Origin: Spirochaetaceae bacterium
GTDB lineage: Bacteria; Spirochaetota; Spirochaetia; Treponematales; Breznakiellaceae
Length of the DNA: 64,000 nt
Assembly: GCA_031278215.1 (NCBI GenBank)
Contig: JAITKV010000011.1
Location: forward strand, 58,063-122,062
Reading direction: 5' to 3'
The notes beneath the pieces are model-generated. The model had not been told where the DNA came from. It did not search any database and saw only the letters and a program-made list of their open reading frames with translations. Both the position numbers and the translations under genes were made by a program. The stretch's first letter is position 1, and every line of letters starts with the position of its first letter. Below, piece by piece: positions 1 through 64,000 of this stretch.

Positions 1-800
1 CTTAGAAGGATCGCCGCCGTATTGTTCCGGCTTACCCCCCCCAGGGGCGCGGCCCGGAGCGTTCCCAGGGACCTGACGGAACCCCCGCCGCAGAGCTTTA
101 TTTCGCCGGTCCTAAGCAGGACCAGCACGCCGGAATCAGCGGCGACCAGCCCCGCCGGCGTTCCTCCGATGTTTTGTTTTTCCGCTTTTCCGAAGGGGCT
201 TAATTCCAGCAGATCCCCGTTTTCCAGGATCGCCGTAATTCCTCCGGTTTTGGAAAGTACCGGGCTGGCGCCGATCCGGTGTTCCAACTCCCTGCTCCAC
301 AGCAAATACCCCGACGCGGTGTAACAGCGGATTAATTCTTCGGTGGTAACAAAGATCCGTCCGTCCCAGCCGACCAGCACCTGCGCGGTGATGGGCCCCG
401 TGGAGATTTGCCACAATTCCCTTCCCGATCTGTTCACCGCAATAAGGGTTCCGTCGGTCCGGCAGATGTAACAGGTTCCCTCCCGGGCCCGGCTTACGTA
501 GGGAACCAGCTTTCCCCGGGCATAGTAATTCCAGAGGGGTTTTCCGTCCAAAGAATAGGCCCTAAGGTGTCCGCCTTCCAGCACCGCCACCACCGTTCCG
601 GCCTGGATCGAGGGGATCCCTATGACGGCCCCGCCGGGGGCCTGCCTCCAGATTGGAACGGCGGGATTACCCTCGTCTTCGGGAAAGATCCCCTCCGCGG
701 TTTCCGCCCCCAGAAACAGGGCGGAAAAAAGAAAGAAAAGCTGCCAGACCGCGGAGAAGATAGGCTGTTTTTTCCTGTAGGGTGCAAACATCATAGACAT
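1..800 (-). CDS. Secreted PQQ-like beta-propeller protein, C-terminus cut by window edge
   Basis: This open frame is absent from the ORF track because it runs off the left edge without a stop. Translating the complement of 800 down to 3 gives about 266 residues with no stop. A hydrophobic stretch near residues 16-32 looks like a signal peptide or N-terminal anchor. The rest consists of repeated blade-like units (LRAYSLDGKPLWNY, LIAVNRSGRELWQI, IRCYTASGYLLWSRE) that match the PQQ/outer-membrane-assembly beta-propeller pattern, in which each blade ends in a Trp. I infer a periplasmic scaffold or sensor propeller with no enzymatic motif. A second ATG lies six bases inside the chosen start and neither has a clear Shine-Dalgarno. 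It is divergent from nothing: the next gene, rlmD-like, lies upstream on the same strand. Confidence 0.75.
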   Translation of the reverse strand, partial: MSMMFAPYRKKQPIFSAVWQLFFLFSALFLGAETAEGIFPEDEGNPAVPIWRQAPGGAVIGIPSIQAGTVVAVLEGGHLRAYSLDGKPLWNYYARGKLVPYVSRAREGTCYICRTDGTLIAVNRSGRELWQISTGPITAQVLVGWDGRIFVTTEELIRCYTASGYLLWSRELEHRIGASPVLSKTGGITAILENGDLLELSPFGKAEKQNIGGTPAGLVAADSGVLVLLRTGEIKLCGGGSVRSLGTLRAAPLGGVSRNNTAAILL

Positions 801-861
801 TTATTTTCGGATAAGCCCGGATATAGCTTAATTTTACTATACTTAGGGGAAGTTTTACAAA

Positions 862-898
862 CCGCCGGACAGGGGAGGTATGCGCCGCCGGACAGGGG
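862..898. repeat. 14-bp direct repeat just outside a stop codon
   Basis: CCGCCGGACAGGGG occurs at 862-875 and again at 885-898. It ends two bases beyond the stop of the rRNA methyltransferase gene (stop at 901-903 on the complement). It is one of several short GC-rich duplications next to stop codons in this window. Confidence 0.6.
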
Positions 899-900
899 GC

Positions 901-2148
901 CTAGACGCCGCCGGATCGTACAAAAACCACCAGACTTTCAATGTGGGCCGTCTGCGGATAAAAATCGAAAAAGTACAGTTCCTCCGGCTTGTAGGCCCCG
1001 CAGAGTATACGGTAATCCCGGGACAGGGAGGCGGGATCGCAGGACACGTAGGCCAGTACCGGGGGACCCTGGCGGCAAAGCCAGCGGACCACGGAAGGGG
1101 AAAGTCCCTGCCGGGGCGGGTCGGCTACGGCAAAGCTGTAGGACCGGTCCCTTAGGCCGGAGCGGATCCTGCCGCCGGAGCCGCTTTTACCGGGAACCCA
1201 TGCGGTGTCCCGCCGGGGAACATACCGGAACCCTTCCCTCCGGCCCAGGTTTTCTTCCGCCAGCCTAAGGGCCCGGCGGTTTTCTTCCAGCAAATCCGCC
1301 CCTCCGGGGAACAGGTTTTCCAGAAATACGGTAAAGGTTCCCACCCCCGCGTACAGATCCGCCATCGCCGGCGGATCCTCCCGGTGCCGGGAACCCCCGG
1401 AGGGGTCCGCCGGGGCCGCGGCCTTTTCCGCGATCCCGGCAAGGGGAGGGATCAGCGCTTCCAAAGCCCCGGCGTTGCTTTGGAAAAAACAGGAGGCGTC
1501 CAGGAGGATCTTCCGGTCCAGTACGGATACGGCCCCCCGGGAAGGAACCGGACCGGGAATGCCGGTTCCTTCTTCGGCCAAGAGGACCGTTCCCCGGCCG
1601 TAGAGGGTAAACCGGTCCTTTCCCGGAGGCGGCCGCAGATCCTTCAACAGGGGGCGAAGGACCGGATCGGCGATGGGGCAGTCTTCCACGGGGACCGGGG
1701 CGTGACTTTTCCGGGCCTTGAACCCGCACCGGGGACCCCGGTTGGCCCTGATCGCGTGGAGGGAAAGGCGGTTCCGGTATTCCCAGGGTTTGGAAGGAAC
1801 CGTAACAAGGGGCGGAAGCGTTTGCGCGGCCCCGGTGCGGGAAAGGATGCCGGAAAGGATCTCCCCCTTGGCCTGCAGCTGGGCCTCATAAGACAGATGC
1901 TGGAGGGAACAGCCTCCGCAGCGGCCGTAGAGGGAGCAGCGGGGTTCCACCCGCAGGGGCGAAGCTTCTTCCAGGCCGGCGATTTCTGCCCGGGCCCAGC
2001 TTCCGTGGTCCTCGGTAATTCGGCCCCGGACCAGGTCTCCCGGCGCCGAAAGGGGGATAAAGACCTTTTTCCCCCCGTGAAGGGCCAGTCCTTCGCCGCC
2101 GGGAAGGATTTTTTCCACCGGGGATAAAAAAGTATCGCCTATTGCCAT
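901..2148 (-). CDS. 23S rRNA (uracil-C5)-methyltransferase, RlmD/TrmA family
   Basis: The 415-residue product transfers a methyl group from SAM to C5 of a uridine in RNA. An N-terminal TRAM-like beta domain (about 1-60) is followed by an iron-sulfur cysteine set (CSLYGRCGGCS near 70-80 plus a later EDCPI Cys), as in RlmD. The C-terminal Rossmann methyltransferase domain has the SAM motif DLYAGVGTFT, the ADPPRQGL motif and the catalytic cysteine motif YVSCDPASLSRD. Family members include RlmD (U1939), RlmC (U747) and TrmA; the iron-sulfur and TRAM parts favour an RlmD/RlmCD type, but the target base cannot be read from sequence. The ATG start at 2148 overlaps the upstream region of the divergent hydrolase gene. 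A short Gly/Ser/Pro-rich insertion near residue 250 is atypical. Confidence 0.92.
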   Translation of the reverse strand: MAIGDTFLSPVEKILPGGEGLALHGGKKVFIPLSAPGDLVRGRITEDHGSWARAEIAGLEEASPLRVEPRCSLYGRCGGCSLQHLSYEAQLQAKGEILSGILSRTGAAQTLPPLVTVPSKPWEYRNRLSLHAIRANRGPRCGFKARKSHAPVPVEDCPIADPVLRPLLKDLRPPPGKDRFTLYGRGTVLLAEEGTGIPGPVPSRGAVSVLDRKILLDASCFFQSNAGALEALIPPLAGIAEKAAAPADPSGGSRHREDPPAMADLYAGVGTFTVFLENLFPGGADLLEENRRALRLAEENLGRREGFRYVPRRDTAWVPGKSGSGGRIRSGLRDRSYSFAVADPPRQGLSPSVVRWLCRQGPPVLAYVSCDPASLSRDYRILCGAYKPEELYFFDFYPQTAHIESLVVFVRSGGV

Positions 2149-2177
2149 GTGGAGTGAACTGTATCATAATGGGTCCT

Positions 2178-3146
2178 ATGATTGAAACCACCAGTTGGAT
2201 CCCCTGTGATGACGGCGCCAGGCTTTTTATACGGCGCTGGAGCCCCGGTTCCGGCACCCCCAAGGCCCTTGTGCATGCCGTGCATGGCATGACGGAACAT
2301 TCTGCCCGTTACCGGTTCCTGGCGGAAAAACTCTGCGGGGCGGGCATTGAACTGTGGGCGGCGGACATGCGGGGCCACGGAAAGACCGCGGATCCCGCGG
2401 TGAACGATCCCGCCAGGGGGGGGCTTCTGGGTCATACCGCGGACCGGGACGGCTTTTTCCGGGTGGTGGCGGATATCGGCATTATTAACAGGCATATTGC
2501 CGCCTCCACCGGGGAAACATACGGAAAACTTCCCCTGTTTCTTATGGGTCATTCCTGGGGATCCTTTTTGGCCCAGGGCTATATTGAAAGCCCGGACGCT
2601 TCCACGGTCCTGCGGGGCTGCATCCTCTCCGGCACCCGGGGGCCGGGGAGCGGATCCATAGCCCTTGGCGTTCCCCTGCTGGCCCTGCTGGCCCTGCTAA
2701 GGGGTAAACGGCGGGATTCCGCAGCGGCCCGGGTCTTGTCAGTAGGACTTTACAACAGGACCTTTAAGCCGAACCGGACCCCCTTTGACTGGCTTTCCCG
2801 GGACGAAAAGGCGGTGGACGAGTTCATGGCGGATCCGCTTTGCGGCAGGCCCTGTTCCTCCGGATTTTACCGTGATATGATACGGGGACTGGCGGCGATA
2901 CACCGGAAGAAGGCTATTGCCCGGATTAACAGGGCCTTGAAGGTCTATATTTTTTGCGGCAGCGCCGATCCGGCCGGCGAGATGGGGCTTAGCCCCGCCA
3001 GGCTGGTAAAGGCATACCGGGGGGCGGGCATAGAGGATTTGGAATTTGTACTTTATCCGGAAGCCCGGCACGAGCCTTTACATGAAATCAACCGGGAAGA
3101 GGTTGTGGACGCGCTTCTGAATTGGCTGGAACGGTGCCTTCCCTAG
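2178..3146 (+). CDS. Alpha/beta hydrolase, monoacylglycerol lipase-like (S33 family)
   Basis: The product is a serine hydrolase with the canonical order of motifs. These are HAVHGMTEHSARY (oxyanion-hole HG), DMRGHG, the nucleophile elbow GHSWGS, then an acid in GSADP and a histidine in YPEARHEPLHE. The arrangement is that of the lysophospholipase/monoglyceride lipase (Hydrolase_4) group, which act on acylglycerols or lysophospholipids in the cytoplasm or at the membrane face. The track starts at 2142, inside the divergent methyltransferase gene. I prefer the ATG at 2178 (MIETTSW), which gives the usual N-terminus just before the first strand; 2169 is an alternative. No strong Shine-Dalgarno is present. 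The substrate is unknown. Confidence 0.88.
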   Translation: MIETTSWIPCDDGARLFIRRWSPGSGTPKALVHAVHGMTEHSARYRFLAEKLCGAGIELWAADMRGHGKTADPAVNDPARGGLLGHTADRDGFFRVVADIGIINRHIAASTGETYGKLPLFLMGHSWGSFLAQGYIESPDASTVLRGCILSGTRGPGSGSIALGVPLLALLALLRGKRRDSAAARVLSVGLYNRTFKPNRTPFDWLSRDEKAVDEFMADPLCGRPCSSGFYRDMIRGLAAIHRKKAIARINRALKVYIFCGSADPAGEMGLSPARLVKAYRGAGIEDLEFVLYPEARHEPLHEINREEVVDALLNWLERCLP

Positions 3147-3292
3147 GCGCCTGTGGCACTTATAGGTTTTTGCGCCGCTTGGCGCCGCTTGGCGCCGCAA
3201 AACCTCGATAAATGGGCGCCTGCGAGTTTGCAGGGTAAAAATCGCCTGACCGGCGGTTTTTTAGGGTTTTATGTACGCAGTGCGGCAGACTC
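3144..3292. repeat. Dispersed GC-rich repeat element after a stop codon
   Basis: The element begins at the hydrolase stop codon with CCTAGGCGCCTGTGGC, followed by AGGTTTTTGCGCC, and a nearly identical head recurs after the amidase stop at 49905. It then contains three GCGCCGCTTG units. Its second half (3198-3292, including GGGTAAAAATCGCC and GCGGCAGACT) aligns with 18190-18303 at roughly four bases in five. No coding potential is supported, and the small ORFs here are shadows. Confidence 0.65.
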
Positions 3293-3325
3293 CCAGGGCC
3301 CATACTACAGTTTGCAGGAAAAAGA

Positions 3326-4549
3326 TTGCGGATCCGGTACGGAAAAGAGCAGAACGGAAAACTCATACGAAAGGCCGTGGTGTACACGCGGGATGAACAC
3401 AGGATCGATTTTACCGGAGTAGACCGGGATGCGGTGTTTATTACCAGCCGCCTGGGGGCCAACGGGTACGAGAGTTACATTGTGGGCGGCGCGGTCCGGG
3501 ATCTGATCCTGGGAAAAAGACCCAAAGATTTTGACATTGTTACCGGGGCAACTCCGGCGCAGATTAAGCGGATCTTTCGCAATTCCCGGATCATAGGCCG
3601 GCGGTTCCGGCTGGTCCATGTTTTTTTTGGCCCCAAAATATTTGAGGTTTCCACCTTCCGGTCCCTTAAGGACGGCCATACCAGCAATACCTATGGAACC
3701 ATAGAAGAGGATGTCCAGCGCAGGGATTTTTCGTTCAACGCCCTCTTTTACGATCCCGGCAAACAGGTGGTGGTGGACTATGTGAACGGAATGGCGGATA
3801 TCAAAAAACGGATCCTGCGGCCCATTATTCCCGTGGAACTTATTTTTAAGGACGATCCGGTGCGGATGATCCGGGCCGTAAAATACGCCGCCGCCGGCGG
3901 TTTTAAAATTCCCTGGCTTTTGCAGCGGCGGATAAAAAAAGAAGCCCCCCTGCTAAAAGAGATTTCCGCTTCCCGGCTTACGGAGGAGCTTAGTAAAATT
4001 ATCCGTTCACCCTATGCGGCGCGGATAGTGGAAGCCCTGGAAGATGCGGGGCTTTACGGGTATCTTCAAAAGGAAGCTTCGGCCCTGTTAAAAACCGACG
4101 CCGGCTTTCGCAGCAAGTACTTTCGCAGTTTGGCGGATAGTTCCGGCGAACCGGGGGAAGGAAAGGCCCTGGCGGCCTTGATCCAGGATTATCTGGAATT
4201 AAAGACTCCCTGGCAGGAGCTAAAGCAGTGGGAAGATTACCAGGCCGTGTTTTTTGACGCCCGGCGCTTTCTCCTTCCCATGAATCCCCCCCGGCTTGAA
4301 CTGGACAGATCGATCCGCCGTATCTTTGCGGCCCACGGAATTGAATTAAAAAAGAAGGCCCTCTTTGAACGGGATCGCCGGACCGGGGAAGGGTCAAGAC
4401 GTTCCAGGGGTAAAGAAGGATCCCCCGTAAAAGAACAGGCTCCCCCGGCGGCGGCGCCTGCCGGGCAGGCGGGGGTCCCCGGGCAGGCGGGGACCCGGCC
4501 CCTTCGCCGCCGCAGACGGCAAAAAAGTCCGGCCCCCCGGGGGCTGTAA
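3326..4549 (+). CDS. pcnB: Poly(A) polymerase / tRNA nucleotidyltransferase family protein (PcnB-like)
   Basis: A 407-residue class II nucleotidyltransferase that adds nucleotides to RNA 3' ends. The head domain has IVGGAVRDLILGKRPKDFDIVTGA, including the two catalytic aspartates in DFD, then the RRDFSFNAL motif and the DPVRMIRAVKYAA motif of the neck. PcnB-type spirochaete proteins are longer than CCA enzymes and carry a basic C-terminus, as here (last 60 residues rich in R, G, P). The TTG start at 3326 is preceded by AGGA at suitable spacing, and the N-terminus MRIRYGK fits the PcnB pattern. The tail contains a duplicated GQAGVPGQAGTR segment made by an 18-bp tandem repeat around 4461-4500. 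CCA-adding activity cannot be excluded. Confidence 0.88.
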   Translation: MRIRYGKEQNGKLIRKAVVYTRDEHRIDFTGVDRDAVFITSRLGANGYESYIVGGAVRDLILGKRPKDFDIVTGATPAQIKRIFRNSRIIGRRFRLVHVFFGPKIFEVSTFRSLKDGHTSNTYGTIEEDVQRRDFSFNALFYDPGKQVVVDYVNGMADIKKRILRPIIPVELIFKDDPVRMIRAVKYAAAGGFKIPWLLQRRIKKEAPLLKEISASRLTEELSKIIRSPYAARIVEALEDAGLYGYLQKEASALLKTDAGFRSKYFRSLADSSGEPGEGKALAALIQDYLELKTPWQELKQWEDYQAVFFDARRFLLPMNPPRLELDRSIRRIFAAHGIELKKKALFERDRRTGEGSRRSRGKEGSPVKEQAPPAAAPAGQAGVPGQAGTRPLRRRRRQKSPAPRGL

Positions 4550-4585
4550 GGGCCGGGGGCGGAGGCTCCGCCGGGGGCGGAGGGC

Positions 4586-5767
4586 TTATTCCAGTTTCTT
4601 AACCAGTTCCTCCACCCGGGTCCTGTATTTGGAAGGATCCGCGGAGGAAGCCTCTTCCAGGTATGCCAGGGCCTCTGTTTTTTTGCCCGACGCCAGGGCG
4701 TTTATGCCCCGGGCATATTGGATCAGGGCCCGCTCGGCGCCGTAGTCCAGGGCTGTTTTGTAGAATGCTTCGGCCTCCACATACCGGGCTTCTTCATAGG
4801 CTAAAAGACCCAGATAGTAAGGGGGCGCATAATGGCCCGGTTTAAGGGCCGCGGCCCGCCGAAACAGGGCCCCCGCGGCGGAAAAATCCTTGGCCCCGTA
4901 GGCCCTTTGTCCTTCCTCCACCAGTTCGGTAAAGGTCTTTTTGGCCGCCACATATACGGCATAATCCCTGCTTAGGTCCCGCAGGGGGGTAAAGAGTACG
5001 ATCCGGTCGTAGACCGCCCGGGCGTTTTCTTCCGCCGAGGCGGCGGGGGAAAGGACCATAAAGAGGTCCGTCAAGGTTCTAAAGTAGTTTCCCCCCCCGG
5101 GGGTGTTTTCCGCCGCCGGAGGAGGCGGAACGGCGGATCCGTTATCCACAAAAAAAGACACCAGGGACCACGCCAGGGCCTGAAAGTTGGGGGGAGCGCC
5201 GTTTGTATCCGCCCGCAGTATAAGCTCCGGGCTTGCGGAGGCCCCGGCCTGCCGGACCGTTTCCAGCCAGCTTAGGTTTTCTTCGTAATTTAGGGCGCCC
5301 TTTTCCCGGTCGTAGATAAGGGTGCTAAAATAGACCGCAAAACCCTCCCGTATCCAGGCCGGGGGCTGGGGTATAAAGGCCCGTAAAAACTGGATAAAAG
5401 CCTGGTGGGGAAGGATCTTTTCTTCTTCCGGGCTTCCCCGGAGTACGACCAGTTCCCTGCTGGCCGGCGTATTGTAGTGAAGGTATACGGCGCCGGGGCG
5501 GGAGCTTCCCAGCTTGGAACTAACATAGGCGTCGTACTCGCTTTTTTCGGTAAAGAGGCGGATCCGCAGCAGCCCGGAGAGCCCCGCGGGGTTAAAGCGG
5601 AAGATCCTGTTGTATGTGTCAAAGCGCTGTTCCATCTGGTTTGCGTAAATTGCTCCGTCGGCGCTTCCGGGAGGAACGATAACCTCGTAATGGGTGGATC
5701 GAAACTGGGCGGGAAGCAGGGCCCCCAGGCCCAGGATCAGGGAAATGCCTAAAAAAAACTTTTTCAT
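4586..5767 (-). CDS. Secreted TPR protein with degenerate peptidase-MA-like domain
   Basis: A 393-residue exported protein. Residues 1-20 form a signal peptide (MKKFFLGISLILGLGALLPAQ). The middle region (about 25-170) resembles the DUF1570/peptidase MA fold, with strands followed by a helix and the late motif PPAWIREGFAVYFS, which matches the WxxEGxAxYF metal-ligand region of gluzincins. The expected HExxH is replaced by HQAFIQF, so zinc proteolysis is doubtful. Residues 265-390 hold at least three TPR units (YGAKDFSAAGALFRRAAALKPG and following). The protein probably scaffolds periplasmic complexes. It is convergent with pcnB and about 40 bases downstream of the P-loop/Asp23 gene on the same strand, so the two may be co-transcribed. 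Confidence 0.75.
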   Translation of the reverse strand: MKKFFLGISLILGLGALLPAQFRSTHYEVIVPPGSADGAIYANQMEQRFDTYNRIFRFNPAGLSGLLRIRLFTEKSEYDAYVSSKLGSSRPGAVYLHYNTPASRELVVLRGSPEEEKILPHQAFIQFLRAFIPQPPAWIREGFAVYFSTLIYDREKGALNYEENLSWLETVRQAGASASPELILRADTNGAPPNFQALAWSLVSFFVDNGSAVPPPPAAENTPGGGNYFRTLTDLFMVLSPAASAEENARAVYDRIVLFTPLRDLSRDYAVYVAAKKTFTELVEEGQRAYGAKDFSAAGALFRRAAALKPGHYAPPYYLGLLAYEEARYVEAEAFYKTALDYGAERALIQYARGINALASGKKTEALAYLEEASSADPSKYRTRVEELVKKLE

Positions 5768-5810
5768 GGTACGCTCCGTTTAATGATTTCCGGCGTTCTG
5801 TAAATACCCC

Positions 5811-6686
5811 TTACAAGGCCTGGGAATATTCCTGCCGGATCTTGTCAATGATAATGTTCACCTCTTCTATGAGTATTCCCGTATACCGTTCAATGTTGTC
5901 AATAATGTACTGCTGCAGGGTATGGATGTTGCCTCCCAGCTGGATTCCGTAGGGTACGTCTATGGTAATTACCAGCCGGTACCCCGCGTCGTCATCCTTG
6001 ACGGATATTTTCTTGATAACAATATCCTCATCATATTCGTCTACACAGTGAATAACCATCTGTGAAAGGGCCGCTTCGGAAATAATTACCTTGCCCCGTT
6101 TGGAATATTCGGGCCTGACCACGGACTTTTCGTGGACCTGGGGGGTGGAGCCCAGGGTTTCCGGCAGCCGGCGGCGGCGGAATATCCGGATCGCGTCGTA
6201 AAATATCTGGGGGTAGGTTCGTTTAACTTCGATGGAAGGAACGGGGATTACATGCTTGCCCTCGATTTTTCTGGTCCGTATGGCCCGTTCGATTTCTTCC
6301 TGACTGGCAATATCCCGGATGTGGATAATCCGGACCGGGGGGGGCAGTTCCAGCCGGGATGCAATTTTATAAACCATCTTTTCGGAAGTTCCCAGCAGCA
6401 GGATCTTTTTAAATTTTTTTTCGTGCAGCGTCCGGGCCATTTCGATCCGGCTTTCTTTATCGTCAAAAAGGGCCACCTTAACCGCGGCCATAAAGGTTTT
6501 TTCTTTTTTTGCCGAGTGTCCCGCGAGGATCCGGTTGTCCCGGATAAGCAGCCCGTCGTCTATGATATAGTCAATGCCGTATTTTTGGGCCACCAGTTTT
6601 GCCCGGAAACTTTTGCCGGTGCCGCTTTCGCCGATAAGCGCGTAGGTTTTTATTCTTCGCAGGGAAAACAAGAACTCCCGAAACAT
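5811..6686 (-). CDS. P-loop NTPase fused to an Asp23/Gls24-like domain
   Basis: The 291-residue product starts with a P-loop domain: strand YALIGESG followed by TGKS (Walker A, residues 17-25), then IIDDGLLI and ILLLGTSEKMV strands. After a linker around 185-195, residues about 200-290 resemble Asp23/Gls24 (DUF322) proteins: KVIISEAALSQMVIHCV, strands VKDDDAGYRLVITIDVPYG, and NIERYTGILIEEVNIIIDKI. Asp23 proteins in Firmicutes act in the cell envelope. The P-loop half looks like a small kinase or ATP-dependent switch without a clear Walker B. Such combinations occur in treponemes as conserved proteins of unknown role. The start MFREFL is the natural one. No signal peptide; cytoplasmic. Confidence 0.75.
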   Translation of the reverse strand: MFREFLFSLRRIKTYALIGESGTGKSFRAKLVAQKYGIDYIIDDGLLIRDNRILAGHSAKKEKTFMAAVKVALFDDKESRIEMARTLHEKKFKKILLLGTSEKMVYKIASRLELPPPVRIIHIRDIASQEEIERAIRTRKIEGKHVIPVPSIEVKRTYPQIFYDAIRIFRRRRLPETLGSTPQVHEKSVVRPEYSKRGKVIISEAALSQMVIHCVDEYDEDIVIKKISVKDDDAGYRLVITIDVPYGIQLGGNIHTLQQYIIDNIERYTGILIEEVNIIIDKIRQEYSQAL

Positions 6687-6771
6687 ATTACATAAAAGTA
6701 TACTGTATTGAAGAAAATCTTACCACATGGCGGATCCAAAACCCGCCGGCCGCCCCGCGGGCAAAAGGCGC

Positions 6772-7848
6772 CTAAAGGCCGAACAGTTCCCGCACCGCGC
6801 TGGAAAAAGCTTCCGGCGGGGGGGCCCGGAAAAACAGGCCCTGCGCCGGGGGATCCCCGGGCGCCCCCGGTATTTCCAGTTCCGCGGCATGAAGAAAAAA
6901 TCCCCCCGGCCCCCGGCGGCCGGGGAAGGGGCCCCCGCCGTATTTACGGTCCCCGGCAAGGGGGTGTCCGTGATGCGCCGCCTGGGCGCGGATCTGGTGG
7001 GTCCGGCCTGTGTCGATCCCGATCTCCGCCAGGGTGTAGAACGCGCCGTCCTTGGCGGCCCTGGCTATGGGAGAAACCCTGGTCCGGGCCCGCCGGCCCC
7101 TGTCCGGTCCCGGGGGCCGTTTTCCCGGGGGGCCGGCAACGCGGGTTTTTTGTTCCCCCCCGGCGCGGTACAACTCTTCTTCCCATACCGCGGCTTTTGT
7201 AAGGCTTCCTTCCAGGATCCCCAGGTACCGCTTGCGGATCTTTCCTTCCCGCAGGAGGGCGCTAAAATACCGGGCCCCGGCCAGGGTGGTGGAAAACACA
7301 ACAATTCCGCTGGTGGGTTTATCCAGCCGGTGAAGGGGGCCGGGCGTAAAAGAAAGGGACGGCGGAAGCCGCCCCGCCAGGTACCGCCGTACCCCTTGTT
7401 CCAGGGTGTCCTCCCCTCCGGGCGCGGGACCCCGCGGGCCTCCGCCGTGGACCGCCAGGCCGGGGGCCTTGTTGACGACCAGAAGCCCCGCGCCTTCCCA
7501 GAGTATGTCCGGAAGGTCCCGGCCCGCCGACCACGGCGCCGCCGGCCGCGGCGCCGCCGGCCACGGCGCCGCCGGCCACGGCGCCGCCGGGTCCCGGGTT
7601 CCGGGGTTTTCCCCCGGTCCGGGAATGAAGGGGGAAGGCCGGGGCCTTCCGGCCCCCGCGGATTCCGGTACGGTGATCCGGGCCCCCGCGGGGATCCGGT
7701 CCCTTCCCCGGCCGGGGCGGCCGTCTACGAGCACCAGCCCCCGGCGTAACAGCCTGTGGAGGGCGGAAAGGGGCATGGACGGAAGGGCTTTGCGGAGGAT
7801 CCGGTCAAGGCGGCGGCCGTCGTCGTCTTCCCGGGCGCGGAGGGTCAT
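6772..7848 (-). CDS. RNA pseudouridine synthase, RluA family, with repeat-expanded linker
   Basis: A 358-residue enzyme that isomerises uridine in rRNA or tRNA. It has an N-terminal S4 RNA-binding domain (RLDRILRKALPSMPLSALHRLLRRGLVLVDG, residues 13-45). The catalytic domain begins near 115 with ILWEGAGLLVVNKAPGLAVH and contains the catalytic motif HRLDKPTSGIVVF, then IDTGRTHQIRAQAAHHGHPLAGDRKYG. S4 plus RluA architecture matches RluC/RluD-type enzymes. Between the two domains sits an Ala/Pro/Trp-rich insert (PAAPW units) encoded by four copies of a 15-bp repeat; a linker of this kind is not conserved in the family. Target uridine unknown. Confidence 0.9.
   Translation of the reverse strand: MTLRAREDDDGRRLDRILRKALPSMPLSALHRLLRRGLVLVDGRPGRGRDRIPAGARITVPESAGAGRPRPSPFIPGPGENPGTRDPAAPWPAAPWPAAPRPAAPWSAGRDLPDILWEGAGLLVVNKAPGLAVHGGGPRGPAPGGEDTLEQGVRRYLAGRLPPSLSFTPGPLHRLDKPTSGIVVFSTTLAGARYFSALLREGKIRKRYLGILEGSLTKAAVWEEELYRAGGEQKTRVAGPPGKRPPGPDRGRRARTRVSPIARAAKDGAFYTLAEIGIDTGRTHQIRAQAAHHGHPLAGDRKYGGGPFPGRRGPGGFFLHAAELEIPGAPGDPPAQGLFFRAPPPEAFSSAVRELFGL
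7531..7590. repeat. Four 15-bp tandem repeats inside the pseudouridine synthase gene
   Basis: Units are CCACGGCGCCGCCGG, CCGCGGCGCCGCCGG and two further copies of the first. The array is in frame and encodes PAAPW repeats in the interdomain linker. The same core appears in the padR gene at 24391-24435 but is read there in another frame. Confidence 0.9.
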
Positions 7849-7905
7849 GATTTACTGTACAAGAGTGAAACTTTTGGGTAAAGTAGTGGAGGGTCCTGGC
7901 CGAAT

Positions 7906-8376
7906 TTGGCAGGGGAGGCGGTTACGCGTTTTTTTGAAAATCCTATTTTTTTACCCTCTATTTCAAGTTTACTGCTGGCCCAGCTTATTAAGACCATTAT
8001 TTACCTGCTGCGGACAAAACGGAAAAATTTTAAAGACACCCTGGAAACCCTTATCTGGCGTACCGGGGGAATGCCTTCAAGCCATTCCGCCCTGGTAAGC
8101 TCCATGGCCCTGTCGGTGGCCTTTTCCGAAGGGGTGGATACGGCCCTGTTCATAGTTACCCTTATGCTAACCTTTATCGTAATCCGTGATTCCCTGGGGG
8201 TCCGCCGTTCCGCGGGAAACCAGGCCCGGGTTCTTAACTGGCTGGGCCGGAATATTTCCGAGAAGCTTGCATTGGAGTACCGCCCCGTTAAAGAGGTGAA
8301 CGGTCATTCCCCCCTTGAAGTAGTGGTGGGGTCTTTGTTAGGGCTCTTTATTGCCGCGGCCTTCCATTTTCTGTAG
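7906..8376 (+). CDS. Divergent PAP2-family membrane protein (DUF212)
   Basis: A 156-residue membrane protein of the DUF212/divergent PAP2 family. Seen features are several hydrophobic segments, the motif RTGGMPSSHSALVSSMALSVAF and a later VKEVNGHSPLEVVVGSLLG. The SSHSA and GHSPLEV motifs match the family signature and recall the PAP2 phosphatase SGSH/H motifs, but the canonical phosphatase motifs are incomplete, so phosphatase activity is uncertain. The frame starts with TTG at 7906 behind GTGGAGGG; no ATG or GTG is well placed. The gene is divergent from the pseudouridine synthase gene and upstream of the rnf-like cluster. Confidence 0.82.
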   Translation: MAGEAVTRFFENPIFLPSISSLLLAQLIKTIIYLLRTKRKNFKDTLETLIWRTGGMPSSHSALVSSMALSVAFSEGVDTALFIVTLMLTFIVIRDSLGVRRSAGNQARVLNWLGRNISEKLALEYRPVKEVNGHSPLEVVVGSLLGLFIAAAFHFL

Positions 8377-8485
8377 GGGGTCCCTGTTCCCCGCGGGAAG
8401 GATCCGGAAGCCGCGATTTTAAATGTTTCTTACCCCTTTACCCCTATAGTAAAAAAAAAAGAACCATAGTATAAAGAAAAAATTA

Positions 8486-9790
8486 ATGAGGGTGCATTCA
8501 TTTTCCCGGGGGGGCATTCACTTTGCCGATTCGACGGTTCCTCCCCGGGATTCCAGTATTACCGCTTTCCTTCCCGGCCTTTCGGTGATTCCCCTGGTCC
8601 AGCATACCGGAAGCAAGGCTAATCCCGTCGTTTCGGTGGGAAGCCGGGTCAGCGAAGGCATGCTTATTGGCCGGGGCCAGGGCTTGGGGTCCGCCAATAT
8701 CCATGCCACCGTGCCGGGCCGGGTGGTTAGGACCGTTTCCTGGAAGATGGCCGAAGGAATTACCAACGACGCGCTGGTTATAAAACTGGAAGGCAGTTTT
8801 GAAAAACTGGGACGCCGGGAAGAGATCTTTCCCTGGCAAGGGCTGCCGGCCTTTGAACTACAGCGGATCATTGCCGAATACGGCATTGTAGAAATGGAGG
8901 GCTCCGGCCGGCCGGTGTCGGATATGTTGTACGCCCTCCGGTCTTCCCGAACCCCGGTAACGCTGGTGGTCCGCTGCGTTTTTGACGATCCCTGGCTGGC
9001 CGCGGATTATGTGCTGCTTCGGGAACGGCTGGAAGCGGTGGCCGAAGGAAGCCGCATCGCCGCCCGGGCCGGCCGGATGGACCGTATTGTGCTGGTTTTT
9101 TCCCGGGACGAAAAAGATCTGGGGCGCCTGCTTATGGACGCCATGACCAAGGCGGAACTTCCCGTTTCCCTGGCCCTGGTGGGGGCCCGGTATCCCCAGC
9201 GGAACCGCCGGGAACTGGAATTGGTGCTGGAACGTTTTGCCCAGGAAGAGGGGATAGAGCTGGGAACGATTCTGGCCTTGGGTCCCGCCACCCTGGCGGC
9301 GATCCACGATGCGGTAAAGCTAAAAAAAACCATCCTGGACCGGTATGTGGCGGTGGGGGGATCGGCCATTAAAAAACCCCAGGTGATGAAGGTGCGGATA
9401 GGCACCAGAATCGGGGAGATCTTTGCCGAATGCGGCGGCTTTATTGACACGCCCCGCCGCATAGGTTCCGGCTCCCCCCTGCTGGGCCGTACGGTGGTGG
9501 ATCTGGACGAACCGGTGATTAAAACCAGTTTTGCTATTTTTGCAATCCTTCCCGGACAAATAGGCGGTTCTGTCCGGAGTAAGTGTATCGGCTGCGGAGA
9601 ATGCCGGATCGTATGCCCCCTGGGGCTGGACCCGGAGGCGCTCTACAAGTACATGAACGGATCGGACCACCGGGATGTACATTTTGGCCGGGCCGCGGAA
9701 TGTCACGGCTGCGGCTGCTGTGAAGCGGTCTGTCCGTCCCGGCTGCCCCTTTCAACTACTATTATCCGGTCCGCATTAAAGGGTAATTAG
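8486..9790 (+). CDS. rnfC: RnfC-like electron transport subunit with divergent NADH/FMN region
   Basis: A 434-residue protein with the RnfC layout: N-terminal GGIHF domain and a biotinyl-lipoyl-like segment (VSEGMLIGRGQG...IHATVPGRVV), a central region, then two 4Fe-4S ferredoxin motifs near the C-terminus (CIGCGECRIVCP and CHGCGCCEAVCP). In classical RnfC the central domain has GxGGAxFPT for FMN/NADH and a GAECEPY motif. Here the equivalent stretches read YGIVEMEGSGRPVSDML and VVRCVFDDPWLAADY, so the NADH-binding signature is not recognisable. It is the first gene of five closely spaced or overlapping genes. The name is given by homology; function as an NADH or ferredoxin port is in doubt. 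Confidence 0.85.
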   Translation: MRVHSFSRGGIHFADSTVPPRDSSITAFLPGLSVIPLVQHTGSKANPVVSVGSRVSEGMLIGRGQGLGSANIHATVPGRVVRTVSWKMAEGITNDALVIKLEGSFEKLGRREEIFPWQGLPAFELQRIIAEYGIVEMEGSGRPVSDMLYALRSSRTPVTLVVRCVFDDPWLAADYVLLRERLEAVAEGSRIAARAGRMDRIVLVFSRDEKDLGRLLMDAMTKAELPVSLALVGARYPQRNRRELELVLERFAQEEGIELGTILALGPATLAAIHDAVKLKKTILDRYVAVGGSAIKKPQVMKVRIGTRIGEIFAECGGFIDTPRRIGSGSPLLGRTVVDLDEPVIKTSFAIFAILPGQIGGSVRSKCIGCGECRIVCPLGLDPEALYKYMNGSDHRDVHFGRAAECHGCGCCEAVCPSRLPLSTTIIRSALKGN

Positions 9791-9794
9791 GATT

Positions 9795-10850
9795 ATGGAT
9801 ATTTCTCTCTTGCAAAAACCCCAGGTAAACCTGGCCCGCTCTACCCGCGGACGGATGTGGCTTGTAAGCGTCTGTGCGTTCCTTGCCGTATTTCAATCTT
9901 CCCTGGGCGATAACTTTCACTCCCTCTTTGTAGCCCTGGCGGCGATGGCGGGGGCCATGGGCACGGAACTCCTTTTTAACATCAAGGCCCGGTACTACTC
10001 TATCACCGATGGCAGCGCCCTGGCTTCGGCCCTGGTTCTGGCGCTGCTGCTTCCCAACCGGCTTAATCCCCTCCTGGCGTTCCTGGGGGGCGTCTTTGCC
10101 ATGACGGTATTTAAGTACAGTTTTGGGGGCCTGGGTTCCAACTGGGTTAATCCCGCCGCGGGGGCCTGGCTTTTTATCCGGTCCGCGTGGCCCGGGGCCT
10201 TTACCCGCAGCATCCAACAGGGGCCCCTGGAACAGCTTGCCCTGTCCCTGGAAGCGGGGCTTCGGGACTCCCAGGGCCTGCCCATGGCCCTGCTCAAGAT
10301 TAACGGCTGGTTCAGTTCCTCCCTGGACAATATCCTAAGCGGGTTTTTTAACAATACCATCTTTGCCTTTACCGGAACCTCCCTTCCCCAGGGCTACCTG
10401 ACCCTCCTTTCCCCGCCGGGGCCGGGAATAATCGCCGACCGGGGATTGTTCTTTTTGCTGCTGGGGACGATCCTGATCGTCTCTTCCCAAAGTTTCCGGT
10501 TTTGGCTTCCCCTGGTTTTTGTGTTTGTTTTTTCAGGCCTAGTGCGAATTTTTGGGGCCCTGTCCTTTGGGGGGGGGCTGTGGGAAGGGGATGTGCTTTT
10601 TGCCCTTTTTTCCGGGGGCACAATGGCCGCGGCCTTTATTCTTATTACCGATCCCGCCACAGGGCCCAAATCCGCTCCGGGCTACGTGGTTCTTGTTTCG
10701 TTTATTGCGTTTTTTACGTTCCTGTTCCGCTACCCCGGCCGGGACCCCTACGGCGCGATCACCGCGGTCCTGGTGGGCAATGCCCTGACGCCCCTGATCC
10801 GCCGGATCGAGAATGTCCTCTATTATGAAAAACGAAGGGGGGGGCCATGA
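9795..10850 (+). CDS. rnfD: RnfD-like membrane subunit
   Basis: A 351-residue polytopic protein. Hydrophobic segments run across the whole length, beginning at about residue 20. Motifs typical of RnfD/NqrB are visible: LALLLPNRLNPLLAFLGGVFAM, FGGLGSNWVNPAAGAWLF and the late ITDPATGPKSAPG. The FMN-attachment region that reads SGAT in characterised RnfD proteins appears here as FTGTSLPQG, so covalent flavin binding is uncertain. The start is 5 bases after the rnfC stop with TTAGGATT upstream, and the stop overlaps rnfG by ATGA. In Rnf complexes this subunit forms part of the ion path and the flavin relay. Confidence 0.85.
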   Translation: MDISLLQKPQVNLARSTRGRMWLVSVCAFLAVFQSSLGDNFHSLFVALAAMAGAMGTELLFNIKARYYSITDGSALASALVLALLLPNRLNPLLAFLGGVFAMTVFKYSFGGLGSNWVNPAAGAWLFIRSAWPGAFTRSIQQGPLEQLALSLEAGLRDSQGLPMALLKINGWFSSSLDNILSGFFNNTIFAFTGTSLPQGYLTLLSPPGPGIIADRGLFFLLLGTILIVSSQSFRFWLPLVFVFVFSGLVRIFGALSFGGGLWEGDVLFALFSGGTMAAAFILITDPATGPKSAPGYVVLVSFIAFFTFLFRYPGRDPYGAITAVLVGNALTPLIRRIENVLYYEKRRGGP

Positions 10851-11287
10851 GCGGCAAAAACCCGCGGCGGGATTTGCTTGTAACCGCGGCTTGGATTGGG
10901 GGGGCGATCCTCGTGGGGGCTCTGGTCTGGGCCTTAACCCAGCCCCACCGGTCAAGGCTTTTAATCGAGGCGGTTAACAAGGTTCTGGCCCAGGACGGGG
11001 ACGGACGGCGGCTTGGGGCTCCGCTGGAACCGGGATCCCTCCTGGGTTTGGGCCGGTGGTTTTCGATGGAAGGGTCCGGCGACAGGGCCTTTGTATTCAC
11101 CGTTATAAGGGGAGGGGGCTTTGCGGCCTGCGTGGCCCTAACCGACAGTTCCGGCCGGGTTAGGCTTGTGGCGCCCCTAAGCCGCGGCGCCGCTCAGATT
11201 ATGGCGGAACTGCCCCCGCCCGTGTACCAGTTCTACGTAAACCGGATCGAAAGAGCCGCCGCCCTGGACTTTAGGAGGTTTAGATGA
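10847..11287 (+). CDS. rnfG: Short RnfG-like single-pass protein lacking the flavin motif
   Basis: A 146-residue protein assigned by position and topology: one N-terminal membrane segment (LLVTAAWIGGAILVGALVWAL) and a small exported domain. Standard RnfG is nearer 200 residues and carries SGATxT, whose threonine binds FMN covalently. I find no SGAT-like motif in this product, which ends after a short GGGFAACVALTDSSGRVRLVAP region resembling the start of an FMN-binding fold. Translation is coupled at both ends by 4-base overlaps with rnfD and rnfE. It may be a structural remnant or a different accessory subunit. The symbol is therefore tentative. Confidence 0.6.
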   Translation: MSGKNPRRDLLVTAAWIGGAILVGALVWALTQPHRSRLLIEAVNKVLAQDGDGRRLGAPLEPGSLLGLGRWFSMEGSGDRAFVFTVIRGGGFAACVALTDSSGRVRLVAPLSRGAAQIMAELPPPVYQFYVNRIERAAALDFRRFR

Positions 11288-11889
11288 ATTCGCAGGCCCA
11301 GTCCCACCTGTTTTGGGGGATCAATTCTCCCCTGACCACCCTTACCGGATCGGGGCTCTTGATAATTGCTTCCGGGCGCATTTCATTTGCCCTGGTCTGC
11401 GGCATGGCCCTGATATGGGTGTATGTTTTTTCCCTATGCGCCGCCAAACTGGGAAAATTACCCCCGCCGGGAAGGGCGCCGGCGCTGCTCTTTCTTTCCG
11501 CCCTGGGGGCGTGCATTTTTTTTGTGGTCCTGTGGATCCTTAATCCCATTCTGGCCCTGGAAAGCAGCTTCTTTATCTTTCTTAGTCCCGTGGTTTTTAC
11601 CGCCTCCCGGCTTTGTGAACGGGTATGGGACTTCGATATGGCGGAGGGCCTGTCCCAGGCGGTAACGGAGGCGCTGATCCTGGGGATATTGATCCTGGGG
11701 CTGTCCTTGATTCGGGAACCCCTGGGCTTTGGGTCCGTTTCCGTTCCCGGTTTGGACAGCATCAGGTTTATACAGGAAGAACCCCTTAGGATACTTCAGG
11801 CTTCATCCGGGGCCCTGATTATCCTGGGATACGGCATCGCCGTTTACCGGTACTTTAGAAACCGGTATACCAATTCGGAGGACGACTGA
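11284..11889 (+). CDS. rnfE: RnfE-like membrane subunit without the cluster cysteines
   Basis: A 201-residue polytopic protein. It aligns by eye with RsxE/RnfE: NSPLTTLTGSGLLIIAS corresponds to NSALVQLLGLCPLLAVT, and LGLSLIREPLG corresponds to GSLREIIG. The two cysteines that in characterised RnfE help to hold the intramembrane 2Fe-2S cluster (in LLGLCP and VTNCIV) are absent; the second site reads LSPVVFTAS. It overlaps rnfG by 4 bases and rnfA by 1 base. The fold is probably retained while the redox centre is lost. Confidence 0.8.
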   Translation: MNSQAQSHLFWGINSPLTTLTGSGLLIIASGRISFALVCGMALIWVYVFSLCAAKLGKLPPPGRAPALLFLSALGACIFFVVLWILNPILALESSFFIFLSPVVFTASRLCERVWDFDMAEGLSQAVTEALILGILILGLSLIREPLGFGSVSVPGLDSIRFIQEEPLRILQASSGALIILGYGIAVYRYFRNRYTNSEDD

Positions 11890-12479
11890 TGATCCTGGCG
11901 TTGTTCTTCTTCGCGGCCCTGTCCCTTAATTTACTTTTGAATTTCGGCCTGGGGGTCCGGGAATTGATTTCCCGGGAACGATCCCCCAAGGCGCACCTGT
12001 ACTATCCCTGGGTTATCCTTTTTCTGGCCACCGCGTTGATCTGGGTTGTGTTTGCCCGGATCCTCCGTCCGCTGGGGGATACTTTTAATTATCTGTTGAT
12101 GATTCCCCTGGCGCTGCTGGGCAGCCAGGAAATCGAAAAGCTCCTGTTTTATTTTTTTCCGGGACTGGGGGATTGTCCGGGGGTGTTTAAAATCGGCTCG
12201 GCCTATAACGACCTTTCCGCGGCCGCCCTTTTTTTTACCCTCCAGTTTGCCCTTACGGTTTGGGAGGCCCTGCTTTTTTCCTGTGCCTTTTCCGCCGGCG
12301 GGCTTTTGGCCTTCCTGGTGGTTAAGGAAATACAAAAAAGGTCCTTCCTCGAAGCTATCCCGTACGGCCTGCGGGGAACCCCCATACTGCTTATTTCTCT
12401 GGGGATCCTGTCCCTTATTTTTTCCGCGGGGGCGGTGCTGCTTTTAAAAATTCTGGGACCCGGCCTCGCCCGGCCTTGA
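11889..12479 (+). CDS. rnfA: RnfA-like membrane subunit without the cluster cysteines
   Basis: A 196-residue polytopic protein and the last gene of the cluster. The C-terminal IPYGLRGTPILLISLGILSLIF matches [22 protein letters not shown] of RsxA. The N-terminal site FLGLCPF is replaced by FGLGVRE, and the TTNCAVLG site by TLQFALTV, so both expected cluster cysteines are missing. The only cysteines left are in GLGDCPG and LLFSCAF, elsewhere in the chain. No rnfB follows: the next gene is a GH57-like protein. The TGA stop lies inside an 18-bp direct repeat. Confidence 0.8.
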   Translation: MILALFFFAALSLNLLLNFGLGVRELISRERSPKAHLYYPWVILFLATALIWVVFARILRPLGDTFNYLLMIPLALLGSQEIEKLLFYFFPGLGDCPGVFKIGSAYNDLSAAALFFTLQFALTVWEALLFSCAFSAGGLLAFLVVKEIQKRSFLEAIPYGLRGTPILLISLGILSLIFSAGAVLLLKILGPGLARP

Positions 12480-12505
12480 CAGGAACTTCGCCCGGCCTTG
12501 ACAGG
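12466..12505. repeat. 18-bp direct repeat spanning the rnfA stop
   Basis: TCGCCCGGCCTTGACAGG occurs at 12466-12483 and 12488-12505 (period 22). The rnfA stop TGA falls in the first copy. The duplicated TTGACA could serve as a -35 element for the downstream gene, but no good -10 is seen at the right distance. Confidence 0.7.
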
Positions 12506-12591
12506 CGCAGGATCCTTTAAACACAAGGCGGCAATTCCTATACAGAGACGGCGGACTGTTCAGAACGGAAAAAAAGCCGTACACTGGCCTA

Positions 12592-14400
12592 ATGGCCGGC
12601 AAGATTAGCCTTATCCTTGGCTCCCATGCCCATTTTTCTCCTTCCATGGGGGAGGAAGATTTTGAGGATCTGTACAGGACTAAACTTAAACCCTTTATTA
12701 CCGCGTTAAATCAACATACCAAGATCCAGGCGGTGCTCCGCTATTCCGGCCCCCTGCTATGCAAGCTGGAACAGAAAAAACCGGAATTCTTTTTGCTTAT
12801 CAAGGAACTGGCGGCCCGAAAACGGCTTGAAATATTGGGGGGAGGATTTTACGAGCCCCTGCTGCCCTTTTTACCCCCCGCGGACAAAATAGGACAGATC
12901 GAGATGTTTACCACCTACATCCGGAAAAATTTCGGCAGAAAACCCCAGGGCTGCTGGCTTGCCCGGAATGGCTGGGATCAGTCCCTGGTGGGGGTGCTTA
13001 ATACCTGCGGCATGGCCTATACTTTTTTAAGCGAAGAACAGTTCTTTGCCGCCGGATGCACCGGCGAGGCCCTCTTTCATCCTGTTTTTACCGAAGATCA
13101 AGGAAAACTGTTGGCGGTTTTTCCGGTATTTAGCTCCCTGGCGGACATGGGAACCAGGGGGGCCCCCGAGGTTTTGCAGGGCATTTCGGAACCCGCCTTT
13201 GTAACGGTATTTCCCGAATTTCCCTCGAACCAGGGGGAAGAGGCGGTGGAAAAGTTTTTCGCGGAGCTTTCCGAATTCTTGGCGGAAAAAGGCGGAATTG
13301 AACTTACCACCCCCGGCAAGGTATACAGAAGCTGCGGCTCCCTGCCCCGGGTGTATTTTCCCTCCTCCGGAGACCGGTACCGGGGCTGCCTTATCAAGTT
13401 CGAAGAAGCCAACGACCTTTATTCCAAGATATTTTTTATCCATAACCAGATAAACCAGCTTAGGGGCGACAAGTCCCGCAAACGTTCCGCCCGGGAAGAA
13501 CTGTGGAAGGCCCAGTGCATGGAAGCCCTAAGCTGCAGCTGCCGGGGGGACATCAGCGCCCCGGCGGTCCGTAAACATTCCTACAAGGCTATCCTCGCGT
13601 CGGAGCGGATTACCAGGGAAAAAGAATTTAAGCCTTCCCTGCTTGCCTTTGACTTTAACCTAAACAGCACCCTGGAATACCTTTTCCAGGATAAAAACAT
13701 CAACTGCTATGTACGAACCCGGGGGGCCGCGGTCTTTGAACTTGATCACCTTCCCCGGGGCTGGAATTACCTGGACACCTTTTCCGGCGGGGCCCGCCGC
13801 CGCTGCGCCTTCATGGACCGGATCCTCCCCGGCGATTTTATTCCCTCGGGGCCAAACTCCTTTCCCCCCGGGAGCTGTTTCTACGGGGAAGAAAACTACC
13901 ATGTGGAATCCATGGACCGGCAGAAGCTTAAGATTTCTTTTATCCTTCCCCCCCAGGGGGATCTTCCCTTTGGCTCAATCGAGATTCAAAAAACCTACCG
14001 GCTGGAAAAAAACATCCTGCACCTTTCGTATACCCTCTGTAACCGGGGAGAGGAAAAAACGGTGTTTTGTTTTATTCCCCAGTTTGATCTATCCCTGGCC
14101 GTGGAAGGACGGCGGCTTTTGTTTAAGCAAAGCCAGGGGGAAGAAGAACTGTCCGAAGAGGGGGGCGGAGTAAAAAAGCGGGTTCTGGCCCTGGAGGAAC
14201 AAAATGACCGGTCCGGCGCGGCCCTTTCCCTGGACTTTCAAAGCCCCTGCGACCTGTACTATTATCCGGTGATGGTAGACGGGTACTACCAGTCCACCTG
14301 CTTTTTTCCGGTGTTCCAGCTTTTTTTGAACCCCGCCGGCGAATGGCAAAACCAGATAGCCCTTACCGTCTCCACCAGGACCCGGCTGTCAAAGAGTTAA
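12592..14400 (+). CDS. GH57-like glycoside hydrolase family protein, probably catalytically altered
   Basis: A 602-residue protein resembling the GH57 alpha-amylase/4-alpha-glucanotransferase group, including the later domains seen in those enzymes. Visible family blocks are LGSHAHFSP near the start, EILGGGFYEPLLPFLPPADKIGQI and WLARNGWDQSLVGVL. In active GH57 enzymes the last block reads WLxERVWxP and its Glu is the nucleophile. Here the position is Arg125. The acid/base region is also unlike HxGDDGE. C-terminal beta-rich parts (about 370-600) resemble DUF1925/DUF1926. No signal peptide, so cytoplasmic. It may bind or reshape glucans without hydrolysis. The ATG at 12592 is the only good start; the gene is probably transcribed apart from rnf. 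Confidence 0.75.
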   Translation: MAGKISLILGSHAHFSPSMGEEDFEDLYRTKLKPFITALNQHTKIQAVLRYSGPLLCKLEQKKPEFFLLIKELAARKRLEILGGGFYEPLLPFLPPADKIGQIEMFTTYIRKNFGRKPQGCWLARNGWDQSLVGVLNTCGMAYTFLSEEQFFAAGCTGEALFHPVFTEDQGKLLAVFPVFSSLADMGTRGAPEVLQGISEPAFVTVFPEFPSNQGEEAVEKFFAELSEFLAEKGGIELTTPGKVYRSCGSLPRVYFPSSGDRYRGCLIKFEEANDLYSKIFFIHNQINQLRGDKSRKRSAREELWKAQCMEALSCSCRGDISAPAVRKHSYKAILASERITREKEFKPSLLAFDFNLNSTLEYLFQDKNINCYVRTRGAAVFELDHLPRGWNYLDTFSGGARRRCAFMDRILPGDFIPSGPNSFPPGSCFYGEENYHVESMDRQKLKISFILPPQGDLPFGSIEIQKTYRLEKNILHLSYTLCNRGEEKTVFCFIPQFDLSLAVEGRRLLFKQSQGEEELSEEGGGVKKRVLALEEQNDRSGAALSLDFQSPCDLYYYPVMVDGYYQSTCFFPVFQLFLNPAGEWQNQIALTVSTRTRLSKS

Positions 14401-14467
14401 GGGCCCCGCGAAAACCGCGCCGGGTTTGCTACTTTTCCGGTGGGGGAATATCGGGTATAGTGGGGGC

Positions 14468-16753
14468 ATGAAACGCAGACTGATTACCTCCGCACTTCCC
14501 TATGTAAATAACGTCCCCCATCTGGGGAACCTTATTCAGGTTCTTTCCGCCGATGTGTTTGCCCGGTTCTGCCGCCTAAGGGGCTACGAAACCTTGTATA
14601 TCTGCGGTACCGATGAATATGGCACCGCCACGGAAACCCGGGCCGCGGCGGAGGGCCTAAGCCCCCGGGAACTCTGCGACCGCTACTATACGATCCACGC
14701 GGATATTTACCGGTGGTTTAATATCGGGTTTGATAAATTCGGCAGAACCTCCACGGCGATCCAGACCGAAGTAACCCAGCGCCTGTACAAAAAACTCGAT
14801 GAAAACGGCTATATCCTGGAACGGTCCCTGGAACAGCTTTACTGCGGAAACTGCGGCCGTTTTTTGGCGGACCGCTATGTCCGGGGAACCTGTCCCAGCT
14901 GCGGGTACCCCGAAGCCCGGGGGGATCAGTGTGAATCCTGCGGCAAACTTCTGGACCCCACGGAATTAAAGGACAGCCGCTGCGCTTCCTGTGGCGCCGC
15001 CCCTACCCTGGAGCAGACCCGGCACCTGTACATCGATCTGCCGAAGATCAAAGGCAGGCTTGAACAGTGGATTAAGAAAGCTTCGACGCAGGGTGAATGG
15101 GCCCACAACGCGATTCAGATGACCGCGGCCTGGATCAGGGACGGCCTGCACGAACGGGCGATTACCCGGGATCTTAAGTGGGGCATCCCCGTGCCCAGGC
15201 CGGGGTACGAAAACAAGGTCTTTTATGTTTGGTTCGACGCCCCCATAGGCTATATTTCCATCACCGGAAACCTTGCCGAAGAGCGGGGCGGGGACTGGAG
15301 GGCTTTTGTGGATTACTGGTGGAAGAGCCCGGAGGAAACGGAACTTTTTCAGTTTATCGGCAAGGATAACATTCCTTTCCATACGGTCATATTCCCCTCC
15401 ACCCTTCTGGGGAGCGGCGAAAACTGGACCCTGCTGCACCACATGTCCAGCACCGAATACCTTAACTACGAAAGCGGAAAATTTTCCAAGTCCAAGGGCG
15501 TGGGGGTTTTTGGCACCGACGTAATGGAAACGGACATTCCTGCGGACGTATGGCGCTTTTACATTTTCTACAACCGCCCGGAAAAATCCGACGCCATGTT
15601 TAGCTGGAAGGATTTTCAGGAAAAGGTAAACGGGGAACTTATCGGGAACCTGGGAAACCTGGTAAACCGGACCCTTTCCTTTGTGGTCCGGTACTATGGG
15701 GGCCTAATTCCCGGCTGTGAGGGGGCGGCGGCCGGAGCGGCCGGCGCGGCCGAAGCGGCCGGAACGGCCGGCGCTTCCGGCGGCGGAAATCTATCCTTCT
15801 GGGAAGAACTGCGGCGTTACGAGGAGAAGATTACCGCAAAACTGGAATGGGCCGAACTAAAGGACGCGTTCCGTCTTATCTTTGAGCTTTCTTCTTTTGC
15901 CAACAAAACTTTCCAGGACGCGGAACCCTGGCGGTTCCGTAACGAGGATCCCCCCCAAGCCGCGGCGGTGATCCGGAACCTGTGCTTTGTGGTTCGGGAC
16001 CTGGCAATTCTTATCGAGCCTTTCTTGCCCCAAACCGCGGAGCGGATCGCAGGCTTCCTGGGCCTGGACCTAAGAGGGGGGGGGAAGGGCGCGGTAAACT
16101 GGGATATGCTGGGAAAGGACACGCCCTTGCCGGGGCCGGTAAAAAGCGAAGTCCTCTTTACAAAACTGCCGGATGAACATATCGCGGCCCTGCGGGACCG
16201 GTATTCGGGGACCCAGATGGAACGGGAACAGAAGACCGGCGCCCCGGAGGCCCCGGCCTTTACCGCCACCCTGGATCTGCGGGTGGCAAAGATCGTAAAG
16301 GTAGAGCGGCACCCGGATGCGGAAAAGCTGTACATTGAAACCCTGGACATTGCCGGAGAGGAACGGGTTATTGTTTCCGGCCTGGTTCCCTTTTATACAG
16401 AAGAAGAACTTCTTGGCAGGCATATCATTGTTGCCTATAACCTTAGGGCCGCCAAGCTCCGGGGAGTGATGAGCAGGGGAATGCTCCTGGCGGCGGGGGA
16501 TCGGCAGGGGCCCGAAGGTTCCGAACGGTGCGAAGTGCTGGATGCGCCGGGGGTCCCCACGGGAACCAGGGTCCTCCCGGAAGGAACGGAGGCCGCCGAA
16601 GCGCCCGCAGAAATTCCTGAAATTTCCATCGATACCTTTTTTAGCATCCCCCTTATGGCAAAGGACGGAAAGGTTCTGGCCGGCGGAAAGATCCTTACGG
16701 TGGACGGGAAACCCCTGACAACTTCGGTGATACACGACGGGGAAGTACATTAA
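14468..16753 (+). CDS. metG: Methionyl-tRNA synthetase with C-terminal tRNA-binding domain
   Basis: A 761-residue class I synthetase charging tRNA-Met. The start [21 protein letters not shown] (HIGH-type motif) is preceded by GGGGG; the track start 42 bases earlier is discarded. A zinc-knuckle region has four CxxC pairs (CGNCGRF, CPSCGYP, CESCGKL, CASCGAA), the two-zinc form. The KMSKS loop reads KFSKSKG. Residues from about 610 onwards form an EMAP-II/Arc1p-like tRNA-binding domain ([31 protein letters not shown]-type). An Ala/Gly-rich insert ([21 protein letters not shown], near residues 419-440) is encoded by GCGGCCGG-type repeats and is not conserved. The stop overlaps the next ATG by one base. 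Confidence 0.95.
   Translation: [761 protein letters not shown]
15721..15786. repeat. GC-rich low-complexity expansion inside metG
   Basis: Imperfect repeats of about 9-12 bp with GCGGCCGG cores encode an Ala/Gly/Glu run between the catalytic core and the anticodon-binding region. The flanking sequence is well conserved, so the insert looks like a local expansion. Confidence 0.8.
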
Positions 16754-17985
16754 TGACGGGGGGGGGTGCATCACTATCGCCCGCGGAAAATTCTGTTCTT
16801 AGGCGCCTGGTCCCTGCGGAGCCCCCGGATTGCGGGGCGCCCCGTTCGTTCTTACAGTCCCCGTTTTGGGGGGCCTTTAAGGCCCGGTTCGGCTGGAGGC
16901 CCCTGAGCTTTTGCTCCGAATGGCTTCACCGGCAGGGGCGGGGCTTCTGCCTGGTACTGTGCCGCCCCCTGGGGCCGGGAATCTCTTTTGCCTATGTGCC
17001 CTGGGGCCCTGAATTGCCGGAATCCCCGCCCGGCCAGGCCGGAATCTGGAGCGCCGGGGAGAGGGGCCGGGCGGCGGCGGAACTGGCCAAGGCTCTCCGG
17101 CCCCTTCTTCCCAGGAATACGGCGTTTATCCGTTTTGATCTGCCCTGGTATTGGGTGGAAGCTCCCGCCCAAACAGATCCCGCCGGGACAGATCCCGCCC
17201 AAGCCGGGGCCGCCGCGGGGATCGGGACCCCGGTCTTTTCCGCTCCGCCCGCGGATCCGCCCGCGGCCCCCGGATCTTTTATCCCCCCGAAACCCTTTAT
17301 CCGGGCCGCCGCGGACGTGCAGCCCCCGGACTCGGTACTGGTGGATCTAACCGGAGAAGAATCGGCGATACTGGCGGGGATGAAGCCAAAGTGGCGCTAC
17401 AACGTGGGGCTTGCGGAACGAAAGAACGTCAGCCTTCGCTGCGCGGCCGCATCCGGCGGAGTCCGGGAGGACCTGGAAAAATTTTACGCCCTCTACCAGG
17501 AGACCGCGGACCGGGACGGTATTTTAATTCACAACCGGGAATATTACACGGCCCTGTTTGAAGAGGCGGCGAAGCACAAGGCGGATCTTCGGCTTTACAC
17601 GGCCTCTCATGGGGGACAGGACATCGCGGGAATAATTACCCTGTTTTGGGGTTTGGAAGGGGTGTACCTGTACGGGGCTTCGGCAAACCACAAACGAAAC
17701 CTGATGGCGCCCTATGCCCTGCAGTGGAGGGCCATGCGGGACGCCAAGGCCGCGGGCTGCGGATTCTACGATCTTTTTGGCATAGCTCCGAAGGCGGATC
17801 CGGCGCACCCCATGGCGGGGCTCTACCGGTTTAAAACCGGCTTTGGCGGCCAAATCATCCACCGGCCCGGCAGCTGGGATTACCCCTACCGTCCCCTGGC
17901 CACGGCCCTGTACCATGGGGCGGAACGGATCAGGAAAAAAATCCGGGACAGTAAAAAGCGGCAAAAACGGCGTTCCCGCCTGTAA
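16753..17985 (+). CDS. FemAB/FemX family peptidoglycan-bridge aminoacyltransferase
   Basis: A 410-residue protein of the FemABX acetyltransferase-fold group, which use aminoacyl-tRNA to add residues to lipid II. Recognisable blocks: [121 protein letters not shown] and YRFKTGFGGQIIHRPGSWDYP. The last block is very typical. A Pro/Ala-rich stretch around residues 135-190, with repeated DPAGTDPAQ, is a non-conserved insert. The gene is translationally coupled to metG, an uncommon but sensible pairing given the dependence on charged tRNA. The amino acid added is unknown. Confidence 0.85.
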   Translation: MTGGGASLSPAENSVLRRLVPAEPPDCGAPRSFLQSPFWGAFKARFGWRPLSFCSEWLHRQGRGFCLVLCRPLGPGISFAYVPWGPELPESPPGQAGIWSAGERGRAAAELAKALRPLLPRNTAFIRFDLPWYWVEAPAQTDPAGTDPAQAGAAAGIGTPVFSAPPADPPAAPGSFIPPKPFIRAAADVQPPDSVLVDLTGEESAILAGMKPKWRYNVGLAERKNVSLRCAAASGGVREDLEKFYALYQETADRDGILIHNREYYTALFEEAAKHKADLRLYTASHGGQDIAGIITLFWGLEGVYLYGASANHKRNLMAPYALQWRAMRDAKAAGCGFYDLFGIAPKADPAHPMAGLYRFKTGFGGQIIHRPGSWDYPYRPLATALYHGAERIRKKIRDSKKRQKRRSRL

Positions 17986-18040
17986 GCGTCCGGGGCGGAA
18001 GCCCCGGCTTAAAAAACCGCGGCCGGGCAAATCCAAAAAA

Positions 18041-18147
18041 TCCCCGCCAGGAGCTCCACGGCGCAAAAGCTAACCGCTTACCGCTGCTTCCTTCCGGACC
18101 TGACGGGGTTGGGCGGCCGCCTTCCGCATGGTTCCTGGCAGGGACCC
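18041..18147 (-). ncRNA. ffs: Small signal recognition particle RNA (4.5S type)
   Basis: On the minus strand the apical domain GTCAGGTCCGGAAGGAAGCAGC is the SRP RNA hallmark (Ffh-binding symmetric loop and GGAA tetraloop region). The 5' end CCCTGCCAGGA pairs with the 3' TCCTGGCGGGG, closing the long hairpin with one G-U pair, and a TTTTTT tract at 18035-18040 directly follows, giving a plausible terminator. Size is about 105 nt, the usual bacterial small form without an Alu domain. It guides Ffh-FtsY membrane targeting. Exact ends are estimated from pairing. Confidence 0.93.
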
Positions 18148-18189
18148 TTATGGTATCCCGAATGGGCTTTCAGGTCAATATTTGTCTGC

Positions 18190-18303
18190 CAAAACCACGC
18201 TTTATGGGCCGCTGCGGAAACTTCGTTTCCCCTGCAGTTTTCGGGGTAAAAAGCCGCCCGGCCGGCGATTTTTTAGAATTTTATGCGCGAAGCGCGGCAA
18301 ACT
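18190..18303. repeat. Second copy of the dispersed repeat element
   Basis: This stretch aligns with 3198-3292: AAAACC-CG-T--ATGGGC, then GGGTAAAAA-GCC, CCGGCG-TTTTTTAG, TTTTATG and GCGGCA-ACT. It ends two bases before the proC stop codon. No gene is seen. Confidence 0.65.
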
Positions 18304-18304
18304 G

Positions 18305-19159
18305 CTAGGCTAGTTCTGTGGAACGCTTCCAGGCCGCCTCCACGGCGGAAATAACCGCGCCGCGGAAACCGCCCCGTTCCAGGGCCGCGATTCCCTGGAT
18401 GGTGGTGCCCCCGGGGGATGTAACCATGTCCTTAAGCTCCCCCGGATGTTTTCCCGTTTGAAGCACCATGGCGGCGGTGCCCATGACGGTCTGGGCGGCG
18501 TAGCGCAGGGCCTTGTCCCGTGAAAGCCCCGCCATAACTCCCCCGTCCGCCAGGGCTTCGATAAATTGGCACACATAGGCGGGGCCGGATCCTGAAAGAC
18601 CCGTAACGGCGTCCATAAGCTTTTCGTCCACCTTGTCCACCAGCCCGGCGCCGGTTAGTATTTTTTCCAGTTCCGCCAGTTTTGCGGGGGGGAATTTAGC
18701 GGAAACCGCAAGGGCAATTACCCCCTGGGATATAAGGGCCGGGGTATTCGGCATAAGCCGCACCACCGGTACAGAGGCCAGCGGCGCCCGGGCGGCGGGA
18801 ATATCCATCCCCGAGCCGCTTACAATGGCCTGGATTTTGTTTATGGACCAGCCTGCGGCTAAGGAGACCAGTGTGGCGGGATCGCCTGAGGCAATACGTT
18901 CCCGCACCGTGGGGGCTATTTCCGCCAATACCGAGGGCAGTATCTGGGGCTTAACCGCCAGAAAAACGTATTGCCCGGTTTTTACCGCCTCCGTATTAGT
19001 GCCGAATACCGTGGCCCCCAGGACGCGGGCCAGGGTCCTTGCCTTGGACTTATCGGTATCGGTAACGCCGATATTTTCACCCCCCAGGGCGGCGGCGGCG
19101 CCCTTCATCAGGGCCGCCCCCATATTCCCGGCGCCTATGCAGGCAATTACTGTTTTCAT
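18305..19159 (-). CDS. proC: Pyrroline-5-carboxylate reductase
   Basis: A 284-residue enzyme that reduces 1-pyrroline-5-carboxylate to proline with NAD(P)H, the last step of proline synthesis. The N-terminal Rossmann motif IGAGNMGAALMKGA and the C-terminal signature LSGSGPAYVCQFIEALADGGVMAGLSRDKALRYAAQTVMGTA are diagnostic, as is SPGGTTIQGIAALERGGFRGAVI. Length is normal. It is the third gene of a minus-strand run proA-proB-proC, 50 bases after proB. Cytoplasmic, probably oligomeric. Confidence 0.97.
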   Translation of the reverse strand: MKTVIACIGAGNMGAALMKGAAAALGGENIGVTDTDKSKARTLARVLGATVFGTNTEAVKTGQYVFLAVKPQILPSVLAEIAPTVRERIASGDPATLVSLAAGWSINKIQAIVSGSGMDIPAARAPLASVPVVRLMPNTPALISQGVIALAVSAKFPPAKLAELEKILTGAGLVDKVDEKLMDAVTGLSGSGPAYVCQFIEALADGGVMAGLSRDKALRYAAQTVMGTAAMVLQTGKHPGELKDMVTSPGGTTIQGIAALERGGFRGAVISAVEAAWKRSTELA

Positions 19160-19209
19160 GGAAAGAGTATAGCACGGAGGATCGCTAATATCCAGCGAAA
19201 ATTTTTAAG

Positions 19210-19998
19210 TTACGCCAGAAACACCGTGGCCCGCTGGGTTCCCGCCGCCAGGGCTTCCAGGGCCCGGGGCCTTCCCCCGTGGGCCAAAATCATGGGGATG
19301 CCGTAGGACGCCGCAAGCTTGGCCGCGTCCAGCTTGGTAACAATGCCCCCGGTGCCAAACTCGCTGGTTCCGCCGGTATGGACCGACAGCCTGGCGGCGG
19401 CTATGTCGCGGACAGATTCAACCAGCGACGCCCCGGGATGCTCCTTGGGGTTTTTATCGTAGAGGCCGTCGATATCGCTAAAAAGGATAAGCAGATCCGC
19501 GCTCCACAGTATGGCGGACTGGGCCGCGAGGGTATCGTTATCGCCGATTTTTATTTCTTCCACGCTGACCGTATCGTTTTCGTTGATCACCGGAACGATC
19601 CCCTCGTCCACCAGGGTAAAAAGGGTATTGCGCATATTAAGAGTCCGGGTATGATCGCCAAAATCGTCCCGGGTTAGGAGGATCTGGGCAATGTGAATGT
19701 CCTGGGGGGCAAAGGCCCGTTCCCACGCGTCCATCAACTTTACCTGGCCCACGGCGCACAGGGCCTGGCGGTAATGGAGATCCCGCTTGCGGGCCCACTT
19801 ATCCATGGTGGACAGCCCCGCGACCTGGGCGCCGGAAGAGACGATGACGATCTGTTTGCCCGTTTTAATAAGCTCCGTCCCCTGGCGGGCAAATTCGGCA
19901 AGAAACTCATTGTTGATCTTCCCGTGGCCGTCGGCCAGGATATTGGATCCGAGTTTAAAGACTATCTTGCGGGACTCTGCGATAAGTTGTGGTATCAT
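19210..19998 (-). CDS. proB: Glutamate 5-kinase, short form without PUA domain
   Basis: A 262-residue amino-acid kinase that phosphorylates glutamate in the first step of proline synthesis. Motifs: IVFKLGSNIL, IVSSGAQVAGLSTM, PVINENDTVSVEEIKIGDNDTLAAQSA, LILFSDIDGLYDKNP, FGTGGIVTKLDAAKLAASYGIPMILAHGG. It ends after the kinase fold and lacks the C-terminal PUA domain found in the E. coli enzyme; short forms are known. The track start at 20184 lies inside proA and is rejected. The ATG at 19998, 20 bases after the proA stop, follows GGATCACAGGC. Confidence 0.95.
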   Translation of the reverse strand: MIPQLIAESRKIVFKLGSNILADGHGKINNEFLAEFARQGTELIKTGKQIVIVSSGAQVAGLSTMDKWARKRDLHYRQALCAVGQVKLMDAWERAFAPQDIHIAQILLTRDDFGDHTRTLNMRNTLFTLVDEGIVPVINENDTVSVEEIKIGDNDTLAAQSAILWSADLLILFSDIDGLYDKNPKEHPGASLVESVRDIAAARLSVHTGGTSEFGTGGIVTKLDAAKLAASYGIPMILAHGGRPRALEALAAGTQRATVFLA

Positions 19999-20017
19999 GC
20001 CTGTGATCCAGAACGGG

Positions 20018-21322
20018 TTAAGATGATTTCCGGATTTGTCCGGCGCCGCGTATATGGTACTTAATCGTCGTAAGCGCTTCAAGACCCATGGGGCCCCGGG
20101 CATGGAATTTCTGGGTGCTAATTCCCAGTTCCGCCCCAAAGCCGAATTCCCCCCCGTCGGTAAAGCGGGTGGACGCGTTGACATATACGCAGGCGGCGTC
20201 CACCCGGCGGCAGAATTCTTCCGCGGCCCGGTGATCGTTGGTAAGGATGGCTTCCGAATGGCCTGTGCCGTGGCGGTTAATGTGATCGACGGCCTCGTCC
20301 AGGGAATCGACCGTTTTTACCGCCAGAATATAATCCAGATATTCCGTATCCCAATCTTCTTCCACCGCGTCCTTTACCGCCGCATGGGGGAGCGCCGCGC
20401 CCTCCGCCGCGCCGCGGAGCGCCGGGGTCCGGGCGCCGATCACCGCCGCCTTTGCGGAAGGATCGCAGCGGAGCTCCGCCTTTCCCAAAAGGCGTTTTGC
20501 CAGGACGGGCATAAGGGCGGGCAAAGCTTTCCGGTGGACCAGAAGGGTTTCCACCGCATTACAGGCGCCGGGTTTTTGGAGCTTGGCGTTTTCAATAATC
20601 GCCGCGGCGGTTTCCACCTCCGCGGTTTCATCGGCGTAGATGTGGCAGTTTCCTTCGCCGGTTTCAATAACCGGGACCCCGGCATGTTCCACCACCCGCC
20701 GTATTAGGTCGCGCCCCCCCCGGGGAAGAACCACGTCCACATAGCCCCGGGCATGTAAAATTTCGTCTATCTCGTCCCGGCTTCCCGAATCCGCCAGGGC
20801 CACCGCGCCGCCGATTCCTCCGGCGGCTTCCAAGCCCTCTTTAATGGCCGCCGTCAGGGCCCGGTTCGATTCCAGGGCCGCCGAGGAGCCCCGAAGCAGG
20901 ATCCCGCAGCCCGCTTTGTAGGCCAGGCTAAAGGCGTCCACGCTTACGTTGGGCCGGGATTCATAGATAATTGCCGCCACCCCCAGGGGGACGGTGATCT
21001 GTTCTATTACAAGGCCGTTGGGGGTCTTCCAGCCCCCCCGGATCCTGCCTATGGGGTCCTCCAGCCCTATGATGGTCCTTAGGCCCGAAAGGATCAAATC
21101 GATGCGGCGGCCGGTAAGCGTCAGCCGGTCCGCCAGGGCTTCGGTCATCCCCCCGGAACGGGCCCTTTGTAGATCCCCGGCGTTGGCGGCGAGGATGGCC
21201 CCACGGTTCCGGTCTATGGCCTCCGCCGCGGCTTCAAGGGCGGCGTCTTTTTCCTGTCTGTTTTGCAGGGCCAGTTTTTTCTGGGCCTCTTTAAGGGAGA
21301 TAAAAACAGGGGTTAAATTCAT
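20018..21322 (-). CDS. proA: Gamma-glutamyl phosphate reductase
   Basis: A 434-residue aldehyde-dehydrogenase-fold enzyme that reduces glutamyl-5-phosphate with NADPH. Seen: PLGVAAIIYESRPNVSVDAFSLAYKAGCGILLRGSSAALESN, the catalytic cysteine in LQKPGACNAVETLLVH, and VDAACVYVNASTRFTDGGEFGFGAELGISTQKFHARGPMGLEALTT. Length is standard. It opens the proABC run, with the DEAD-box gene ending about 15 bases upstream on the same strand, so read-through from that gene is possible. Confidence 0.97.
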   Translation of the reverse strand: MNLTPVFISLKEAQKKLALQNRQEKDAALEAAAEAIDRNRGAILAANAGDLQRARSGGMTEALADRLTLTGRRIDLILSGLRTIIGLEDPIGRIRGGWKTPNGLVIEQITVPLGVAAIIYESRPNVSVDAFSLAYKAGCGILLRGSSAALESNRALTAAIKEGLEAAGGIGGAVALADSGSRDEIDEILHARGYVDVVLPRGGRDLIRRVVEHAGVPVIETGEGNCHIYADETAEVETAAAIIENAKLQKPGACNAVETLLVHRKALPALMPVLAKRLLGKAELRCDPSAKAAVIGARTPALRGAAEGAALPHAAVKDAVEEDWDTEYLDYILAVKTVDSLDEAVDHINRHGTGHSEAILTNDHRAAEEFCRRVDAACVYVNASTRFTDGGEFGFGAELGISTQKFHARGPMGLEALTTIKYHIRGAGQIRKSS

Positions 21323-21337
21323 ACGCGTCTCCGGCCC

Positions 21338-23254
21338 CTAGGGGTGCTTTTTCTTTCCAAGCATACCCAGAAGTTTTCCGAACAGGCCGGGTTTTTTCGC
21401 CGACGCATCCTCCGGGGGGCCTGACCGTGCCGGTCCTTCCTGCGGTCGGAACCCTCCGTCGTCCTTCTGCCGGGCCGGGGCGGGATTGGCACGCCCCCCC
21501 CGCCGGTTTCCGTTTCGGGAAGCTTCGGGGGGCCGGGATGACCGGGAGGAAGGCCGGGGCGCCTCGGGGGACCGGGAAGTCCGGGAGGACCCGGAGGAAG
21601 GCCGGGAGGCTTCGGGGGACCGGGAAGTCCGGGAGGAAGGCCGGGAAGCTTCGGGGGACCGGGAAGTCCGGGATAAGCCGGAGGAAGGCCGGGGCGCTTC
21701 GGGGGACCGGGAAGGCCGGGGAGACCGGGAGGAAGGCCGGGAAGCCTCAAGAGGCCGGGAAGCTCTGTCCCGGCGGGGCTTTCCTGTTTCCGGGGGCTTA
21801 TCTCCCCCCTTCCCCTCGTATTTTTCCTTGTAGTACGACATCCGTTCTTCAAGGGAAAGCCCGGACAGGTTCCGCCCTTCTTCCGGCCGCCCGGATCTTT
21901 GCCCGGGGGGATCCGTTTCGGTTCTTCCGGCTTCGTAGGGCTTCCGCCCCCGGCCTTCTTTCCGGTCCCGGCGGAGCCCCCCCTGCCGGCTGCCCCTGGC
22001 TGCCGCCGCGCCGGAATTCCTGTCCCCAAAACCGCCGGAACGGCCGCGGCCCTCTCTCTTTCGCCGGTCGGTCCGGTCGTCATAAAAATCGGTGTGGATC
22101 CTAAGCCCTTCGCTTTTATCCTGCCCAAAAAGTTCTTCCCCGGCGATTTCGCTGGGGATCTTCTTACCTATGTACTTTTCGATGTCCGCAAGCTCGTACA
22201 CGTCCTGTTCGCTAACCAGGCTTAGGGCCTTGCCGGTTTTGCCGGCCCGGGCGGTACGTCCTATACGGTGGACATAATTTTCCGCATCCGCGGGAAGATC
22301 GTAATTAATCACCAGGGCCAGGGCTTCAATGTCCAGGCCCCGGGCGGCCACATCGGTGGCCACCAGAACCCGGGTTATATCGGCCTTTAGATCCTCAATA
22401 ATTTTAAGCCGCTTTACCTGGGGAAGGTCGCCCATAATAAATTCGCAGGCGATGCCGTTTACCCGCAGGCGCTTGGCGACGATTTCTGCATATCGCTTGG
22501 TATTACAGAAGATAATAGCGCTTTCGGGCTGTTCCCGTTCCATGATGCCCAGAAGAAGGCGCATTTTATCCACCGAGTGCACATGGTACAGAAGCTGTTC
22601 CACCTCTTCCACCGTAACCGTCTCCGGCTCTATTTCTATTTCGTAGGGATTTTTAGTGTATTCCCAGGCCAGGTTTTTTACCCAGGTATTAAGGGTCGCG
22701 GAAAAAAGCATGGTCTGGCGGCGATCCGCCGGGGGAACCACCCCGATAAGCTTCCTTAGATCCGGATAAAAGCCCATGTCGAACATCCGGTCCGCCTCGT
22801 CAATGACCAGGAAGGCCATGTCCATAAGGTTCATGTGGCCCGATTTATTCAGGTCCAGTACCCGTCCCGGAGTACCCACCATGATTTGTACATTGTCCCG
22901 TAAAAGGCCCTGCTGCTGGGCGTATCCTACCCCGCCGTAAAAGCTTCCCGCTTTAAAGGGCAGGTACTTTCCCAGTGTCTTTGCTTCTTTTTCAACCTGT
23001 ACGGCCAGTTCCCTGGTGGGCACCATAATCAGGGCCTTTTTTCCGCCCAAAAGAGATTCCGAAAGAAGCCGCTGGAAAATCACGATAAGAAAGGCCGCGG
23101 TTTTTCCCGTGCCGGTCTGGGACTGGACGTACAGATCCTGGCCTCCAAAGGCGTGGGTTAATACCTGTTCCTGGACGGGCATGCAGGTAAGGTACCCCGC
23201 TTCGCCGATGCCCCTTTGAAGATCCGCGTGCAGATTAAGCTTGCTGAATTCCAT
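21338..23254 (-). CDS. DEAD-box RNA helicase with long repetitive basic tail
   Basis: A 638-residue ATP-dependent RNA helicase. The helicase core (1-370) has Q-motif region FSKLNL, motif I SQTGTGKT, Ia PTRELAVQ, II VIDEADRMFDM, III FSATL, IV IIFCNTKRYAE, V ATDVAARGLDIE and VI YVHRIGRTARAGKTG. After about residue 400 the chain is RG-rich, then becomes an array of SRPSSRSSRTSRSPEA-like units, followed by a basic KKKHP end. Such tails bind RNA non-specifically in RhlE/CsdA-type helicases. The start MEFSKLN at 23254 is chosen over the TTG at 23296 because it places the Q motif normally. The substrate is unknown. Confidence 0.92.
   Translation of the reverse strand: MEFSKLNLHADLQRGIGEAGYLTCMPVQEQVLTHAFGGQDLYVQSQTGTGKTAAFLIVIFQRLLSESLLGGKKALIMVPTRELAVQVEKEAKTLGKYLPFKAGSFYGGVGYAQQQGLLRDNVQIMVGTPGRVLDLNKSGHMNLMDMAFLVIDEADRMFDMGFYPDLRKLIGVVPPADRRQTMLFSATLNTWVKNLAWEYTKNPYEIEIEPETVTVEEVEQLLYHVHSVDKMRLLLGIMEREQPESAIIFCNTKRYAEIVAKRLRVNGIACEFIMGDLPQVKRLKIIEDLKADITRVLVATDVAARGLDIEALALVINYDLPADAENYVHRIGRTARAGKTGKALSLVSEQDVYELADIEKYIGKKIPSEIAGEELFGQDKSEGLRIHTDFYDDRTDRRKREGRGRSGGFGDRNSGAAAARGSRQGGLRRDRKEGRGRKPYEAGRTETDPPGQRSGRPEEGRNLSGLSLEERMSYYKEKYEGKGGDKPPETGKPRRDRASRPLEASRPSSRSPRPSRSPEAPRPSSGLSRTSRSPEASRPSSRTSRSPEASRPSSGSSRTSRSPEAPRPSSRSSRPPEASRNGNRRGGRANPAPARQKDDGGFRPQEGPARSGPPEDASAKKPGLFGKLLGMLGKKKHP
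21535..21770. repeat. Tandem repeat array in the helicase tail
   Basis: Imperfect units of about 36-50 bp share the core CTTCGGGGGACCGGGAAGTC followed by GGAGGAAGGCCGGG. The array is in frame and encodes the R/S/P-rich tail. Unit number is likely to vary between strains. Confidence 0.85.
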
Positions 23255-23341
23255 AATAGTTGTACTACTATAGCCTTTAATCGAAAGGAGGAACAAGACC
23301 CGGTTTGCGGCGCAGGGAAATTTTGGGAACAGCCCTGGCTC

Positions 23342-24298
23342 CTAGATGTTCCTGCCCTTAAATTGATCCCCCGGCGCCGGAAGGCCGGCCCCCGGTTTAT
23401 GGAGCATGCCCTGCAGCGCCAACTGCAGCGCCAGGGCGAATATAAAGGCGGTCCAGGAATATGTAAAACCGCCCAGGAAGCCGAAGAGTAAAAAACAGGC
23501 GGCCGCGCCCGTCCATATGGCGCCGGAAAAAAGCCGCCGCCGGGCCGCGGCGGGGCCGGAGATCCTTTCATATTCCTCGGTTTCCCTGTTCCGGGCAATC
23601 CGTTCCCGCATCCAGGGCTTAAACCGGCTTTTCTCGGTGAGCACAAGAAAGGCCAACAGGGCGGCGCCGGGAAGTCCGAAGGGAATAAGCAGGCCCAGGG
23701 CGCTTATAACGTTTACCGGACTATGGCCTGCCGCAAAGTAGCTAAGGGGCGCCATGGTAAGGCTAAAGCTTATGAGTCCCGCGGCCAAGGTATATCCCAG
23801 GGCCCGTTTTTTCTTCATCGGATGCATCGCGGAACTTTCCTGGGTAAGGCCCAGAAAAACAAATCCGCCGATCCCCAGGGTGGTAAAGATCATCAGGGTC
23901 CCGAACATGGGAACCAAAGCTTTCCGGACCGGAACTATTTCCCCTTCCTGGTATATCGAAAAATAGGCTAGTACGGCGGCAATAAACCCGAAGGCGAGCA
24001 GGATGCCGAAGCACAGATAGGCGGCGATCCGGGGGATCTTCATATACCGGCGGATCCCCATATATGCATCCTGGTATATCTCTTGGCGGCGTTTTAGGCT
24101 TAGTTCATCGGCCAGGACGCTAATGTCCCCCAGCTCGCCGGAAGCTTTGGCAAAGGCTTCGTTTTCGGACAGGCCCTTGTGTATTAAACTTGCGATGCGG
24201 TCCTCCAGGTTGCTTTTAAGCTCTTCCATAAAATCCTTTAATTCAGGGGTTTCTTCGTAATCCGCAAAAAGGGATTTAACATAAGTTTGAGTATCCAT
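23342..24298 (-). CDS. HAAS-domain membrane protein paired with PadR regulator
   Basis: A 318-residue membrane protein. Residues 1-90 form a helical HAAS/DUF1700-type domain (YVKSLFADYEETPELKDFMEELKSNLEDRIASLIHKGLSENEAFAKASGELGDI is continuous in the translation and typical of it). After that come about six hydrophobic segments with no enzymatic motif. Genes of this kind commonly sit beside PadR regulators and are thought to act in membrane stress or regulator control; the partner gene is immediately upstream here. The start at 24298 follows GGAGCACAC; the longer track start is rejected. A dispersed inverted repeat separates it from padR. Confidence 0.8.
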   Translation of the reverse strand: MDTQTYVKSLFADYEETPELKDFMEELKSNLEDRIASLIHKGLSENEAFAKASGELGDISVLADELSLKRRQEIYQDAYMGIRRYMKIPRIAAYLCFGILLAFGFIAAVLAYFSIYQEGEIVPVRKALVPMFGTLMIFTTLGIGGFVFLGLTQESSAMHPMKKKRALGYTLAAGLISFSLTMAPLSYFAAGHSPVNVISALGLLIPFGLPGAALLAFLVLTEKSRFKPWMRERIARNRETEEYERISGPAAARRRLFSGAIWTGAAACFLLFGFLGGFTYSWTAFIFALALQLALQGMLHKPGAGLPAPGDQFKGRNI

Positions 24299-24324
24299 GT
24301 GTGCTCCTTCATAAGATATTAGAC

Positions 24325-24356
24325 TTGTTCGACAACCCGGTTGGGTTCCGGACAAC
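24325..24356. repeat. Dispersed inverted-repeat element, copy 1
   Basis: TTGTTC and GACAA flank the palindromic core AACCCGGTTGGGTT. A second copy with the same core lies at 54002-54032. This copy sits in the 59-base gap between padR and the HAAS gene, where a hairpin could affect the balance of their expression. Confidence 0.7.
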
Positions 24357-24357
24357 T

Positions 24358-24798
24358 CTATTGCAGGTTAAGCATATCCCGGCTCTTTGCAACGGCGCCG
24401 CCGATTACGGCGCCGCCGGTTACGGCGCCGCCGGTTTGCATAAGGCTTTCAAGAATTTTCCGGGTAAATTCCCAGTCCTGCATATTCCGGCGGTAGCTTT
24501 CCCGGCCCGTATCGGTTAGATGGTAGTACCGCCGCCGGGCCCCCCGGGTTTCATCCCCCCAGTAGGAAGTAATGCAGCCTTCTTGTTCCAGCCGCTTATA
24601 GCTGGAATACAGGGTCGTTTCTTTAAGTTCGTACCGGTCCCCGGTCCGTTCGAGAATAGTGGTATAGATTTCGAACCCATAGGCGTCCCCGCCGTGCAAG
24701 ATTCCCAGTACAATAGTTTCCGTGTGGCCCCGGAGCAGATCCGGCGACAACTTCGGTTTATACGGTTCCTCTGTTCTGGGGCTTTGCGGTATATCCAT
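24358..24798 (-). CDS. PadR-family transcriptional regulator
   Basis: A 146-residue winged-helix regulator. The block LLRGHTETIVLGILHGGDAYGFEIYTTILERTG then LKETTLYSSYKRLEQEGCITSYWGDETRGARRRYYHLTDTGRE is the PadR signature, followed by a C-terminal dimerisation helix. Three TGGAV-like pentapeptides near residue 122-136 come from a 15-bp tandem repeat and are not a family feature. A near-consensus promoter lies just upstream. PadR proteins usually repress their own operon, here with the HAAS gene. Ligand unknown. Confidence 0.9.
   Translation of the reverse strand: MDIPQSPRTEEPYKPKLSPDLLRGHTETIVLGILHGGDAYGFEIYTTILERTGDRYELKETTLYSSYKRLEQEGCITSYWGDETRGARRRYYHLTDTGRESYRRNMQDWEFTRKILESLMQTGGAVTGGAVIGGAVAKSRDMLNLQ
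24391..24435. repeat. Three 15-bp tandem repeats inside padR
   Basis: Units AACGGCGCCGCCGAT, TACGGCGCCGCCGGT and TACGGCGCCGCCGGT share the ACGGCGCCGCCGG core with the array in the pseudouridine synthase gene. On the coding strand they give TGGAV, whereas the other array gives PAAPW, so the two are read in different frames. Confidence 0.9.
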
Positions 24799-24855
24799 AG
24801 GCCGGTTCCTCCTTCTTGTATAGTGTTTGTCGTTTATCTCTCTCTGTCAGATAAT

Positions 24856-24884
24856 ATTGTATATCAAATTAATATGACTGTCAA
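24856..24884 (-). promoter_or_regulatory. Sigma-70 type promoter of padR
   Basis: On the minus strand TTGACA is followed after exactly 17 bases by TACAAT, about 60 bases upstream of the padR ATG. The spacer is AT-rich, unlike the surrounding DNA, and is a likely PadR operator region. Confidence 0.75.
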
Positions 24885-24932
24885 GTATAATTTAAAAATT
24901 AAAGGCCCGGCGGCCAAAAAGCCCCGGATTAA

Positions 24933-24964
24933 AAAAAACCCTCCGGCCGGAACCGGAGGGTTTT
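24933..24964 (-). terminator. Rho-independent terminator of groEL
   Basis: AAAACCCTCCGG and CCGGAGGGTTTT form a 12-bp perfect stem with a six-base loop. On the minus strand it is followed by a T run, about 70 bases past the groEL stop. Confidence 0.92.
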
Positions 24965-25033
24965 GTGTTAGGGGGGCGCCGGATTTTCCAAAATTCACCG
25001 GCTTGGCCGGCGCTTTGGAAGTTTCCGGGTTTT

Positions 25034-26731
<1,698 letters not shown>

Positions 26732-26752
26732 TTATGTCCCTGTTAGAGACCG

Positions 26753-26780
26753 ATTATAAGATAGCAAAATTTGCTGTAAA
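26753..26780 (-). promoter_or_regulatory. Probable groEL promoter with internal palindrome
   Basis: On the minus strand TTTACA is followed after 16 bases by TATAAT. The spacer and -35 region contain AGCAAAATTTGCT (26763-26775), an inverted repeat that could be an operator. The CIRCE sequence expected for HrcA control is absent. Confidence 0.6.
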
Positions 26781-26801
26781 AAGTCAATATTGGGAGTTAA
26801 A

Positions 26802-27812
26802 ATGATGAATAAATTACGCCTGGGGGTCCTGGGGACCTCGGAACACTACGGCCTGCGGGTCGCCATACCGCTGCAGTCGTCCCCGGTAATAGAAACCTAC
26901 GGGATCGCGTCCCGGGACCGGGACCGGGCCGGAAAATATGCGGAAAAATGGGGTTTTAAGCGGGCCTACGGTTCTTACGAAGCCCTGCTGGCGGATCCGG
27001 AAATCGACTTTGTCTATTGCCCCCTGCCGAATAATCTGCATCTGGAGTACATAAAAAAGGCGGTGGATGCGGGAAAACCGCTTATCTGTGAAAAACCGCT
27101 GGGGATGAACGCCAAAGAAGCGGTGGAAGCGGCGGAGTACAGCAAGAAAAAGGGAATTTTAGTGATGGAAGCCTTTATGTACCGGTTCCACCCCCAGTGG
27201 ATCCGGGCCGCGGAAATTGCCAAATCCGGCGAGCTGGGCAGGGTTTTGTCCACCCAGGGAATCTTTTCTTACGATAACCGGGATGCAAAAAATATCCGGA
27301 ATATTCCCGAAACCGGGGGCGGGGGTATCCTGGATATCGGGTGTTACACCGTTTCCAGCGCCCGGCTCCTTATGGGAGCGGAACCGGAACGGGTAATTTG
27401 CACCCTGGATCGGGACCGGACCTTTAAAACCGACGCCTTTGCGTCGGCGATTCTGGATTTTGGGGAGGGCAGGGCGTCGGTTTTTACCATTGGCACCCAG
27501 TGTTATCCCTGGCAGCGGGTTAGGGCCCTGGGAACCGGGGGAACCTTGGCGGTGGAAGTACCCTTTAATATGTACGGAGACGTGCCCGGCCGGATCCACG
27601 TTAGCACCGGCGTGGGGGAGCGGACCATCGAGACCAAGGTTGCCAACCAGTACCTGTTGGAATTCGAGGCCTTTGCCGGGACGGTGGCGGAAAAGCGGCC
27701 CGAAGCCCCCACCCCTATTTCCGATGCGGTGTCGAATATGGCGGTCCTGGACGCCCTGTTTGCCTCCGCCGAATCGGGCCGCTGGGAACCGGTAAGCCGG
27801 TATTCCCTTTAG
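26802..27812 (+). CDS. Gfo/Idh/MocA family NAD(P)-dependent dehydrogenase
   Basis: A 336-residue oxidoreductase. The N-terminal Rossmann fold starts LRLGVLGTSEHYG; the family motif is present as LICEKPLGMNAKEA (EKP), and the substrate domain has GGGGILDIGCYTVSSARLLMG. Members oxidise sugars, inositols or dehydrodipyrrole-like substrates; the sequence does not reveal which. The ATG at 26802 follows GGGAG at good spacing; the TTG start of the track is rejected. It is divergent from groEL and may share the AT-rich promoter region. rnhA follows after 9 bases. Confidence 0.9.
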   Translation: MMNKLRLGVLGTSEHYGLRVAIPLQSSPVIETYGIASRDRDRAGKYAEKWGFKRAYGSYEALLADPEIDFVYCPLPNNLHLEYIKKAVDAGKPLICEKPLGMNAKEAVEAAEYSKKKGILVMEAFMYRFHPQWIRAAEIAKSGELGRVLSTQGIFSYDNRDAKNIRNIPETGGGGILDIGCYTVSSARLLMGAEPERVICTLDRDRTFKTDAFASAILDFGEGRASVFTIGTQCYPWQRVRALGTGGTLAVEVPFNMYGDVPGRIHVSTGVGERTIETKVANQYLLEFEAFAGTVAEKRPEAPTPISDAVSNMAVLDALFASAESGRWEPVSRYSL

Positions 27813-27821
27813 GGCGGCCGA

Positions 27822-28322
27822 ATGTACGGGCCCGTCCCCATGGCGCTGCATATTTATACCGACGGAGGCTGCTCGGGCAACCCCGGCCCCGGCGGCTGGG
27901 CCTATGTGATCCTCAAAGTGGAACCCCGGGGCGACACAATTCTGGCGGAAGAGTCGGGATTTGAAGAGGATACCACCAATAACCGCATGGAACTTTTGGG
28001 GGTAATCTCCGCCCTAAAGGCCCTAAAATCCCTGGACGCCTCCGGGGCGGTGGTCCATACCGATTCCCAGTACGTTCAAAAGGGCATAACCGGATGGATC
28101 CACAGCTGGAAAAAAAATTCCTGGCGGACCGGCGATAAACGGCCCGTAAAAAACCAGGATCTGTGGAAGGCCCTGGATCTGCTCGCCGGGGAATTAACCC
28201 TGGACTGGAAATGGGTCCGGGGCCACGAGGGCAACCGCTACAATGAGCTCTGCGATAAGATGGCCCGGAACATGATCAAACGGTCCGCCGCCCCGGGGCC
28301 CCGCAGCGCCGGACCGGCCTAG
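27822..28322 (+). CDS. rnhA: Ribonuclease HI
   Basis: A 166-residue endonuclease that cuts the RNA strand of RNA-DNA hybrids during replication and repair. All catalytic elements are visible: IYTDGGCSGNPGPGGW (first Asp), NNRMELLGVISAL (Glu), VHTDSQYV (Asp) and VRGHEGNRYNELCDKMA (His and last Asp). The start at 27822 follows AGGGCGG; an internal ATG at 27840 (MALHIYTDGG) would give a more typical N-terminus. The stop lies in CCTAGGCGCC, the same motif that heads the dispersed repeat after two other genes. Confidence 0.95.
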   Translation: MYGPVPMALHIYTDGGCSGNPGPGGWAYVILKVEPRGDTILAEESGFEEDTTNNRMELLGVISALKALKSLDASGAVVHTDSQYVQKGITGWIHSWKKNSWRTGDKRPVKNQDLWKALDLLAGELTLDWKWVRGHEGNRYNELCDKMARNMIKRSAAPGPRSAGPA

Positions 28323-28421
28323 GCGCCCGTTCATCGTGGTTTTGCCGCACTTTGCGCCGCACTTTGCGCCGCAAAGCCGCAAAGCCGCACAAAGCGGCGC
28401 AAAAACGAACGCGGGCCCTTG
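28319..28421. repeat. Repeat-rich intergenic block after rnhA
   Basis: The block starts with CCTAGGCGCC at the rnhA stop. It contains GCCGCACTTT twice and further GCCGCAAA units, with the inverse AAAGCGGCGCAAAAACG at the end, so the whole block can fold into a long hairpin. It may work as a terminator region but has no T tract. Confidence 0.5.
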
Positions 28422-28461
28422 AAAAACAATTTGCCCTGTGATATGTTTAACTTCAGTTAAT

Positions 28462-28632
28462 GATTTTCAGGGTTGGGTGAGGGAAGCGTAAAATTCCGGT
28501 TTTATGCTTCGCAATTCCCTACCGGCGGTATAGCCCGCGAGGATCTACAAGCTTAGCCGGAACGGCGGCTTGTATATTTCAGAGTCCGGTGAAATTCCGG
28601 CGCCGACGGTACAGTCCGGATGGAAGAAAATC
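28462..28632 (+). promoter_or_regulatory. FMN riboswitch (RFN element)
   Basis: The conserved segments CCGGCGGTATAGCCCGCGAG, GTGAAATTCCGGCGCCGAC and CAGTCCGGATGGAAGA are present in the right order. The P1 helix is perfect: GATTTTC (28462-28468) with GAAAATC (28626-28632). A variable stem TACAAGC/GCTTGTA lies after the second block. The first hairpin carries an unusual inserted stem, GAAGCGTAAAA against TTTTATGCTTC. The downstream riboflavin transporter operon is the expected target: FMN binding should lower its expression. Confidence 0.96.
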
Positions 28633-28670
28633 CCGCGCATGGCGGCGCCCCGCCGGCGTCTTCTCCTTCT

Positions 28671-28758
28671 AAAAGCCCCTGAAACCATGCCCTTTCTCTT
28701 TTGGAAGGGCCGCCCCTAGTCCGTCCTTTTCGGACATCCCCGTATTCAGGAGGCTTTT
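28671..28758 (+). promoter_or_regulatory. Shine-Dalgarno-sequestering hairpin of the FMN riboswitch
   Basis: AAAAGCCCCTGAA (28671-28683) pairs with TTCAGGAGGCTTTT (28745-28758) over 13 pairs with one bulged A. The 3' arm contains the rfuA ribosome-binding site AGGAGG and abuts its ATG at 28759. The enclosed loop has two small hairpins (CCCTTTC/GGAAGGG and GTCCG/CGGAC). This suggests control of translation initiation. Confidence 0.75.
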
Positions 28759-29811
28759 ATGAAACATCCGGCGTCCGCCGCCCTTGCTCCAATCCTTGTG
28801 GCGGCGGTTTTTTCCCTTTTTACGGCCTGCGTAAAAAAGAATGCACAAACAAATTCTTCTGCGGGAACCTCCATCGGGGTCTTTATTCCCGGAGTCATGT
28901 CCGGAAGCCCGGTGTACGAAATGCTTGTGGAGGGGGTCCGGGCTGCGGTAAACCGGCACAATGGCGCCCAGGGCGCCGCGGCCCCGGTGGAGTTGACTGT
29001 TATTGAGGGGGGCTACAATCAGGCGGAATGGGAGACTAAGCTTACCGCCATGACCGCCTCTTTTTCTTATGACCTTATTGTTTCATCCAATCCCTCTCTG
29101 CCCGATATTGTTTCCCATATTTCGGATCGATTTCCGGATCAGCATTTTTTGCTGTTGGACGGACGCCTGGAAGGAAATCCCCGTGTGTATACCCTGCGGT
29201 ATAACCAGCGGGAACAGTCCTATATGGCCGGGTATATGGCCGCCCTGATAAGCGAGGCCGCAGGCCCGGCGCCGGCGCGGCGGGTGGGTTTGGTGGCGGC
29301 CCAGGAATACCCGGTGATGAACAATGTTATCCTGCCGGGTTTTCTTGAAGGGGCCCGGGGGGTAAACGGCGGGTATACTGTAGATTTTCGCATTGTAGGA
29401 AACTGGTATGACGCCGCCAAGGCCGGCGAACTTGCCGCGGATATGATCCAGGGGGGGGTTCAGGTTTTGCTGTGCATAGCCGGGGGCGCCAATGAGGGGG
29501 TAATCCACGCCGCGGCGGAAGGGGGCGCCAGGGTTATATGGTTCGATACCAACGGATACGGCATCCGCCCCGGAATAGTGGCGGGCAGTTCCGTACTGTA
29601 CCAGGACAAGGCGGCGTATACCCAGATGCTGCGCTACCTGGAAGGGACCCTTCCCTTCGGAACCGCCGAAACCCTGGGCCTGAGCGAGGGCTATGTGGAC
29701 TTTATCCAGGACGATCCGGTGTATATCGAAACGGTGGCGCCGGAACTTAGGGAACGGCAGGCTTCTATGATAGAGCGGATCCGTTCGGGGGCCTTGGCGC
29801 TTCCCCTGTAA
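28759..29811 (+). CDS. rfuA: Riboflavin-binding lipoprotein of the Rfu ABC transporter
   Basis: A 350-residue BMP/Bmp-family substrate-binding lipoprotein. The lipobox LFTAC puts the lipidated cysteine at residue 24. The mature part has the PnrA/BMP fold motifs IGVFIPGVMSGSPVYEMLVEGV, YDLIVSSNPSLPDIV and VLLCIAGGANEGVIHAA. T. pallidum RfuA (TP0298) is the characterised relative and binds riboflavin; the FMN riboswitch upstream supports the same role here. It delivers riboflavin to the RfuBCD membrane complex in the periplasm. First gene of a four-gene operon. Confidence 0.92.
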   Translation: MKHPASAALAPILVAAVFSLFTACVKKNAQTNSSAGTSIGVFIPGVMSGSPVYEMLVEGVRAAVNRHNGAQGAAAPVELTVIEGGYNQAEWETKLTAMTASFSYDLIVSSNPSLPDIVSHISDRFPDQHFLLLDGRLEGNPRVYTLRYNQREQSYMAGYMAALISEAAGPAPARRVGLVAAQEYPVMNNVILPGFLEGARGVNGGYTVDFRIVGNWYDAAKAGELAADMIQGGVQVLLCIAGGANEGVIHAAAEGGARVIWFDTNGYGIRPGIVAGSSVLYQDKAAYTQMLRYLEGTLPFGTAETLGLSEGYVDFIQDDPVYIETVAPELRERQASMIERIRSGALALPL

Positions 29812-29822
29812 AGGCGGCCGGC

Positions 29823-31415
29823 ATGGTGGAGCTAAAAAATATCCGGAAGTATTTTTCTGCCAACGGGGTTAAGGCTTTAAACGGCGCGAATTTTAACCTT
29901 GTCCGGGGGGAGATCCATGCGCTGCTGGGAGAAAACGGTGCGGGAAAATCCACCCTGATGCAGATCATGGCGGGCTTTATGCGGCCCGGTACGGAAAGTA
30001 TAATCCGGGACCTGCTGCCGGACAGGGCGGGCTGGACGGACCGGGCGGGGACCATTACCGTGGACGGCAGGGAGCAGCGCTTTTCTTCCCCCGCCCAGGC
30101 AATGGCCGCGGGGATTGGCATGGTTCGCCAGCACCCCCATCAAATTCCGGGATTCCCGGTATGGGCAAACTGCGACATCGGTTCCGCAAAACATCCGGTC
30201 CCCTGGCTGGACCGGAAGCTTCACCGGGCGCGGATTGCCGACATGGACAGGCGCCTTCGCCTTGAGCTTCCCCTGGACAGCCCCACGGAGCTTCTTACCG
30301 TAAGCCAAAGCCAAAAGGCGGCGATCCTGGCCCTGCTTTTGCGGGATGTACGGTACCTGATTTTTGATGAACCCACCGCGGTATTAAGTCCGGTGGAAAC
30401 CGCCGCGCTTTTTACAATTTTTCGCAGATTAAAAAACGAGGGCAAGGGAATTGTGTTTATTTCCCACAAGCTTGAAGAAACCCTTAAACTGGCCGGCCGG
30501 ATAACGGTGCTGCGGGACGGAAAAACCCAGGCTTGTCTTCCGGCGGAGGGGCTTGACGGCAAAACCCTTTGGGAGTTTATGTTTGGCCCCGAATACGCTT
30601 CTTCCCCGCCGGCGGCCCTTCCTGCAGCGCCCGCGCCGGGCCGGAACGCCGCGGCCCCCAGAGGAAGCGCCGGCCGGGATCGGGAAATTCCCGCCCTGAT
30701 CCTCCGGCGGTTTAGCGTTACCGTGGCGGATAAACCCTTGATCCGCAGCGTGGACCTTACCCTGGAACGGGGGAAAATTATGGGGATCACCGGCATACGG
30801 GACAGCGGGCTGGAAACTCTGGAACTGGCGGTGGCGGGCTTTCTTCCCTCGTCGGGGCTGATCCGCCTTAACGGGGTCGATCTTTCCCGGGGAAACGCCC
30901 GGAGCTTCCGAAGGGCCGGCGGCGCGTATCTGGGAACCCGGAACGAGGGAACGAATCTGCCCGTAAGGGATCTGCTTATCGTCCATGCCCACCGGCGCTT
31001 TCAAAACCGGGGTTTTTTGGACTTAAAGGGACTCGACGGGTGGGTTAAATCCATAATGGCCGCCGCGAAGGTTCCGGTCCGGGAAAAGGCCCCCGCCGCG
31101 GCCTTTTCCGGCGGCCAGCTTCAAAGGCTGCTTTTAACCAGGGAAATGGCGGAAAGCTCCTGTCTGCTGGTTCTTTCCGAACCCGGCCGGGGCCTGGACA
31201 GGCGGTACCAGAGGCGGCTTTCGGCGCTGCTGCGGGAAAAGGCCGCGGCGGGGACGGGGGCGCTTATTTTTTCCACCGATGTGGAAGAACTGCTGTTTCT
31301 GGCGGATTCCATCGCGGTGCTGCGGGACGGGACTATTGCCGGGACCCTGGAAGTTTCGGGATCCGGCGCTTCCCTTCAGGAACAAATTCAGGCGGCCATG
31401 GTGGGGCAGCTATGA
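29823..31415 (+). CDS. rfuB: Riboflavin ABC transporter, duplicated ATPase
   Basis: A 530-residue protein with two ABC domains, like sugar and nucleoside transporter ATPases. Domain 1 (about 1-250): Walker A GENGAGKST, signature LTVSQSQKA (degenerate), Walker B YLIFDEPTAVLS. Domain 2 (about 280-530): Walker A replaced by ITGIRDSGLETL, signature FSGGQLQRL, then LVLSEPGRGLD. The second nucleotide site is thus probably non-hydrolytic on one side, as is usual in this family. A Pro/Ala-rich linker joins the domains. The start lies 11 bases after rfuA; the end overlaps rfuC by 4 bases. Confidence 0.93.
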   Translation: MVELKNIRKYFSANGVKALNGANFNLVRGEIHALLGENGAGKSTLMQIMAGFMRPGTESIIRDLLPDRAGWTDRAGTITVDGREQRFSSPAQAMAAGIGMVRQHPHQIPGFPVWANCDIGSAKHPVPWLDRKLHRARIADMDRRLRLELPLDSPTELLTVSQSQKAAILALLLRDVRYLIFDEPTAVLSPVETAALFTIFRRLKNEGKGIVFISHKLEETLKLAGRITVLRDGKTQACLPAEGLDGKTLWEFMFGPEYASSPPAALPAAPAPGRNAAAPRGSAGRDREIPALILRRFSVTVADKPLIRSVDLTLERGKIMGITGIRDSGLETLELAVAGFLPSSGLIRLNGVDLSRGNARSFRRAGGAYLGTRNEGTNLPVRDLLIVHAHRRFQNRGFLDLKGLDGWVKSIMAAAKVPVREKAPAAAFSGGQLQRLLLTREMAESSCLLVLSEPGRGLDRRYQRRLSALLREKAAAGTGALIFSTDVEELLFLADSIAVLRDGTIAGTLEVSGSGASLQEQIQAAMVGQL

Positions 31416-32452
31416 AGTCCCGCCGTTCCCTGTACCGGGACTTTGCTTTCGGCGCGTTGATCCCCCTGGGGGCGGCGTTTCTAATTCCCCTGGTATTTAT
31501 TTTTTTTGGTTCCAAGGATCCCTCGAAAACCTTAGCCGGATTTTTTATCGGCCCCTGGTCTAATCCCTGGTTTTTGGGGAATACCCTGGACAGCATGACC
31601 CTGCTCCTTATGGCTTCCCTGGGAGCGGCGGTGGCGTTCCGGGGGGGGTGTTTTAACCTGGGCGGGGAAGGGCAAATCTACCTGGGCGGATGCGCCGCCG
31701 CCGCGGTCCTGCTGAGCCGGGGAAGCCTTTCCGGTCCGGCGCTGCTGTTTACCGCGGCCTTCGCGGCCGCCGGGGCCGGGGGGATCATGGGGGGCCTTTC
31801 CGGGCTGCTGCGGCAAAAGATCGGCGCCAACGAACTTATCACCTCCTTTCTGGCCGGCGCGGCCCTTATGCCCCTGGGGGACTATGTAATTTCCGGCGTT
31901 CTGCGGGATCCCGGGGGAAATCTGCTGTCCACCGGAAAAATTGCCGCCCCCCGGCTTTTGCCGCGGATCTTTCCCCCTTCGGTACTGTCGATCTCCATCA
32001 TTATCGTTCTGGGATCTATGCTGTTGCTGCACCTGCTTATTCACGGAACCGCCCTGGGCTATCGGTTCCGCATTTCCGGCGCCGCCCCGGATTTAGCGCG
32101 GTTCAGCGGCATCAACGCGGAAAAACGCTTTCTTCCCGCGATGGCCGGTTCGGGGATCATGGCGGGGCTGACGGGCTTTTTTGCCGTGGCCGGAACCTAC
32201 GGTATGTGTTACCAGGGTTTTCCCGCGGGCCTGGGCTGGAACGCCATTGCCGTGGCCCTTATTGCCGGCAGCGAACCCCTGTTTATTTTGCCGGTGGCCT
32301 TTATTTTTAACGCGCTTAAAGCGGGGGCCGATACGGCAATGCTCCAGGCGGGTTTTGGCTTTGAAACCGCGGCCTTTATCCAGGCGGCGGTGCTGCTTTT
32401 AGCGGCCCTGCCCTTTAGCAGCCGCTATCTTTCCGGGAAGGGAAATGACTGA
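31412..32452 (+). CDS. rfuC: Riboflavin ABC transporter permease 1
   Basis: A 346-residue inner-membrane permease of the BPD_transp_2 family with about eight to ten hydrophobic segments. The family block GGCFNLGGEGQIYLGG and the later GLGWNAIAVALIAGSEPLFIL are typical of nucleoside and riboflavin type permeases. It overlaps rfuB (4 bases) and rfuD (8 bases), so the complex is made by coupled translation. Confidence 0.92.
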   Translation: MKSRRSLYRDFAFGALIPLGAAFLIPLVFIFFGSKDPSKTLAGFFIGPWSNPWFLGNTLDSMTLLLMASLGAAVAFRGGCFNLGGEGQIYLGGCAAAAVLLSRGSLSGPALLFTAAFAAAGAGGIMGGLSGLLRQKIGANELITSFLAGAALMPLGDYVISGVLRDPGGNLLSTGKIAAPRLLPRIFPPSVLSISIIIVLGSMLLLHLLIHGTALGYRFRISGAAPDLARFSGINAEKRFLPAMAGSGIMAGLTGFFAVAGTYGMCYQGFPAGLGWNAIAVALIAGSEPLFILPVAFIFNALKAGADTAMLQAGFGFETAAFIQAAVLLLAALPFSSRYLSGKGND

Positions 32453-33350
32453 TTTTTTAGACCGGCTTTTTAGCTCCGCGGCGCCTTTGATTTTAGCCTC
32501 CCTGGGGGCCCTGTGTACCGAACTTGCGGGGATCCTGGGAATCTTTATAGAAGGGTTTATGAACGCCGGGGCCTTTTTTGCCTGGATCATTGCCGGCTGG
32601 ACAGGGTCCGCGTTATACGGAATTTTTGTAAGCGCCTGCCTCGCGGGGCTTGGGGGCTGGGGTCTGGCCCGGCTGGTTCGAAAAACCCACGCGAACCCCT
32701 TTATAGCGGGGCTGGCGGTTAATGTGGCCGCGGGAGGGATTACCGCTACTTTGTCGGTTCTGCTGTTTGGAACCAAGGGGGTCCTGCGGAACCCCCATAT
32801 TGCTATTCCCGGACGGATAACGATTCCTTTAATTAAAGATATTCCCGGACTGGGAATGATCCTTTCCGGCCATTCCTTTTCGGTTTACCTGTCCTGGGGG
32901 GCCCTTGTGGGGGCGGCGGTTTTTTTGGAAAAAACTTCCCTGGGCATGCGGCTTAAGGCGTCGGGGCTTTCCCCGGAAGCGGCTAAGGAGCGGGGTATAC
33001 GCCCCGGCCTGTACTGGGAAGGGGCCTGGGCGGCGGCGGCTTTTTTAGCCGCGGCCGCGGGCGCCCTGCTGTGTTTCCGGGTAGGGGCGTATACCCCCGG
33101 GGGCGTGGCGGGCCGGGGCTGGATAAGCATAGCCGCCGTGTACCTGGGTTTTCGCACGGTGGGGGGAGTTCTTGCCGCCTCCCTGGGCTTTGCCCTGGCG
33201 GATCGTTTAAGCCAAAGCCTTCAGGGTTTTGGCGGCGTCTCTTCCACCGCCGTGCTGGGGCTTCCCCACGCCCTGGCCCTGGTCCTCTATACCCTGTCCC
33301 AGTGGATTAGAAACAGGCGCGTCCGCCGCCGGCCGCAGAAGAAGCCGTAA
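32445..33350 (+). CDS. rfuD: Riboflavin ABC transporter permease 2
   Basis: A 301-residue permease of the same family as rfuC. Visible: LGALCTELAGILGIFIEGFMNAGAFFAW, NPFIAGLAVNVAAGGITA, GMRLKASGLSPEAAKERGI and YTPGGVAGRGWISIAAVYLG. It would pair with RfuC to form the channel. The gene ends the riboflavin operon. The next gene is convergent, and the 80-base gap has a CCGGCCGGAAAGACC duplication. Confidence 0.92.
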   Translation: MTDFLDRLFSSAAPLILASLGALCTELAGILGIFIEGFMNAGAFFAWIIAGWTGSALYGIFVSACLAGLGGWGLARLVRKTHANPFIAGLAVNVAAGGITATLSVLLFGTKGVLRNPHIAIPGRITIPLIKDIPGLGMILSGHSFSVYLSWGALVGAAVFLEKTSLGMRLKASGLSPEAAKERGIRPGLYWEGAWAAAAFLAAAAGALLCFRVGAYTPGGVAGRGWISIAAVYLGFRTVGGVLAASLGFALADRLSQSLQGFGGVSSTAVLGLPHALALVLYTLSQWIRNRRVRRRPQKKP

Positions 33351-33432
33351 GGGCCCCGGCCGGAAAGACCCCGGCCGGAAAGACCGGCAGTTTTCGGGGC
33401 CCCGGCCAAACCGGCGGAATTTTCGAAGATTC

Positions 33433-34167
33433 CTACAGCTTGCCCGCCAGTTCTTCTTTTACGAATTTATTTGTAGGATAAACGCTTAGGGCCCTGGCAA
33501 TCCAGATCCGGGCTTCGGCGCTGTTTTTTTCTTGTATATACCCGTATGCCAGGGCGGTATACACGTTAAATAAATCGTCCCGCTGGAGGGTGTAATTTCC
33601 CGACAGGATCTCCTTCATCATGGCGACGCCCTTTTTTATGTCGTTAAACGGCGGCGGGGCATAGATCCACCGGGAGGCCGTAATGTGCCGGGCCGCGGCG
33701 TCCCGGGGGTTTATTTTAAGGGCATTTTCGGCGAATTTTCCTACGTCCAGGCCGTGGGCTATGGCCCAGGCCTTTGATTTGAGCATACAAAGCTGGGAAA
33801 GATTGTTTGACCGCATGGTCCAGCCGTCGGCGCTTTCTTTAAGGGCCAGGGATTGTTCCGCCGCCGCCAGTCCCCGCTGGTAGCATTCGACGGCCGGGGC
33901 GTTCTGTGTAAAATATTGATAGGCCCGGCCCATTAGATATTCGCAGCGGGAAACCGCGTTAAGCTGTTCGCCGCCGGAAAGTTCCGCCGCGGCCATGTTC
34001 CTGGCGTTTGTATACAGGGGATAAATTTGTTCCGGCCGCAATACCTGTTCATAAACCGCATCCCGCAGTTTAAGAAGCCACGGGGGAAGCCGGTCCTGGT
34101 AGCTCTGGGCGCAAAGCCCGGTGCACGCGGCGGCAAAGATCCCTGCAAAAAGCAATGGTTTTTTCAT
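33433..34167 (-). CDS. Secreted TPR-like protein
   Basis: A 244-residue exported protein with signal peptide MKKPLLFAGIFAAACTGLCAQ (a Cys precedes the likely Ala cleavage site; lipobox weak). The rest is helical with repeat units such as YLMGRAYQYFTQNAPAVECYQRGLAAAEQSLAL and LFNVYTALAYGYIQEKNSAEARIWIARALSVYP, consistent with TPRs. It vaguely resembles treponemal TPR lipoproteins such as TatT, but a partner transporter is not adjacent. Start overlaps the acyltransferase stop by 4 bases, so it belongs to the glycosyltransferase-acyltransferase operon. Confidence 0.7.
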   Translation of the reverse strand: MKKPLLFAGIFAAACTGLCAQSYQDRLPPWLLKLRDAVYEQVLRPEQIYPLYTNARNMAAAELSGGEQLNAVSRCEYLMGRAYQYFTQNAPAVECYQRGLAAAEQSLALKESADGWTMRSNNLSQLCMLKSKAWAIAHGLDVGKFAENALKINPRDAAARHITASRWIYAPPPFNDIKKGVAMMKEILSGNYTLQRDDLFNVYTALAYGYIQEKNSAEARIWIARALSVYPTNKFVKEELAGKL

Positions 34168-34940
34168 TCGTTTATTCCTTTTAGTCTGCTCATTTTTCCC
34201 CGGTAATAGGCCTGGGTGCCCCAGCGGGGATTCTCTCTGCGGCGGCGGTCAATTTCGTCCTGCATCCGCCGCCGCGCCGTCTCGGCAAAGGCCTGGACGG
34301 AGTTTATGTCTAATTCACCGTTTTCCTTGCGGCGGACAAAATCGCCGGGGTAGAGGGGGTCCAGCACCACCAGAGTCTGCCGCGGGTACCTTCGGGCAAA
34401 GGGCGTTTTTGGCTTAAGCCGGCCTTCCGAAAAAACCGTCACCAGGGGGTAAACCGGCAAGTCCAGCCTGGCGGCCACGTAAAAAGCCCCCGCCTTAAAG
34501 GGCTGGATCTGTTGATTGTACAGGTAACAGTCGCCCTCGGGATAAAAATGGATAAAGGGCTTGTAACGGAAGGCCCGGGATGAAATCTTTATTATCTTTT
34601 CCAGCCCCGCCATTCCCGGAGGAAGGGGAAGCCCCCCCAAAAGGCGGGTAAAGGTCCCCAAAAAGGGGGCCTTTACGGTGGCTTCTAAAAGGGTGTGCCA
34701 GATGGTCCGGGGCATCGCCGCGCCGGAAATAAAAACAGGATCCAAAAGTGTGGTATGGTTGGATACCAGCACGGCGTTTCCCTTTAGGGCCCTAAGCTTT
34801 TTTTTGCCTTCGTAGCGGGCCGATCCCAGGATGCGGCAGACCATAAAACCTATATGCCAGACCGTATAAAAAACAACGTACGTGGCGGCCTGAAAAAGAA
34901 AAGAAAAATTGATAAGGCTGTCTCCCTTTTTGTAGGCCAT
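34164..34940 (-). CDS. PlsC-type 1-acyl-glycerol-3-phosphate or glycolipid acyltransferase
   Basis: A 258-residue membrane-associated acyltransferase. Motif I is SNHTTLLDPVFIS (HX4D), and motif III FYPEGDCYLY is present. An N-terminal hydrophobic helix (FLFQAATYVVFYTVWHIGFM) anchors it. Family members acylate lysophosphatidate or, in some clusters, glycolipids. The next upstream gene on the strand is a membrane glycosyltransferase with a 1-base gap, which suggests a lipid-linked sugar that is later acylated. Substrate not determined. Confidence 0.88.
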   Translation of the reverse strand: MAYKKGDSLINFSFLFQAATYVVFYTVWHIGFMVCRILGSARYEGKKKLRALKGNAVLVSNHTTLLDPVFISGAAMPRTIWHTLLEATVKAPFLGTFTRLLGGLPLPPGMAGLEKIIKISSRAFRYKPFIHFYPEGDCYLYNQQIQPFKAGAFYVAARLDLPVYPLVTVFSEGRLKPKTPFARRYPRQTLVVLDPLYPGDFVRRKENGELDINSVQAFAETARRRMQDEIDRRRRENPRWGTQAYYRGKMSRLKGINE

Positions 34941-34941
34941 T

Positions 34942-36081
34942 CTAGTTTACCACCCGGCCTTTCCAGAAAAAACCCTTATGGGAAACGGTTCGGTAAAAGG
35001 ACCACAGTACCATAAACAGCAGGTTAAAATACATGGCGGGCCACAGAAGGCAGTTATACCAGGGTATGCTGCGGCCTATAAATAACACAAGCCAGGTAAG
35101 GGTGAACAACAGGTGAACCGCTATCAGGTGGGAAAGAAAGGGGGAGTTAAAAAGGATCCCCCATATAAGCAGGGGAAAGGGCAGGGCAAAAAACAGAAAA
35201 ATTAAAAGGGCAATGCCTATAAGGATCGCCGGTTTTTTTCCTAAAAAATCGTAAATATTTTTTCCTATGCCCTCGAGGCCGCTGTAGTAGCCCCTGTACA
35301 TTCTACATTGAACCTGGCCGGTGATGTCCAGAAATTCCGTTTTGTATCCCTGTTGTTTTACATGCCGGGCCATATAAACATCTTCGCTGGTTTTCTTTTT
35401 GAATGCGGTAAATCCTCCTATGTTTGTAAAGACCTCTTTTTTAATAACAATATACTGGCCCACCGCGGCGGAAAAATAGCCTGACTTAACCAGACTGTTA
35501 AGAAAGGTGGGAATGATAAAACCGGTAAGAAAAAACATAACCGGCACCGTTATCCGTTCTCCCAGGCTTTTTAAAATCTGCCCCACATAACCGGAAATAA
35601 AATCGCAGCGGTTTGTCTCGAGGTTTGTGACGGCCCAGGAAACGCTTGTGGGCGCGTGCACGGTATCCGCATCGGTGCACAAAATAATATCCCCCCTGGC
35701 ATAGGCGGAAAGCTGCTGCAGGGCAAAGGGCTTACCGTACCAGTCCGGCGGCAGGGGCTTTCCCCTATACACCCTAAGGCGCTGATTTTTTTTTGCCATC
35801 CTGTTGATTATAGAAAGGGTATTATCGGTGGAATTATCATCGATAACTAATATTTCGTATGTTTCGTAACTTTGGTCGAGCAGCGATGCAAGACAGCGCT
35901 CGATATTTTCTTCTTCGTCCCGGCAGGGAATTAAAACAGAAACCAGGGGGCCGGTTTTTAATCCGGGCGGAACGGTTTTTTTTCGCATTTCCAAAATATT
36001 TACCACGGCCATGATAAAAAAATAAACGGACACGGCAATCATGCCGTAATAATACACTGTGGCAATAAAATAAAGCGCCAT
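34942..36081 (-). CDS. Membrane-anchored family 2 glycosyltransferase
   Basis: A 379-residue GT2 enzyme. One N-terminal membrane helix is followed by the GT-A domain: VSVLIPCRDEEENIERCLASLLDQSYETYEILVIDDNSTDNT, then the DxD-type CTDADTVHAPTS and the acceptor region GGFTAFKKKTSEDVYMARHV. Four or so hydrophobic segments follow in the C-terminal third. This layout resembles polyprenyl or carotenoid glucosyltransferases such as CruC/CrtQ. The gene leads a three-gene minus-strand run. AT-rich DNA upstream probably holds the promoter. Confidence 0.88.
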   Translation of the reverse strand: MALYFIATVYYYGMIAVSVYFFIMAVVNILEMRKKTVPPGLKTGPLVSVLIPCRDEEENIERCLASLLDQSYETYEILVIDDNSTDNTLSIINRMAKKNQRLRVYRGKPLPPDWYGKPFALQQLSAYARGDIILCTDADTVHAPTSVSWAVTNLETNRCDFISGYVGQILKSLGERITVPVMFFLTGFIIPTFLNSLVKSGYFSAAVGQYIVIKKEVFTNIGGFTAFKKKTSEDVYMARHVKQQGYKTEFLDITGQVQCRMYRGYYSGLEGIGKNIYDFLGKKPAILIGIALLIFLFFALPFPLLIWGILFNSPFLSHLIAVHLLFTLTWLVLFIGRSIPWYNCLLWPAMYFNLLFMVLWSFYRTVSHKGFFWKGRVVN

Positions 36082-36169
36082 GATTTTAAATTTATACTAC
36101 TCCATCTTACGGATCAATACTTTAAAAAGTTATGTATATGATATATAATTATTTACCACGAATCACGGG

Positions 36170-36201
36170 TATAGGTATGTATAGGTATTATGTATAGGTA
36201 T
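36170..36201. repeat. TATAGGTAT repeats upstream of the histidine kinase
   Basis: TATAGGTAT occurs three times (36170, 36180 and 36193). The block is AT-rich in a GC-rich genome, and lies between the divergent glycosyltransferase and kinase genes. It may hold regulator or polymerase binding sites. Confidence 0.6.
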
Positions 36202-36215
36202 ATTATAGAAAAAAC

Positions 36216-37541
36216 ATGAAAAAGGTAAATTTACCCCGGCGCGGCTCCCTGGCGGCGGCTCTGCTGACCTGGATGCTTTTTTCCGTACTTGCAGTGTTTA
36301 TTATATGGGGGTACAGAGATCGGGCCCGGCTAATCCGGAATAATGAGAACGAGCGCATCCTTAACACCCTTTTTGCCGGCCTTAGGGATTATGACGACTT
36401 TGGTTCCGCCATCGAGGCCAACGAAACGCTTAAGGAGCGGATCGCCGGCCTGGCCGTATATTCGAGCAATCTTTCCCCGATTTACCGCTGGGGTAAAGCG
36501 CCGGAACACTTTGATCCGGAGATCCTGGAAGAAAAAGAACACGACCGGTTTAACCGGTATTTTATTCCGGATCGCCGGGGCAGATCGGTTAAATTTGTGA
36601 TCCACAATGAAAGGCAGCCCCGTCCGCCGCGGTCTACGGAGGCCTCCCGTCCGCTGCGGACCGCGGCGGACGGGGGGCAGTCTGCGGAACCATCCCCGCC
36701 GCAGAACCCCCGGTCCCTGTGGTTTAGCTCCCTGGCGGTGGGGAATTATATTTACATTGACATTAACCACACCGCCTACTGGAACACCATTACCTTTACG
36801 GACATCCTGTATCCCCTCTGTGTTACGCTCCTCTTGCTGCTGGTGGCGGGCATACGGTTCCTGTACCTGCGGAACATCGAATACCGTCAGCGCATCGAGG
36901 GCCAGCAGAATCTGGTGGTTCTTGGAACCGCCGCAAGCACCTTGGCCCACGAGATTAAGAACCCCCTTCATTCGATCCGGCTTCAAACGGGAATCCTAAA
37001 AAAAATGAACCCGGCCGCGGGCGCGGAAGAAATAACACGGATCGAAGAAGAGGTGGACCGGCTGGCGGCCCTAAGCTACCGGGTAAACGATTATCTGCGG
37101 GACGCCGCGGGAAGTCCCGAATCGATCCATATTGCCGAAGTAGTTGAAGAAACATCCCGGCGGATCTGCGGAAGATCGATCCTGGAAGGGGAGGGGGGCG
37201 AAGAAGTTCTGGTGCGGATGGATCGGGGCCGGGCCTGTTCGGTTTTCGAGAATATCATCCGCAACGCCCTGGAGGCGGGGGGAGAGGAAAAAGCCATCCG
37301 GGCCCGGATTAAAAAAGAAGGGGGAAACGCCGTGGTTATTGTGGAGGACCGGGGAAAGGGTATACCCCGGGAAGACATGCTGCGGATTACCGATCCCTTT
37401 TATACCAGCAAAAGCACCGGGACCGGCATAGGGCTGACAATCAGCAAACGCTTTGTTGAAGCCGCCGGCGGAACCATGGTCCTGGAAAACCGCAGCGGCG
37501 GCGGCGTTTCCGTAAGGATTACGGTGCCATGCGAATCCTGA
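36216..37541 (+). CDS. Sensor histidine kinase
   Basis: A 441-residue kinase with one membrane helix at 13-32, a periplasmic region to about 190, a second helix (YPLCVTLLLLLVAGIRFLYL), then the dimerisation and phosphoacceptor region LAHEIKNPLHSIRLQTG (His near 245) and the ATPase domain: FENIIRNALEAG (N box), VEDRGKGIPREDMLRI (G1) and GTGIGLTISKRFVEAAGG (G2). A repeated Arg/Pro-rich insert sits at about residues 130-170. The gene overlaps the NtrC-type regulator by 13 bases, so the pair is a two-component system. Signal unknown. Confidence 0.93.
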   Translation: MKKVNLPRRGSLAAALLTWMLFSVLAVFIIWGYRDRARLIRNNENERILNTLFAGLRDYDDFGSAIEANETLKERIAGLAVYSSNLSPIYRWGKAPEHFDPEILEEKEHDRFNRYFIPDRRGRSVKFVIHNERQPRPPRSTEASRPLRTAADGGQSAEPSPPQNPRSLWFSSLAVGNYIYIDINHTAYWNTITFTDILYPLCVTLLLLLVAGIRFLYLRNIEYRQRIEGQQNLVVLGTAASTLAHEIKNPLHSIRLQTGILKKMNPAAGAEEITRIEEEVDRLAALSYRVNDYLRDAAGSPESIHIAEVVEETSRRICGRSILEGEGGEEVLVRMDRGRACSVFENIIRNALEAGGEEKAIRARIKKEGGNAVVIVEDRGKGIPREDMLRITDPFYTSKSTGTGIGLTISKRFVEAAGGTMVLENRSGGGVSVRITVPCES

Positions 37542-38920
37542 TTGTGGATGATGAAAAAAATATTCGGGAATCCCTTAAAAAATACCTTGCCCTGGAACAC
37601 ATCGATTCGGAATCCGCCGCTTCCGCAGAGGAAGCCCTGGCCCTGCTGGAAGAAAAAACCTTCGATGCGGCGGTGCTGGACCTTATGCTGCCGGGCATGA
37701 GCGGCCAGGAACTGCTGTGCCAAATCCAGGACAAGGGCTTTTCTGTTCCGGTGATCATGATCTCCGCCCATGGGCAGATAGCCGACGCGGTAAACGCGCT
37801 TAAGGCCGGGGCCCGGGATTACCTTTCCAAGCCCGTGGATCCCGCGGAACTTTCTATTAAGCTCCGTTCTTTAATCGAAAACCACCGCCGGGAAAACCTT
37901 ATCGAAGCCGAGACCCGCCGCCGGGCCTCGGGCAAGATGGGGCCGGAAAAACCGGCCCTTATCGGGAACAGTCCGGCCATAAAGAGCCTTTCCGCCCAGA
38001 TCGGCAAACTGGCGGCCACGGATGTAAGGGTCCTGATTACCGGCGAAAGCGGCGCCGGCAAGGAAGTGGCGGCCCGGGAAATACACCGCCGGGGCCCCCA
38101 CCGCGAGGAACCCTTTGCCGCGGTAAATATCGGGGGCATCCATGAATCGCTGATGGAAAGCGAACTGTTCGGCCACGAAAAGGGCGCCTTTACCGGCGCG
38201 GCGTCCCGCCGTCCGGGGCTTTTTGAATTGGCCGGCAGGGGCAGTATCTTCCTGGACGAAATAGGAGAAATGCCCATGCCCCTGCAGGTAAAACTGCTTA
38301 GGGTTCTTCAGGACCGGAAGATACGCCGCCTGGGAGGGATAACGGACATACCCGTTAATGCACGGATTATTTCCGCCACCAATAAGGATGTGGAAGCCCT
38401 GGTCCGGGAAGGTAAATTCCGGGAGGATCTGTACTACCGGCTTAACGTGTTCCGCATCCGTCTGCCCCCGCTGCGGGAACGCCGGGGAGACATTCTTCCT
38501 TTGGCGGAATTCCTTTTGGACAAGCTCTGTTCCCGCATGGGCCGCCCCCGCCATGTCCTGGGCGCCGCCGCCCTGGATAAACTTGCGGCCTATGATTTTC
38601 CCGGCAATATCCGGGAACTGGAGAATATTCTGGAACGGGCCCTTATTTTTTGCGAAACCGGGACGATAGAGCCCTACGACATCGACATCCGCAGTTCCCT
38701 CCGCGGCGGCGGCGGCGGCGGCGGCGTCGTCGTCGGCGCCGGCGGCATCAACGCCGCGGACTCCCCCTCCGGAAAGCCGGCTTTATTGGAAGAAATAGAA
38801 AAAAACGCCATCCTGGCGGCGTTGGCCCGCTGCGAGGGCAACCGTACCAGGGCCGCGGAAGAACTGGGGATAACCCGGAAAACCATACTGAATAAACTTA
38901 AGGGTTACGGATATTTTTAA
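37529..38920 (+). CDS. NtrC-family sigma-54-dependent response regulator
   Basis: A 463-residue activator. Receiver domain 1-120 with VVDDEK-type start and phosphoacceptor Asp51 (VLDLMLPGMSG). AAA+ domain with GESGAGKEVAAREIHRRG (Walker A), GAFTGA (sigma-54 contact), LFELAGRGSIFLDEIGEM (Walker B) and RVLQDRKIRRLGG. C-terminal Fis-type helix-turn-helix (ARCEGNRTRAAEELGITRKTILNKLKGYG). A GGC trinucleotide run (38704-38727) expands a Gly stretch between AAA+ and DNA-binding parts. Targets should carry -24/-12 promoters. Confidence 0.95.
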   Translation: MRILIVDDEKNIRESLKKYLALEHIDSESAASAEEALALLEEKTFDAAVLDLMLPGMSGQELLCQIQDKGFSVPVIMISAHGQIADAVNALKAGARDYLSKPVDPAELSIKLRSLIENHRRENLIEAETRRRASGKMGPEKPALIGNSPAIKSLSAQIGKLAATDVRVLITGESGAGKEVAAREIHRRGPHREEPFAAVNIGGIHESLMESELFGHEKGAFTGAASRRPGLFELAGRGSIFLDEIGEMPMPLQVKLLRVLQDRKIRRLGGITDIPVNARIISATNKDVEALVREGKFREDLYYRLNVFRIRLPPLRERRGDILPLAEFLLDKLCSRMGRPRHVLGAAALDKLAAYDFPGNIRELENILERALIFCETGTIEPYDIDIRSSLRGGGGGGGVVVGAGGINAADSPSGKPALLEEIEKNAILAALARCEGNRTRAAEELGITRKTILNKLKGYGYF

Positions 38921-38964
38921 GGGCCCCTTTCTTTGGGAGCGCGGCGGCACGATTTTTTGCCGCG

Positions 38965-38996
38965 GCCCCGCTTTGATCCGGAAAATCCGGCGGGGC
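38965..38996. terminator. GC-rich hairpin between convergent genes
   Basis: GCCCCGC and GCGGGGC pair around a loop that itself contains CCGGAAAATCCGG. It lies just after the NtrC-type regulator and before the convergent symporter stop. No U tract follows, so its terminator role is weakly supported. Confidence 0.35.
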
Positions 38997-39000
38997 GGCT

Positions 39001-40341
39001 CTACCGGATCAGTTTTTTATAGGTTTTTTCGTCCAGCGGATAGAACTGCATCAGTACCCAGGCCCCCAGAAAAATAAGCGCCGGAATCGGTCCGATGATA
39101 AGCCTAATCGCCAGATGGGCCCGGGGGCCCTGAATCTGGTTCGCCGTGTAGCCTCCCCATTTAAGGATCTGCCCCGTGATCAGCATCGCCAGGGCGGCCC
39201 CTATTTTGGAAACAAAGGTCCACACCCCGTAGTAGGCCCCCTCCTTTCGCTCTCCGGTTTTAACCGCGTCAAATTCCACCGTGTCCGGCACCATGGCAAA
39301 GGGCGCCACATAACTAAAGCCTACCCCCGCCCCCGCATAGGCCAAGAGGAGCAGAAAAAACCGCGGCGGCAGCAAATGGCCGATTGCGGCCACAAGCATG
39401 CAGGCCGAAGCAATAATAATAAAACAGATTTGATAGGTTTTCTTTTTTCCGATCTTTTTTGAAACGGCCACCGAAAGGGGTATAAACACCATGGCGGTTA
39501 AAAGCAGGGCCAGCATGGAAATTATACTAAGATTAAGCCCCGCAAATTCAAACTTATGGGGGTACAGATACTCCACATAGTACAACAGAATACTCTGCAA
39601 AAAGGTAATGGCCGATATATGCAGGGCATAGGTAAAAAACAGGATCATGTAGGGCTTGTTGGTAAAGACCGCTTTATATGTGGCAAAAAACCCTTCGGCA
39701 GGACGATCCGCAAAGGAGCGTTTTTTTTCTTTTGTTCCAAAAAAAGTAATAAGGGTAACGGCGGTTATTACCGCCCCCAGGCTAAGGCCCATCATGGACC
39801 AGCCCCCGCGGCCGCCGCCGAAGGTTTCGACCAGGGGGACGACCGCCGCCGCGCCGATGATGGCGCCGATTACGGCGAATCCGAAACGGTATCCGTTTAG
39901 GCTTGTCCGTTCATGATAGTCGCTGGTAAGTTCCGGGGTTAAGGAGGAATAGGGAATATGGATGATGGTGGAGACGGTGTTGACCAGCATCAGGGTTCCG
40001 GCGGCCCAGAGCATCAGCATGATCTGATTAGAAATGCCGGGAGCGGTAAAGAAAATCCACAGCGCCAGCATCATCGGAAGGGCCCCGGCAAGCAGGTAGG
40101 GGCGCCGCCGTCCCAAAGGTGTAAGGGTTCTGTCGGAGGCGAAGCCCATCACCGGATCGCTTATCGCGTCCCAGCCCTTTCCAATCATCACGGCCCTTCC
40201 GGCCAGAGCGGGCCCAAGCAGGGCCGCATCGGTTAGGTATTTAAGGCACCAGAATCCCATAAGGGTAAACAGCATATTTCCCCCCAGGTCAAAAATTCCG
40301 AACCCCAATTTTTGCCCCGCCGTAAGTTTTTTACTGCTCAT
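39001..40341 (-). CDS. GPH-family sugar:cation symporter
   Basis: A 446-residue transporter with about twelve membrane helices. N-terminal GQKLGFGIFDLGGNMLFTLMG and the cation-motif region GKGWDAISDPVMGFASDRT, then RRRPYLLAGALPMMLALWIFF, match the MelB/GPH family that takes up galactosides, pentosides or hexuronides with Na+ or H+. No sugar enzyme is adjacent, so the substrate stays open. RBS GGAGG precedes the ATG. Confidence 0.9.
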   Translation of the reverse strand: MSSKKLTAGQKLGFGIFDLGGNMLFTLMGFWCLKYLTDAALLGPALAGRAVMIGKGWDAISDPVMGFASDRTLTPLGRRRPYLLAGALPMMLALWIFFTAPGISNQIMLMLWAAGTLMLVNTVSTIIHIPYSSLTPELTSDYHERTSLNGYRFGFAVIGAIIGAAAVVPLVETFGGGRGGWSMMGLSLGAVITAVTLITFFGTKEKKRSFADRPAEGFFATYKAVFTNKPYMILFFTYALHISAITFLQSILLYYVEYLYPHKFEFAGLNLSIISMLALLLTAMVFIPLSVAVSKKIGKKKTYQICFIIIASACMLVAAIGHLLPPRFFLLLLAYAGAGVGFSYVAPFAMVPDTVEFDAVKTGERKEGAYYGVWTFVSKIGAALAMLITGQILKWGGYTANQIQGPRAHLAIRLIIGPIPALIFLGAWVLMQFYPLDEKTYKKLIR

Positions 40342-40550
40342 CCTATCCTCCGGTAATGCCCGGCGTTTTTGCGGGAGCCGCGCGTACCCGTAATGCTTGT
40401 GCGCAGACGCCCCCGGGCGCCGCCCCCGGGCGTGGTATAATTTATCATGCTAAAGTATACTACCATGGGGCGGGATAAAGGTCTTGTGGTTCGGCAGCGC
40501 CTTCTGTCCAAGCGGGGTTCGGGTGCTTTGTGGCGCCTCTTTCACAGGGC

Positions 40551-40578
40551 TTGTTTTTTCCGGTTTATGTGGTAGAAT
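40551..40578 (+). promoter_or_regulatory. Putative promoter of the metallo-hydrolase gene
   Basis: TTGTTT is followed after 16 bases by TAGAAT. It lies about 85 bases upstream of the chosen start. Confidence 0.4.
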
Positions 40579-40612
40579 ACACCAGGGATTGCACATAATC
40601 GTCCTTGACAAA

Positions 40613-40631
40613 TGATAGCGTTACGCTGTCA
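40613..40631 (+). promoter_or_regulatory. Inverted repeat, possible operator
   Basis: TGATAGCGT and ACGCTGTCA pair with a one-base spacer and one mismatch. It lies downstream of the putative promoter and covers the in-frame ATG at 40631, 33 bases before the preferred start. Confidence 0.45.
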
Positions 40632-40663
40632 TGGAAAAGGATAGAGTTGAGGGAAAAGAAATT

Positions 40664-41506
40664 ATGAAAAAAATCGTATGGCTTTTACTGGGGATCAGCG
40701 CCGCGGGCGCTTTCGGGGAAGAGGATGTTTTTTCCTACAAAATAGGAAACATCGATGTGTATATGCTGGTGGAAACCGCCGGCCCGGGAAATCCCCGGAT
40801 CCTTCTGGGGGTGGACGAGGCCCTTAGGGGCCGGTACCTAAAGCCGGACTTCCAATCGGCGGTTAATGTCTTTTTAATTAAAGGCCCCGGCGGGATCGTG
40901 CTGGTGGATACCGGCTTTGGCGGAAAAATTTTTGACAGCATGAAAAGCCTTGGCGTTAAGCCCGGCGATGTGGACGTGGTGCTTCTTACCCACATGCACG
41001 GCGATCATATAGGAGGACTTGCCCGGGACGGCAGGGCCCTTTTTCCCAAGGCCCTTGTCTATGTTGGTGAAAAGGAAAAAGAATACTGGACCGTAACAAA
41101 TCCAAACCAGGGGGTCATAGCGGCCTTGGCGCCCTACGGAAACCGCGTTAGAACCTTCCGGCCCGGAGAATTGGGGGGCCCGCCGTCCCGTCTGGCGCCG
41201 GGGATTGAAGCTGTGGCGGCCTACGGGCACACGCCGGGGCACAGCTGTTTTCTTATCAGGTCCGGCGACGCGCAGCTTTTGATTTTCGGGGATCTGGTCC
41301 ATGTCCAGGACGTCCAGTTTCCCCTGCCCGGGGTTTCCGTAAGCTACGACGTGGATCCTGCCATGGCCGCAGAAACCCGGAAAAGGGTGCTCCGTTACGC
41401 GGCGGAACATAACATACCCGTTGCGGGTATGCACCTGGTGTATCCGGCAATCGGCGGGGTAAACGATAATGGAGAGGGGGGCTATGTCCTAATCCCCGCC
41501 CGGTAA
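40664..41506 (+). CDS. Exported metallo-beta-lactamase-fold hydrolase
   Basis: A 280-residue MBL-fold protein. From the ATG at 40664 the chain starts with a signal peptide (MKKIVWLLLGISAAGAFG), preferred over the ATG at 40631. Metal motif HMHGDHIGGL (HxHxDH) is intact, with later His in AYGHTPGHSCF and a final GMHLVYP His. MBL-fold hydrolases of this kind split lactones or similar esters, or phosphodiesters. The substrate is unknown. It probably acts in the periplasm. Confidence 0.85.
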   Translation: MKKIVWLLLGISAAGAFGEEDVFSYKIGNIDVYMLVETAGPGNPRILLGVDEALRGRYLKPDFQSAVNVFLIKGPGGIVLVDTGFGGKIFDSMKSLGVKPGDVDVVLLTHMHGDHIGGLARDGRALFPKALVYVGEKEKEYWTVTNPNQGVIAALAPYGNRVRTFRPGELGGPPSRLAPGIEAVAAYGHTPGHSCFLIRSGDAQLLIFGDLVHVQDVQFPLPGVSVSYDVDPAMAAETRKRVLRYAAEHNIPVAGMHLVYPAIGGVNDNGEGGYVLIPAR

Positions 41507-41562
41507 ATACCGGGAAGCAGCAAACTTCCCAAAGGTTCCCAGCCTTTTCCCTGCTTTTTTTG

Positions 41563-41613
41563 CTTGCCCGGGCCGGCGGTTTTTTTGAAAACCCTTGATG
41601 TTCCCCGGGCAAG
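41563..41613. other. 10-bp perfect inverted repeat after the metallo-hydrolase gene
   Basis: CTTGCCCGGG (41563-41572) and CCCGGGCAAG (41604-41613) can form a stem. The loop includes a TTTTTTT run. A terminator role is possible but not classical. Confidence 0.45.
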
Positions 41614-41747
41614 AAATGAAAAAAAACCAACGCATTAAAGCCTTCGCCGCTGTTAAAACCGCTATACTATAAACAGGTGGTATCCAACAACTGTATAAGC
41701 GTTCCGTGGTTATTTGCCGGACCGTGCGTACAGGGTTACGCGGAAAT

Positions 41748-42098
41748 ATGACAAAACATTTTCAAGGCGCCGATATCCGGGACGCCTTTAGCAGGAATTT
41801 ACGGCTTTTTCGAAACCGGAAAAAACTTTCCCAGTTTGCCCTTTCAAACCTGGCGGGGCTTGCCCATAACTTTGTTAATGATATTGAAAACAGAAAAAAA
41901 TGGGTGTCCCCCGATACCATTGCAAAGCTTGCGAAGGCCCTTAACGTGGAGCCCTATCAACTGTTTATGACCAATCCCCTGGACGGAAATCAGACAGAGC
42001 GGCTCCATGGGTATCTTGACGAACTGAACGAACGCTTTGCCGAAGCGGTGGGGGAAATTAAAACGGCCTTTCTCCCCCGGAGGGGCAAGAAACCCTAG
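41748..42098 (+). CDS. XRE-family helix-turn-helix regulator
   Basis: A 116-residue DNA-binding protein. The block LRLFRNRKKLSQFALSNLAGLAHNFVNDIENRKKWVSPDTIAKLAKALNVEPYQLF is a Cro/C1-type helix-turn-helix; the C-terminal tail could be a dimerisation helix (LHGYLDELNERFAEAVGEI). The ATG at 41748 is preferred to the GTG at 41706. It is 91 bases upstream of the spiro-SPASM operon and may regulate it, or may be its first gene. Confidence 0.85.
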   Translation: MTKHFQGADIRDAFSRNLRLFRNRKKLSQFALSNLAGLAHNFVNDIENRKKWVSPDTIAKLAKALNVEPYQLFMTNPLDGNQTERLHGYLDELNERFAEAVGEIKTAFLPRRGKKP

Positions 42099-42189
42099 CC
42101 GCGTGGAATTGTACCGGAAACCCGCCTGCCGGCGGGGCTTGGGGGAAGTGTATAAACCGCCGTCTTTAAAGCGCCGATATGTAAAGGGT

Positions 42190-43755
42190 ATGCATGCACT
42201 CACGGTTTTATACGGCGGCGCCCTGCACCCCTTGGCCTTTAAGCCCCTTTACGGCGGGCAAAGCGCCTTTTCCCTTGCCTTGGAACGGGCGGGTTCTTTT
42301 CCGGGGACGGAAAAAATTCTGGTCCTGGCGGAGGACGCCCTGGATCTGCCGGAAATTCCCGGACAGCTGCTGACCAGGCAAAAGTGGACCGTCCCGGATC
42401 TGCTCCGGGTCCTTTCGGAAGAAAGTTCCGCGTACGATTTTGCCTACTATGCCTGGGCGGACACCCCCTTTCTTGACCCTTCTTTGGCGGAGCGGATAGC
42501 CCTTCGGCACACGCGGTTTGCGGCGGATTATTCCTACGCCGACGGCTGGCCCTACGGATTGGCCCCGGAACTGATCACCTCTTCCGCTGCGGGGGTGCTG
42601 TGTAAAATCTCTGGCGAAGCCGACGCCGGGCCGGTTAAGCGGGACGCCCTCTTTGGGGTTCTGCAGAGGGATATTAATTCCTTCGACATAGAAACAGAAA
42701 TTTCCCCGGTGGATCTCCGGTATCACCGGATCTCCCTAAGCGCCGACTCCCGCCGCAATTTCCTGCTGCTGCAGCGATTTGCCGAAGCCCGGTGCGGCGG
42801 CGCCGCCGATGCGCAGCGGATCATCGCGGAACATCCTGAGTTCCTTCGAACCCTGCCGGCCTTTTTCCCCATCCAGATTTCCCGGCCCTGTCCGCCCGGG
42901 GGGGGCCGCACCGGAAGCTGCGGTATCTGCCCCTATCCCCGGCTTTCGGCCCGGAACGGCGCGGCCGCCCGGGATTTTCTTGATCCGGATGAATTTAAAA
43001 AACTCCTGGATAAAATCGAAGAATTTGCGGGGGACGCGGTGATCGATCTTTCCCCCTGGGGAGAACCGGCCCTTCATCCCCGGCGGGACGAGCTTATCCG
43101 CGCCGTGCTGGCACGGTCGGCTTTTTCCCTGGTGATAGAAAGTTCCGGCGCCGGCTGGGACAGGGGGACCCTGGAAGCCCTGGCCCGGGATGCGCCCGTA
43201 AAACCGGGATCCGGGGAAAGCCGGTTTTTTTCCTGGATTGTTTCGCTTAACCCCGGGGATCTTCCCCGGGACAAGTCGGAAAAGACTTCTTTTGTGGAGG
43301 CCCTGGTTTCGCTTTTTCCCCGGAAGCCGGGAGAAGAGGACCGGGTATACGTGGAGGCCGTTAGAACCGCCGGCGCCGAGGACCAGATCGAACAGTTTTA
43401 CCGGGCCTGGAAATCCTGGGGGGCCGAAAAAAACGGGCCGGGAATTATTATCCAGAAATACGACGATTTTTGCGGCTTTCTTCCCCGCCGGCAGGGAGTG
43501 GACCTTTCTCCGGTGGAACGCCGCCCCTGCTGGCATATTATGAGGGATTTTCCGGTTCTTATCGACGGCGCCGTCCCGGTTTGCCGGGAGGATCTGGAAG
43601 GTAAACTGGGAACCCTGGGGAACGCCCTAAAGGATGATCTGGAAACTATCTGGGAAAAAGGAAAAGAACGGTACCATCTTCACTGCAAAAAAGATTATGG
43701 CGAACCGGGGAGCCCCTGTAGGGTCTGCGATGAGTACTATACCTTCAACTTTTAA
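42190..43755 (+). CDS. Spiro-SPASM protein, radical-SAM-like with C-terminal SPASM domain
   Basis: A 521-residue protein. The N-terminal 200 residues are like a nucleotidyltransferase or GT-A-type domain (MHALTVLYGGALHPLAFKP, YAWADTPFLDPSLAERIALRH). A central radical-SAM-like barrel starts RPCPPGGGRTGSCGICPYPR, an irregular cysteine set rather than CxxxCxxC, then LSPWGEPALHP. The C-terminal SPASM part has CWHIMRDFPVLIDGAVPVCRED and CKKDYGEPGSPCRVCDEYY. Family members called spiro-SPASM are found in spirochaetes and have no established reaction. The start at 42190 is preceded by AAAGGG. The stop overlaps the next gene by 26 bases. Confidence 0.85.
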   Translation: MHALTVLYGGALHPLAFKPLYGGQSAFSLALERAGSFPGTEKILVLAEDALDLPEIPGQLLTRQKWTVPDLLRVLSEESSAYDFAYYAWADTPFLDPSLAERIALRHTRFAADYSYADGWPYGLAPELITSSAAGVLCKISGEADAGPVKRDALFGVLQRDINSFDIETEISPVDLRYHRISLSADSRRNFLLLQRFAEARCGGAADAQRIIAEHPEFLRTLPAFFPIQISRPCPPGGGRTGSCGICPYPRLSARNGAAARDFLDPDEFKKLLDKIEEFAGDAVIDLSPWGEPALHPRRDELIRAVLARSAFSLVIESSGAGWDRGTLEALARDAPVKPGSGESRFFSWIVSLNPGDLPRDKSEKTSFVEALVSLFPRKPGEEDRVYVEAVRTAGAEDQIEQFYRAWKSWGAEKNGPGIIIQKYDDFCGFLPRRQGVDLSPVERRPCWHIMRDFPVLIDGAVPVCREDLEGKLGTLGNALKDDLETIWEKGKERYHLHCKKDYGEPGSPCRVCDEYYTFNF

Positions 43756-44686
43756 CGATACCCTGCCCTCGTATACCGCCGTGGGGGGGACGGAACGGGC
43801 CGCTTCCACGGGGCTCTCCGTGGTGCTTCTTAACCGGGGGGGGCGCTATCCCCGGCGGACCCTTTTTCAGGAATTGGAAAAGGGGGGATTTGACTACATT
43901 CTTTCCATAGAGGGGCCTCAGGAACGCTACGATCTGGAGGATCTTTCCAGCCGCTTTCCCTTTGTGCGCTTTATCCTGCTTAAAGAAGCTATCAGCCCCG
44001 GCGAAGGGATCAACCTGGCGGCCGCGGAGCTGTCCAGCCCCCTTTTCTTCGTCCTCTGGAACGATTACCGGCTTTTTAACGGCCTGGGGGCGGCCAAAAT
44101 AACGGAACTGTTCGCCCGGAAACGGCTTTGTACGGTTCCGGCGGTTCAAAATTCCCGGTTTGAACTTCTTCATACCCTTACTATGCCGGTACTGTACAAA
44201 AGAACCGTCAAGGTTTTGCCGGGGGCGCCGGAATGGGAAAACCAGGCGTCCCTGTTCCCCTATGAATACATGGGGGTCTACGACCGGGAACGGTTTTTGC
44301 GGCTGGGCGGCTTTGACCGGAATATCCTTCATCTTCACTGGCAGCTTATGGACTTTGGATTTCGCGCCCACCTCTGGGGAGAGGAGATCCGGTCCACCCA
44401 GATTATCCGCCTTGTCTTTGACGGCGCCCTGCCGCCGGCAGATAATACCACAGACGCCTCTTACCGCCTTTTTTATCTTAAAAACCTGGCCCCGGTCTTC
44501 CGGCTGGATCACGCCCACATACCCTTTCGTAGTTTTCCCGGCTACCTGGCAAAGGCGGGCTGGGACCCCGTAAGCGCCTGGATCGAGTTTTCCCGGGAAC
44601 GCCGCTGGGTCCGGGAAAACCGGAACCGTTTCTGCCGGGACGCCCGGACGGTGGCGGATCTGTGGGAACGGAGGCCGGAACCATGA
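43730..44686 (+). CDS. Glycosyltransferase-like protein of the spiro-SPASM cluster
   Basis: A 318-residue protein of no certain family. Its first 130 residues resemble the GT-A fold (STGLSVVLLNRGGRYPRRTLFQELEKGG then FFVLWNDYRLFNG, with a WNDYR where DxD is usual), and VYDRERFLRLGGFDRN fits the acceptor loop of GT2 enzymes. Cytoplasmic, no signal peptide. It starts inside the spiro-SPASM gene and ends in an ATGA overlap with the next gene. A glycan role is inferred from fold and neighbours. Confidence 0.72.
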   Translation: MSTIPSTFNDTLPSYTAVGGTERAASTGLSVVLLNRGGRYPRRTLFQELEKGGFDYILSIEGPQERYDLEDLSSRFPFVRFILLKEAISPGEGINLAAAELSSPLFFVLWNDYRLFNGLGAAKITELFARKRLCTVPAVQNSRFELLHTLTMPVLYKRTVKVLPGAPEWENQASLFPYEYMGVYDRERFLRLGGFDRNILHLHWQLMDFGFRAHLWGEEIRSTQIIRLVFDGALPPADNTTDASYRLFYLKNLAPVFRLDHAHIPFRSFPGYLAKAGWDPVSAWIEFSRERRWVRENRNRFCRDARTVADLWERRPEP

Positions 44687-45375
44687 CCGCCCTGATCCTC
44701 CAGGGCCGGCTGGATTCCCGCCGGCTTCCGGGTAAAAGCCTGCTGCCCCTGGACGGCGAAGCCCTGATCTTCCGGGTCATGGAAGCCCTGGCTTTAGTGC
44801 CCTGCGATCTCCGGATCCTGGCCTGCCCCGAAGACGCCGGGTTTTCTTTTCTGCCCTTGGCAAAACGGGCGGGGTTTGAACTGTATACGGGGCCTAAGGA
44901 AGACGTGCTGGCCCGGTATTGCGGGGCCATAGGCCGGTTTTTTCCGAAGCCCCTGGGGGATTCTTCCCGGATAATCCGGGCCACCGGGGACAATCCCTTT
45001 GTCTTTACCGACGCCGCGGCGGCCATCGCGGAGGAATCCGCCGCCCGGGGGGCGGATTACGGGGGCTCTGCGGGGCGTCCCCTGGGGGCGGGGGTGGAAG
45101 CGGTAAGCGCTCCGGCCCTTCTCCGGGCAGAAAAAGAGGCGGAGAAAGAGGAGGACCGGGAGCATGTCTGCCCATACTTGTACCGCCGGCCGGATCTGTT
45201 CCGGCTCCACCGGCCCCTGGCCCCCCGGCGCTGGCAGGATGATCCGCGTAGGCCCCGGCGGCTTACGGTGGACACCCCGGAGGATTACCGCCGGGCCGAA
45301 ACCTTATACCGGAATTTAAACAATACGCCGGGCCGGCACCTGGGGGGGGCGATCATGGAGGCCGCAGGCCTATGA
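44683..45375 (+). CDS. SpsF/CMP-NeuAc synthetase-like nucleotidyltransferase
   Basis: A 230-residue nucleotidyltransferase. The opening TALILQGRLDSRRLPGKSLLPLDG matches the SpsF/acylneuraminate cytidylyltransferase motif RxxSxRLPGK, and IRATGDNPFVF matches the metal-binding D region, followed by LGAGVEAVSAPAL and RLTVDTPEDYRRAE. Such enzymes activate sugars such as nonulosonates with CTP. The gene has 4-base overlaps on both sides. Confidence 0.88.
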   Translation: MTALILQGRLDSRRLPGKSLLPLDGEALIFRVMEALALVPCDLRILACPEDAGFSFLPLAKRAGFELYTGPKEDVLARYCGAIGRFFPKPLGDSSRIIRATGDNPFVFTDAAAAIAEESAARGADYGGSAGRPLGAGVEAVSAPALLRAEKEAEKEEDREHVCPYLYRRPDLFRLHRPLAPRRWQDDPRRPRRLTVDTPEDYRRAETLYRNLNNTPGRHLGGAIMEAAGL

Positions 45376-47240
45376 TCCGTCCCAGGGATGTACCGGATCC
45401 CGTGGAAAAACCGGGGGCCGTTCTTGTGGTTTCCGCCTGCGGAACGGGCAGGGGAGGGGGCCACCTTTTCCGCGGCCTTGCCCTGGTTAAGGCCCTTCGC
45501 TCCCGGGGTAAAGCGGCCTGGCTGCATCCCGGAGACCCGCAAATTCCCGAAGAATTTCTGGTCTCCGCGGAAGACCTGGAGGGCGGGGAATGGTCCCTTA
45601 TTGTTCTGGACCGGTACCGCTGCCCCGCCGGGGAGCTTCGCCGGTGGCTTTCCCTGGGGCCGGTGCTGGGAATCGACGAGGGGGTGTCCCGAAGGGACTG
45701 CGATTTTCTTATCGATCTGCTGCCGAACACCTGCCGGGAAGCCCCGAACATCTGCGATCCTTCCCTGCTCTTCCTGCCCCGGCGGCGCCGGCCCTCGTTT
45801 TTTGGAACCGCCTCCGGGGTCCGCAGGGCGCTTATCAGCTTTGGGGCCGAAGATTCGGCGGGGCTTAGTTTGCCGGCGGCCCGGATTCTGCGGACCCTTG
45901 GATCTGCGGAGCTTTCCGTCACGGTGGTGCTGGGCCCCCTGTACGAACAGAGGGAAAAAACCCGGCGGGCCCTGGAAGACGAGGGGGCGGCGGTTATTGA
46001 CGGCGGCCCGGATCCCGAAGCTTTCCGGGAATCTTTGGCGGATTACGATTTGCTGATAACCCATTTTGGAATTACCGCCTTTGAAGCCCTCTATGCCCGG
46101 CTGCCGGTGCTGCTGCTTAACCCCGGACCCCGCCACGAAGCCCTGGCCCGCCGGGGAGGATTGTATTCCGCGGGCTGGGGCCGCGGGGGGTGCAAAAAGC
46201 TTTCCCGGCTTTTCCGGTCCGGGGATCCGGGGGCCGCGGCCGCGGAATACGGCGAAAGGGCCCTTCGGCGCTGGATGCCCGGGGCGCCGGGGGACCTGGC
46301 GGACCTGGTTTTAAGGGCCGCGCCGTTTGTACACCGCCGCTGCCCTCTCTGCGGGAACCGGAGCGGCTGCCGCCGGGGGCTGGTCCGTTTTCCCCACAGA
46401 AGCTACCGGCGCTGTTCCTGCGGCATGGTGTACATGGACAGGCTTAGCCCCCCTCTGCCGGAATATACGGAGGAATATTTTTTTTCCCGTTACCGGGAAC
46501 AGTACGGAAGAACCTATTTGGAAGATTTTTCCCGGATCCAGGGCCAGGGGGAACGGCGGCTTACGTTTATCCGGGGCCTCTTAAAAAAAAGCCGCGGCCC
46601 CGACGGAGCCCCCGGCCCCTCCGCCAAAAAAATCCCCCGGCTCCTGGACATAGGCTGTGCATACGGCCCCTTCCTGGCGGCCGCCCGGAACGGCGGCTTC
46701 GAGGTCCTGGGGCTGGACCCCGCGAAAGAGCCGGTCCGGTACATCCGGGAAAACCTGGGCATGAATGCGGTCCGGGGCAGTTTTCCCGACGACATTCCCG
46801 GAGCTCCGGGGGAATTTGAGGTTATTACCCTTTGGTACGTGATCGAACATTTTAAGGAGCCCCGCAGGGCCCTGGAGGCGCTTAACCGGCTCCTGGGGGC
46901 CGGGGGAATTCTGGCCTTTTCCACCCCCTCGTTCCGGGGTATTTCCCGGCGAAGTTCCCTTAGGAATTTTTTGGACCGGAGCCCCGGGGACCACTGGACC
47001 ATTTGGGATCCCCGCCGCTGCGGAAGTTTTTTACGCCGCTACGGATTTTGCCTGAAGAAGCGGGTGATCACCGGCCATCATCCCGAACGGTTCCCCCTTA
47101 TCGGGGCCCTGTTACGGGGGCCGGCCTTCCGGTTTTTTTTAATGATAAGCCGGCTGTTCGGACTGGGGGACACCTTTGAAGTCTACGCGGTAAAGAGGGC
47201 GGAACTGCCCGCGGCGGGAGGGGTCCATGGGAGGGGCTAA
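45372..47240 (+). CDS. PseG-like hydrolase fused to zinc-ribbon SAM methyltransferase
   Basis: A 622-residue two-part protein. Residues 1-310 resemble PseG, the UDP-sugar hydrolase of pseudaminic acid synthesis: ACGTGRGGGHLFRGLALVKALRSRG (catalytic-type His) and HFGITAFEALYARLPVLLLNPGPRHEALA. Residues 320-350 are a zinc ribbon (CPLCGNRSGC and CSCGMVY). Residues 410-590 are a class I methyltransferase (LLDIGCAYGPFLAAARNGG, ITLWYVIEHFKEPRRALEALNRLLGAGG). The fusion suggests that a sugar is released and methylated on one chain. The PseG half could also work as a glycosyltransferase-like scaffold. The gene overlaps its neighbours. Confidence 0.85.
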   Translation: MIRPRDVPDPVEKPGAVLVVSACGTGRGGGHLFRGLALVKALRSRGKAAWLHPGDPQIPEEFLVSAEDLEGGEWSLIVLDRYRCPAGELRRWLSLGPVLGIDEGVSRRDCDFLIDLLPNTCREAPNICDPSLLFLPRRRRPSFFGTASGVRRALISFGAEDSAGLSLPAARILRTLGSAELSVTVVLGPLYEQREKTRRALEDEGAAVIDGGPDPEAFRESLADYDLLITHFGITAFEALYARLPVLLLNPGPRHEALARRGGLYSAGWGRGGCKKLSRLFRSGDPGAAAAEYGERALRRWMPGAPGDLADLVLRAAPFVHRRCPLCGNRSGCRRGLVRFPHRSYRRCSCGMVYMDRLSPPLPEYTEEYFFSRYREQYGRTYLEDFSRIQGQGERRLTFIRGLLKKSRGPDGAPGPSAKKIPRLLDIGCAYGPFLAAARNGGFEVLGLDPAKEPVRYIRENLGMNAVRGSFPDDIPGAPGEFEVITLWYVIEHFKEPRRALEALNRLLGAGGILAFSTPSFRGISRRSSLRNFLDRSPGDHWTIWDPRRCGSFLRRYGFCLKKRVITGHHPERFPLIGALLRGPAFRFFLMISRLFGLGDTFEVYAVKRAELPAAGGVHGRG

Positions 47241-48840
47241 GAAGGGGCGAATTTTAATTCTTGGGGCCGGGATCATGCAGGGGCCGGCGATCCGCAGCGC
47301 CAAGGACATGGGATTGGAAACGGTGGTAATCGACGGGGATCCCCAGGCGCCCCTGGCCGCGGCGGCGGATCGTTTTGAATGCATCGACCTAAAGGACATC
47401 CATGGCATCGAGGCATTGGCCCGGACCCTTATGGCAGAGGGGGGTCTGGACGGCGTTATGACCGCGGGAACCGATTTTTCCGCCTCCGTGGCCTGGACCG
47501 CGGAAAAAACCGGCCTGCCGGGAATTTCTTACGAAAGCGCGCTGGATGCGTCGGATAAGGAGCGGATGCGCCGCCGTTTTGCCCAGGCGGGCCTTCCCTC
47601 GCCGGCCTTTACGGTGCTGCGCGAAATTCCCCCGGCGGGGGATCTTTCCGTGGGGTACCCGGCGGTGGTTAAGCCGGTGGACAATATGGGGGGCCGGGGC
47701 TGCCGCAGGGTGGATACGTTTGCGGAACTCCGGGACGCGGTGGAAGGGGCCCTGCGGTTTTCCCGGTCCCGCCGGGCGATTGTGGAAGAGTACATGGAGG
47801 GGCCGGAGTTTTCCGTGGATGCGGTGATATACCGGGGGGACATACGAATTTGCGGCCTTGCGGACCGGCATATCCGGTTTCCCCCCTACTTTATCGAAAT
47901 GGGCCATACCATGCCCACCGGAATCCCCCGGAAGGACCAGGACGCCATAGTCGCGTTGTTTATCCGGGGCGTCCGGGCCCTGGGGATTGACACCGGCGCG
48001 GCCAAGGGAGATATAAAACTTACCAAAAAGGGACCCATGATCGGCGAAATCGCCGCCCGGCTTTCCGGGGGCTATATGTCCGGCTGGACCTATCCCTACG
48101 CATCCGGGGCGGCGCCCTGCCGGGGGGCCCTCTGCGCCGCCCTGGGGATCCCCCCGGAGGGGCTGGAACCGCGGCGAAATTGGACCAGTGCGGAACGGGC
48201 CTTTATTTCCATTCCCGGCCTGGTCCGGTCCATCGAGGGGATCGACGGGGCCCGGAAAATTCCGGGGATCAAGGACGTTTTCTTCCGGGCAGAACCGGGG
48301 CGGCGTATTTCGTTCCCGGAAAACAACGTATCCAAGGGGGGGAATGTGATCAGCGCCGCCCCGGACCGGGAAACCGCGGTTACGGCGGCGGAAGAGGCCG
48401 CCCGGAGCATCCGGATCCGGCTGGCCGCCCCGGATCCGCAAACCGAAGCGTTCCTCCGGGGCCCCCTAAAGGCGCCCTGCTTTCCGCCCCCGGCCTTTGC
48501 CCTAAGCGAAAAACTTCTCCAAGAACTGATGGAACTGCCGGAAACAGCCCCCCGGCGCCCGGCTTTTCCGGCCCCCCAAAGCCCGGCCCCGGAAACTTCC
48601 CGGGGATTCCGTCCTTTCCGGGGTTTTTTGCACTCGAATTTACAGGATTATATGGGACGGAATCCCCGGGAGACCCTGGACGCGGTTCGGGAACTTACCG
48701 GAGTGGCGCCGGAAACCCTTCCCCTGGGCCGGGGCTTTTGGATTGCCCTGGTCCGGGGGGGATACCAGGGCGGGGCGTATTATATAGATACAGTGATAAA
48801 GGATCCGGCTGCGGCCGGCGCCGGGGGGGAATTGCCGTGA
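47227..48840 (+). CDS. ATP-grasp ligase of the spiro-SPASM cluster
   Basis: A 537-residue ligase. N-terminal Rossmann-like part ILILGAGIMQGPAIRSAKDMG, then the ATP-grasp core: YPAVVKPVDNMGGRGCRRV, VEEYMEGPEFSVDAVIY and MIGEIAARLSGGYMSGWTYPYASG. It is related to carbamoyl-phosphate/PylC-type ligases that join a carboxylate to an amine. The C-terminal 120 residues are extra. The acceptor is unknown, but the context points to an amide on a surface glycan or peptide. It overlaps the fusion gene by 14 bases and amiC by 4. Confidence 0.85.
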   Translation: MGGAKKGRILILGAGIMQGPAIRSAKDMGLETVVIDGDPQAPLAAAADRFECIDLKDIHGIEALARTLMAEGGLDGVMTAGTDFSASVAWTAEKTGLPGISYESALDASDKERMRRRFAQAGLPSPAFTVLREIPPAGDLSVGYPAVVKPVDNMGGRGCRRVDTFAELRDAVEGALRFSRSRRAIVEEYMEGPEFSVDAVIYRGDIRICGLADRHIRFPPYFIEMGHTMPTGIPRKDQDAIVALFIRGVRALGIDTGAAKGDIKLTKKGPMIGEIAARLSGGYMSGWTYPYASGAAPCRGALCAALGIPPEGLEPRRNWTSAERAFISIPGLVRSIEGIDGARKIPGIKDVFFRAEPGRRISFPENNVSKGGNVISAAPDRETAVTAAEEAARSIRIRLAAPDPQTEAFLRGPLKAPCFPPPAFALSEKLLQELMELPETAPRRPAFPAPQSPAPETSRGFRPFRGFLHSNLQDYMGRNPRETLDAVRELTGVAPETLPLGRGFWIALVRGGYQGGAYYIDTVIKDPAAAGAGGELP

Positions 48841-49904
48841 AGGGCGCTTTGCCGCTTTCGCTGGCGGTTTTCTGCGCCGCGGTTCTTTGGGCCGCGCCCC
48901 TCTATGCCCAAAATCCCGAAAAAAGCTATTCCCTGGACGAAACCCTTCGGGAACTGGGTTCCTCCCTGCGCTGGGACCCCTTTCTTTCCGCGGGGATCTT
49001 AAGCGCCGGGGACCACCGGCTTAGTTTTTACACGGGAGCCCCGGGAGAACAGGGCCTGGTCCTGCTGGACGGCAGGGAACTGTTTAACCTGGCCCTGCCC
49101 TACAGGGAAGGGGGAAGCCTCCGCTTTCCCAATTCCTTTGTACAGACCGGCAAGCAGGCCCTGTCCAGGGCCGCCGCGGAAGATTCGGTCCGGTTCAGGG
49201 TGGCGGCAATTATTGTGGATCCCGGCCACGGGGGCAAGGATCCGGGGGCGGTGGGAACCCATGTGATAGGGGGAAAAACCCTAAAATCGGTAGAAAAAGA
49301 CATTACCCTTACGGTTTCAAAGAAATTGGCGGCCCTGCTGCAATCCGCCTACCCGGAAAAACGGGTGCTCCTTACCAGGGACGGCGACACCTATCCTACT
49401 CTGGAAGACCGGGTTAATATCGCCAATACCGTGTCCCTGAAGGATAACGAAGCGATCATCTATATTTCTATCCATGCCAATGCGTCGTTAAATAAAACCG
49501 CCCGGGGCTACGAGGTCTGGTATCTTCCCCCGGAGGCCCGGCGGGAACTTATAGACCGGGACAAATACGCGGACGCCGCGGAGGTTATTCCCATCCTTAA
49601 CGCCATGCTGGAAGAAGAATTTATCTCCGAAAGCACCCGAATAGGCCGGTTTATCCTAGACCGGTTCCGGGAAGCCTTTGGAAACCGCCTTCCCTCCCGG
49701 GGCCTAAAGGCGGAAAACTGGTACGTGGTCCGGAACGCCCGGATGCCGGCGGTGCTGGTGGAACTGGGTTTTGTAAGCAACCCCGAAGACGCCGTCCTTA
49801 TGGCGGACCCGGAGTACTTGAAATTGTTTTCCGAAGGGTTGTATAAAGGAATTGCCGATTTTGTGGCGGAATTTGAACAATCCGGAGGCTATATCGCTCC
49901 CTAG
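48837..49904 (+). CDS. N-acetylmuramoyl-L-alanine amidase
   Basis: A 355-residue secreted amidase (Amidase_3). It starts with GTG inside the stop of the ATP-grasp gene (GTGA), behind a GGGGGGGA-rich site. A signal peptide (PLSLAVFCAAVLWAAPLYA) leads to an N-terminal domain, then the zinc amidase: VDPGHGGKDPGAVG, the Glu in VEKDITLTVSKKL, YISIHANAS and VELGFVSNPEDA. It cleaves the stem peptide from muramic acid during daughter-cell separation or flagellar insertion. The track ORF from 48180 is a shadow read into it. Confidence 0.93.
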   Translation: MKGALPLSLAVFCAAVLWAAPLYAQNPEKSYSLDETLRELGSSLRWDPFLSAGILSAGDHRLSFYTGAPGEQGLVLLDGRELFNLALPYREGGSLRFPNSFVQTGKQALSRAAAEDSVRFRVAAIIVDPGHGGKDPGAVGTHVIGGKTLKSVEKDITLTVSKKLAALLQSAYPEKRVLLTRDGDTYPTLEDRVNIANTVSLKDNEAIIYISIHANASLNKTARGYEVWYLPPEARRELIDRDKYADAAEVIPILNAMLEEEFISESTRIGRFILDRFREAFGNRLPSRGLKAENWYVVRNARMPAVLVELGFVSNPEDAVLMADPEYLKLFSEGLYKGIADFVAEFEQSGGYIAP

Positions 49905-49942
49905 GAGCCTGTGGCGCTTGCAGGTTTTTGCGCCCATAAACC
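49902..49942. repeat. Copy of the repeat-element head after amiC
   Basis: CCCTAGGAGCCTGTGGCGCTT then AGGTTTTTGCGCC matches the sequence after the hydrolase stop at 3144, including the TAG stop itself. Here the copy stops after about 40 bases. Confidence 0.7.
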
Positions 49943-49962
49943 GGACGGACAGGGGATGGAGC

Positions 49963-50445
49963 ATGGGATTTTTTAAGCAGATCCGCCGTTTGGCGTACCT
50001 GGCGGCGCTTCTTGGCTATACGTTTTTTGAGCTGTTGCATTCAGGATTAACCAGGCGCACCTTTGAATTTCCCGCCCTGGCGAACGGAGAACTGGTGGTA
50101 GAAGACCGAATGCTCTATAAGGCTGATTCTCTGGAACAGAACATCAAGAATTACGTGGAGGAACTTATTTTAGGCCCCATTTCGATAACCTGCGCCCCCC
50201 TGTTGACCAAGGGGGTTAAGCTGCAATCGTTTATGTACCGGGACGGAACGGTATACGCCGATTTTTCGGGGGACGCGGCCCTGCCGGTCCAGGGGGGGGC
50301 GCCGCTCTTTGAAAGCTTTTTGGCCCTAAACCGGGGAATCAGACGGAATTTTCACTCGATTTCGAATGTAAAACTCTTTGTAAACGGGAACGAGGTTTTT
50401 TTTAGCGAATTTGACCGGATATTTGGGCCGAATCCGCGGAATTAG
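49963..50445 (+). CDS. Membrane-anchored GerMN-domain protein
   Basis: A 160-residue protein. One N-terminal membrane segment (LAYLAALLGYTFFELLH) is followed by a GerMN domain (ENGELVVEDRMLYK-type start, NIKNYVEELILGPISITCAPLLTKGVKLQSFMYRDGTVYADFSGDAAL). GerMN domains occur in sporulation and in envelope proteins that may bind carbohydrate or peptidoglycan. The amidase upstream fits a cell-wall role. The ATG at 49963 replaces the track TTG start in the amidase gene. Confidence 0.82.
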   Translation: MGFFKQIRRLAYLAALLGYTFFELLHSGLTRRTFEFPALANGELVVEDRMLYKADSLEQNIKNYVEELILGPISITCAPLLTKGVKLQSFMYRDGTVYADFSGDAALPVQGGAPLFESFLALNRGIRRNFHSISNVKLFVNGNEVFFSEFDRIFGPNPRN

Positions 50446-50466
50446 GCGGAATTAGATAATAGGGTA

Positions 50467-50494
50467 TTGACAAATTGTTTTAAGATCATATATT
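50467..50494 (+). promoter_or_regulatory. Promoter of flaA
   Basis: TTGACA then 16 bases then TATATT, about 45 bases upstream of the flaA start. The surrounding DNA is AT-rich. A sigma-70 type promoter fits better than a sigma-28 one. Confidence 0.7.
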
Positions 50495-50539
50495 TTTATA
50501 TATCTTGATTTATTATCTGGTAATGTAAAGGAGCTGTGA

Positions 50540-51595
50540 ATGAAACGAATATTCATTCTTTTAACCATCGCAGTGATGGCTGTTGGGTTGTTTGCTGAAG
50601 AAGCGGTTCTTATTGACTTTACGAAGCTTTCGGCGGATATTCTTGCCCCTGAAGACGGACAGCCGACTCAGAACCGGGCGACAATAATGGATTACGGCGC
50701 TGTGGCCGGAGCCAGCTTTACCGATGAGCAAAAGCAGATTATGAAGACTTCTCTAGCCATAAGGAACTGGAATATAATCCTGGCGTCTTCTTCCAGAACC
50801 GTACAGCGGGAAGTCCTTAGCTATGCGGAAGAAGCCGACTCCAAACAGTACGGAAAGGTGCTGGGTATAAGGGTTAATTTTCCTGTGGAACCGTGGAATT
50901 CCTGGGCCCTGATAAGGCCGCCCTTTGAAATTCCCGCCTTTGAAGCCAGGGCCGAAATTGACGATCAGGGAAACGTTACCGGTACCGGCGAAAGCGGTGT
51001 AAGCGGACTTTCCCGGTTTGAAGGCCCCGATGAAGACCAGGACGGAAAACCCGACTACGGTCTTGGGGTGGTTAAAAATGTGGGCACCATTAAGGCCATT
51101 GCCGTAAATGTATACGGCCTACAGTTTCCCCACAGCCTTTCGGTGATCCTTATTGACAACGAAGGGAACGAAAAGACCATGTTTGTGGATTACCTTAACT
51201 TTGACGGCTGGGCCGAAATTACATGGCAAAATCCGGCCTATGTGGCCCAGGTGCGGAACCGGGAATTACGCCTGTACCCCCTGTACCCCACCTCCACGCC
51301 CTTTGTAAAATTCGGGGGCTTCCTGATTAAGCGGGACGCCGATAAGGCCGGCGGGGACTTTATCGCCTATTTCCGGGACGTTAAAATCATCTACGATAAG
51401 GCGGTTCTTGATACCGATCCGGATATCGACAATGAAGGACTGTGGCACATCATTCAGACCAGAGAAGAAGCCAAGAAGAAGTGGGAAATGAGCCGCTTTG
51501 GACAGCAGCAGATTCTTCGGTATCTGGAACAGCAGAAACAAGCTACGGAAGATACCTTTACTCCTTCTCCTAAGGTTGGCGGCGGCACGAACTAA
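50540..51595 (+). CDS. flaA: Flagellar filament outer-layer (sheath) protein FlaA
   Basis: A 351-residue periplasmic protein that coats the FlaB core of spirochaete endoflagella. Signal peptide residues 1-19 (MKRIFILLTIAVMAVGLFA). The body matches FlaA: VLIDFTKLSADILAPED, GKVLGIRVNFPVEPWNSWALIRPPFEIPAFE, GLGVVKNVGTIKAIAVNVYGLQFPHSL and a C-terminal amphipathic helix with YLEQQKQ. RBS AAAGGAG is strong. Codon use is less GC-rich than neighbours, as expected for a highly expressed gene. It follows the spiro-SPASM operon but has its own promoter. Confidence 0.97.
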   Translation: MKRIFILLTIAVMAVGLFAEEAVLIDFTKLSADILAPEDGQPTQNRATIMDYGAVAGASFTDEQKQIMKTSLAIRNWNIILASSSRTVQREVLSYAEEADSKQYGKVLGIRVNFPVEPWNSWALIRPPFEIPAFEARAEIDDQGNVTGTGESGVSGLSRFEGPDEDQDGKPDYGLGVVKNVGTIKAIAVNVYGLQFPHSLSVILIDNEGNEKTMFVDYLNFDGWAEITWQNPAYVAQVRNRELRLYPLYPTSTPFVKFGGFLIKRDADKAGGDFIAYFRDVKIIYDKAVLDTDPDIDNEGLWHIIQTREEAKKKWEMSRFGQQQILRYLEQQKQATEDTFTPSPKVGGGTN

Positions 51596-51620
51596 GGCTT
51601 ACTCTGCAAGGGGCGGCTTC

Positions 51621-51657
51621 GCCTGAAGGCGCCGCCTGAAGGCGCCGCCTGAGGGCG
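51621..51657. repeat. 13-bp tandem repeats with GGCGCCGCC core after flaA
   Basis: GCCTGAAGGCGCC is repeated twice, followed by a partial third copy. The core GGCGCCGCC is shared with the arrays in the pseudouridine synthase and padR genes. Confidence 0.75.
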
Positions 51658-51669
51658 TGTATAAAACGG

Positions 51670-51696
51670 GGCTGTTTCAATTCAAATGAAACAGCC
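51670..51696 (+). other. Perfect hairpin upstream of the RelA/SpoT-like gene
   Basis: GGCTGTTTCA and TGAAACAGCC form a 10-bp stem with a seven-base loop. Its 3' arm is complementary to GGCTGT in the following terminator, so the two structures compete. Confidence 0.7.
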
Positions 51697-51720
51697 TTGA
51701 CAGACCTAAAAAACTTACAG

Positions 51721-51753
51721 GCTGTCTGAAACGGGCTTTCAGGCAGCTTTTTT
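51721..51753 (+). terminator. Rho-independent terminator
   Basis: GCTGTCTGAAA and TTTCAGGCAGC pair over 11 bases (one G-T) and are followed by TTTTTT. It lies 16 bases before the RelA/SpoT-like gene, so it terminates flaA or acts as an attenuator. Confidence 0.8.
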
Positions 51754-51768
51754 AATCCCGGGGAAACC

Positions 51769-52992
51769 ATGGCTTTTGTTCTTCCGGATCGTAACCAGCT
51801 TCAGAAAAAGTATAAAAAAGCGCTTCCGGCCCGGGATCATATTTTAAAAGAGATAACCGGAATCCTGGAAACCGCGGTTCAACCTCTGTCTTCCCGGCCC
51901 ACTATTAAGGGCCGGATCAAGGAATTTGACAGCTACTATAAAAAATACCTTAAACTTCTTAAGGAAACTCCGGGGATCGATCCGGTAATTACCGATTTGC
52001 TGGCCCTGCGGATTATTTGTCCTTTCCTGGAGGATCTTTCGGTGGTAGAAAAGCTTATCCGGGGGAATTTTTCCGTAACGGAGCTGGACAGAAAGGGCGC
52101 CCATTTTAGCTTTAAAGAATTCGGGTACGAATCGGTACACCTGCTTATACAGATCCCCCCGGATTTAACGGCCCAATGGGGGCCCTGCGGGGTCGAGGCG
52201 GTGGAAATTCAGGTGCGGACGATTCTGCAGGACGCCTGGGCGGAGGTTGAACACGAACTGGTGTACAAGGCGGAATTTACCCCCTTTGACGATCCCATGA
52301 AGCGCCGCCTGGCGGCGGTCAACGCAAGCCTTTCTTTGGCGGACAGTATTTTCCAGGAAATCCGAAGCTACCAGCGCCAGCTTAACCGGGAAATGGGAAA
52401 ACGCCGGAATTCCTTCTACCGTAAGATAGAAGATTCCACCGACGGCCTGCTTTTTGAAGAAGAACACGAAACGGAAACAGAAATGCCCGCCCTGCCGGAG
52501 CCTAATTACCAGAGCACCATCGATGATCTTCTGTTAAACGCCCTGTACGCCCATAACCAGAACCGTTTTGCCGAGGCCATTGCCTTTTACAGCCGGATTT
52601 TGGACATGAACCCGGCGCCTTCCATTGTATCCTTAATCTACAAACACCGGGGTATGGCGTATTTTGCCCAATCCAAATACGAGGAAGCCATTGACGATTT
52701 TACCAAATCTTTAAAATTCGACAAAAAATCCTATAAATCCGCGTATTACCGGGGGGTGGTTAGGTCGGTACTGCGGGAATATGCCGGGGCGGTGGACGAT
52801 TTTACCCTTTCCCTGGAAATTAACCCCTACCAGAATTTTACCCTGTACCGCAGAGGCCAGGCCTATTATCATCTGGAAGATTATCCGGCCGCCCTGGCGG
52901 ACTGCAACGCTTCCCTGGCCCTGGACCCGGAATTTGAAACCGCCCTGCGGTTCCGCTCCCTTTTGTTGAATAAACTTAAGATGCGGGGATAG
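51769..52992 (+). CDS. RelA/SpoT-domain protein fused to TPR repeats
   Basis: A 407-residue cytoplasmic protein. Residues 1-215 carry the alarmone synthetase-type domain: TIKGRIKEFDSYYKKYLK, ITDLLALRIICPF, FGYESVHLLIQ and VEIQVRTILQDAWAEVEHELVYK, matching the RxKxxxS, D-x-x-R, GYxSxH and EIQ(I/V)RT-WAxxEH blocks. The HD hydrolase, TGS and ACT domains of full-length Rel are missing. Residues 250-405 contain TPRs (NQNRFAEAIAFYSRILDMNP, SKYEEAIDDFTKSLKFD, EYAGAVDDFTLSLEINP). This is a small-synthetase core plus a protein-binding repeat. Activity needs testing because the synthetase motifs deviate at the acidic site. Confidence 0.88.
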   Translation: MAFVLPDRNQLQKKYKKALPARDHILKEITGILETAVQPLSSRPTIKGRIKEFDSYYKKYLKLLKETPGIDPVITDLLALRIICPFLEDLSVVEKLIRGNFSVTELDRKGAHFSFKEFGYESVHLLIQIPPDLTAQWGPCGVEAVEIQVRTILQDAWAEVEHELVYKAEFTPFDDPMKRRLAAVNASLSLADSIFQEIRSYQRQLNREMGKRRNSFYRKIEDSTDGLLFEEEHETETEMPALPEPNYQSTIDDLLLNALYAHNQNRFAEAIAFYSRILDMNPAPSIVSLIYKHRGMAYFAQSKYEEAIDDFTKSLKFDKKSYKSAYYRGVVRSVLREYAGAVDDFTLSLEINPYQNFTLYRRGQAYYHLEDYPAALADCNASLALDPEFETALRFRSLLLNKLKMRG

Positions 52993-53022
52993 AAGGGGCC
53001 GAAAAAAAAAGAGCGCCTTATA

Positions 53023-53052
53023 TTGCTTTCTAATATTAAGAACAATTATACT
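53023..53052 (+). promoter_or_regulatory. Putative promoter of the outer-membrane protein gene
   Basis: TTGCTT then 18 bases then TATACT, about 50 bases upstream of the ATG at 53103. The Shine-Dalgarno GAGGAG is at 53091-53096. Confidence 0.5.
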
Positions 53053-53102
53053 AACTATGAGTAGCAATACTTGCAGTATATTATTTTAACGAGGAGTAAA
53101 AC

Positions 53103-53789
53103 ATGAAAAAAATTATAGCATTGGCGGCCCTGGTTTTTGCCGCGGGCCTGGCGTTTGCCCAGGAAGACGCCGCCCCGGCGGAGGAAAAACCGGAAAAATT
53201 CGATCTGGAAGTAACCGTGGGCTTCCCCATTCACTGGACAAATGCGGACCATCGCGATTCGGGGCTGTTCTATGAAGACAAGACCGTAACCGCCAATACC
53301 GCGCTGGGGCTTTCCCTGCTTTTTAACTTTACCCGGAAGCTAGGCTTTACCCTGGACACGGACTTTTTCTTTGGCGGCAAAATTATGGGATTTGCCTCGA
53401 ATAACTCGAATTATAATTCTCTTTTTGGGGCCAATGTCCTTTTGGGGCCGGTAATCTACCTGTATAACGGCAACTTCCTGCGCATCCCCCTGGCCTTTGG
53501 GGCCCATCTGTACTATTTTAGCGACGATCTGTGGGAACCTGCCATAGCGGGGGACGGTGATTGGATAAAGCGGCAGGACCTTCAGATAGGTCCCGGCGCA
53601 TACCTGGGTATCCAGTTCCATTTTAATAAGAATATTTATATCTTTAGCCGTACCAGCGTGGCGGTAGATGTATTCCGCTGGTACAAGGCAAATACTACCA
53701 TTGCAGGCAGCAGCAACAGCGATACGGACATTGAATTTGCCTTTGGCTGGACGGTTACGCCCGTTATTGGTATCGGCGTAAAGTTCTAA
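53103..53789 (+). CDS. Outer-membrane beta-barrel protein
   Basis: A 228-residue exported protein. Signal peptide MKKIIALAALVFAAGLAFAQ; the mature part alternates hydrophobic and polar residues in strands (FDLEVTVGFPIHWTNA, ALGLSLLFNFTRKLGFTLDTDFFFGG, GAYLGIQFHFNKNIYIFSRTSVAVDVFRW) and ends in a final strand with terminal Phe (TPVIGIGVKF), the usual mark of an outer-membrane barrel. Similar treponemal proteins have no known function. Confidence 0.8.
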   Translation: MKKIIALAALVFAAGLAFAQEDAAPAEEKPEKFDLEVTVGFPIHWTNADHRDSGLFYEDKTVTANTALGLSLLFNFTRKLGFTLDTDFFFGGKIMGFASNNSNYNSLFGANVLLGPVIYLYNGNFLRIPLAFGAHLYYFSDDLWEPAIAGDGDWIKRQDLQIGPGAYLGIQFHFNKNIYIFSRTSVAVDVFRWYKANTTIAGSSNSDTDIEFAFGWTVTPVIGIGVKF

Positions 53790-53798
53790 TTTTTTTGA

Positions 53799-53849
53799 CG
53801 CCGGCCGCAGGGGTTTTTAGCAGGGAAGACTCCCCGCCTGCGGCCGGTG
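53799..53849. other. Strong stem-loop after the outer-membrane protein gene
   Basis: CGCCGGCCGCAGG (53799-53811) pairs with CCTGCGGCCGGTG (53837-53849). It is followed by TGTTTAG rather than a T run, so transcript end or mRNA protection are both possible. Confidence 0.55.
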
Positions 53850-53959
53850 TTTAGCCCCGGGCTTATCACTACGCGTCGGACCAGGTCTGCGGACCGGGAA
53901 CCGCGGATACACGAATTTGCGCTTCCATAGCCCTTTCTTTTTGTAAGGTATGGGTGCGG

Positions 53960-53987
53960 TTGACAAAATCCGGTGGTTTTTTATAGT
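53960..53987 (+). promoter_or_regulatory. Promoter upstream of tRNA-Glu
   Basis: TTGACA then 16 bases then TATAGT. It lies about 165 bases before tRNA-Glu, the first gene downstream, and just before the inverted-repeat element at 54002-54032. Confidence 0.55.
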
Positions 53988-54001
53988 ATACACCATGGGG
54001 T

Positions 54002-54032
54002 TTGTTCCAAAACCCGGTTGGGTTTAGAACAG
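54002..54032. repeat. Dispersed inverted-repeat element, copy 2
   Basis: TTGTTCCAAAACCCGGTTGG is followed by GTTTAGAACA. The AACCCGGTTGGGTT core is identical to copy 1 at 24325-24356. It sits downstream of a promoter, in the leader of the tRNA-Glu transcript. Confidence 0.7.
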
Positions 54033-54154
54033 CCGCCATGGACTTGAGTTTAGGGGCAGGGAATTAGATAAGGGAACCTCTGGATGCCCCGGGAAGCCCA
54101 AAGTATAAAATGGCAGGTAAAACAAAGCGGCGCATGGCGCCGCACCCGCCGCAG

Positions 54155-54226
54155 GTCTCCTTCGTCTAGTGGTTAGGACATCGGGTTTTCATCCCGACAA
54201 CGGGGGTTCAATTCCCCCAGGAGATG
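54155..54226 (+). tRNA. tRNA-Glu (anticodon UUC)
   Basis: The cloverleaf is complete: acceptor GTCTCCT/AGGAGAT (first pair G-U), D arm GTCTAGTGGTTAGGAC, anticodon stem TCGGG/CCCGA around TTTTCAT (anticodon TTC), T arm GGGGGTTCAATTCCCCC. The CCA end is not encoded. It supplies Glu for GAA and GAG codons. Confidence 0.96.
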
Positions 54227-54298
54227 AAACGACTTCTTGTAATTCCTTACAGAATAAGAAATTGCGTTATCTATAAAATATTCCTTTCTGGAAATAGT

Positions 54299-54346
54299 GG
54301 CGGCCGGAGACAGCCATATTGTTACCAGGTCTATCGTCCGGCCGCC
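54299..54346. other. 10-bp perfect inverted repeat after tRNA-Glu
   Basis: GGCGGCCGGA (54299-54308) and TCCGGCCGCC (54337-54346) enclose a 28-base loop between tRNA-Glu and the lipoprotein gene. Confidence 0.5.
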
Positions 54347-54365
54347 GGAACAGGCGGAAAACCGC

Positions 54366-54393
54366 TTGATTTTTATAAAAAACCGGGTATAAT
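54366..54393 (+). promoter_or_regulatory. Promoter of the small lipoprotein gene
   Basis: TTGATT then 16 bases then TATAAT, about 62 bases before the ATG. AAAGGAGGG serves as the ribosome-binding site. Confidence 0.7.
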
Positions 54394-54455
54394 TAAGGCT
54401 GCCCTGGTGTACCGAATTCTGTCCGGCAAAACCGGCAAAGGAGGGTTTAGCAGCC

Positions 54456-54899
54456 ATGAAAAGAAACACGATTTTGGCGGGAACGGCGGTTTTTGTCCTT
54501 GCCTTCGTGCTGGGGGCCTGCGGCGAGGTTCCGGGCAGCGTTACGCCCTATACGTTCAGGTTCAAGGTAGCTAATAACACACCTAATAATTACGCCGGTA
54601 AGTCGATTTCCAAGGTTGAAATTTTTAACGGATCCAACGAATACAGCCCTGTATTGAGGACGATTGCTTCGGCCTCCCCCCTTGGCCCGGGTAATTTGTC
54701 CGTAGAATACCAGGTGTCCGGATTTACCGCTCCGTACCAGGGCGACCGGCGCTATGTCGGCGCGCGAATTACCGATTCAGACGGGTACTCTTATTTTGAC
54801 TATTACACTTTCGGCCCCGAAAGCAAAATTACGATTAGTTTAAAGTTTGATACTTGGGATTCCCGCTACTACGCATTTCTTAGCACCGGCAACTGGTGA
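54456..54899 (+). CDS. Small lipoprotein of unknown function
   Basis: A 147-residue protein with lipobox VLGAC (Cys near residue 22). The mature part is beta-rich with aromatic residues (TDSDGYSYFDYYTFGP, LKFDTWDSRYYAFLS) and no motif I recognise. It has its own promoter and Shine-Dalgarno, and follows tRNA-Glu. Probably anchored in the outer or inner membrane facing the periplasm. Confidence 0.75.
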   Translation: MKRNTILAGTAVFVLAFVLGACGEVPGSVTPYTFRFKVANNTPNNYAGKSISKVEIFNGSNEYSPVLRTIASASPLGPGNLSVEYQVSGFTAPYQGDRRYVGARITDSDGYSYFDYYTFGPESKITISLKFDTWDSRYYAFLSTGNW

Positions 54900-55009
54900 T
54901 CCCCGGACCATGGGGGAAGCTCCGGCTGGGTTTCCGGAACTTTCGGCCTTTGGCCGCGGCCCTTGGCCGCGGCCAAGGGCCGGCGGAGAAAATTGCTAAT
55001 TCCCAGGGC

Positions 55010-56266
55010 TTAGGGTTCTTTTTTCCGCTTTGAGAGCCCATATCTCCAGCCCACGTTGATGAAGGGCCGCAGAAAACCGGGCTGGGGCGCGTCGGGGGAA
55101 AAGAGGTGGGCATAGTCCGCCCCCAGTTCCGCGTAGAGGAAGGGGAGGAACCGCCATTCCAGGGAAAGGCCCAGGGAGGCCAGGGGAACCCAGCTTGTAA
55201 GGGGTTCGCTGGTGTAGTTTTGGTAATCAAACACCAGGCGCAGGGGCGCGGCGTTTATGCCCCCTCTTAGCCGCGCGTTAAAGGCAAAGCCCCGCAGGGG
55301 AAGCGTTTTCCGGTACAAGAGGCCCGCTTCGGCCCCGGTGATAAACGCGGAAAAATCGGCGCCGCCGCTCCCGACGCCGCTCCCGCTAAGATAGTTCAGG
55401 CTTATGTTGGCCTCGGCGCCCAGGAAGCCCCAGGGCCGTTTAAGGAATATAAAGGCCCCCCGGATATCCATGCCCAGGGGGGCAAATTTTTTATCCAGGG
55501 CGTCGAAAAGATAACCGTACAAAGGCAGAAGGGGCGCGTAACCGGCGGAAAGATGCAGATCGTAGGAACTGCTAAAAAGGTCAACATCCACAGGCCCCGC
55601 GGATGCTTCCAGGCCGCCGGGGTTTCTGACAAGGATCCGGTACGCGCCGGGCCGCAGTTCCGCGGGGTTAAAGGACAGGGAGGCTTTGTCCCCTTCTGGA
55701 AGATATGTTTTTGCCGCGATGGGCTGCGCGGAATCCTCTTCCAGGGGAACCAGATACGCTTCTCCGGCTTCTATAAAATTTGCCCCCGTAAGCTTAAACT
55801 CCCAGCCGTCTCCGTCGTGGATGTACAGGGCGTCCGGCGTGTGGGCCGCGATTTCCGGCCGCAGGGCCAGGATAATGCTAAAAGAGGCCCAGTTGGTGGC
55901 GTATTCAAACTGGTTTAGCAGATTGAATACCCGCACCTGGTAGCGGTATCTTCCGGGCCCCAGGGATATATCGACATAGCTTCTGTCCGTGCTTTCCCGG
56001 TGGATTTCGGCAAAGGCGCCCGAGCGTTCGCGTTCCACCACCACCTCGTAACGCGCGGCGTTTTCATCGTCCGGCCACCTAAGGCGCTGTACGATGGTCT
56101 GCTCCCCCGTTTCGCTCTCGCGGATAAAATACGCGCCCGTGGTTTCCTGGGCCGCCGCGGGCGCCGCGAGGATCCCCGCCGCGAAGAGCAGGGCGGCGAT
56201 GATCCTGAAGCCCGGAAAAAAGGGCGCGGCGGATTTTTGTACCATCCTTGTGTTGATTTTTGTCAT
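55010..56266 (-). CDS. Exported beta-rich protein with barrel-like C-terminus
   Basis: A 418-residue protein, last gene of the cyclase/FecR/beta-helix run. A signal-like helix (FRIIAALLFAAGILAAPAAA) follows a 20-residue N-terminal part that begins MTKIN as in the preceding gene. Residues 50-130 look like a fibronectin-III fold (RLRWPDDENAARYEVVVERERSG), 140-225 like an IPT/TIG fold, and 230-418 show alternating strands ending near FINVGWRYGLS, consistent with an outer-membrane barrel. The ATG overlaps the stop of the upstream gene by 4 bases. Function unknown. Confidence 0.75.
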   Translation of the reverse strand: MTKINTRMVQKSAAPFFPGFRIIAALLFAAGILAAPAAAQETTGAYFIRESETGEQTIVQRLRWPDDENAARYEVVVERERSGAFAEIHRESTDRSYVDISLGPGRYRYQVRVFNLLNQFEYATNWASFSIILALRPEIAAHTPDALYIHDGDGWEFKLTGANFIEAGEAYLVPLEEDSAQPIAAKTYLPEGDKASLSFNPAELRPGAYRILVRNPGGLEASAGPVDVDLFSSSYDLHLSAGYAPLLPLYGYLFDALDKKFAPLGMDIRGAFIFLKRPWGFLGAEANISLNYLSGSGVGSGGADFSAFITGAEAGLLYRKTLPLRGFAFNARLRGGINAAPLRLVFDYQNYTSEPLTSWVPLASLGLSLEWRFLPFLYAELGADYAHLFSPDAPQPGFLRPFINVGWRYGLSKRKKEP

Positions 56267-57288
56267 AGAACCCAGCCTTCGTCCTCCGCACTGTCAAGCG
56301 CATCCCCTTCCCCTGCGGTACTTTCCCGCCATTTTACGGGGCTACTACTAACATACACCGCGTGGCCGTGGCCGGCGGCCATCTCACTACCGTCGTTGTC
56401 CTTCACACGGTTTTTCATTCCATCGTCGTCCACGTCCGTACCGTAAATGACCCCCCCTGCTTTTGTAAAGGCGCCGCCGCTGTCCACATACACCCCGCCG
56501 CCGTAGCCGCCGTTGCCGGTGGCGGTATTGCCGCTGATAGTTCCGCCGTTCATGATAAATCTGCCGCCGGTCACATATACCCCGCCGCCGCTGCCGCTGC
56601 CTAAGGCGCGTTCCGCCCTGTTCCCGCTGATAGTTCCGCCGTTCATGGTAAAGCTGCCGGTCCCGGCCACATACACCCCGCCGCCGCCGCTGGCGCTGGT
56701 ATTGCCGCTGATGGTTCCGCCGTTCATGGTAAAGGCGCCGCCGTCCACAAACACCCCGCCGCCGGTTCCGTTAGTATGGTTATTCCGCAGTTCGGTCCCG
56801 TCCTGCATCGTACAGGAACGGTTCACTACCTTTATCAGAGGAGGACTACCCGGAACCGCGCCGCCGTCCAGGACCAGGGTTCCTCCTTCGGGCCGGCCCA
56901 GGGTTAAATCGCCGCTTGAACCATTTACCTCGAAGAAGATGTCCGTAGGAAAGCCGTCTGGCCGGGTAATGACCGCCGTAACGCCGGGCGCGGCGGTAAT
57001 GGTAAGGGGCCGGCTTACCCTTATCGTGGCGCTTCCGGCGGGGAAACTTTTTGCCAGGGCGATAAGCTGCGCATCCGTGTGTTCAACGGCGTTTCTCAGT
57101 TCCTCCCAACTGCTTACCGGGGTCATGGCGCTTAAAAACGCTATGCTGTCTTTTAGCGGCAGGTTCCAGTTATCGCAGGCCGCAAGGACAAGGAAGAGGG
57201 GCAGGAACCGCCGCAGCGGTTTTTTTGCCCCGGCGCCGGAACCCGCTTGTCCGGGGGCCTGTACCGGCCGCGCGTTGATTTTTGTCAT
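56263..57288 (-). CDS. Beta-helix surface lipoprotein, copy B
   Basis: A 341-residue protein. An Arg-rich start and hydrophobic stretch end in lipobox LVLAAC (Cys near residue 38). Next is a short conserved head (SWEELRNAVEH), then a right-handed beta-helix part with repeats of GGGVYVDGGAFTMNGGTISGNTA type at about 24-30 residues each. Such repeats are common in Treponema surface proteins. The DNA repeats lie at about 56500-56770. It is a paralogue of the next gene (the heads align closely, for example CDNWNLPLKDSIA). Overlaps its neighbours by 4 bases at both ends. Probably an adhesin or glycan-binding protein. Confidence 0.8.
   Translation of the reverse strand: MTKINARPVQAPGQAGSGAGAKKPLRRFLPLFLVLAACDNWNLPLKDSIAFLSAMTPVSSWEELRNAVEHTDAQLIALAKSFPAGSATIRVSRPLTITAAPGVTAVITRPDGFPTDIFFEVNGSSGDLTLGRPEGGTLVLDGGAVPGSPPLIKVVNRSCTMQDGTELRNNHTNGTGGGVFVDGGAFTMNGGTISGNTSASGGGGVYVAGTGSFTMNGGTISGNRAERALGSGSGGGVYVTGGRFIMNGGTISGNTATGNGGYGGGVYVDSGGAFTKAGGVIYGTDVDDDGMKNRVKDNDGSEMAAGHGHAVYVSSSPVKWRESTAGEGDALDSAEDEGWVL
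56500..56770. repeat. Tandem repeats of beta-helix copy B
   Basis: Units containing TTGCCGCTGATAGTTCCGCC and GTTCATGGTAAAGCTGCCGG recur four times or so at about 80-95 bp. They encode the GGGVYV / MNGGTISGNT helix turns. Confidence 0.85.
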
Positions 57289-58433
57289 GAATCCCAGCCT
57301 CCGCCCCCCGTACTGTCAAGGTCATCCCTTTCCCCTGCGGTACTTTCCCGCCGTTTTGAGGGGGTAACATACACCGCGTGGCCGCAGGGAGTGCCGGAAT
57401 TGTTCGTCACAAGATTGTTCATTGCGCCGCCGTTCATACCGTAAATGACCCCCCCATATTTTTTAAAGACGACGGTCGGCCCGTTCACATACACCCCGCC
57501 GCCGTTGAAGGCGGCGGTATTGCCGCTGATGGCCCCGCCCTTCATGGTAAAGGCGCCGCCGTTCACATACACCCCGCCGCCGTTGAAGGCGGCGGTATTG
57601 CCGCTGATGGCCCCGCCGTTCATGGTAAAGCTGTAGCCGGTCAGCCCGGCCACATACACCCCGCCGCCGCCGCCGCTGGCGCTGGCGCTGGTATTGCCGC
57701 TGATAGTTCCGCCGTTCATGGTAAAGGCGCCGGTCGGCCCGGCCACATACACCCCGCCGCCACCGCTGGCGGCGGTATTGCCGCTGATAGTTCCGCCGTT
57801 CATGGTAAAGGCGCCGTCCACATACACCCCGCCGCCGTTGCCGGTGGCGGTATTGCCGCTGATAGTTCCGCCGTTCATGGTAAAGCTGTAGCCGGTAGCC
57901 ACATGCACCCCGCCGCCGTCATGGTTATTCCGCAGTTCGGCCCCGTCCTGCATCGTACAGGAACCGTAGCTTATCGCTATCAGAGAAGAACTACCCGAAA
58001 CCGCGCCGCCGTCCAGGACCAGGGTTCCTCCCCCGGGCCGGCCCAGGGTTAAATCGCCGCTTCCTAAATGGGTTCCTACCTCGAAGAAGCTGCCCGTAAA
58101 GCCGGTTGGCCGGGTAATGACCGCCGTAACGCCGGGTGCGGCGGTAATGGTAAGGGGCCGGCTTACCGTTATCGTGCCGCCTCCGGCGGCGGGGAAACTT
58201 TTTGTCAGGCCGATAAGCTGCGGCCCGGCGATGGTGTCAACGGCAGATTTCAGTTCCTCCCAACTGCTTACCGGGGTCATGGCGTTCAAAACCGCTATGC
58301 TGTCTTTTACCGGCAGGTTCCAGTTGTCGCAGGCGGTAAGGGCAAGGAAGAGGGGCAGGAACCGCCGCAGCGGTTTTTTTGCCCCGGCGCCGGAACCCGC
58401 TTGTCCGGGGGGTTTTATTCCCTGTGTGTTCAT
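57285..58433 (-). CDS. Beta-helix surface lipoprotein, copy A
   Basis: A 382-residue paralogue of copy B. Lipobox LALTAC is followed by DNWNLPVKDSIAVLNAMTPVS and the conserved head TITVSRPLTITAAPGVTAVITRP. The helix part has about seven repeats of the GGGVYV, FTMNGGTISGNTA type, more than in copy B. The ATG at 58433 has a strong GGAGGA ribosome-binding site. It comes after the FecR gene on the same strand (about 40 bases), so it belongs to the same set. The C-terminus again ends in an acidic tail (ERDDLDSTGGGG). Confidence 0.82.
   Translation of the reverse strand: MNTQGIKPPGQAGSGAGAKKPLRRFLPLFLALTACDNWNLPVKDSIAVLNAMTPVSSWEELKSAVDTIAGPQLIGLTKSFPAAGGGTITVSRPLTITAAPGVTAVITRPTGFTGSFFEVGTHLGSGDLTLGRPGGGTLVLDGGAVSGSSSLIAISYGSCTMQDGAELRNNHDGGGVHVATGYSFTMNGGTISGNTATGNGGGVYVDGAFTMNGGTISGNTAASGGGGVYVAGPTGAFTMNGGTISGNTSASASGGGGGVYVAGLTGYSFTMNGGAISGNTAAFNGGGVYVNGGAFTMKGGAISGNTAAFNGGGVYVNGPTVVFKKYGGVIYGMNGGAMNNLVTNNSGTPCGHAVYVTPSKRRESTAGERDDLDSTGGGGWDS
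57475..57910. repeat. Tandem repeats of beta-helix copy A
   Basis: About seven units of 60-95 bp with TTGCCGCTGATAGTTCCGCC and CACATACACCCCGCCGCCG cores. Two adjacent units (57480-57545 and 57560-57625 region) are nearly identical, so recent duplication or recombination is likely. Confidence 0.88.
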
Positions 58434-58472
58434 CGTCTCTTCCTCCGTCGATGGTTTTTCGTAAACGGGCTG

Positions 58473-60479
58473 TTAACGCCCGTACAGATCGCCGATGTCT
58501 TCCAGCCTGGTCCGGCGCAGGGCCGGTATATCCACGGTAAAAGAAGCTTCCCCGGCGGGGCTTTGTTCTTCCCCCGATCCACCCCGGCGCAGGGCCCGTA
58601 CCTGCCAGCGGAACCGGCCGTTGCTTAGGATCGACAGATCGCTAAGAAGGTACGAGGGCGTTTTAGGCCGGACAGAAAGGATCTCCCGGCCCTCGGCGGA
58701 AAGAAGGACAAAGGTATAGCCCTCCGCCCCGTCCACCGCCGTCCAGCTAAAGGAAATGCCGTCGATGCCCCGCAGCCTGTCCGCGTCAAAAAGAAAATTG
58801 TCCGCGGGGGCGCCGGGGCGGGGGGCGGGAAGGGACCGGGAACGGGAAACGGCTGCCTGCGGGGGCGCCGTTTCGGCGGGCCTGCGTCTTAGCTCAAAGG
58901 ATACCACCGCGGGAAGGCTTTCCTGCCGGGTGGACTCCGGGGTCTGGCCGGAAAAGGCCTGGACGGTCCAGCGGTACGGGCCGTCTTCGTACGCGGCCAG
59001 GGAGACGGCGGCGGAGGTTCCGGTAAGGGTTTCGGAACGCAGGAGCCGGCCGCCGCTTTGCCCCTGGTAAAAGCGGAACTCGTAATAGGCGGCGCCGTCC
59101 ACGGGCTGCCAGCGGAAGACCGCTTGGTCCTGTCCGGCGCCCGGGGGGCTGCCGACGGGGGCGGGGAAGGGAAGGGAAGCGGCCACGGTAAGACGCCGCG
59201 GAGGGGAGTTCTGACCCCCGGCGGAAACCCGCCAGTACCAGCCGCCGGGGGCAAGGCGGCGGATCTGCCATGTTTTGCCGGACACCCTTTCGTCCACTTC
59301 CAGCCGGGCAAAGTCTTCCGCGGCGCTTACCTGAAACCGCGCCTCCCTTACCGGGGCTTTCCAGGTAAAACGCAGGTCGGGCACGAGGGCCTCCGCGACG
59401 GTGTACCCCGCGGGGGGAAAGGTCGCCCGCAGGGAGGCGTCTTCCGGCGGGGGGCTAAAGGCCGCGGGGGGCGGAGGCAGGGGCCCTTCCTCCACCAGGA
59501 AAGAGCCCCGGGTTCCCGCCGGGGAAGGGCCCTGGTACACGGGGCTTATCCGCCAGTACCAAAGACCCGGCCGGGGAACGGATGCGGAGACGCTGGTTAC
59601 CCTGGTTTGCAGGCTTAGGGCGGGATTTTCCATGGCCGGATTATCCGCCGCTTCCAGAATATAATACGCGGGAGGAGGCTCGTTTCCGGCGGGGCCGCTC
59701 CAGCGAAAGCGGATCTCCGGCAGCCGGTTTTGATACCGGAGGACTTCTCTTTCTCCGGGGCTAAAGAGAATTGGCGGCGAAAGATTCGCCGGCGGCGAAA
59801 AGTTCGCCGGCGGCGAAAAGTTCGGCCCGGTGGAACCGGGAAGCTCCGGCCCGGCGCGCCCCGGCCCGCCGGAAGCGGCCGCGCCGGTGGAAAGGGAAAA
59901 GCCCTCCCCGGCGGAGGCTTCGCGGCTGCCGCCGGCGAATCTTTCGCCGCCGGCGCCCGATACGCTCGCGGTTCCTTCATCCACCCGGACCTGTAACAGC
60001 TCCGCGTCCGCGCCGGCCGTTACCCGGCCCCCGGAATTCACCCGCACGCTGTTTTTACCGGAGACAATCAGCACATCCGTGTCCCGGGCGTTGATGTTTA
60101 CCACGCCGCCGCTGATTTCCACCTGGGGCGTGTTGTCTTCAATTACAATATGGACCAGGCTGTTTTCCGCAACCTCGATGACGCTGCCGGAAGAAAAATT
60201 GACGGCGGCCGCGGAAAGCTCCCCGGTGCGGATATAGTCCCCCGAATAGACGGGGCTGTCCTGCTTAAGCCTGTCCCACAGGACCCGGTCGGCAAAGCGG
60301 CGCTGGGCCGCGCGGCGTTTCCAGTTTACCGTTCCCATGGGCTCTTCGTTGTACCGGCGAAGGGAGCGGTTAAGGTCTATCTGGAAGCATGCAAAACAAA
60401 GCGCCGCGCCGGCCAGGCAGAGCAGGACGGCCAGAAAGTCGGCCCGTTCAGCCGATCTTGTATTTTTTTTCTTCGCCAC
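58473..60479 (-). CDS. FecR-domain protein with fibronectin-like repeats
   Basis: A 668-residue protein with a membrane anchor at residues 15-33. A FecR-type beta domain (about 85-165: GDYIRTGELSAAAVNFSSGSVIEVAENSLVHIV, then VNINARDTDVLIVSGKNSVRVNSGG) is followed by a Gly/Ala/Pro linker that has PPANFS repeats. Four or five FnIII-like modules with YYWRI, WYWRV, YRWTVQAF and FRWQVRAL end-strands follow. The GTG start at 60479 overlaps the cyclase gene by 32 bases. The FecR domain suggests a signal or ligand-sensing scaffold; no sigma factor is next to it. Probably periplasmic. Confidence 0.85.
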   Translation of the reverse strand: MAKKKNTRSAERADFLAVLLCLAGAALCFACFQIDLNRSLRRYNEEPMGTVNWKRRAAQRRFADRVLWDRLKQDSPVYSGDYIRTGELSAAAVNFSSGSVIEVAENSLVHIVIEDNTPQVEISGGVVNINARDTDVLIVSGKNSVRVNSGGRVTAGADAELLQVRVDEGTASVSGAGGERFAGGSREASAGEGFSLSTGAAASGGPGRAGPELPGSTGPNFSPPANFSPPANLSPPILFSPGEREVLRYQNRLPEIRFRWSGPAGNEPPPAYYILEAADNPAMENPALSLQTRVTSVSASVPRPGLWYWRISPVYQGPSPAGTRGSFLVEEGPLPPPPAAFSPPPEDASLRATFPPAGYTVAEALVPDLRFTWKAPVREARFQVSAAEDFARLEVDERVSGKTWQIRRLAPGGWYWRVSAGGQNSPPRRLTVAASLPFPAPVGSPPGAGQDQAVFRWQPVDGAAYYEFRFYQGQSGGRLLRSETLTGTSAAVSLAAYEDGPYRWTVQAFSGQTPESTRQESLPAVVSFELRRRPAETAPPQAAVSRSRSLPAPRPGAPADNFLFDADRLRGIDGISFSWTAVDGAEGYTFVLLSAEGREILSVRPKTPSYLLSDLSILSNGRFRWQVRALRRGGSGEEQSPAGEASFTVDIPALRRTRLEDIGDLYGR
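59773..59826. repeat. 18-bp tandem repeats in the FecR gene with a distant inverted copy
   Basis: Three units of GGCGGCGAAAAGTTCGCC type (first unit GGCGGCGAAAGATTCGCC) encode PPANFS. The first unit recurs exactly, inverted, at 59934-59951 in the same gene, where it is read as ERFAGG. Confidence 0.85.
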
Positions 60480-62322
60480 TAAGATCCACCTTTTGTAAAT
60501 CCGGGGCGCTAAGCCCCAGCAGGGTTCGCAGTTCTTTCAGGTTCGCCGGACGGGCCAGTTTGCCGGTTTGGGGTTTTAGATTGACGACGGCGAACATACG
60601 CACGGGTTTTTCCTTGCCCTTGACGGAAACCGGCGCCATTTCTTCTACTATAAGGACCGATTTCAGGAGCCCCCAGGTGTCTTCGGTGATAAGAATGTCC
60701 GTGTGGAAGGGCTTGTTAAGGGCTTCGGTGCGGCTGGCAAGGTTTACCGTGTCGCCGATAACCGTGTACTCCATGCGCTGGCTGGAGCCGATCTGCCCCG
60801 CCACCACGTTGCCGGTGTTGATTCCGCAGCCGATGCGGATCAGGGGCTTTCTTGGGCCCCCCCGGTCTTTGTTGAATTCCCTTAAGGAGTTCCTCATCAT
60901 CAGGGCGGCCTTGACGCAGTTGAACGCGTCCCTCGCGGGGCTTCCCGCGGAAACCGGCGCCCCCCACACCGCCATTACCGCGTCGCCGATAAACTTGTCC
61001 ACCACGCCGCCGGTCTTGTCTACGCAGTCCACCATGCGCGTCATGTAGTCGTTCAGGAACTCCACCACCTCCTGGGGTTCCAGCTTTTCCGAAATTTCGG
61101 TAAAGGCGCGTATGTCGGAAAAAAACACCGTTACCTGTTTGGTTTCGCCGCCCAGGCTAAGTTCGCCCCGCAGGGCCCTTTCCGCGATTTCCCTGTTGGT
61201 AAAACGGCCAAAGGTCTCTTTAAGCCGTTCCCGCTCCGCCAGGCCCCGGCCCATGGACACGAAGCTGCGGGTCAAAAGCCCCAGTTCGTCGCGGGTTTTG
61301 GCTTCGAGCTTTACTTCAAATTCCCCGTTTTCGATGCGCCCCGCCGCGGCGGCAAGGTTTTTTAAGGGGACGCTCAGGGTCTTCGAGAAAAACCAGATGC
61401 ACAGCACCCCCAGGAACAGCACCACCCCGGTAAGAAAAACGTTGCGCCGGGTGGTGGCGGCGACTCCCTCAAGGACCACCGCCTCTTCCACGGAGGTAAT
61501 TACCGCGACGTTGGCCAGGGTCAGCTTCTGGAAGGCCCCGAACCGGCGGGCGCCGCCGGCGCCGGTATAGAGGGTCTGGAAGCGGCGATCCGGGCTTTCC
61601 CGGACGATTTTGTCAAAGGGATCGTCCTTAAAACTTTCTCCGGCCCGGAGCAGGGAGGGGTCGGGGTGGACCAGGATGTCTCCGTCGTCGTTTATCATAA
61701 GGGAAACATTGCCGCCTTCGCCGAAGGTTTCCGCCAGCGAATCGGAGCCGAAGAAAATCACCGCCCCGGTTTCGCCCCCCCGGGGCCGGGGGCAGTACAT
61801 GGCCAGAACGGGGACGCCGAAGGCCGGCGACGCGTTAAGGAGCACCAGTTCCCCCCTGGCGCAGCGGGAGGCCGCATCGGGCCGGGAAGCGGCAAACGCG
61901 GCGGCCGCGGAACTGTCCAGTTCGGCGGCGGCGAAAAACTGTTCGTTTACCAGGGTCCGGGAAAAGCCCCCTTCGTCCAGAAGGCCGATAAAGGCAAGGT
62001 CCGGGTTACGTTCAAAAAAGAAATCCGTGGTTTGGGCGGCCACCCCGCCGGGAACCCCTTCCAGCGCGTCCAGGGTATCCAGCAGGGCCAGGGTGTTGGA
62101 GCGCGTCATGGACAGAAGCAGTTCCGCCTCCGATGCGGAACGGCGGTTTACGCTAAAGTTGTTTTCTTCCGCGGTAACCCGCACGTCCGCTCCCACCATT
62201 ACCGACACCAGGACGGTGATGGCCCCCAGAGACAGGAGGAGCAGAATCGAGATAATCGTGATAAGCTTAAACCCTATGGAAAAGCGGACTGCGGATTTTT
62301 GCGCCGCGTCGGTGTTTGTCAT
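60448..62322 (-). CDS. Transmembrane class III adenylate cyclase with HAMP domain
   Basis: A 624-residue receptor cyclase. TM1 near residues 20-45 (LITIISILLLLSLGAITVLVSVMVG), a periplasmic sensor region (about 46-300) with Cache-like features, TM2 (VFLTGVVLFLGVLCIWFF), a HAMP segment (LSVPLKNLAAAAGRIENGEFEVKLEAKTRDELGLLTRSF), and the cyclase domain: VTVFFSDIRAFTEISEKL (metal Asp), VDKFIGDAVMAVWGAP (Lys and second Asp) and RIGCGINTGNVVAGQIGSSQRMEYTVIGDTVNLASR. All residues needed for ATP cyclisation are visible. The start at 62322 has GGAGGAGGAA upstream. It would turn a periplasmic cue into cAMP. Confidence 0.94.
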   Translation of the reverse strand: MTNTDAAQKSAVRFSIGFKLITIISILLLLSLGAITVLVSVMVGADVRVTAEENNFSVNRRSASEAELLLSMTRSNTLALLDTLDALEGVPGGVAAQTTDFFFERNPDLAFIGLLDEGGFSRTLVNEQFFAAAELDSSAAAAFAASRPDAASRCARGELVLLNASPAFGVPVLAMYCPRPRGGETGAVIFFGSDSLAETFGEGGNVSLMINDDGDILVHPDPSLLRAGESFKDDPFDKIVRESPDRRFQTLYTGAGGARRFGAFQKLTLANVAVITSVEEAVVLEGVAATTRRNVFLTGVVLFLGVLCIWFFSKTLSVPLKNLAAAAGRIENGEFEVKLEAKTRDELGLLTRSFVSMGRGLAERERLKETFGRFTNREIAERALRGELSLGGETKQVTVFFSDIRAFTEISEKLEPQEVVEFLNDYMTRMVDCVDKTGGVVDKFIGDAVMAVWGAPVSAGSPARDAFNCVKAALMMRNSLREFNKDRGGPRKPLIRIGCGINTGNVVAGQIGSSQRMEYTVIGDTVNLASRTEALNKPFHTDILITEDTWGLLKSVLIVEEMAPVSVKGKEKPVRMFAVVNLKPQTGKLARPANLKELRTLLGLSAPDLQKVDLSGEEKKYKIG

Positions 62323-62771
62323 GGATTCTATTCCTCCTCCGGTTTCATATTCTACCCTACGCGCCGCCGCACGGGGGAGGGTACTACAGTACAATATGAA
62401 TAATTTCGGTATATTTTCATACGATTTCCTCCTTAAACAAACAAACGAAGAACAGTATACCGGAACGGCGGACACAACGCAAGGGTATATTTTCATGCGA
62501 TTTCCTGCGGCGGCCATCCCCCTGTACAATCAGGATTATGATGATGAGGGCAATCCGCCCCGGGAATGGTTTATACACAGGTGGGTTTTTAGGCGCCCTA
62601 AAAAACCGTATCAAAAATAGTTGACTCCGGGCCCGGAAAGCTATATATTACTATTATTGTCAGAAATACCGGCATAGTGTGTCCTCGTTTCAAGACTTAA
62701 AGATACCCATTCCCGCGTAACGTTAAATTCTGTACAAGACCGCAATCTTAGGTTGCATTTCAGGAGAAAGT
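62323..62771. other. 449-base region between divergent cyclase and chemotaxis genes
   Basis: It contains a 22-bp direct repeat (GTATATTTTCATACGATTTC plus CT at 62409-62430 and, with one change, at 62485-62506; period 76), and the promoter at 62621-62649. The short ORFs here are shadows. No RNA gene is recognised. Confidence 0.7.
62621..62649 (+). promoter_or_regulatory. Promoter of the chemotaxis receptor gene
   Basis: TTGACT then 17 bases then TATATT, about 120 bases upstream of the ATG at 62772. The gene has CAGGAG as its ribosome-binding site. Confidence 0.65.
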
Positions 62772-64000
62772 ATGAAGATAGGTACAAAACTCATCATGGT
62801 AATTGTCACCCTAGCCCTTGCCGGAACCGGGGCGCTGACAGGAACCATTTTGCATCTCGCGCAGAAACAGGTAAAAACGCTTATCACCAGTGAGATTACT
62901 AATCTGGCCAATGAAAGCGCCAGTGAAATTCAGGTCTGGCTGGAAGTTTATATGGATATGGCCAGGACAATCAGTCAGGTTATGTCAAAATATGAAGAGG
63001 TAAACCGGGACGACCGGCGTTCGCTGTTTAACATGATGCTCAAAACTCTTGTTGAGGAAAACCCTGAAATTATCGCCGCCTTCAGCGCCTGGGAACCCAA
63101 TGCCCTGGACGGACGGGACGGCGAATTCGCCAACAGCGCCGAATCGGACAGTACCGGCAGATTTATCCCTTACTGGGTACGGTACGGCGACGCCATAAAA
63201 CCGGAACCCTTGGAGGATTATGAGGTTCCGGGTACGGGGGATTACTTCCTTCTGCCCAAGCAGACCGGTAATGAAGTTCTTATCGAGCCTTTCCCCTATA
63301 CCCTCAACGGCCGGGAAATTCTTTTGGTTACCCCAAGCGTGCCGATCAAAAATAAGGGCCGTTTTACAGGCACGATAAGCATTGATATTGACACGGACGC
63401 CATTCAAAAAAGGCTGGAACAAATAAAACCCTATGACGGAAGCGTGGCGGTTGTGTACAGCCACGGGGGGCTTGTCAGCGGCCATTTTGATCCGGGGCGG
63501 AACGGAAAACCAATGATGGAAACGGAACAGGACCTTGCCGGCCCGTATCTGGAACCCCTGCGGGAAGCCGTACAAAAAGGACAGATGTTCAGCTTCAGCA
63601 ATTATGTTCCCGGGCTAAAAGAAAATATGTTTTTTGTGAATGTTCCCCTGCACGTGGGAAGAACCACGGCCCCCTGGTCGCTTATGCTGGGCATCCCGAG
63701 CGAAGTTATCTCCGCGCCGGTTTACCGCATGCTTGTCTTCGGCGTCGTCATTGCCGTGTTAATGCTCTTCTTCATGTCGGCGGGCGCCTTCCTTTTGTCC
63801 AAAGCCATCAGCAATCCCCTTAAACGAATGGTAACGATCCTGGGCGATATAGGAGAAGGAGATTTGACCAAACGGCTGGACGCCCGCAGCAAAGACGAGA
63901 TTGGGGATATGACCCGTTCTTTTAACAATACCCTGGATAAAATCAGAAACCTTATTTTGATAATCCGGGAAAAAGCCCGGTCCCTTTCCAAAACCGGAAC
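62772..64000 (+). CDS. Methyl-accepting chemotaxis protein, C-terminus cut by window edge
   Basis: An open frame without stop to the window end, about 409 residues visible, so absent from the ORF track. TM1 is at residues 6-28 (IMVIVTLALAGTGALTGTIL). A periplasmic dCache-like domain (about 35-310) shows AFSAWEPNALDG, FIPYWVRYGD, YFLLPKQTGNEVLIEPFPYTLNG, RFTGTISIDID. TM2 follows (MLVFGVVIAVLMLFFMSAGAFLL), then a HAMP domain (NPLKRMVTILGDIGEGDLTKRLDARSKDEIGDMTRSFN). The signalling hairpin lies beyond the edge. dCache receptors bind small ligands such as amino acids. Codon use is less GC-rich than in neighbouring genes. Confidence 0.92.
   Translation, partial: MKIGTKLIMVIVTLALAGTGALTGTILHLAQKQVKTLITSEITNLANESASEIQVWLEVYMDMARTISQVMSKYEEVNRDDRRSLFNMMLKTLVEENPEIIAAFSAWEPNALDGRDGEFANSAESDSTGRFIPYWVRYGDAIKPEPLEDYEVPGTGDYFLLPKQTGNEVLIEPFPYTLNGREILLVTPSVPIKNKGRFTGTISIDIDTDAIQKRLEQIKPYDGSVAVVYSHGGLVSGHFDPGRNGKPMMETEQDLAGPYLEPLREAVQKGQMFSFSNYVPGLKENMFFVNVPLHVGRTTAPWSLMLGIPSEVISAPVYRMLVFGVVIAVLMLFFMSAGAFLLSKAISNPLKRMVTILGDIGEGDLTKRLDARSKDEIGDMTRSFNNTLDKIRNLILIIREKARSLSKTG

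Follow-up and report, generated by a model that had tools for sequence, protein, structure and literature searches.

Rnf is regarded as a single machine with a single task, and a cluster of rnf-like genes in which the membrane-embedded iron-sulfur cysteines are missing raises the question of what such a complex might be for. The cluster considered here, which we call Rnf2, is located in a 64,000-nucleotide stretch of DNA from a Spirochaetaceae bacterium (the window), where five intact ORFs fill nucleotides 8486-12479 (Table 1). It belongs to the Rnf group by fold and ancestry, as homologues of RnfC, RnfD, RnfE and RnfA are found in operon order. The profile of the RnfA-like protein also matched Acetobacterium woodii RnfA (2e-9) among the solved Rnf/Nqr subunits. 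AF2 models, obtained as monomers for the RnfA-like and RnfE-like proteins only, had RnfA/NqrE (pLDDT 88.5) and NqrD/RnfE (moderate, pLDDT 75.7) as their best PDB matches, respectively. The alignments of RnfE and RnfG, where identity is about 20-25%, can be trusted less than those of RnfC and RnfD. A scan for promoters and terminators gave results at chance level.

Table 1. Features of the Rnf2 locus and its syntenic neighbors (coordinates are those of the window).
Feature	Position	Strand	Evidence or remark
DUF212 / divergent PAP2 family, upstream syntenic gene	7906..8376	+	Pfam 1.1e-39
RnfC-like, 434 aa	8486..9790	+	NCBIfam rnfC 1.3e-67, below cut-off; PDB RnfC 7zc6_C 2e-50
GIVEMEGSGRP, at place of RnfC flavin/nucleotide motif GxGGAGFP	8882..8914	+	alignments
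RCVFDDPW in place of N(G)AECEPY	8972..8995	+	alignments
RnfC [4Fe-4S] motif 1, C367 C370 C373 C377	9584..9616	+	invariant in every copy examined
RnfC [4Fe-4S] motif 2, C406 C409 C412 C416	9701..9733	+	plus extra invariant C411
RnfD-like, 351 aa	9795..10850	+	Pfam NQR2_RnfD_RnfE 1.8e-49; SGAT FMN-attachment motif lost
RnfD NWVNP, N119 aligned with riboflavin-binding N123 of A. woodii	10140..10154	+	alignment
RnfD D286, aligned with riboflavin-binding D249 of A. woodii	10650..10652	+	alignment
RnfG-like, 146 aa	10847..11287	+	position between D and E; family alignment
RnfE-like, 201 aa	11284..11889	+	PDB NqrD 2.3e-5 by profile; AF2 model matches NqrD/RnfE
RnfE first [2Fe-2S] Cys position, here Gly24	11353..11355	+	alignments
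RnfE second [2Fe-2S] Cys position, here Phe105	11596..11598	+	alignments
RnfA-like, 196 aa	11889..12479	+	NCBIfam rnfA 2.7e-7; PDB NqrE 3.3e-11 by profile; AF2 model
RnfA first [2Fe-2S] Cys position, here Arg24	11958..11960	+	R or K in 22/36 relatives
RnfA second [2Fe-2S] Cys position, here Asp108	12210..12212	+	Gly in 32/36 relatives
GH57 glucanotransferase-like protein, downstream syntenic gene	12592..14400	+	Pfam 2.6e-27

The preliminary description held that RnfA and RnfE have lost the cysteines of the [2Fe-2S] center. Alignment with the standard Rnf of the same genome agrees with this for RnfE, in which G24 (LTGSGLL) and F105 (LSPVVFT) take the places of the two cysteines. In RnfA the first replacement had been placed correctly (R24, GLGVREL), and the second, read as TLQFALT for TTNCAVL, was out of register: the counterpart of TTNC is AYND (SAYNDLS), about 10 residues earlier, where the cysteine is replaced by D108, and the loss itself is unaffected. 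The window copy (11284-12479) has none of the four cysteines. That they are shifted but present was excluded, as no conserved Cys column exists in RnfA or RnfE across 36 family members, the best-populated one being occupied in 16 of them for RnfE and in 9 for RnfA. In the 75 family loci that carry both genes, none of the four cysteines is left in 36, one remains in 37 (mostly in the second RnfE column) and two remain in two; no locus has more. Replacement metal ligands were sought among the conserved columns of the 36 family members and none was found; the charged columns E83, E126, R151 and E155 of RnfA and R32, E93, R144 and E145 of RnfE are not a ligand set. A charged pair for Na+ entry is common in this family, with the equivalent of RnfA E88 present in 30/36 members and that of RnfE R67 (R or K) in 26/36, and is not kept in Treponemataceae (family f3).

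Besides the cysteine loss described earlier, RnfB is absent and the FMN sites of RnfC, RnfD and RnfG are lost. Motif and family alignments showed no covalent FMN motif S(T)GA(S/T) in the RnfD or RnfG of the window operon, and in RnfD this motif was found in 0/18 copies of each of families f1 and f3. The RnfG-like protein has a single TM helix and a periplasmic domain that is reduced in size and lacks the SGAT flavinylation motif, and it had no match to Pfam FMN_bind or to NCBIfam families. No RnfB is encoded in the window operon, and a single truncated RnfB-like ORF adjoins rnfA among the family relatives (locus L060); no ORF for NqrF (FAD, 2Fe-2S) lies between the PAP2 and GH57 genes of the window. 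The FMN/NADH site of RnfC (GGAGFP, AECEPY) is missing from the window copy, and GxGGAGFP was found in no syntenic copy compared in the motif table; GGATFP is present in locus L235. Compared with standard Rnf (A. woodii 9eri, Clostridium tetanomorphum 7zc6 and Azotobacter vinelandii 8ahx), the window operon shares the C, D, G, E, A order, the folds, the two [4Fe-4S] motifs of RnfC, and the RnfD NP motif and Asp that bind riboflavin there, but it lacks RnfB, the A/E [2Fe-2S] cysteines, the SGAT sites of RnfD and RnfG and the GGAGFP/AECEPY site of RnfC. With these missing jointly, the earlier proposal that electrons cannot take the standard path is supported more strongly than before. In A. woodii, removal of the A/E [2Fe-2S] or the B8 cysteines abolishes Fd:NAD+ activity and autotrophic growth, and loss of the RnfG FMN or of the RnfD riboflavin residues has the same effect, each alone (PMC11889175). 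From this mutagenesis it follows that Rnf2 can be neither a ferredoxin:NAD+ oxidoreductase nor a pump powered by electrons crossing the membrane.

The same genome encodes a complete standard Rnf on contig C20, which includes its strong RnfB match, and a complete Nqr with its NqrF on contig C10. These rule out that the cluster is part of the only Rnf of the genome, and their presence explains how a third copy could be released from the task of pumping. A further complete Rnf operon, which the preliminary description had set against its own reading, thus exists, and the loss of the path is not refuted by it. These genes also bear on an improbable alternative, that Rnf2 is still an electron-driven pump working with borrowed parts such as the RnfB of the standard Rnf or another ferredoxin-like protein and non-covalent flavins. 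A standard RnfB is indeed encoded in this genome, and in some copies of families f4 and f5 RnfB and the RnfD FMN motif outlast the loss of the A/E cysteines, so that a measure of electron flow may persist without the [2Fe-2S] center. However, electrons have no way across the membrane once the A/E cluster and the FMNs are gone, RnfC has lost its FMN/NAD motifs too, and a genome matching Treponema pallidum has no RnfB, standard Rnf or Nqr anywhere from which parts could be borrowed.

Orthologous operons share one conserved site, PAP2-X-rnfCDGEA(B)-GH57, which was found in each of the four Treponematales families examined and also in several families elsewhere in the class; the operon is intact in nearly all treponemes examined, and the PAP2 gene adjoins it in nearly all relatives. 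The upstream gene X is absent from the T. pallidum-like locus and was not found at the window locus or, in a search run without a positive control, in its genome, so it cannot be an obligatory missing partner. At this site L235 has a complete standard Rnf, some members of f4 and f5 keep the four cysteines and RnfB, and f1 and f3 show full loss. In the RnfC tree the standard copies group in a single clade (100/100) that excludes Rnf2, the set of four cysteines was lost at least five separate times, and L235, the only Rnf of its genome, is sister to all eroded copies. Tree and location together indicate that Rnf2 is derived from a standard Rnf at the same chromosomal site.

The operon is present in two genomes of the same genus and in most genomes of the family, which rules out a single-MAG oddity or an assembly error. 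The dN/dS values were 0.07-0.12 for rnfC, 0.17 for rnfD, 0.20 for rnfE, 0.21-0.36 for rnfA and 0.36 for rnfG, with similar values for the flanking genes; the cluster genes are under purifying selection, and these values and the breadth of occurrence rule out a pseudogene. That the cluster is a duplicate operon in decay, serving no function today, is very improbable. Its long branches compared with the standard copies in the RnfC tree, the short and fastest-evolving RnfG, and the absence of the rnf genes from the site in one case (L230) are what decay would produce, but the ORFs are intact in dozens of species, selection is like that on the neighboring genes, RnfC is 77-96% identical in the closest relatives, and the operon is kept even in a reduced genome of 1.14 Mb.

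The Rnf fold is retained, as are features of RnfC and RnfD. RnfC keeps the barrel-sandwich, the SLBB domain and both [4Fe-4S] motifs, whose eight cysteines are all present in every syntenic copy and in 78 of 80 further loci; in one of the remaining two the protein lacks its C-terminal part. Because these cysteines were kept while the other centers eroded repeatedly, the Fe-S clusters are under selection. Residues F166, D167, D168 and W170 of RnfC are invariant in the 36 family members. The equivalent of the riboflavin-binding Asn of RnfD is present in 36/36 family members and 78/78 further loci, and the D286 column holds D or E in all 36, although the N123/D249 equivalents could serve folding instead of flavin binding. 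In Treponemataceae the Asp column often holds Glu, Trp or Phe; this and the differences at R67/E88 mean that a role for riboflavin or in ion gating would not be shared by all members. Na+-NQR (Vibrio cholerae 7xk3 and 8a1v), in which subunits B, C, D and E are homologous to RnfD, RnfG, RnfE and RnfA, also goes back to an rnf operon that was duplicated and lost rnfB (PMC4014512). Unlike Rnf2, Nqr retained its D/E cluster and flavins and acquired NqrF, and its NqrA was left without Fe-S; the window operon is the reverse, with the RnfC Fe-S motifs kept, the membrane centers gone and no NqrF.

We consider the chances about even that the cluster encodes a third and ancient complex of the Rnf type, orthologous across the treponemes and with no transmembrane electron flow, in which a cytoplasmic-face Fe-S (and probably riboflavin) module is kept on an RnfA/E/D scaffold. 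The remaining part would be the cytoplasmic end of the chain, with the two RnfC Fe-S clusters beside the RnfD riboflavin, carried by a membrane scaffold that in this family keeps the charged pair for Na+ entry. In the likeliest mechanism, a soluble one-electron carrier would reduce RnfC at the remodelled EMEGSGRP/FDDPW surface, and the redox state of the Fe-S/riboflavin module would then set the conformation of the membrane part, resulting in redox sensing or a redox-gated ion path; alternatively to gating, electrons might pass to a membrane-facing acceptor with no transmembrane flow.

The RnfC clusters could also be purely structural. A distinctly less probable reading, more plausible nonetheless than a pump with borrowed parts, takes Rnf2 as a fully non-redox structural or transport assembly on the Rnf fold, in which the Fe-S clusters are structural staples and the GH57 protein is a partner pseudoenzyme. 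All membrane and periplasmic centers are lost while the predicted structures of RnfA and RnfE keep their folds, and there is a precedent in NqrA, a homologue of RnfC that lost its NAD, FMN and Fe-S sites and kept a structural role (PMC4014512). The GH57 protein has the nucleophile Glu replaced (WLARNGW, in alignment to Thermococcus litoralis 1k1w); among the motifs listed, this Glu is missing in f1 and in most of f3, and kept in most of f5 and about half of f4, so that active sites eroded in parallel. However, the structural-only NqrA lost all eight cysteines, which here are invariant amid erosion, unusual for a mere staple, and in f1, f4 and f5 the riboflavin Asn does not vary either.

The T. 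pallidum-like genome carries the orthologous eroded operon at the same site (L190; PAP2-C-D-G-E-A-GH57) as its only Rnf/Nqr. It has the gene order, the class of losses and the RnfC Fe-S cysteines of the window operon but is more diverged (RnfA about 25% identical) and has Glu for the riboflavin Asp of RnfD. RnfD (TP0151) and its neighbors have been proposed to form a flavodoxin:NAD+ flavin-based redox pump, invoked to explain the energy supply of T. pallidum (PMC7512555, PMC11717252), and TP0151 variation has been interpreted in this light (PMC11371664). The losses argue that the T. pallidum complex cannot be a flavin-based redox pump. On balance we lean toward a treponeme-wide complex built from Rnf subunits that ceased to be a redox pump and became a redox-gated channel, sensor or scaffold, with repeated loss of the same centers at one site, with the syphilis spirochete left without any Rnf pump.

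Nearly all species of one bacterial order thus keep an intact Rnf-derived operon without the redox-pump centers, and the series of forms found at a single site, with complete Rnf at one end and a fully emptied complex at the other, can help in asking which parts work without electrons. Labelling these operons “Rnf” by automatic annotation leads metabolic models of termite-gut and host-associated treponemes astray. The finding bears on the open question of the energy supply of T. pallidum and is directly testable; if it is true, the proposed flavin-driven chemiosmotic energy conservation through Rnf in the syphilis spirochete does not exist.

The cluster named Rnf2 consists of five consecutive ORFs homologous to RnfC, D, G, E and A, in that order; adjacent ORFs overlap by 1 to 4 bases, apart from the first two, which are separated by 4 bases. 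RnfC and RnfD were matched by family models, RnfC below the curated NCBIfam cut-off; RnfE gave a marginal match to Pfam Rnf-Nqr (E = 0.09), and RnfA matched only NCBIfam models of the rnfA/nqrE type (best 2.7e-7). When profiles built from 36 relatives of the same family were compared to solved structures, that of RnfA found NqrE (3e-11) as well as RnfA chains, and that of RnfE found NqrD (2e-5). The top structural matches of AlphaFold models generated from these alignments (pLDDT 88.5 for the RnfA-like and 75.7 for the RnfE-like protein) were chains also found by the profiles, with TM-scores of about 0.6-0.7. Judged by these profile and model matches, the homology and fold of RnfA are not in doubt, and those of RnfE are reasonably secure.

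Coordinates of the features; gene X is listed for three loci among others.
Feature	Sequence	Coordinates	Strand
Pseudouridine synthase gene (RluD-like), with a repeated PAAPWPAAP-type run at 7500-7600	window	6772-7848	minus
Eroded rnfCDGEA cluster	window	8486-12479	plus
GH57 glucanotransferase-like protein	window	12592-14400	
Standard Rnf, complete and including RnfB, at the PAP2-X site	L235 (family f10)	8538-14707	
T. pallidum-like locus L190	G013:C1	168000-182000	
X	L191	6034-7491	
X	L067	10718-12253	
X	L044	782-2224	

The preliminary description held that RnfA and RnfE have lost the cysteines of the intramembrane [2Fe-2S] center, and this was borne out by alignment with the standard Rnf of the same genome. 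All four ligand positions are substituted, by Gly24 and Phe105 in RnfE and by Arg24 and Asp108 in RnfA; the pairing proposed for the second RnfA cysteine was off by about ten residues, the cysteine being missing all the same. Nor are the cysteines shifted but present, since the family has no conserved cysteine column, a result independent of the exact register of the RnfE and RnfG alignments, which are somewhat uncertain given identities of about 20-25%. Across 75 further loci having both RnfE and RnfA genes, the number of these cysteines never exceeds two. About half of the relatives retain one, nearly always in the second RnfE column, and a lone cysteine there is not enough to hold a cluster.

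The losses extend to the rest of the complex. The window operon has no RnfB, RnfG is shrunk to 146 residues and lacks the flavinylation motif, the SGAT loop of RnfD is deleted, and RnfC reads EMEGSGRP in place of the flavin/nucleotide motif GGAGFP and RCVFDDPW, nearly invariant across the family, in place of AECEPY. No syntenic copy examined has lost any of the eight RnfC cysteines that serve its two [4Fe-4S] clusters, and the full set recurs in 78 of 80 further loci; of the remaining two, one is missing its C-terminal part. In A. woodii RnfD, riboflavin is held by N123 and D249 (PMC11889175); of 36 members of the window's family, all have N at the first of these positions and all have D or E at the second. 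RnfA Glu88 and RnfE Arg67, part of the A. woodii ion-pair network for Na+ entry, have equivalents in 30/36 and (as Arg or Lys) 26/36 of them and are inconsistently kept in other families; statements on riboflavin and the ion path rest on few residues.

At the sequence level, no carrier is thus left to link ferredoxin on the cytoplasmic side with the periplasmic flavins, and the NAD site is gone as well. Taking out any one of the A/E cluster, B8, the RnfG FMN or the RnfD riboflavin residues is enough to stop both activity and autotrophic growth in A. woodii (PMC11889175). The earlier proposal that the standard electron path is not usable here is supported, and the complex is very probably not an Rnf-type redox pump. 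Although by ancestry and fold it is a member of the Rnf/Nqr superfamily, it departs from a functional Rnf in four of the residue and subunit features that define one, and is almost the inverse of Nqr, in which the RnfC homologue was emptied and the membrane centers were kept (PMC4014512). No description of such a complex was found in the literature searched, whose scope left out most subscription journals.

The window genome, a 2.1-Mb MAG that is 80% complete, does contain the second, complete Rnf operon whose existence had been considered (contig C20; all cysteines, SGAT, GGAGFP and RnfB), together with a complete Nqr on contig C10; the window cluster is therefore a third, paralogous set. Loci L035 and L036, on contigs C10 and C20, hold these Na+-NQR and Rnf sets, both of them complete. 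The cluster is not decaying, because dN/dS values against close relatives are low (C 0.07-0.12, D 0.17, E 0.20, A 0.21-0.36, G 0.36) and near those of the flanking PAP2 and GH57 genes (0.12-0.30).

Most genomes of the window's family (f1), which takes in termite-gut treponemes and Breznakiella homolactica and is therefore probably Breznakiellaceae, have the same operon, with DUF212/PAP2 on one side and GH57 on the other. The site recurs in the other sampled families of the order (f3, taken as the Treponemataceae, f4 and f5) and, beyond these, in additional families of the class; family names were deduced from loci that could be found by name. The complete Rnf of locus L235, the only one of its 1.5-Mb genome, apparently represents the ancestral state. 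Standard copies group in a single clade (100/100) of the RnfC tree, and f1, f3 and f4 each make one as well; a quick tree placed L235 as sister to all eroded copies. All four cysteines are kept in 4 of 10 f4 and 2 of 10 f5 copies, five of these six having RnfB beside them; other copies at the site have lost the cysteines and retained RnfB and the RnfD FMN motif. RnfB is absent or truncated in f3, the membrane centers are gone in f1 and f3, and rnf genes are missing altogether from locus L230, where X and the flanking genes are present. Counting losses only, the four-cysteine set was lost at least five times. GGAGFP is missing from all syntenic copies but L235 and was therefore lost early. L170, L171 and other f4 and f5 loci lack the A/E cysteines and the RnfG FMN motif and keep RnfD SGAT and an RnfB with 20 or more cysteines; such copies could be working intermediates with a different electron route.

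Between PAP2 and rnfC, most of the loci at this site, 63 of those scanned, encode X, a membrane protein of about 480-530 amino acids that matched no Pfam family; it is missing at the window locus and in L190. The window GH57 protein reads WLARNGW where the Thermococcus litoralis enzyme (1k1w) has WLTERVW, and therefore lacks the nucleophile Glu. The f1 motifs listed also lack this residue, as do most of those in f3; most f5 and about half of the f4 relatives keep it. The protein is probably a pseudoenzyme whose evolution ran parallel to that of the eroded Rnf. This parallel loss would suit the main rival explanation, a fully non-redox assembly, against which stands the invariance of the eight RnfC cysteines. 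In the redox reading that we favor, the RnfC clusters and the probable RnfD riboflavin would be left as a short chain on the cytoplasmic face; electrons would most likely reach this chain, with its remodelled RnfC surface, from a soluble one-electron carrier, and the chain would most likely govern the state of the membrane part formed by RnfD, A and E. This specific mechanism is offered tentatively, with the balance somewhat against it; as a best explanation, the absence of redox pumping and the mechanism, taken jointly as stated, stand at about even chances.

The finding bears on Treponema pallidum, for which we take G013, a genome in a single contig of 1,139,633 bases. The order pseudouridine synthase, PAP2, RnfC, RnfD at its locus L190 matches TPASS_0154, 0153 and 0151 (PMC4403809). 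The eroded operon contains the sole rnf genes of this genome and is its only Rnf/Nqr-type locus; genome-wide there is no Rnf-Nqr A/E match and no RnfB, and the two FMN_bind matches lie outside the operon. Here too none of the four cysteines remains in RnfE and RnfA, the SGAT loop is missing from RnfD, and RnfC keeps its eight cysteines. The T. pallidum complex has been described as a noncanonical, flavin-based version of the Rnf pump, oxidising flavodoxin and generating a chemiosmotic gradient, in passages of those reports that do not examine cofactor residues (PMC7512555, PMC11717252, PMC11371664). On sequence grounds, this published role as a redox pump is contradicted.
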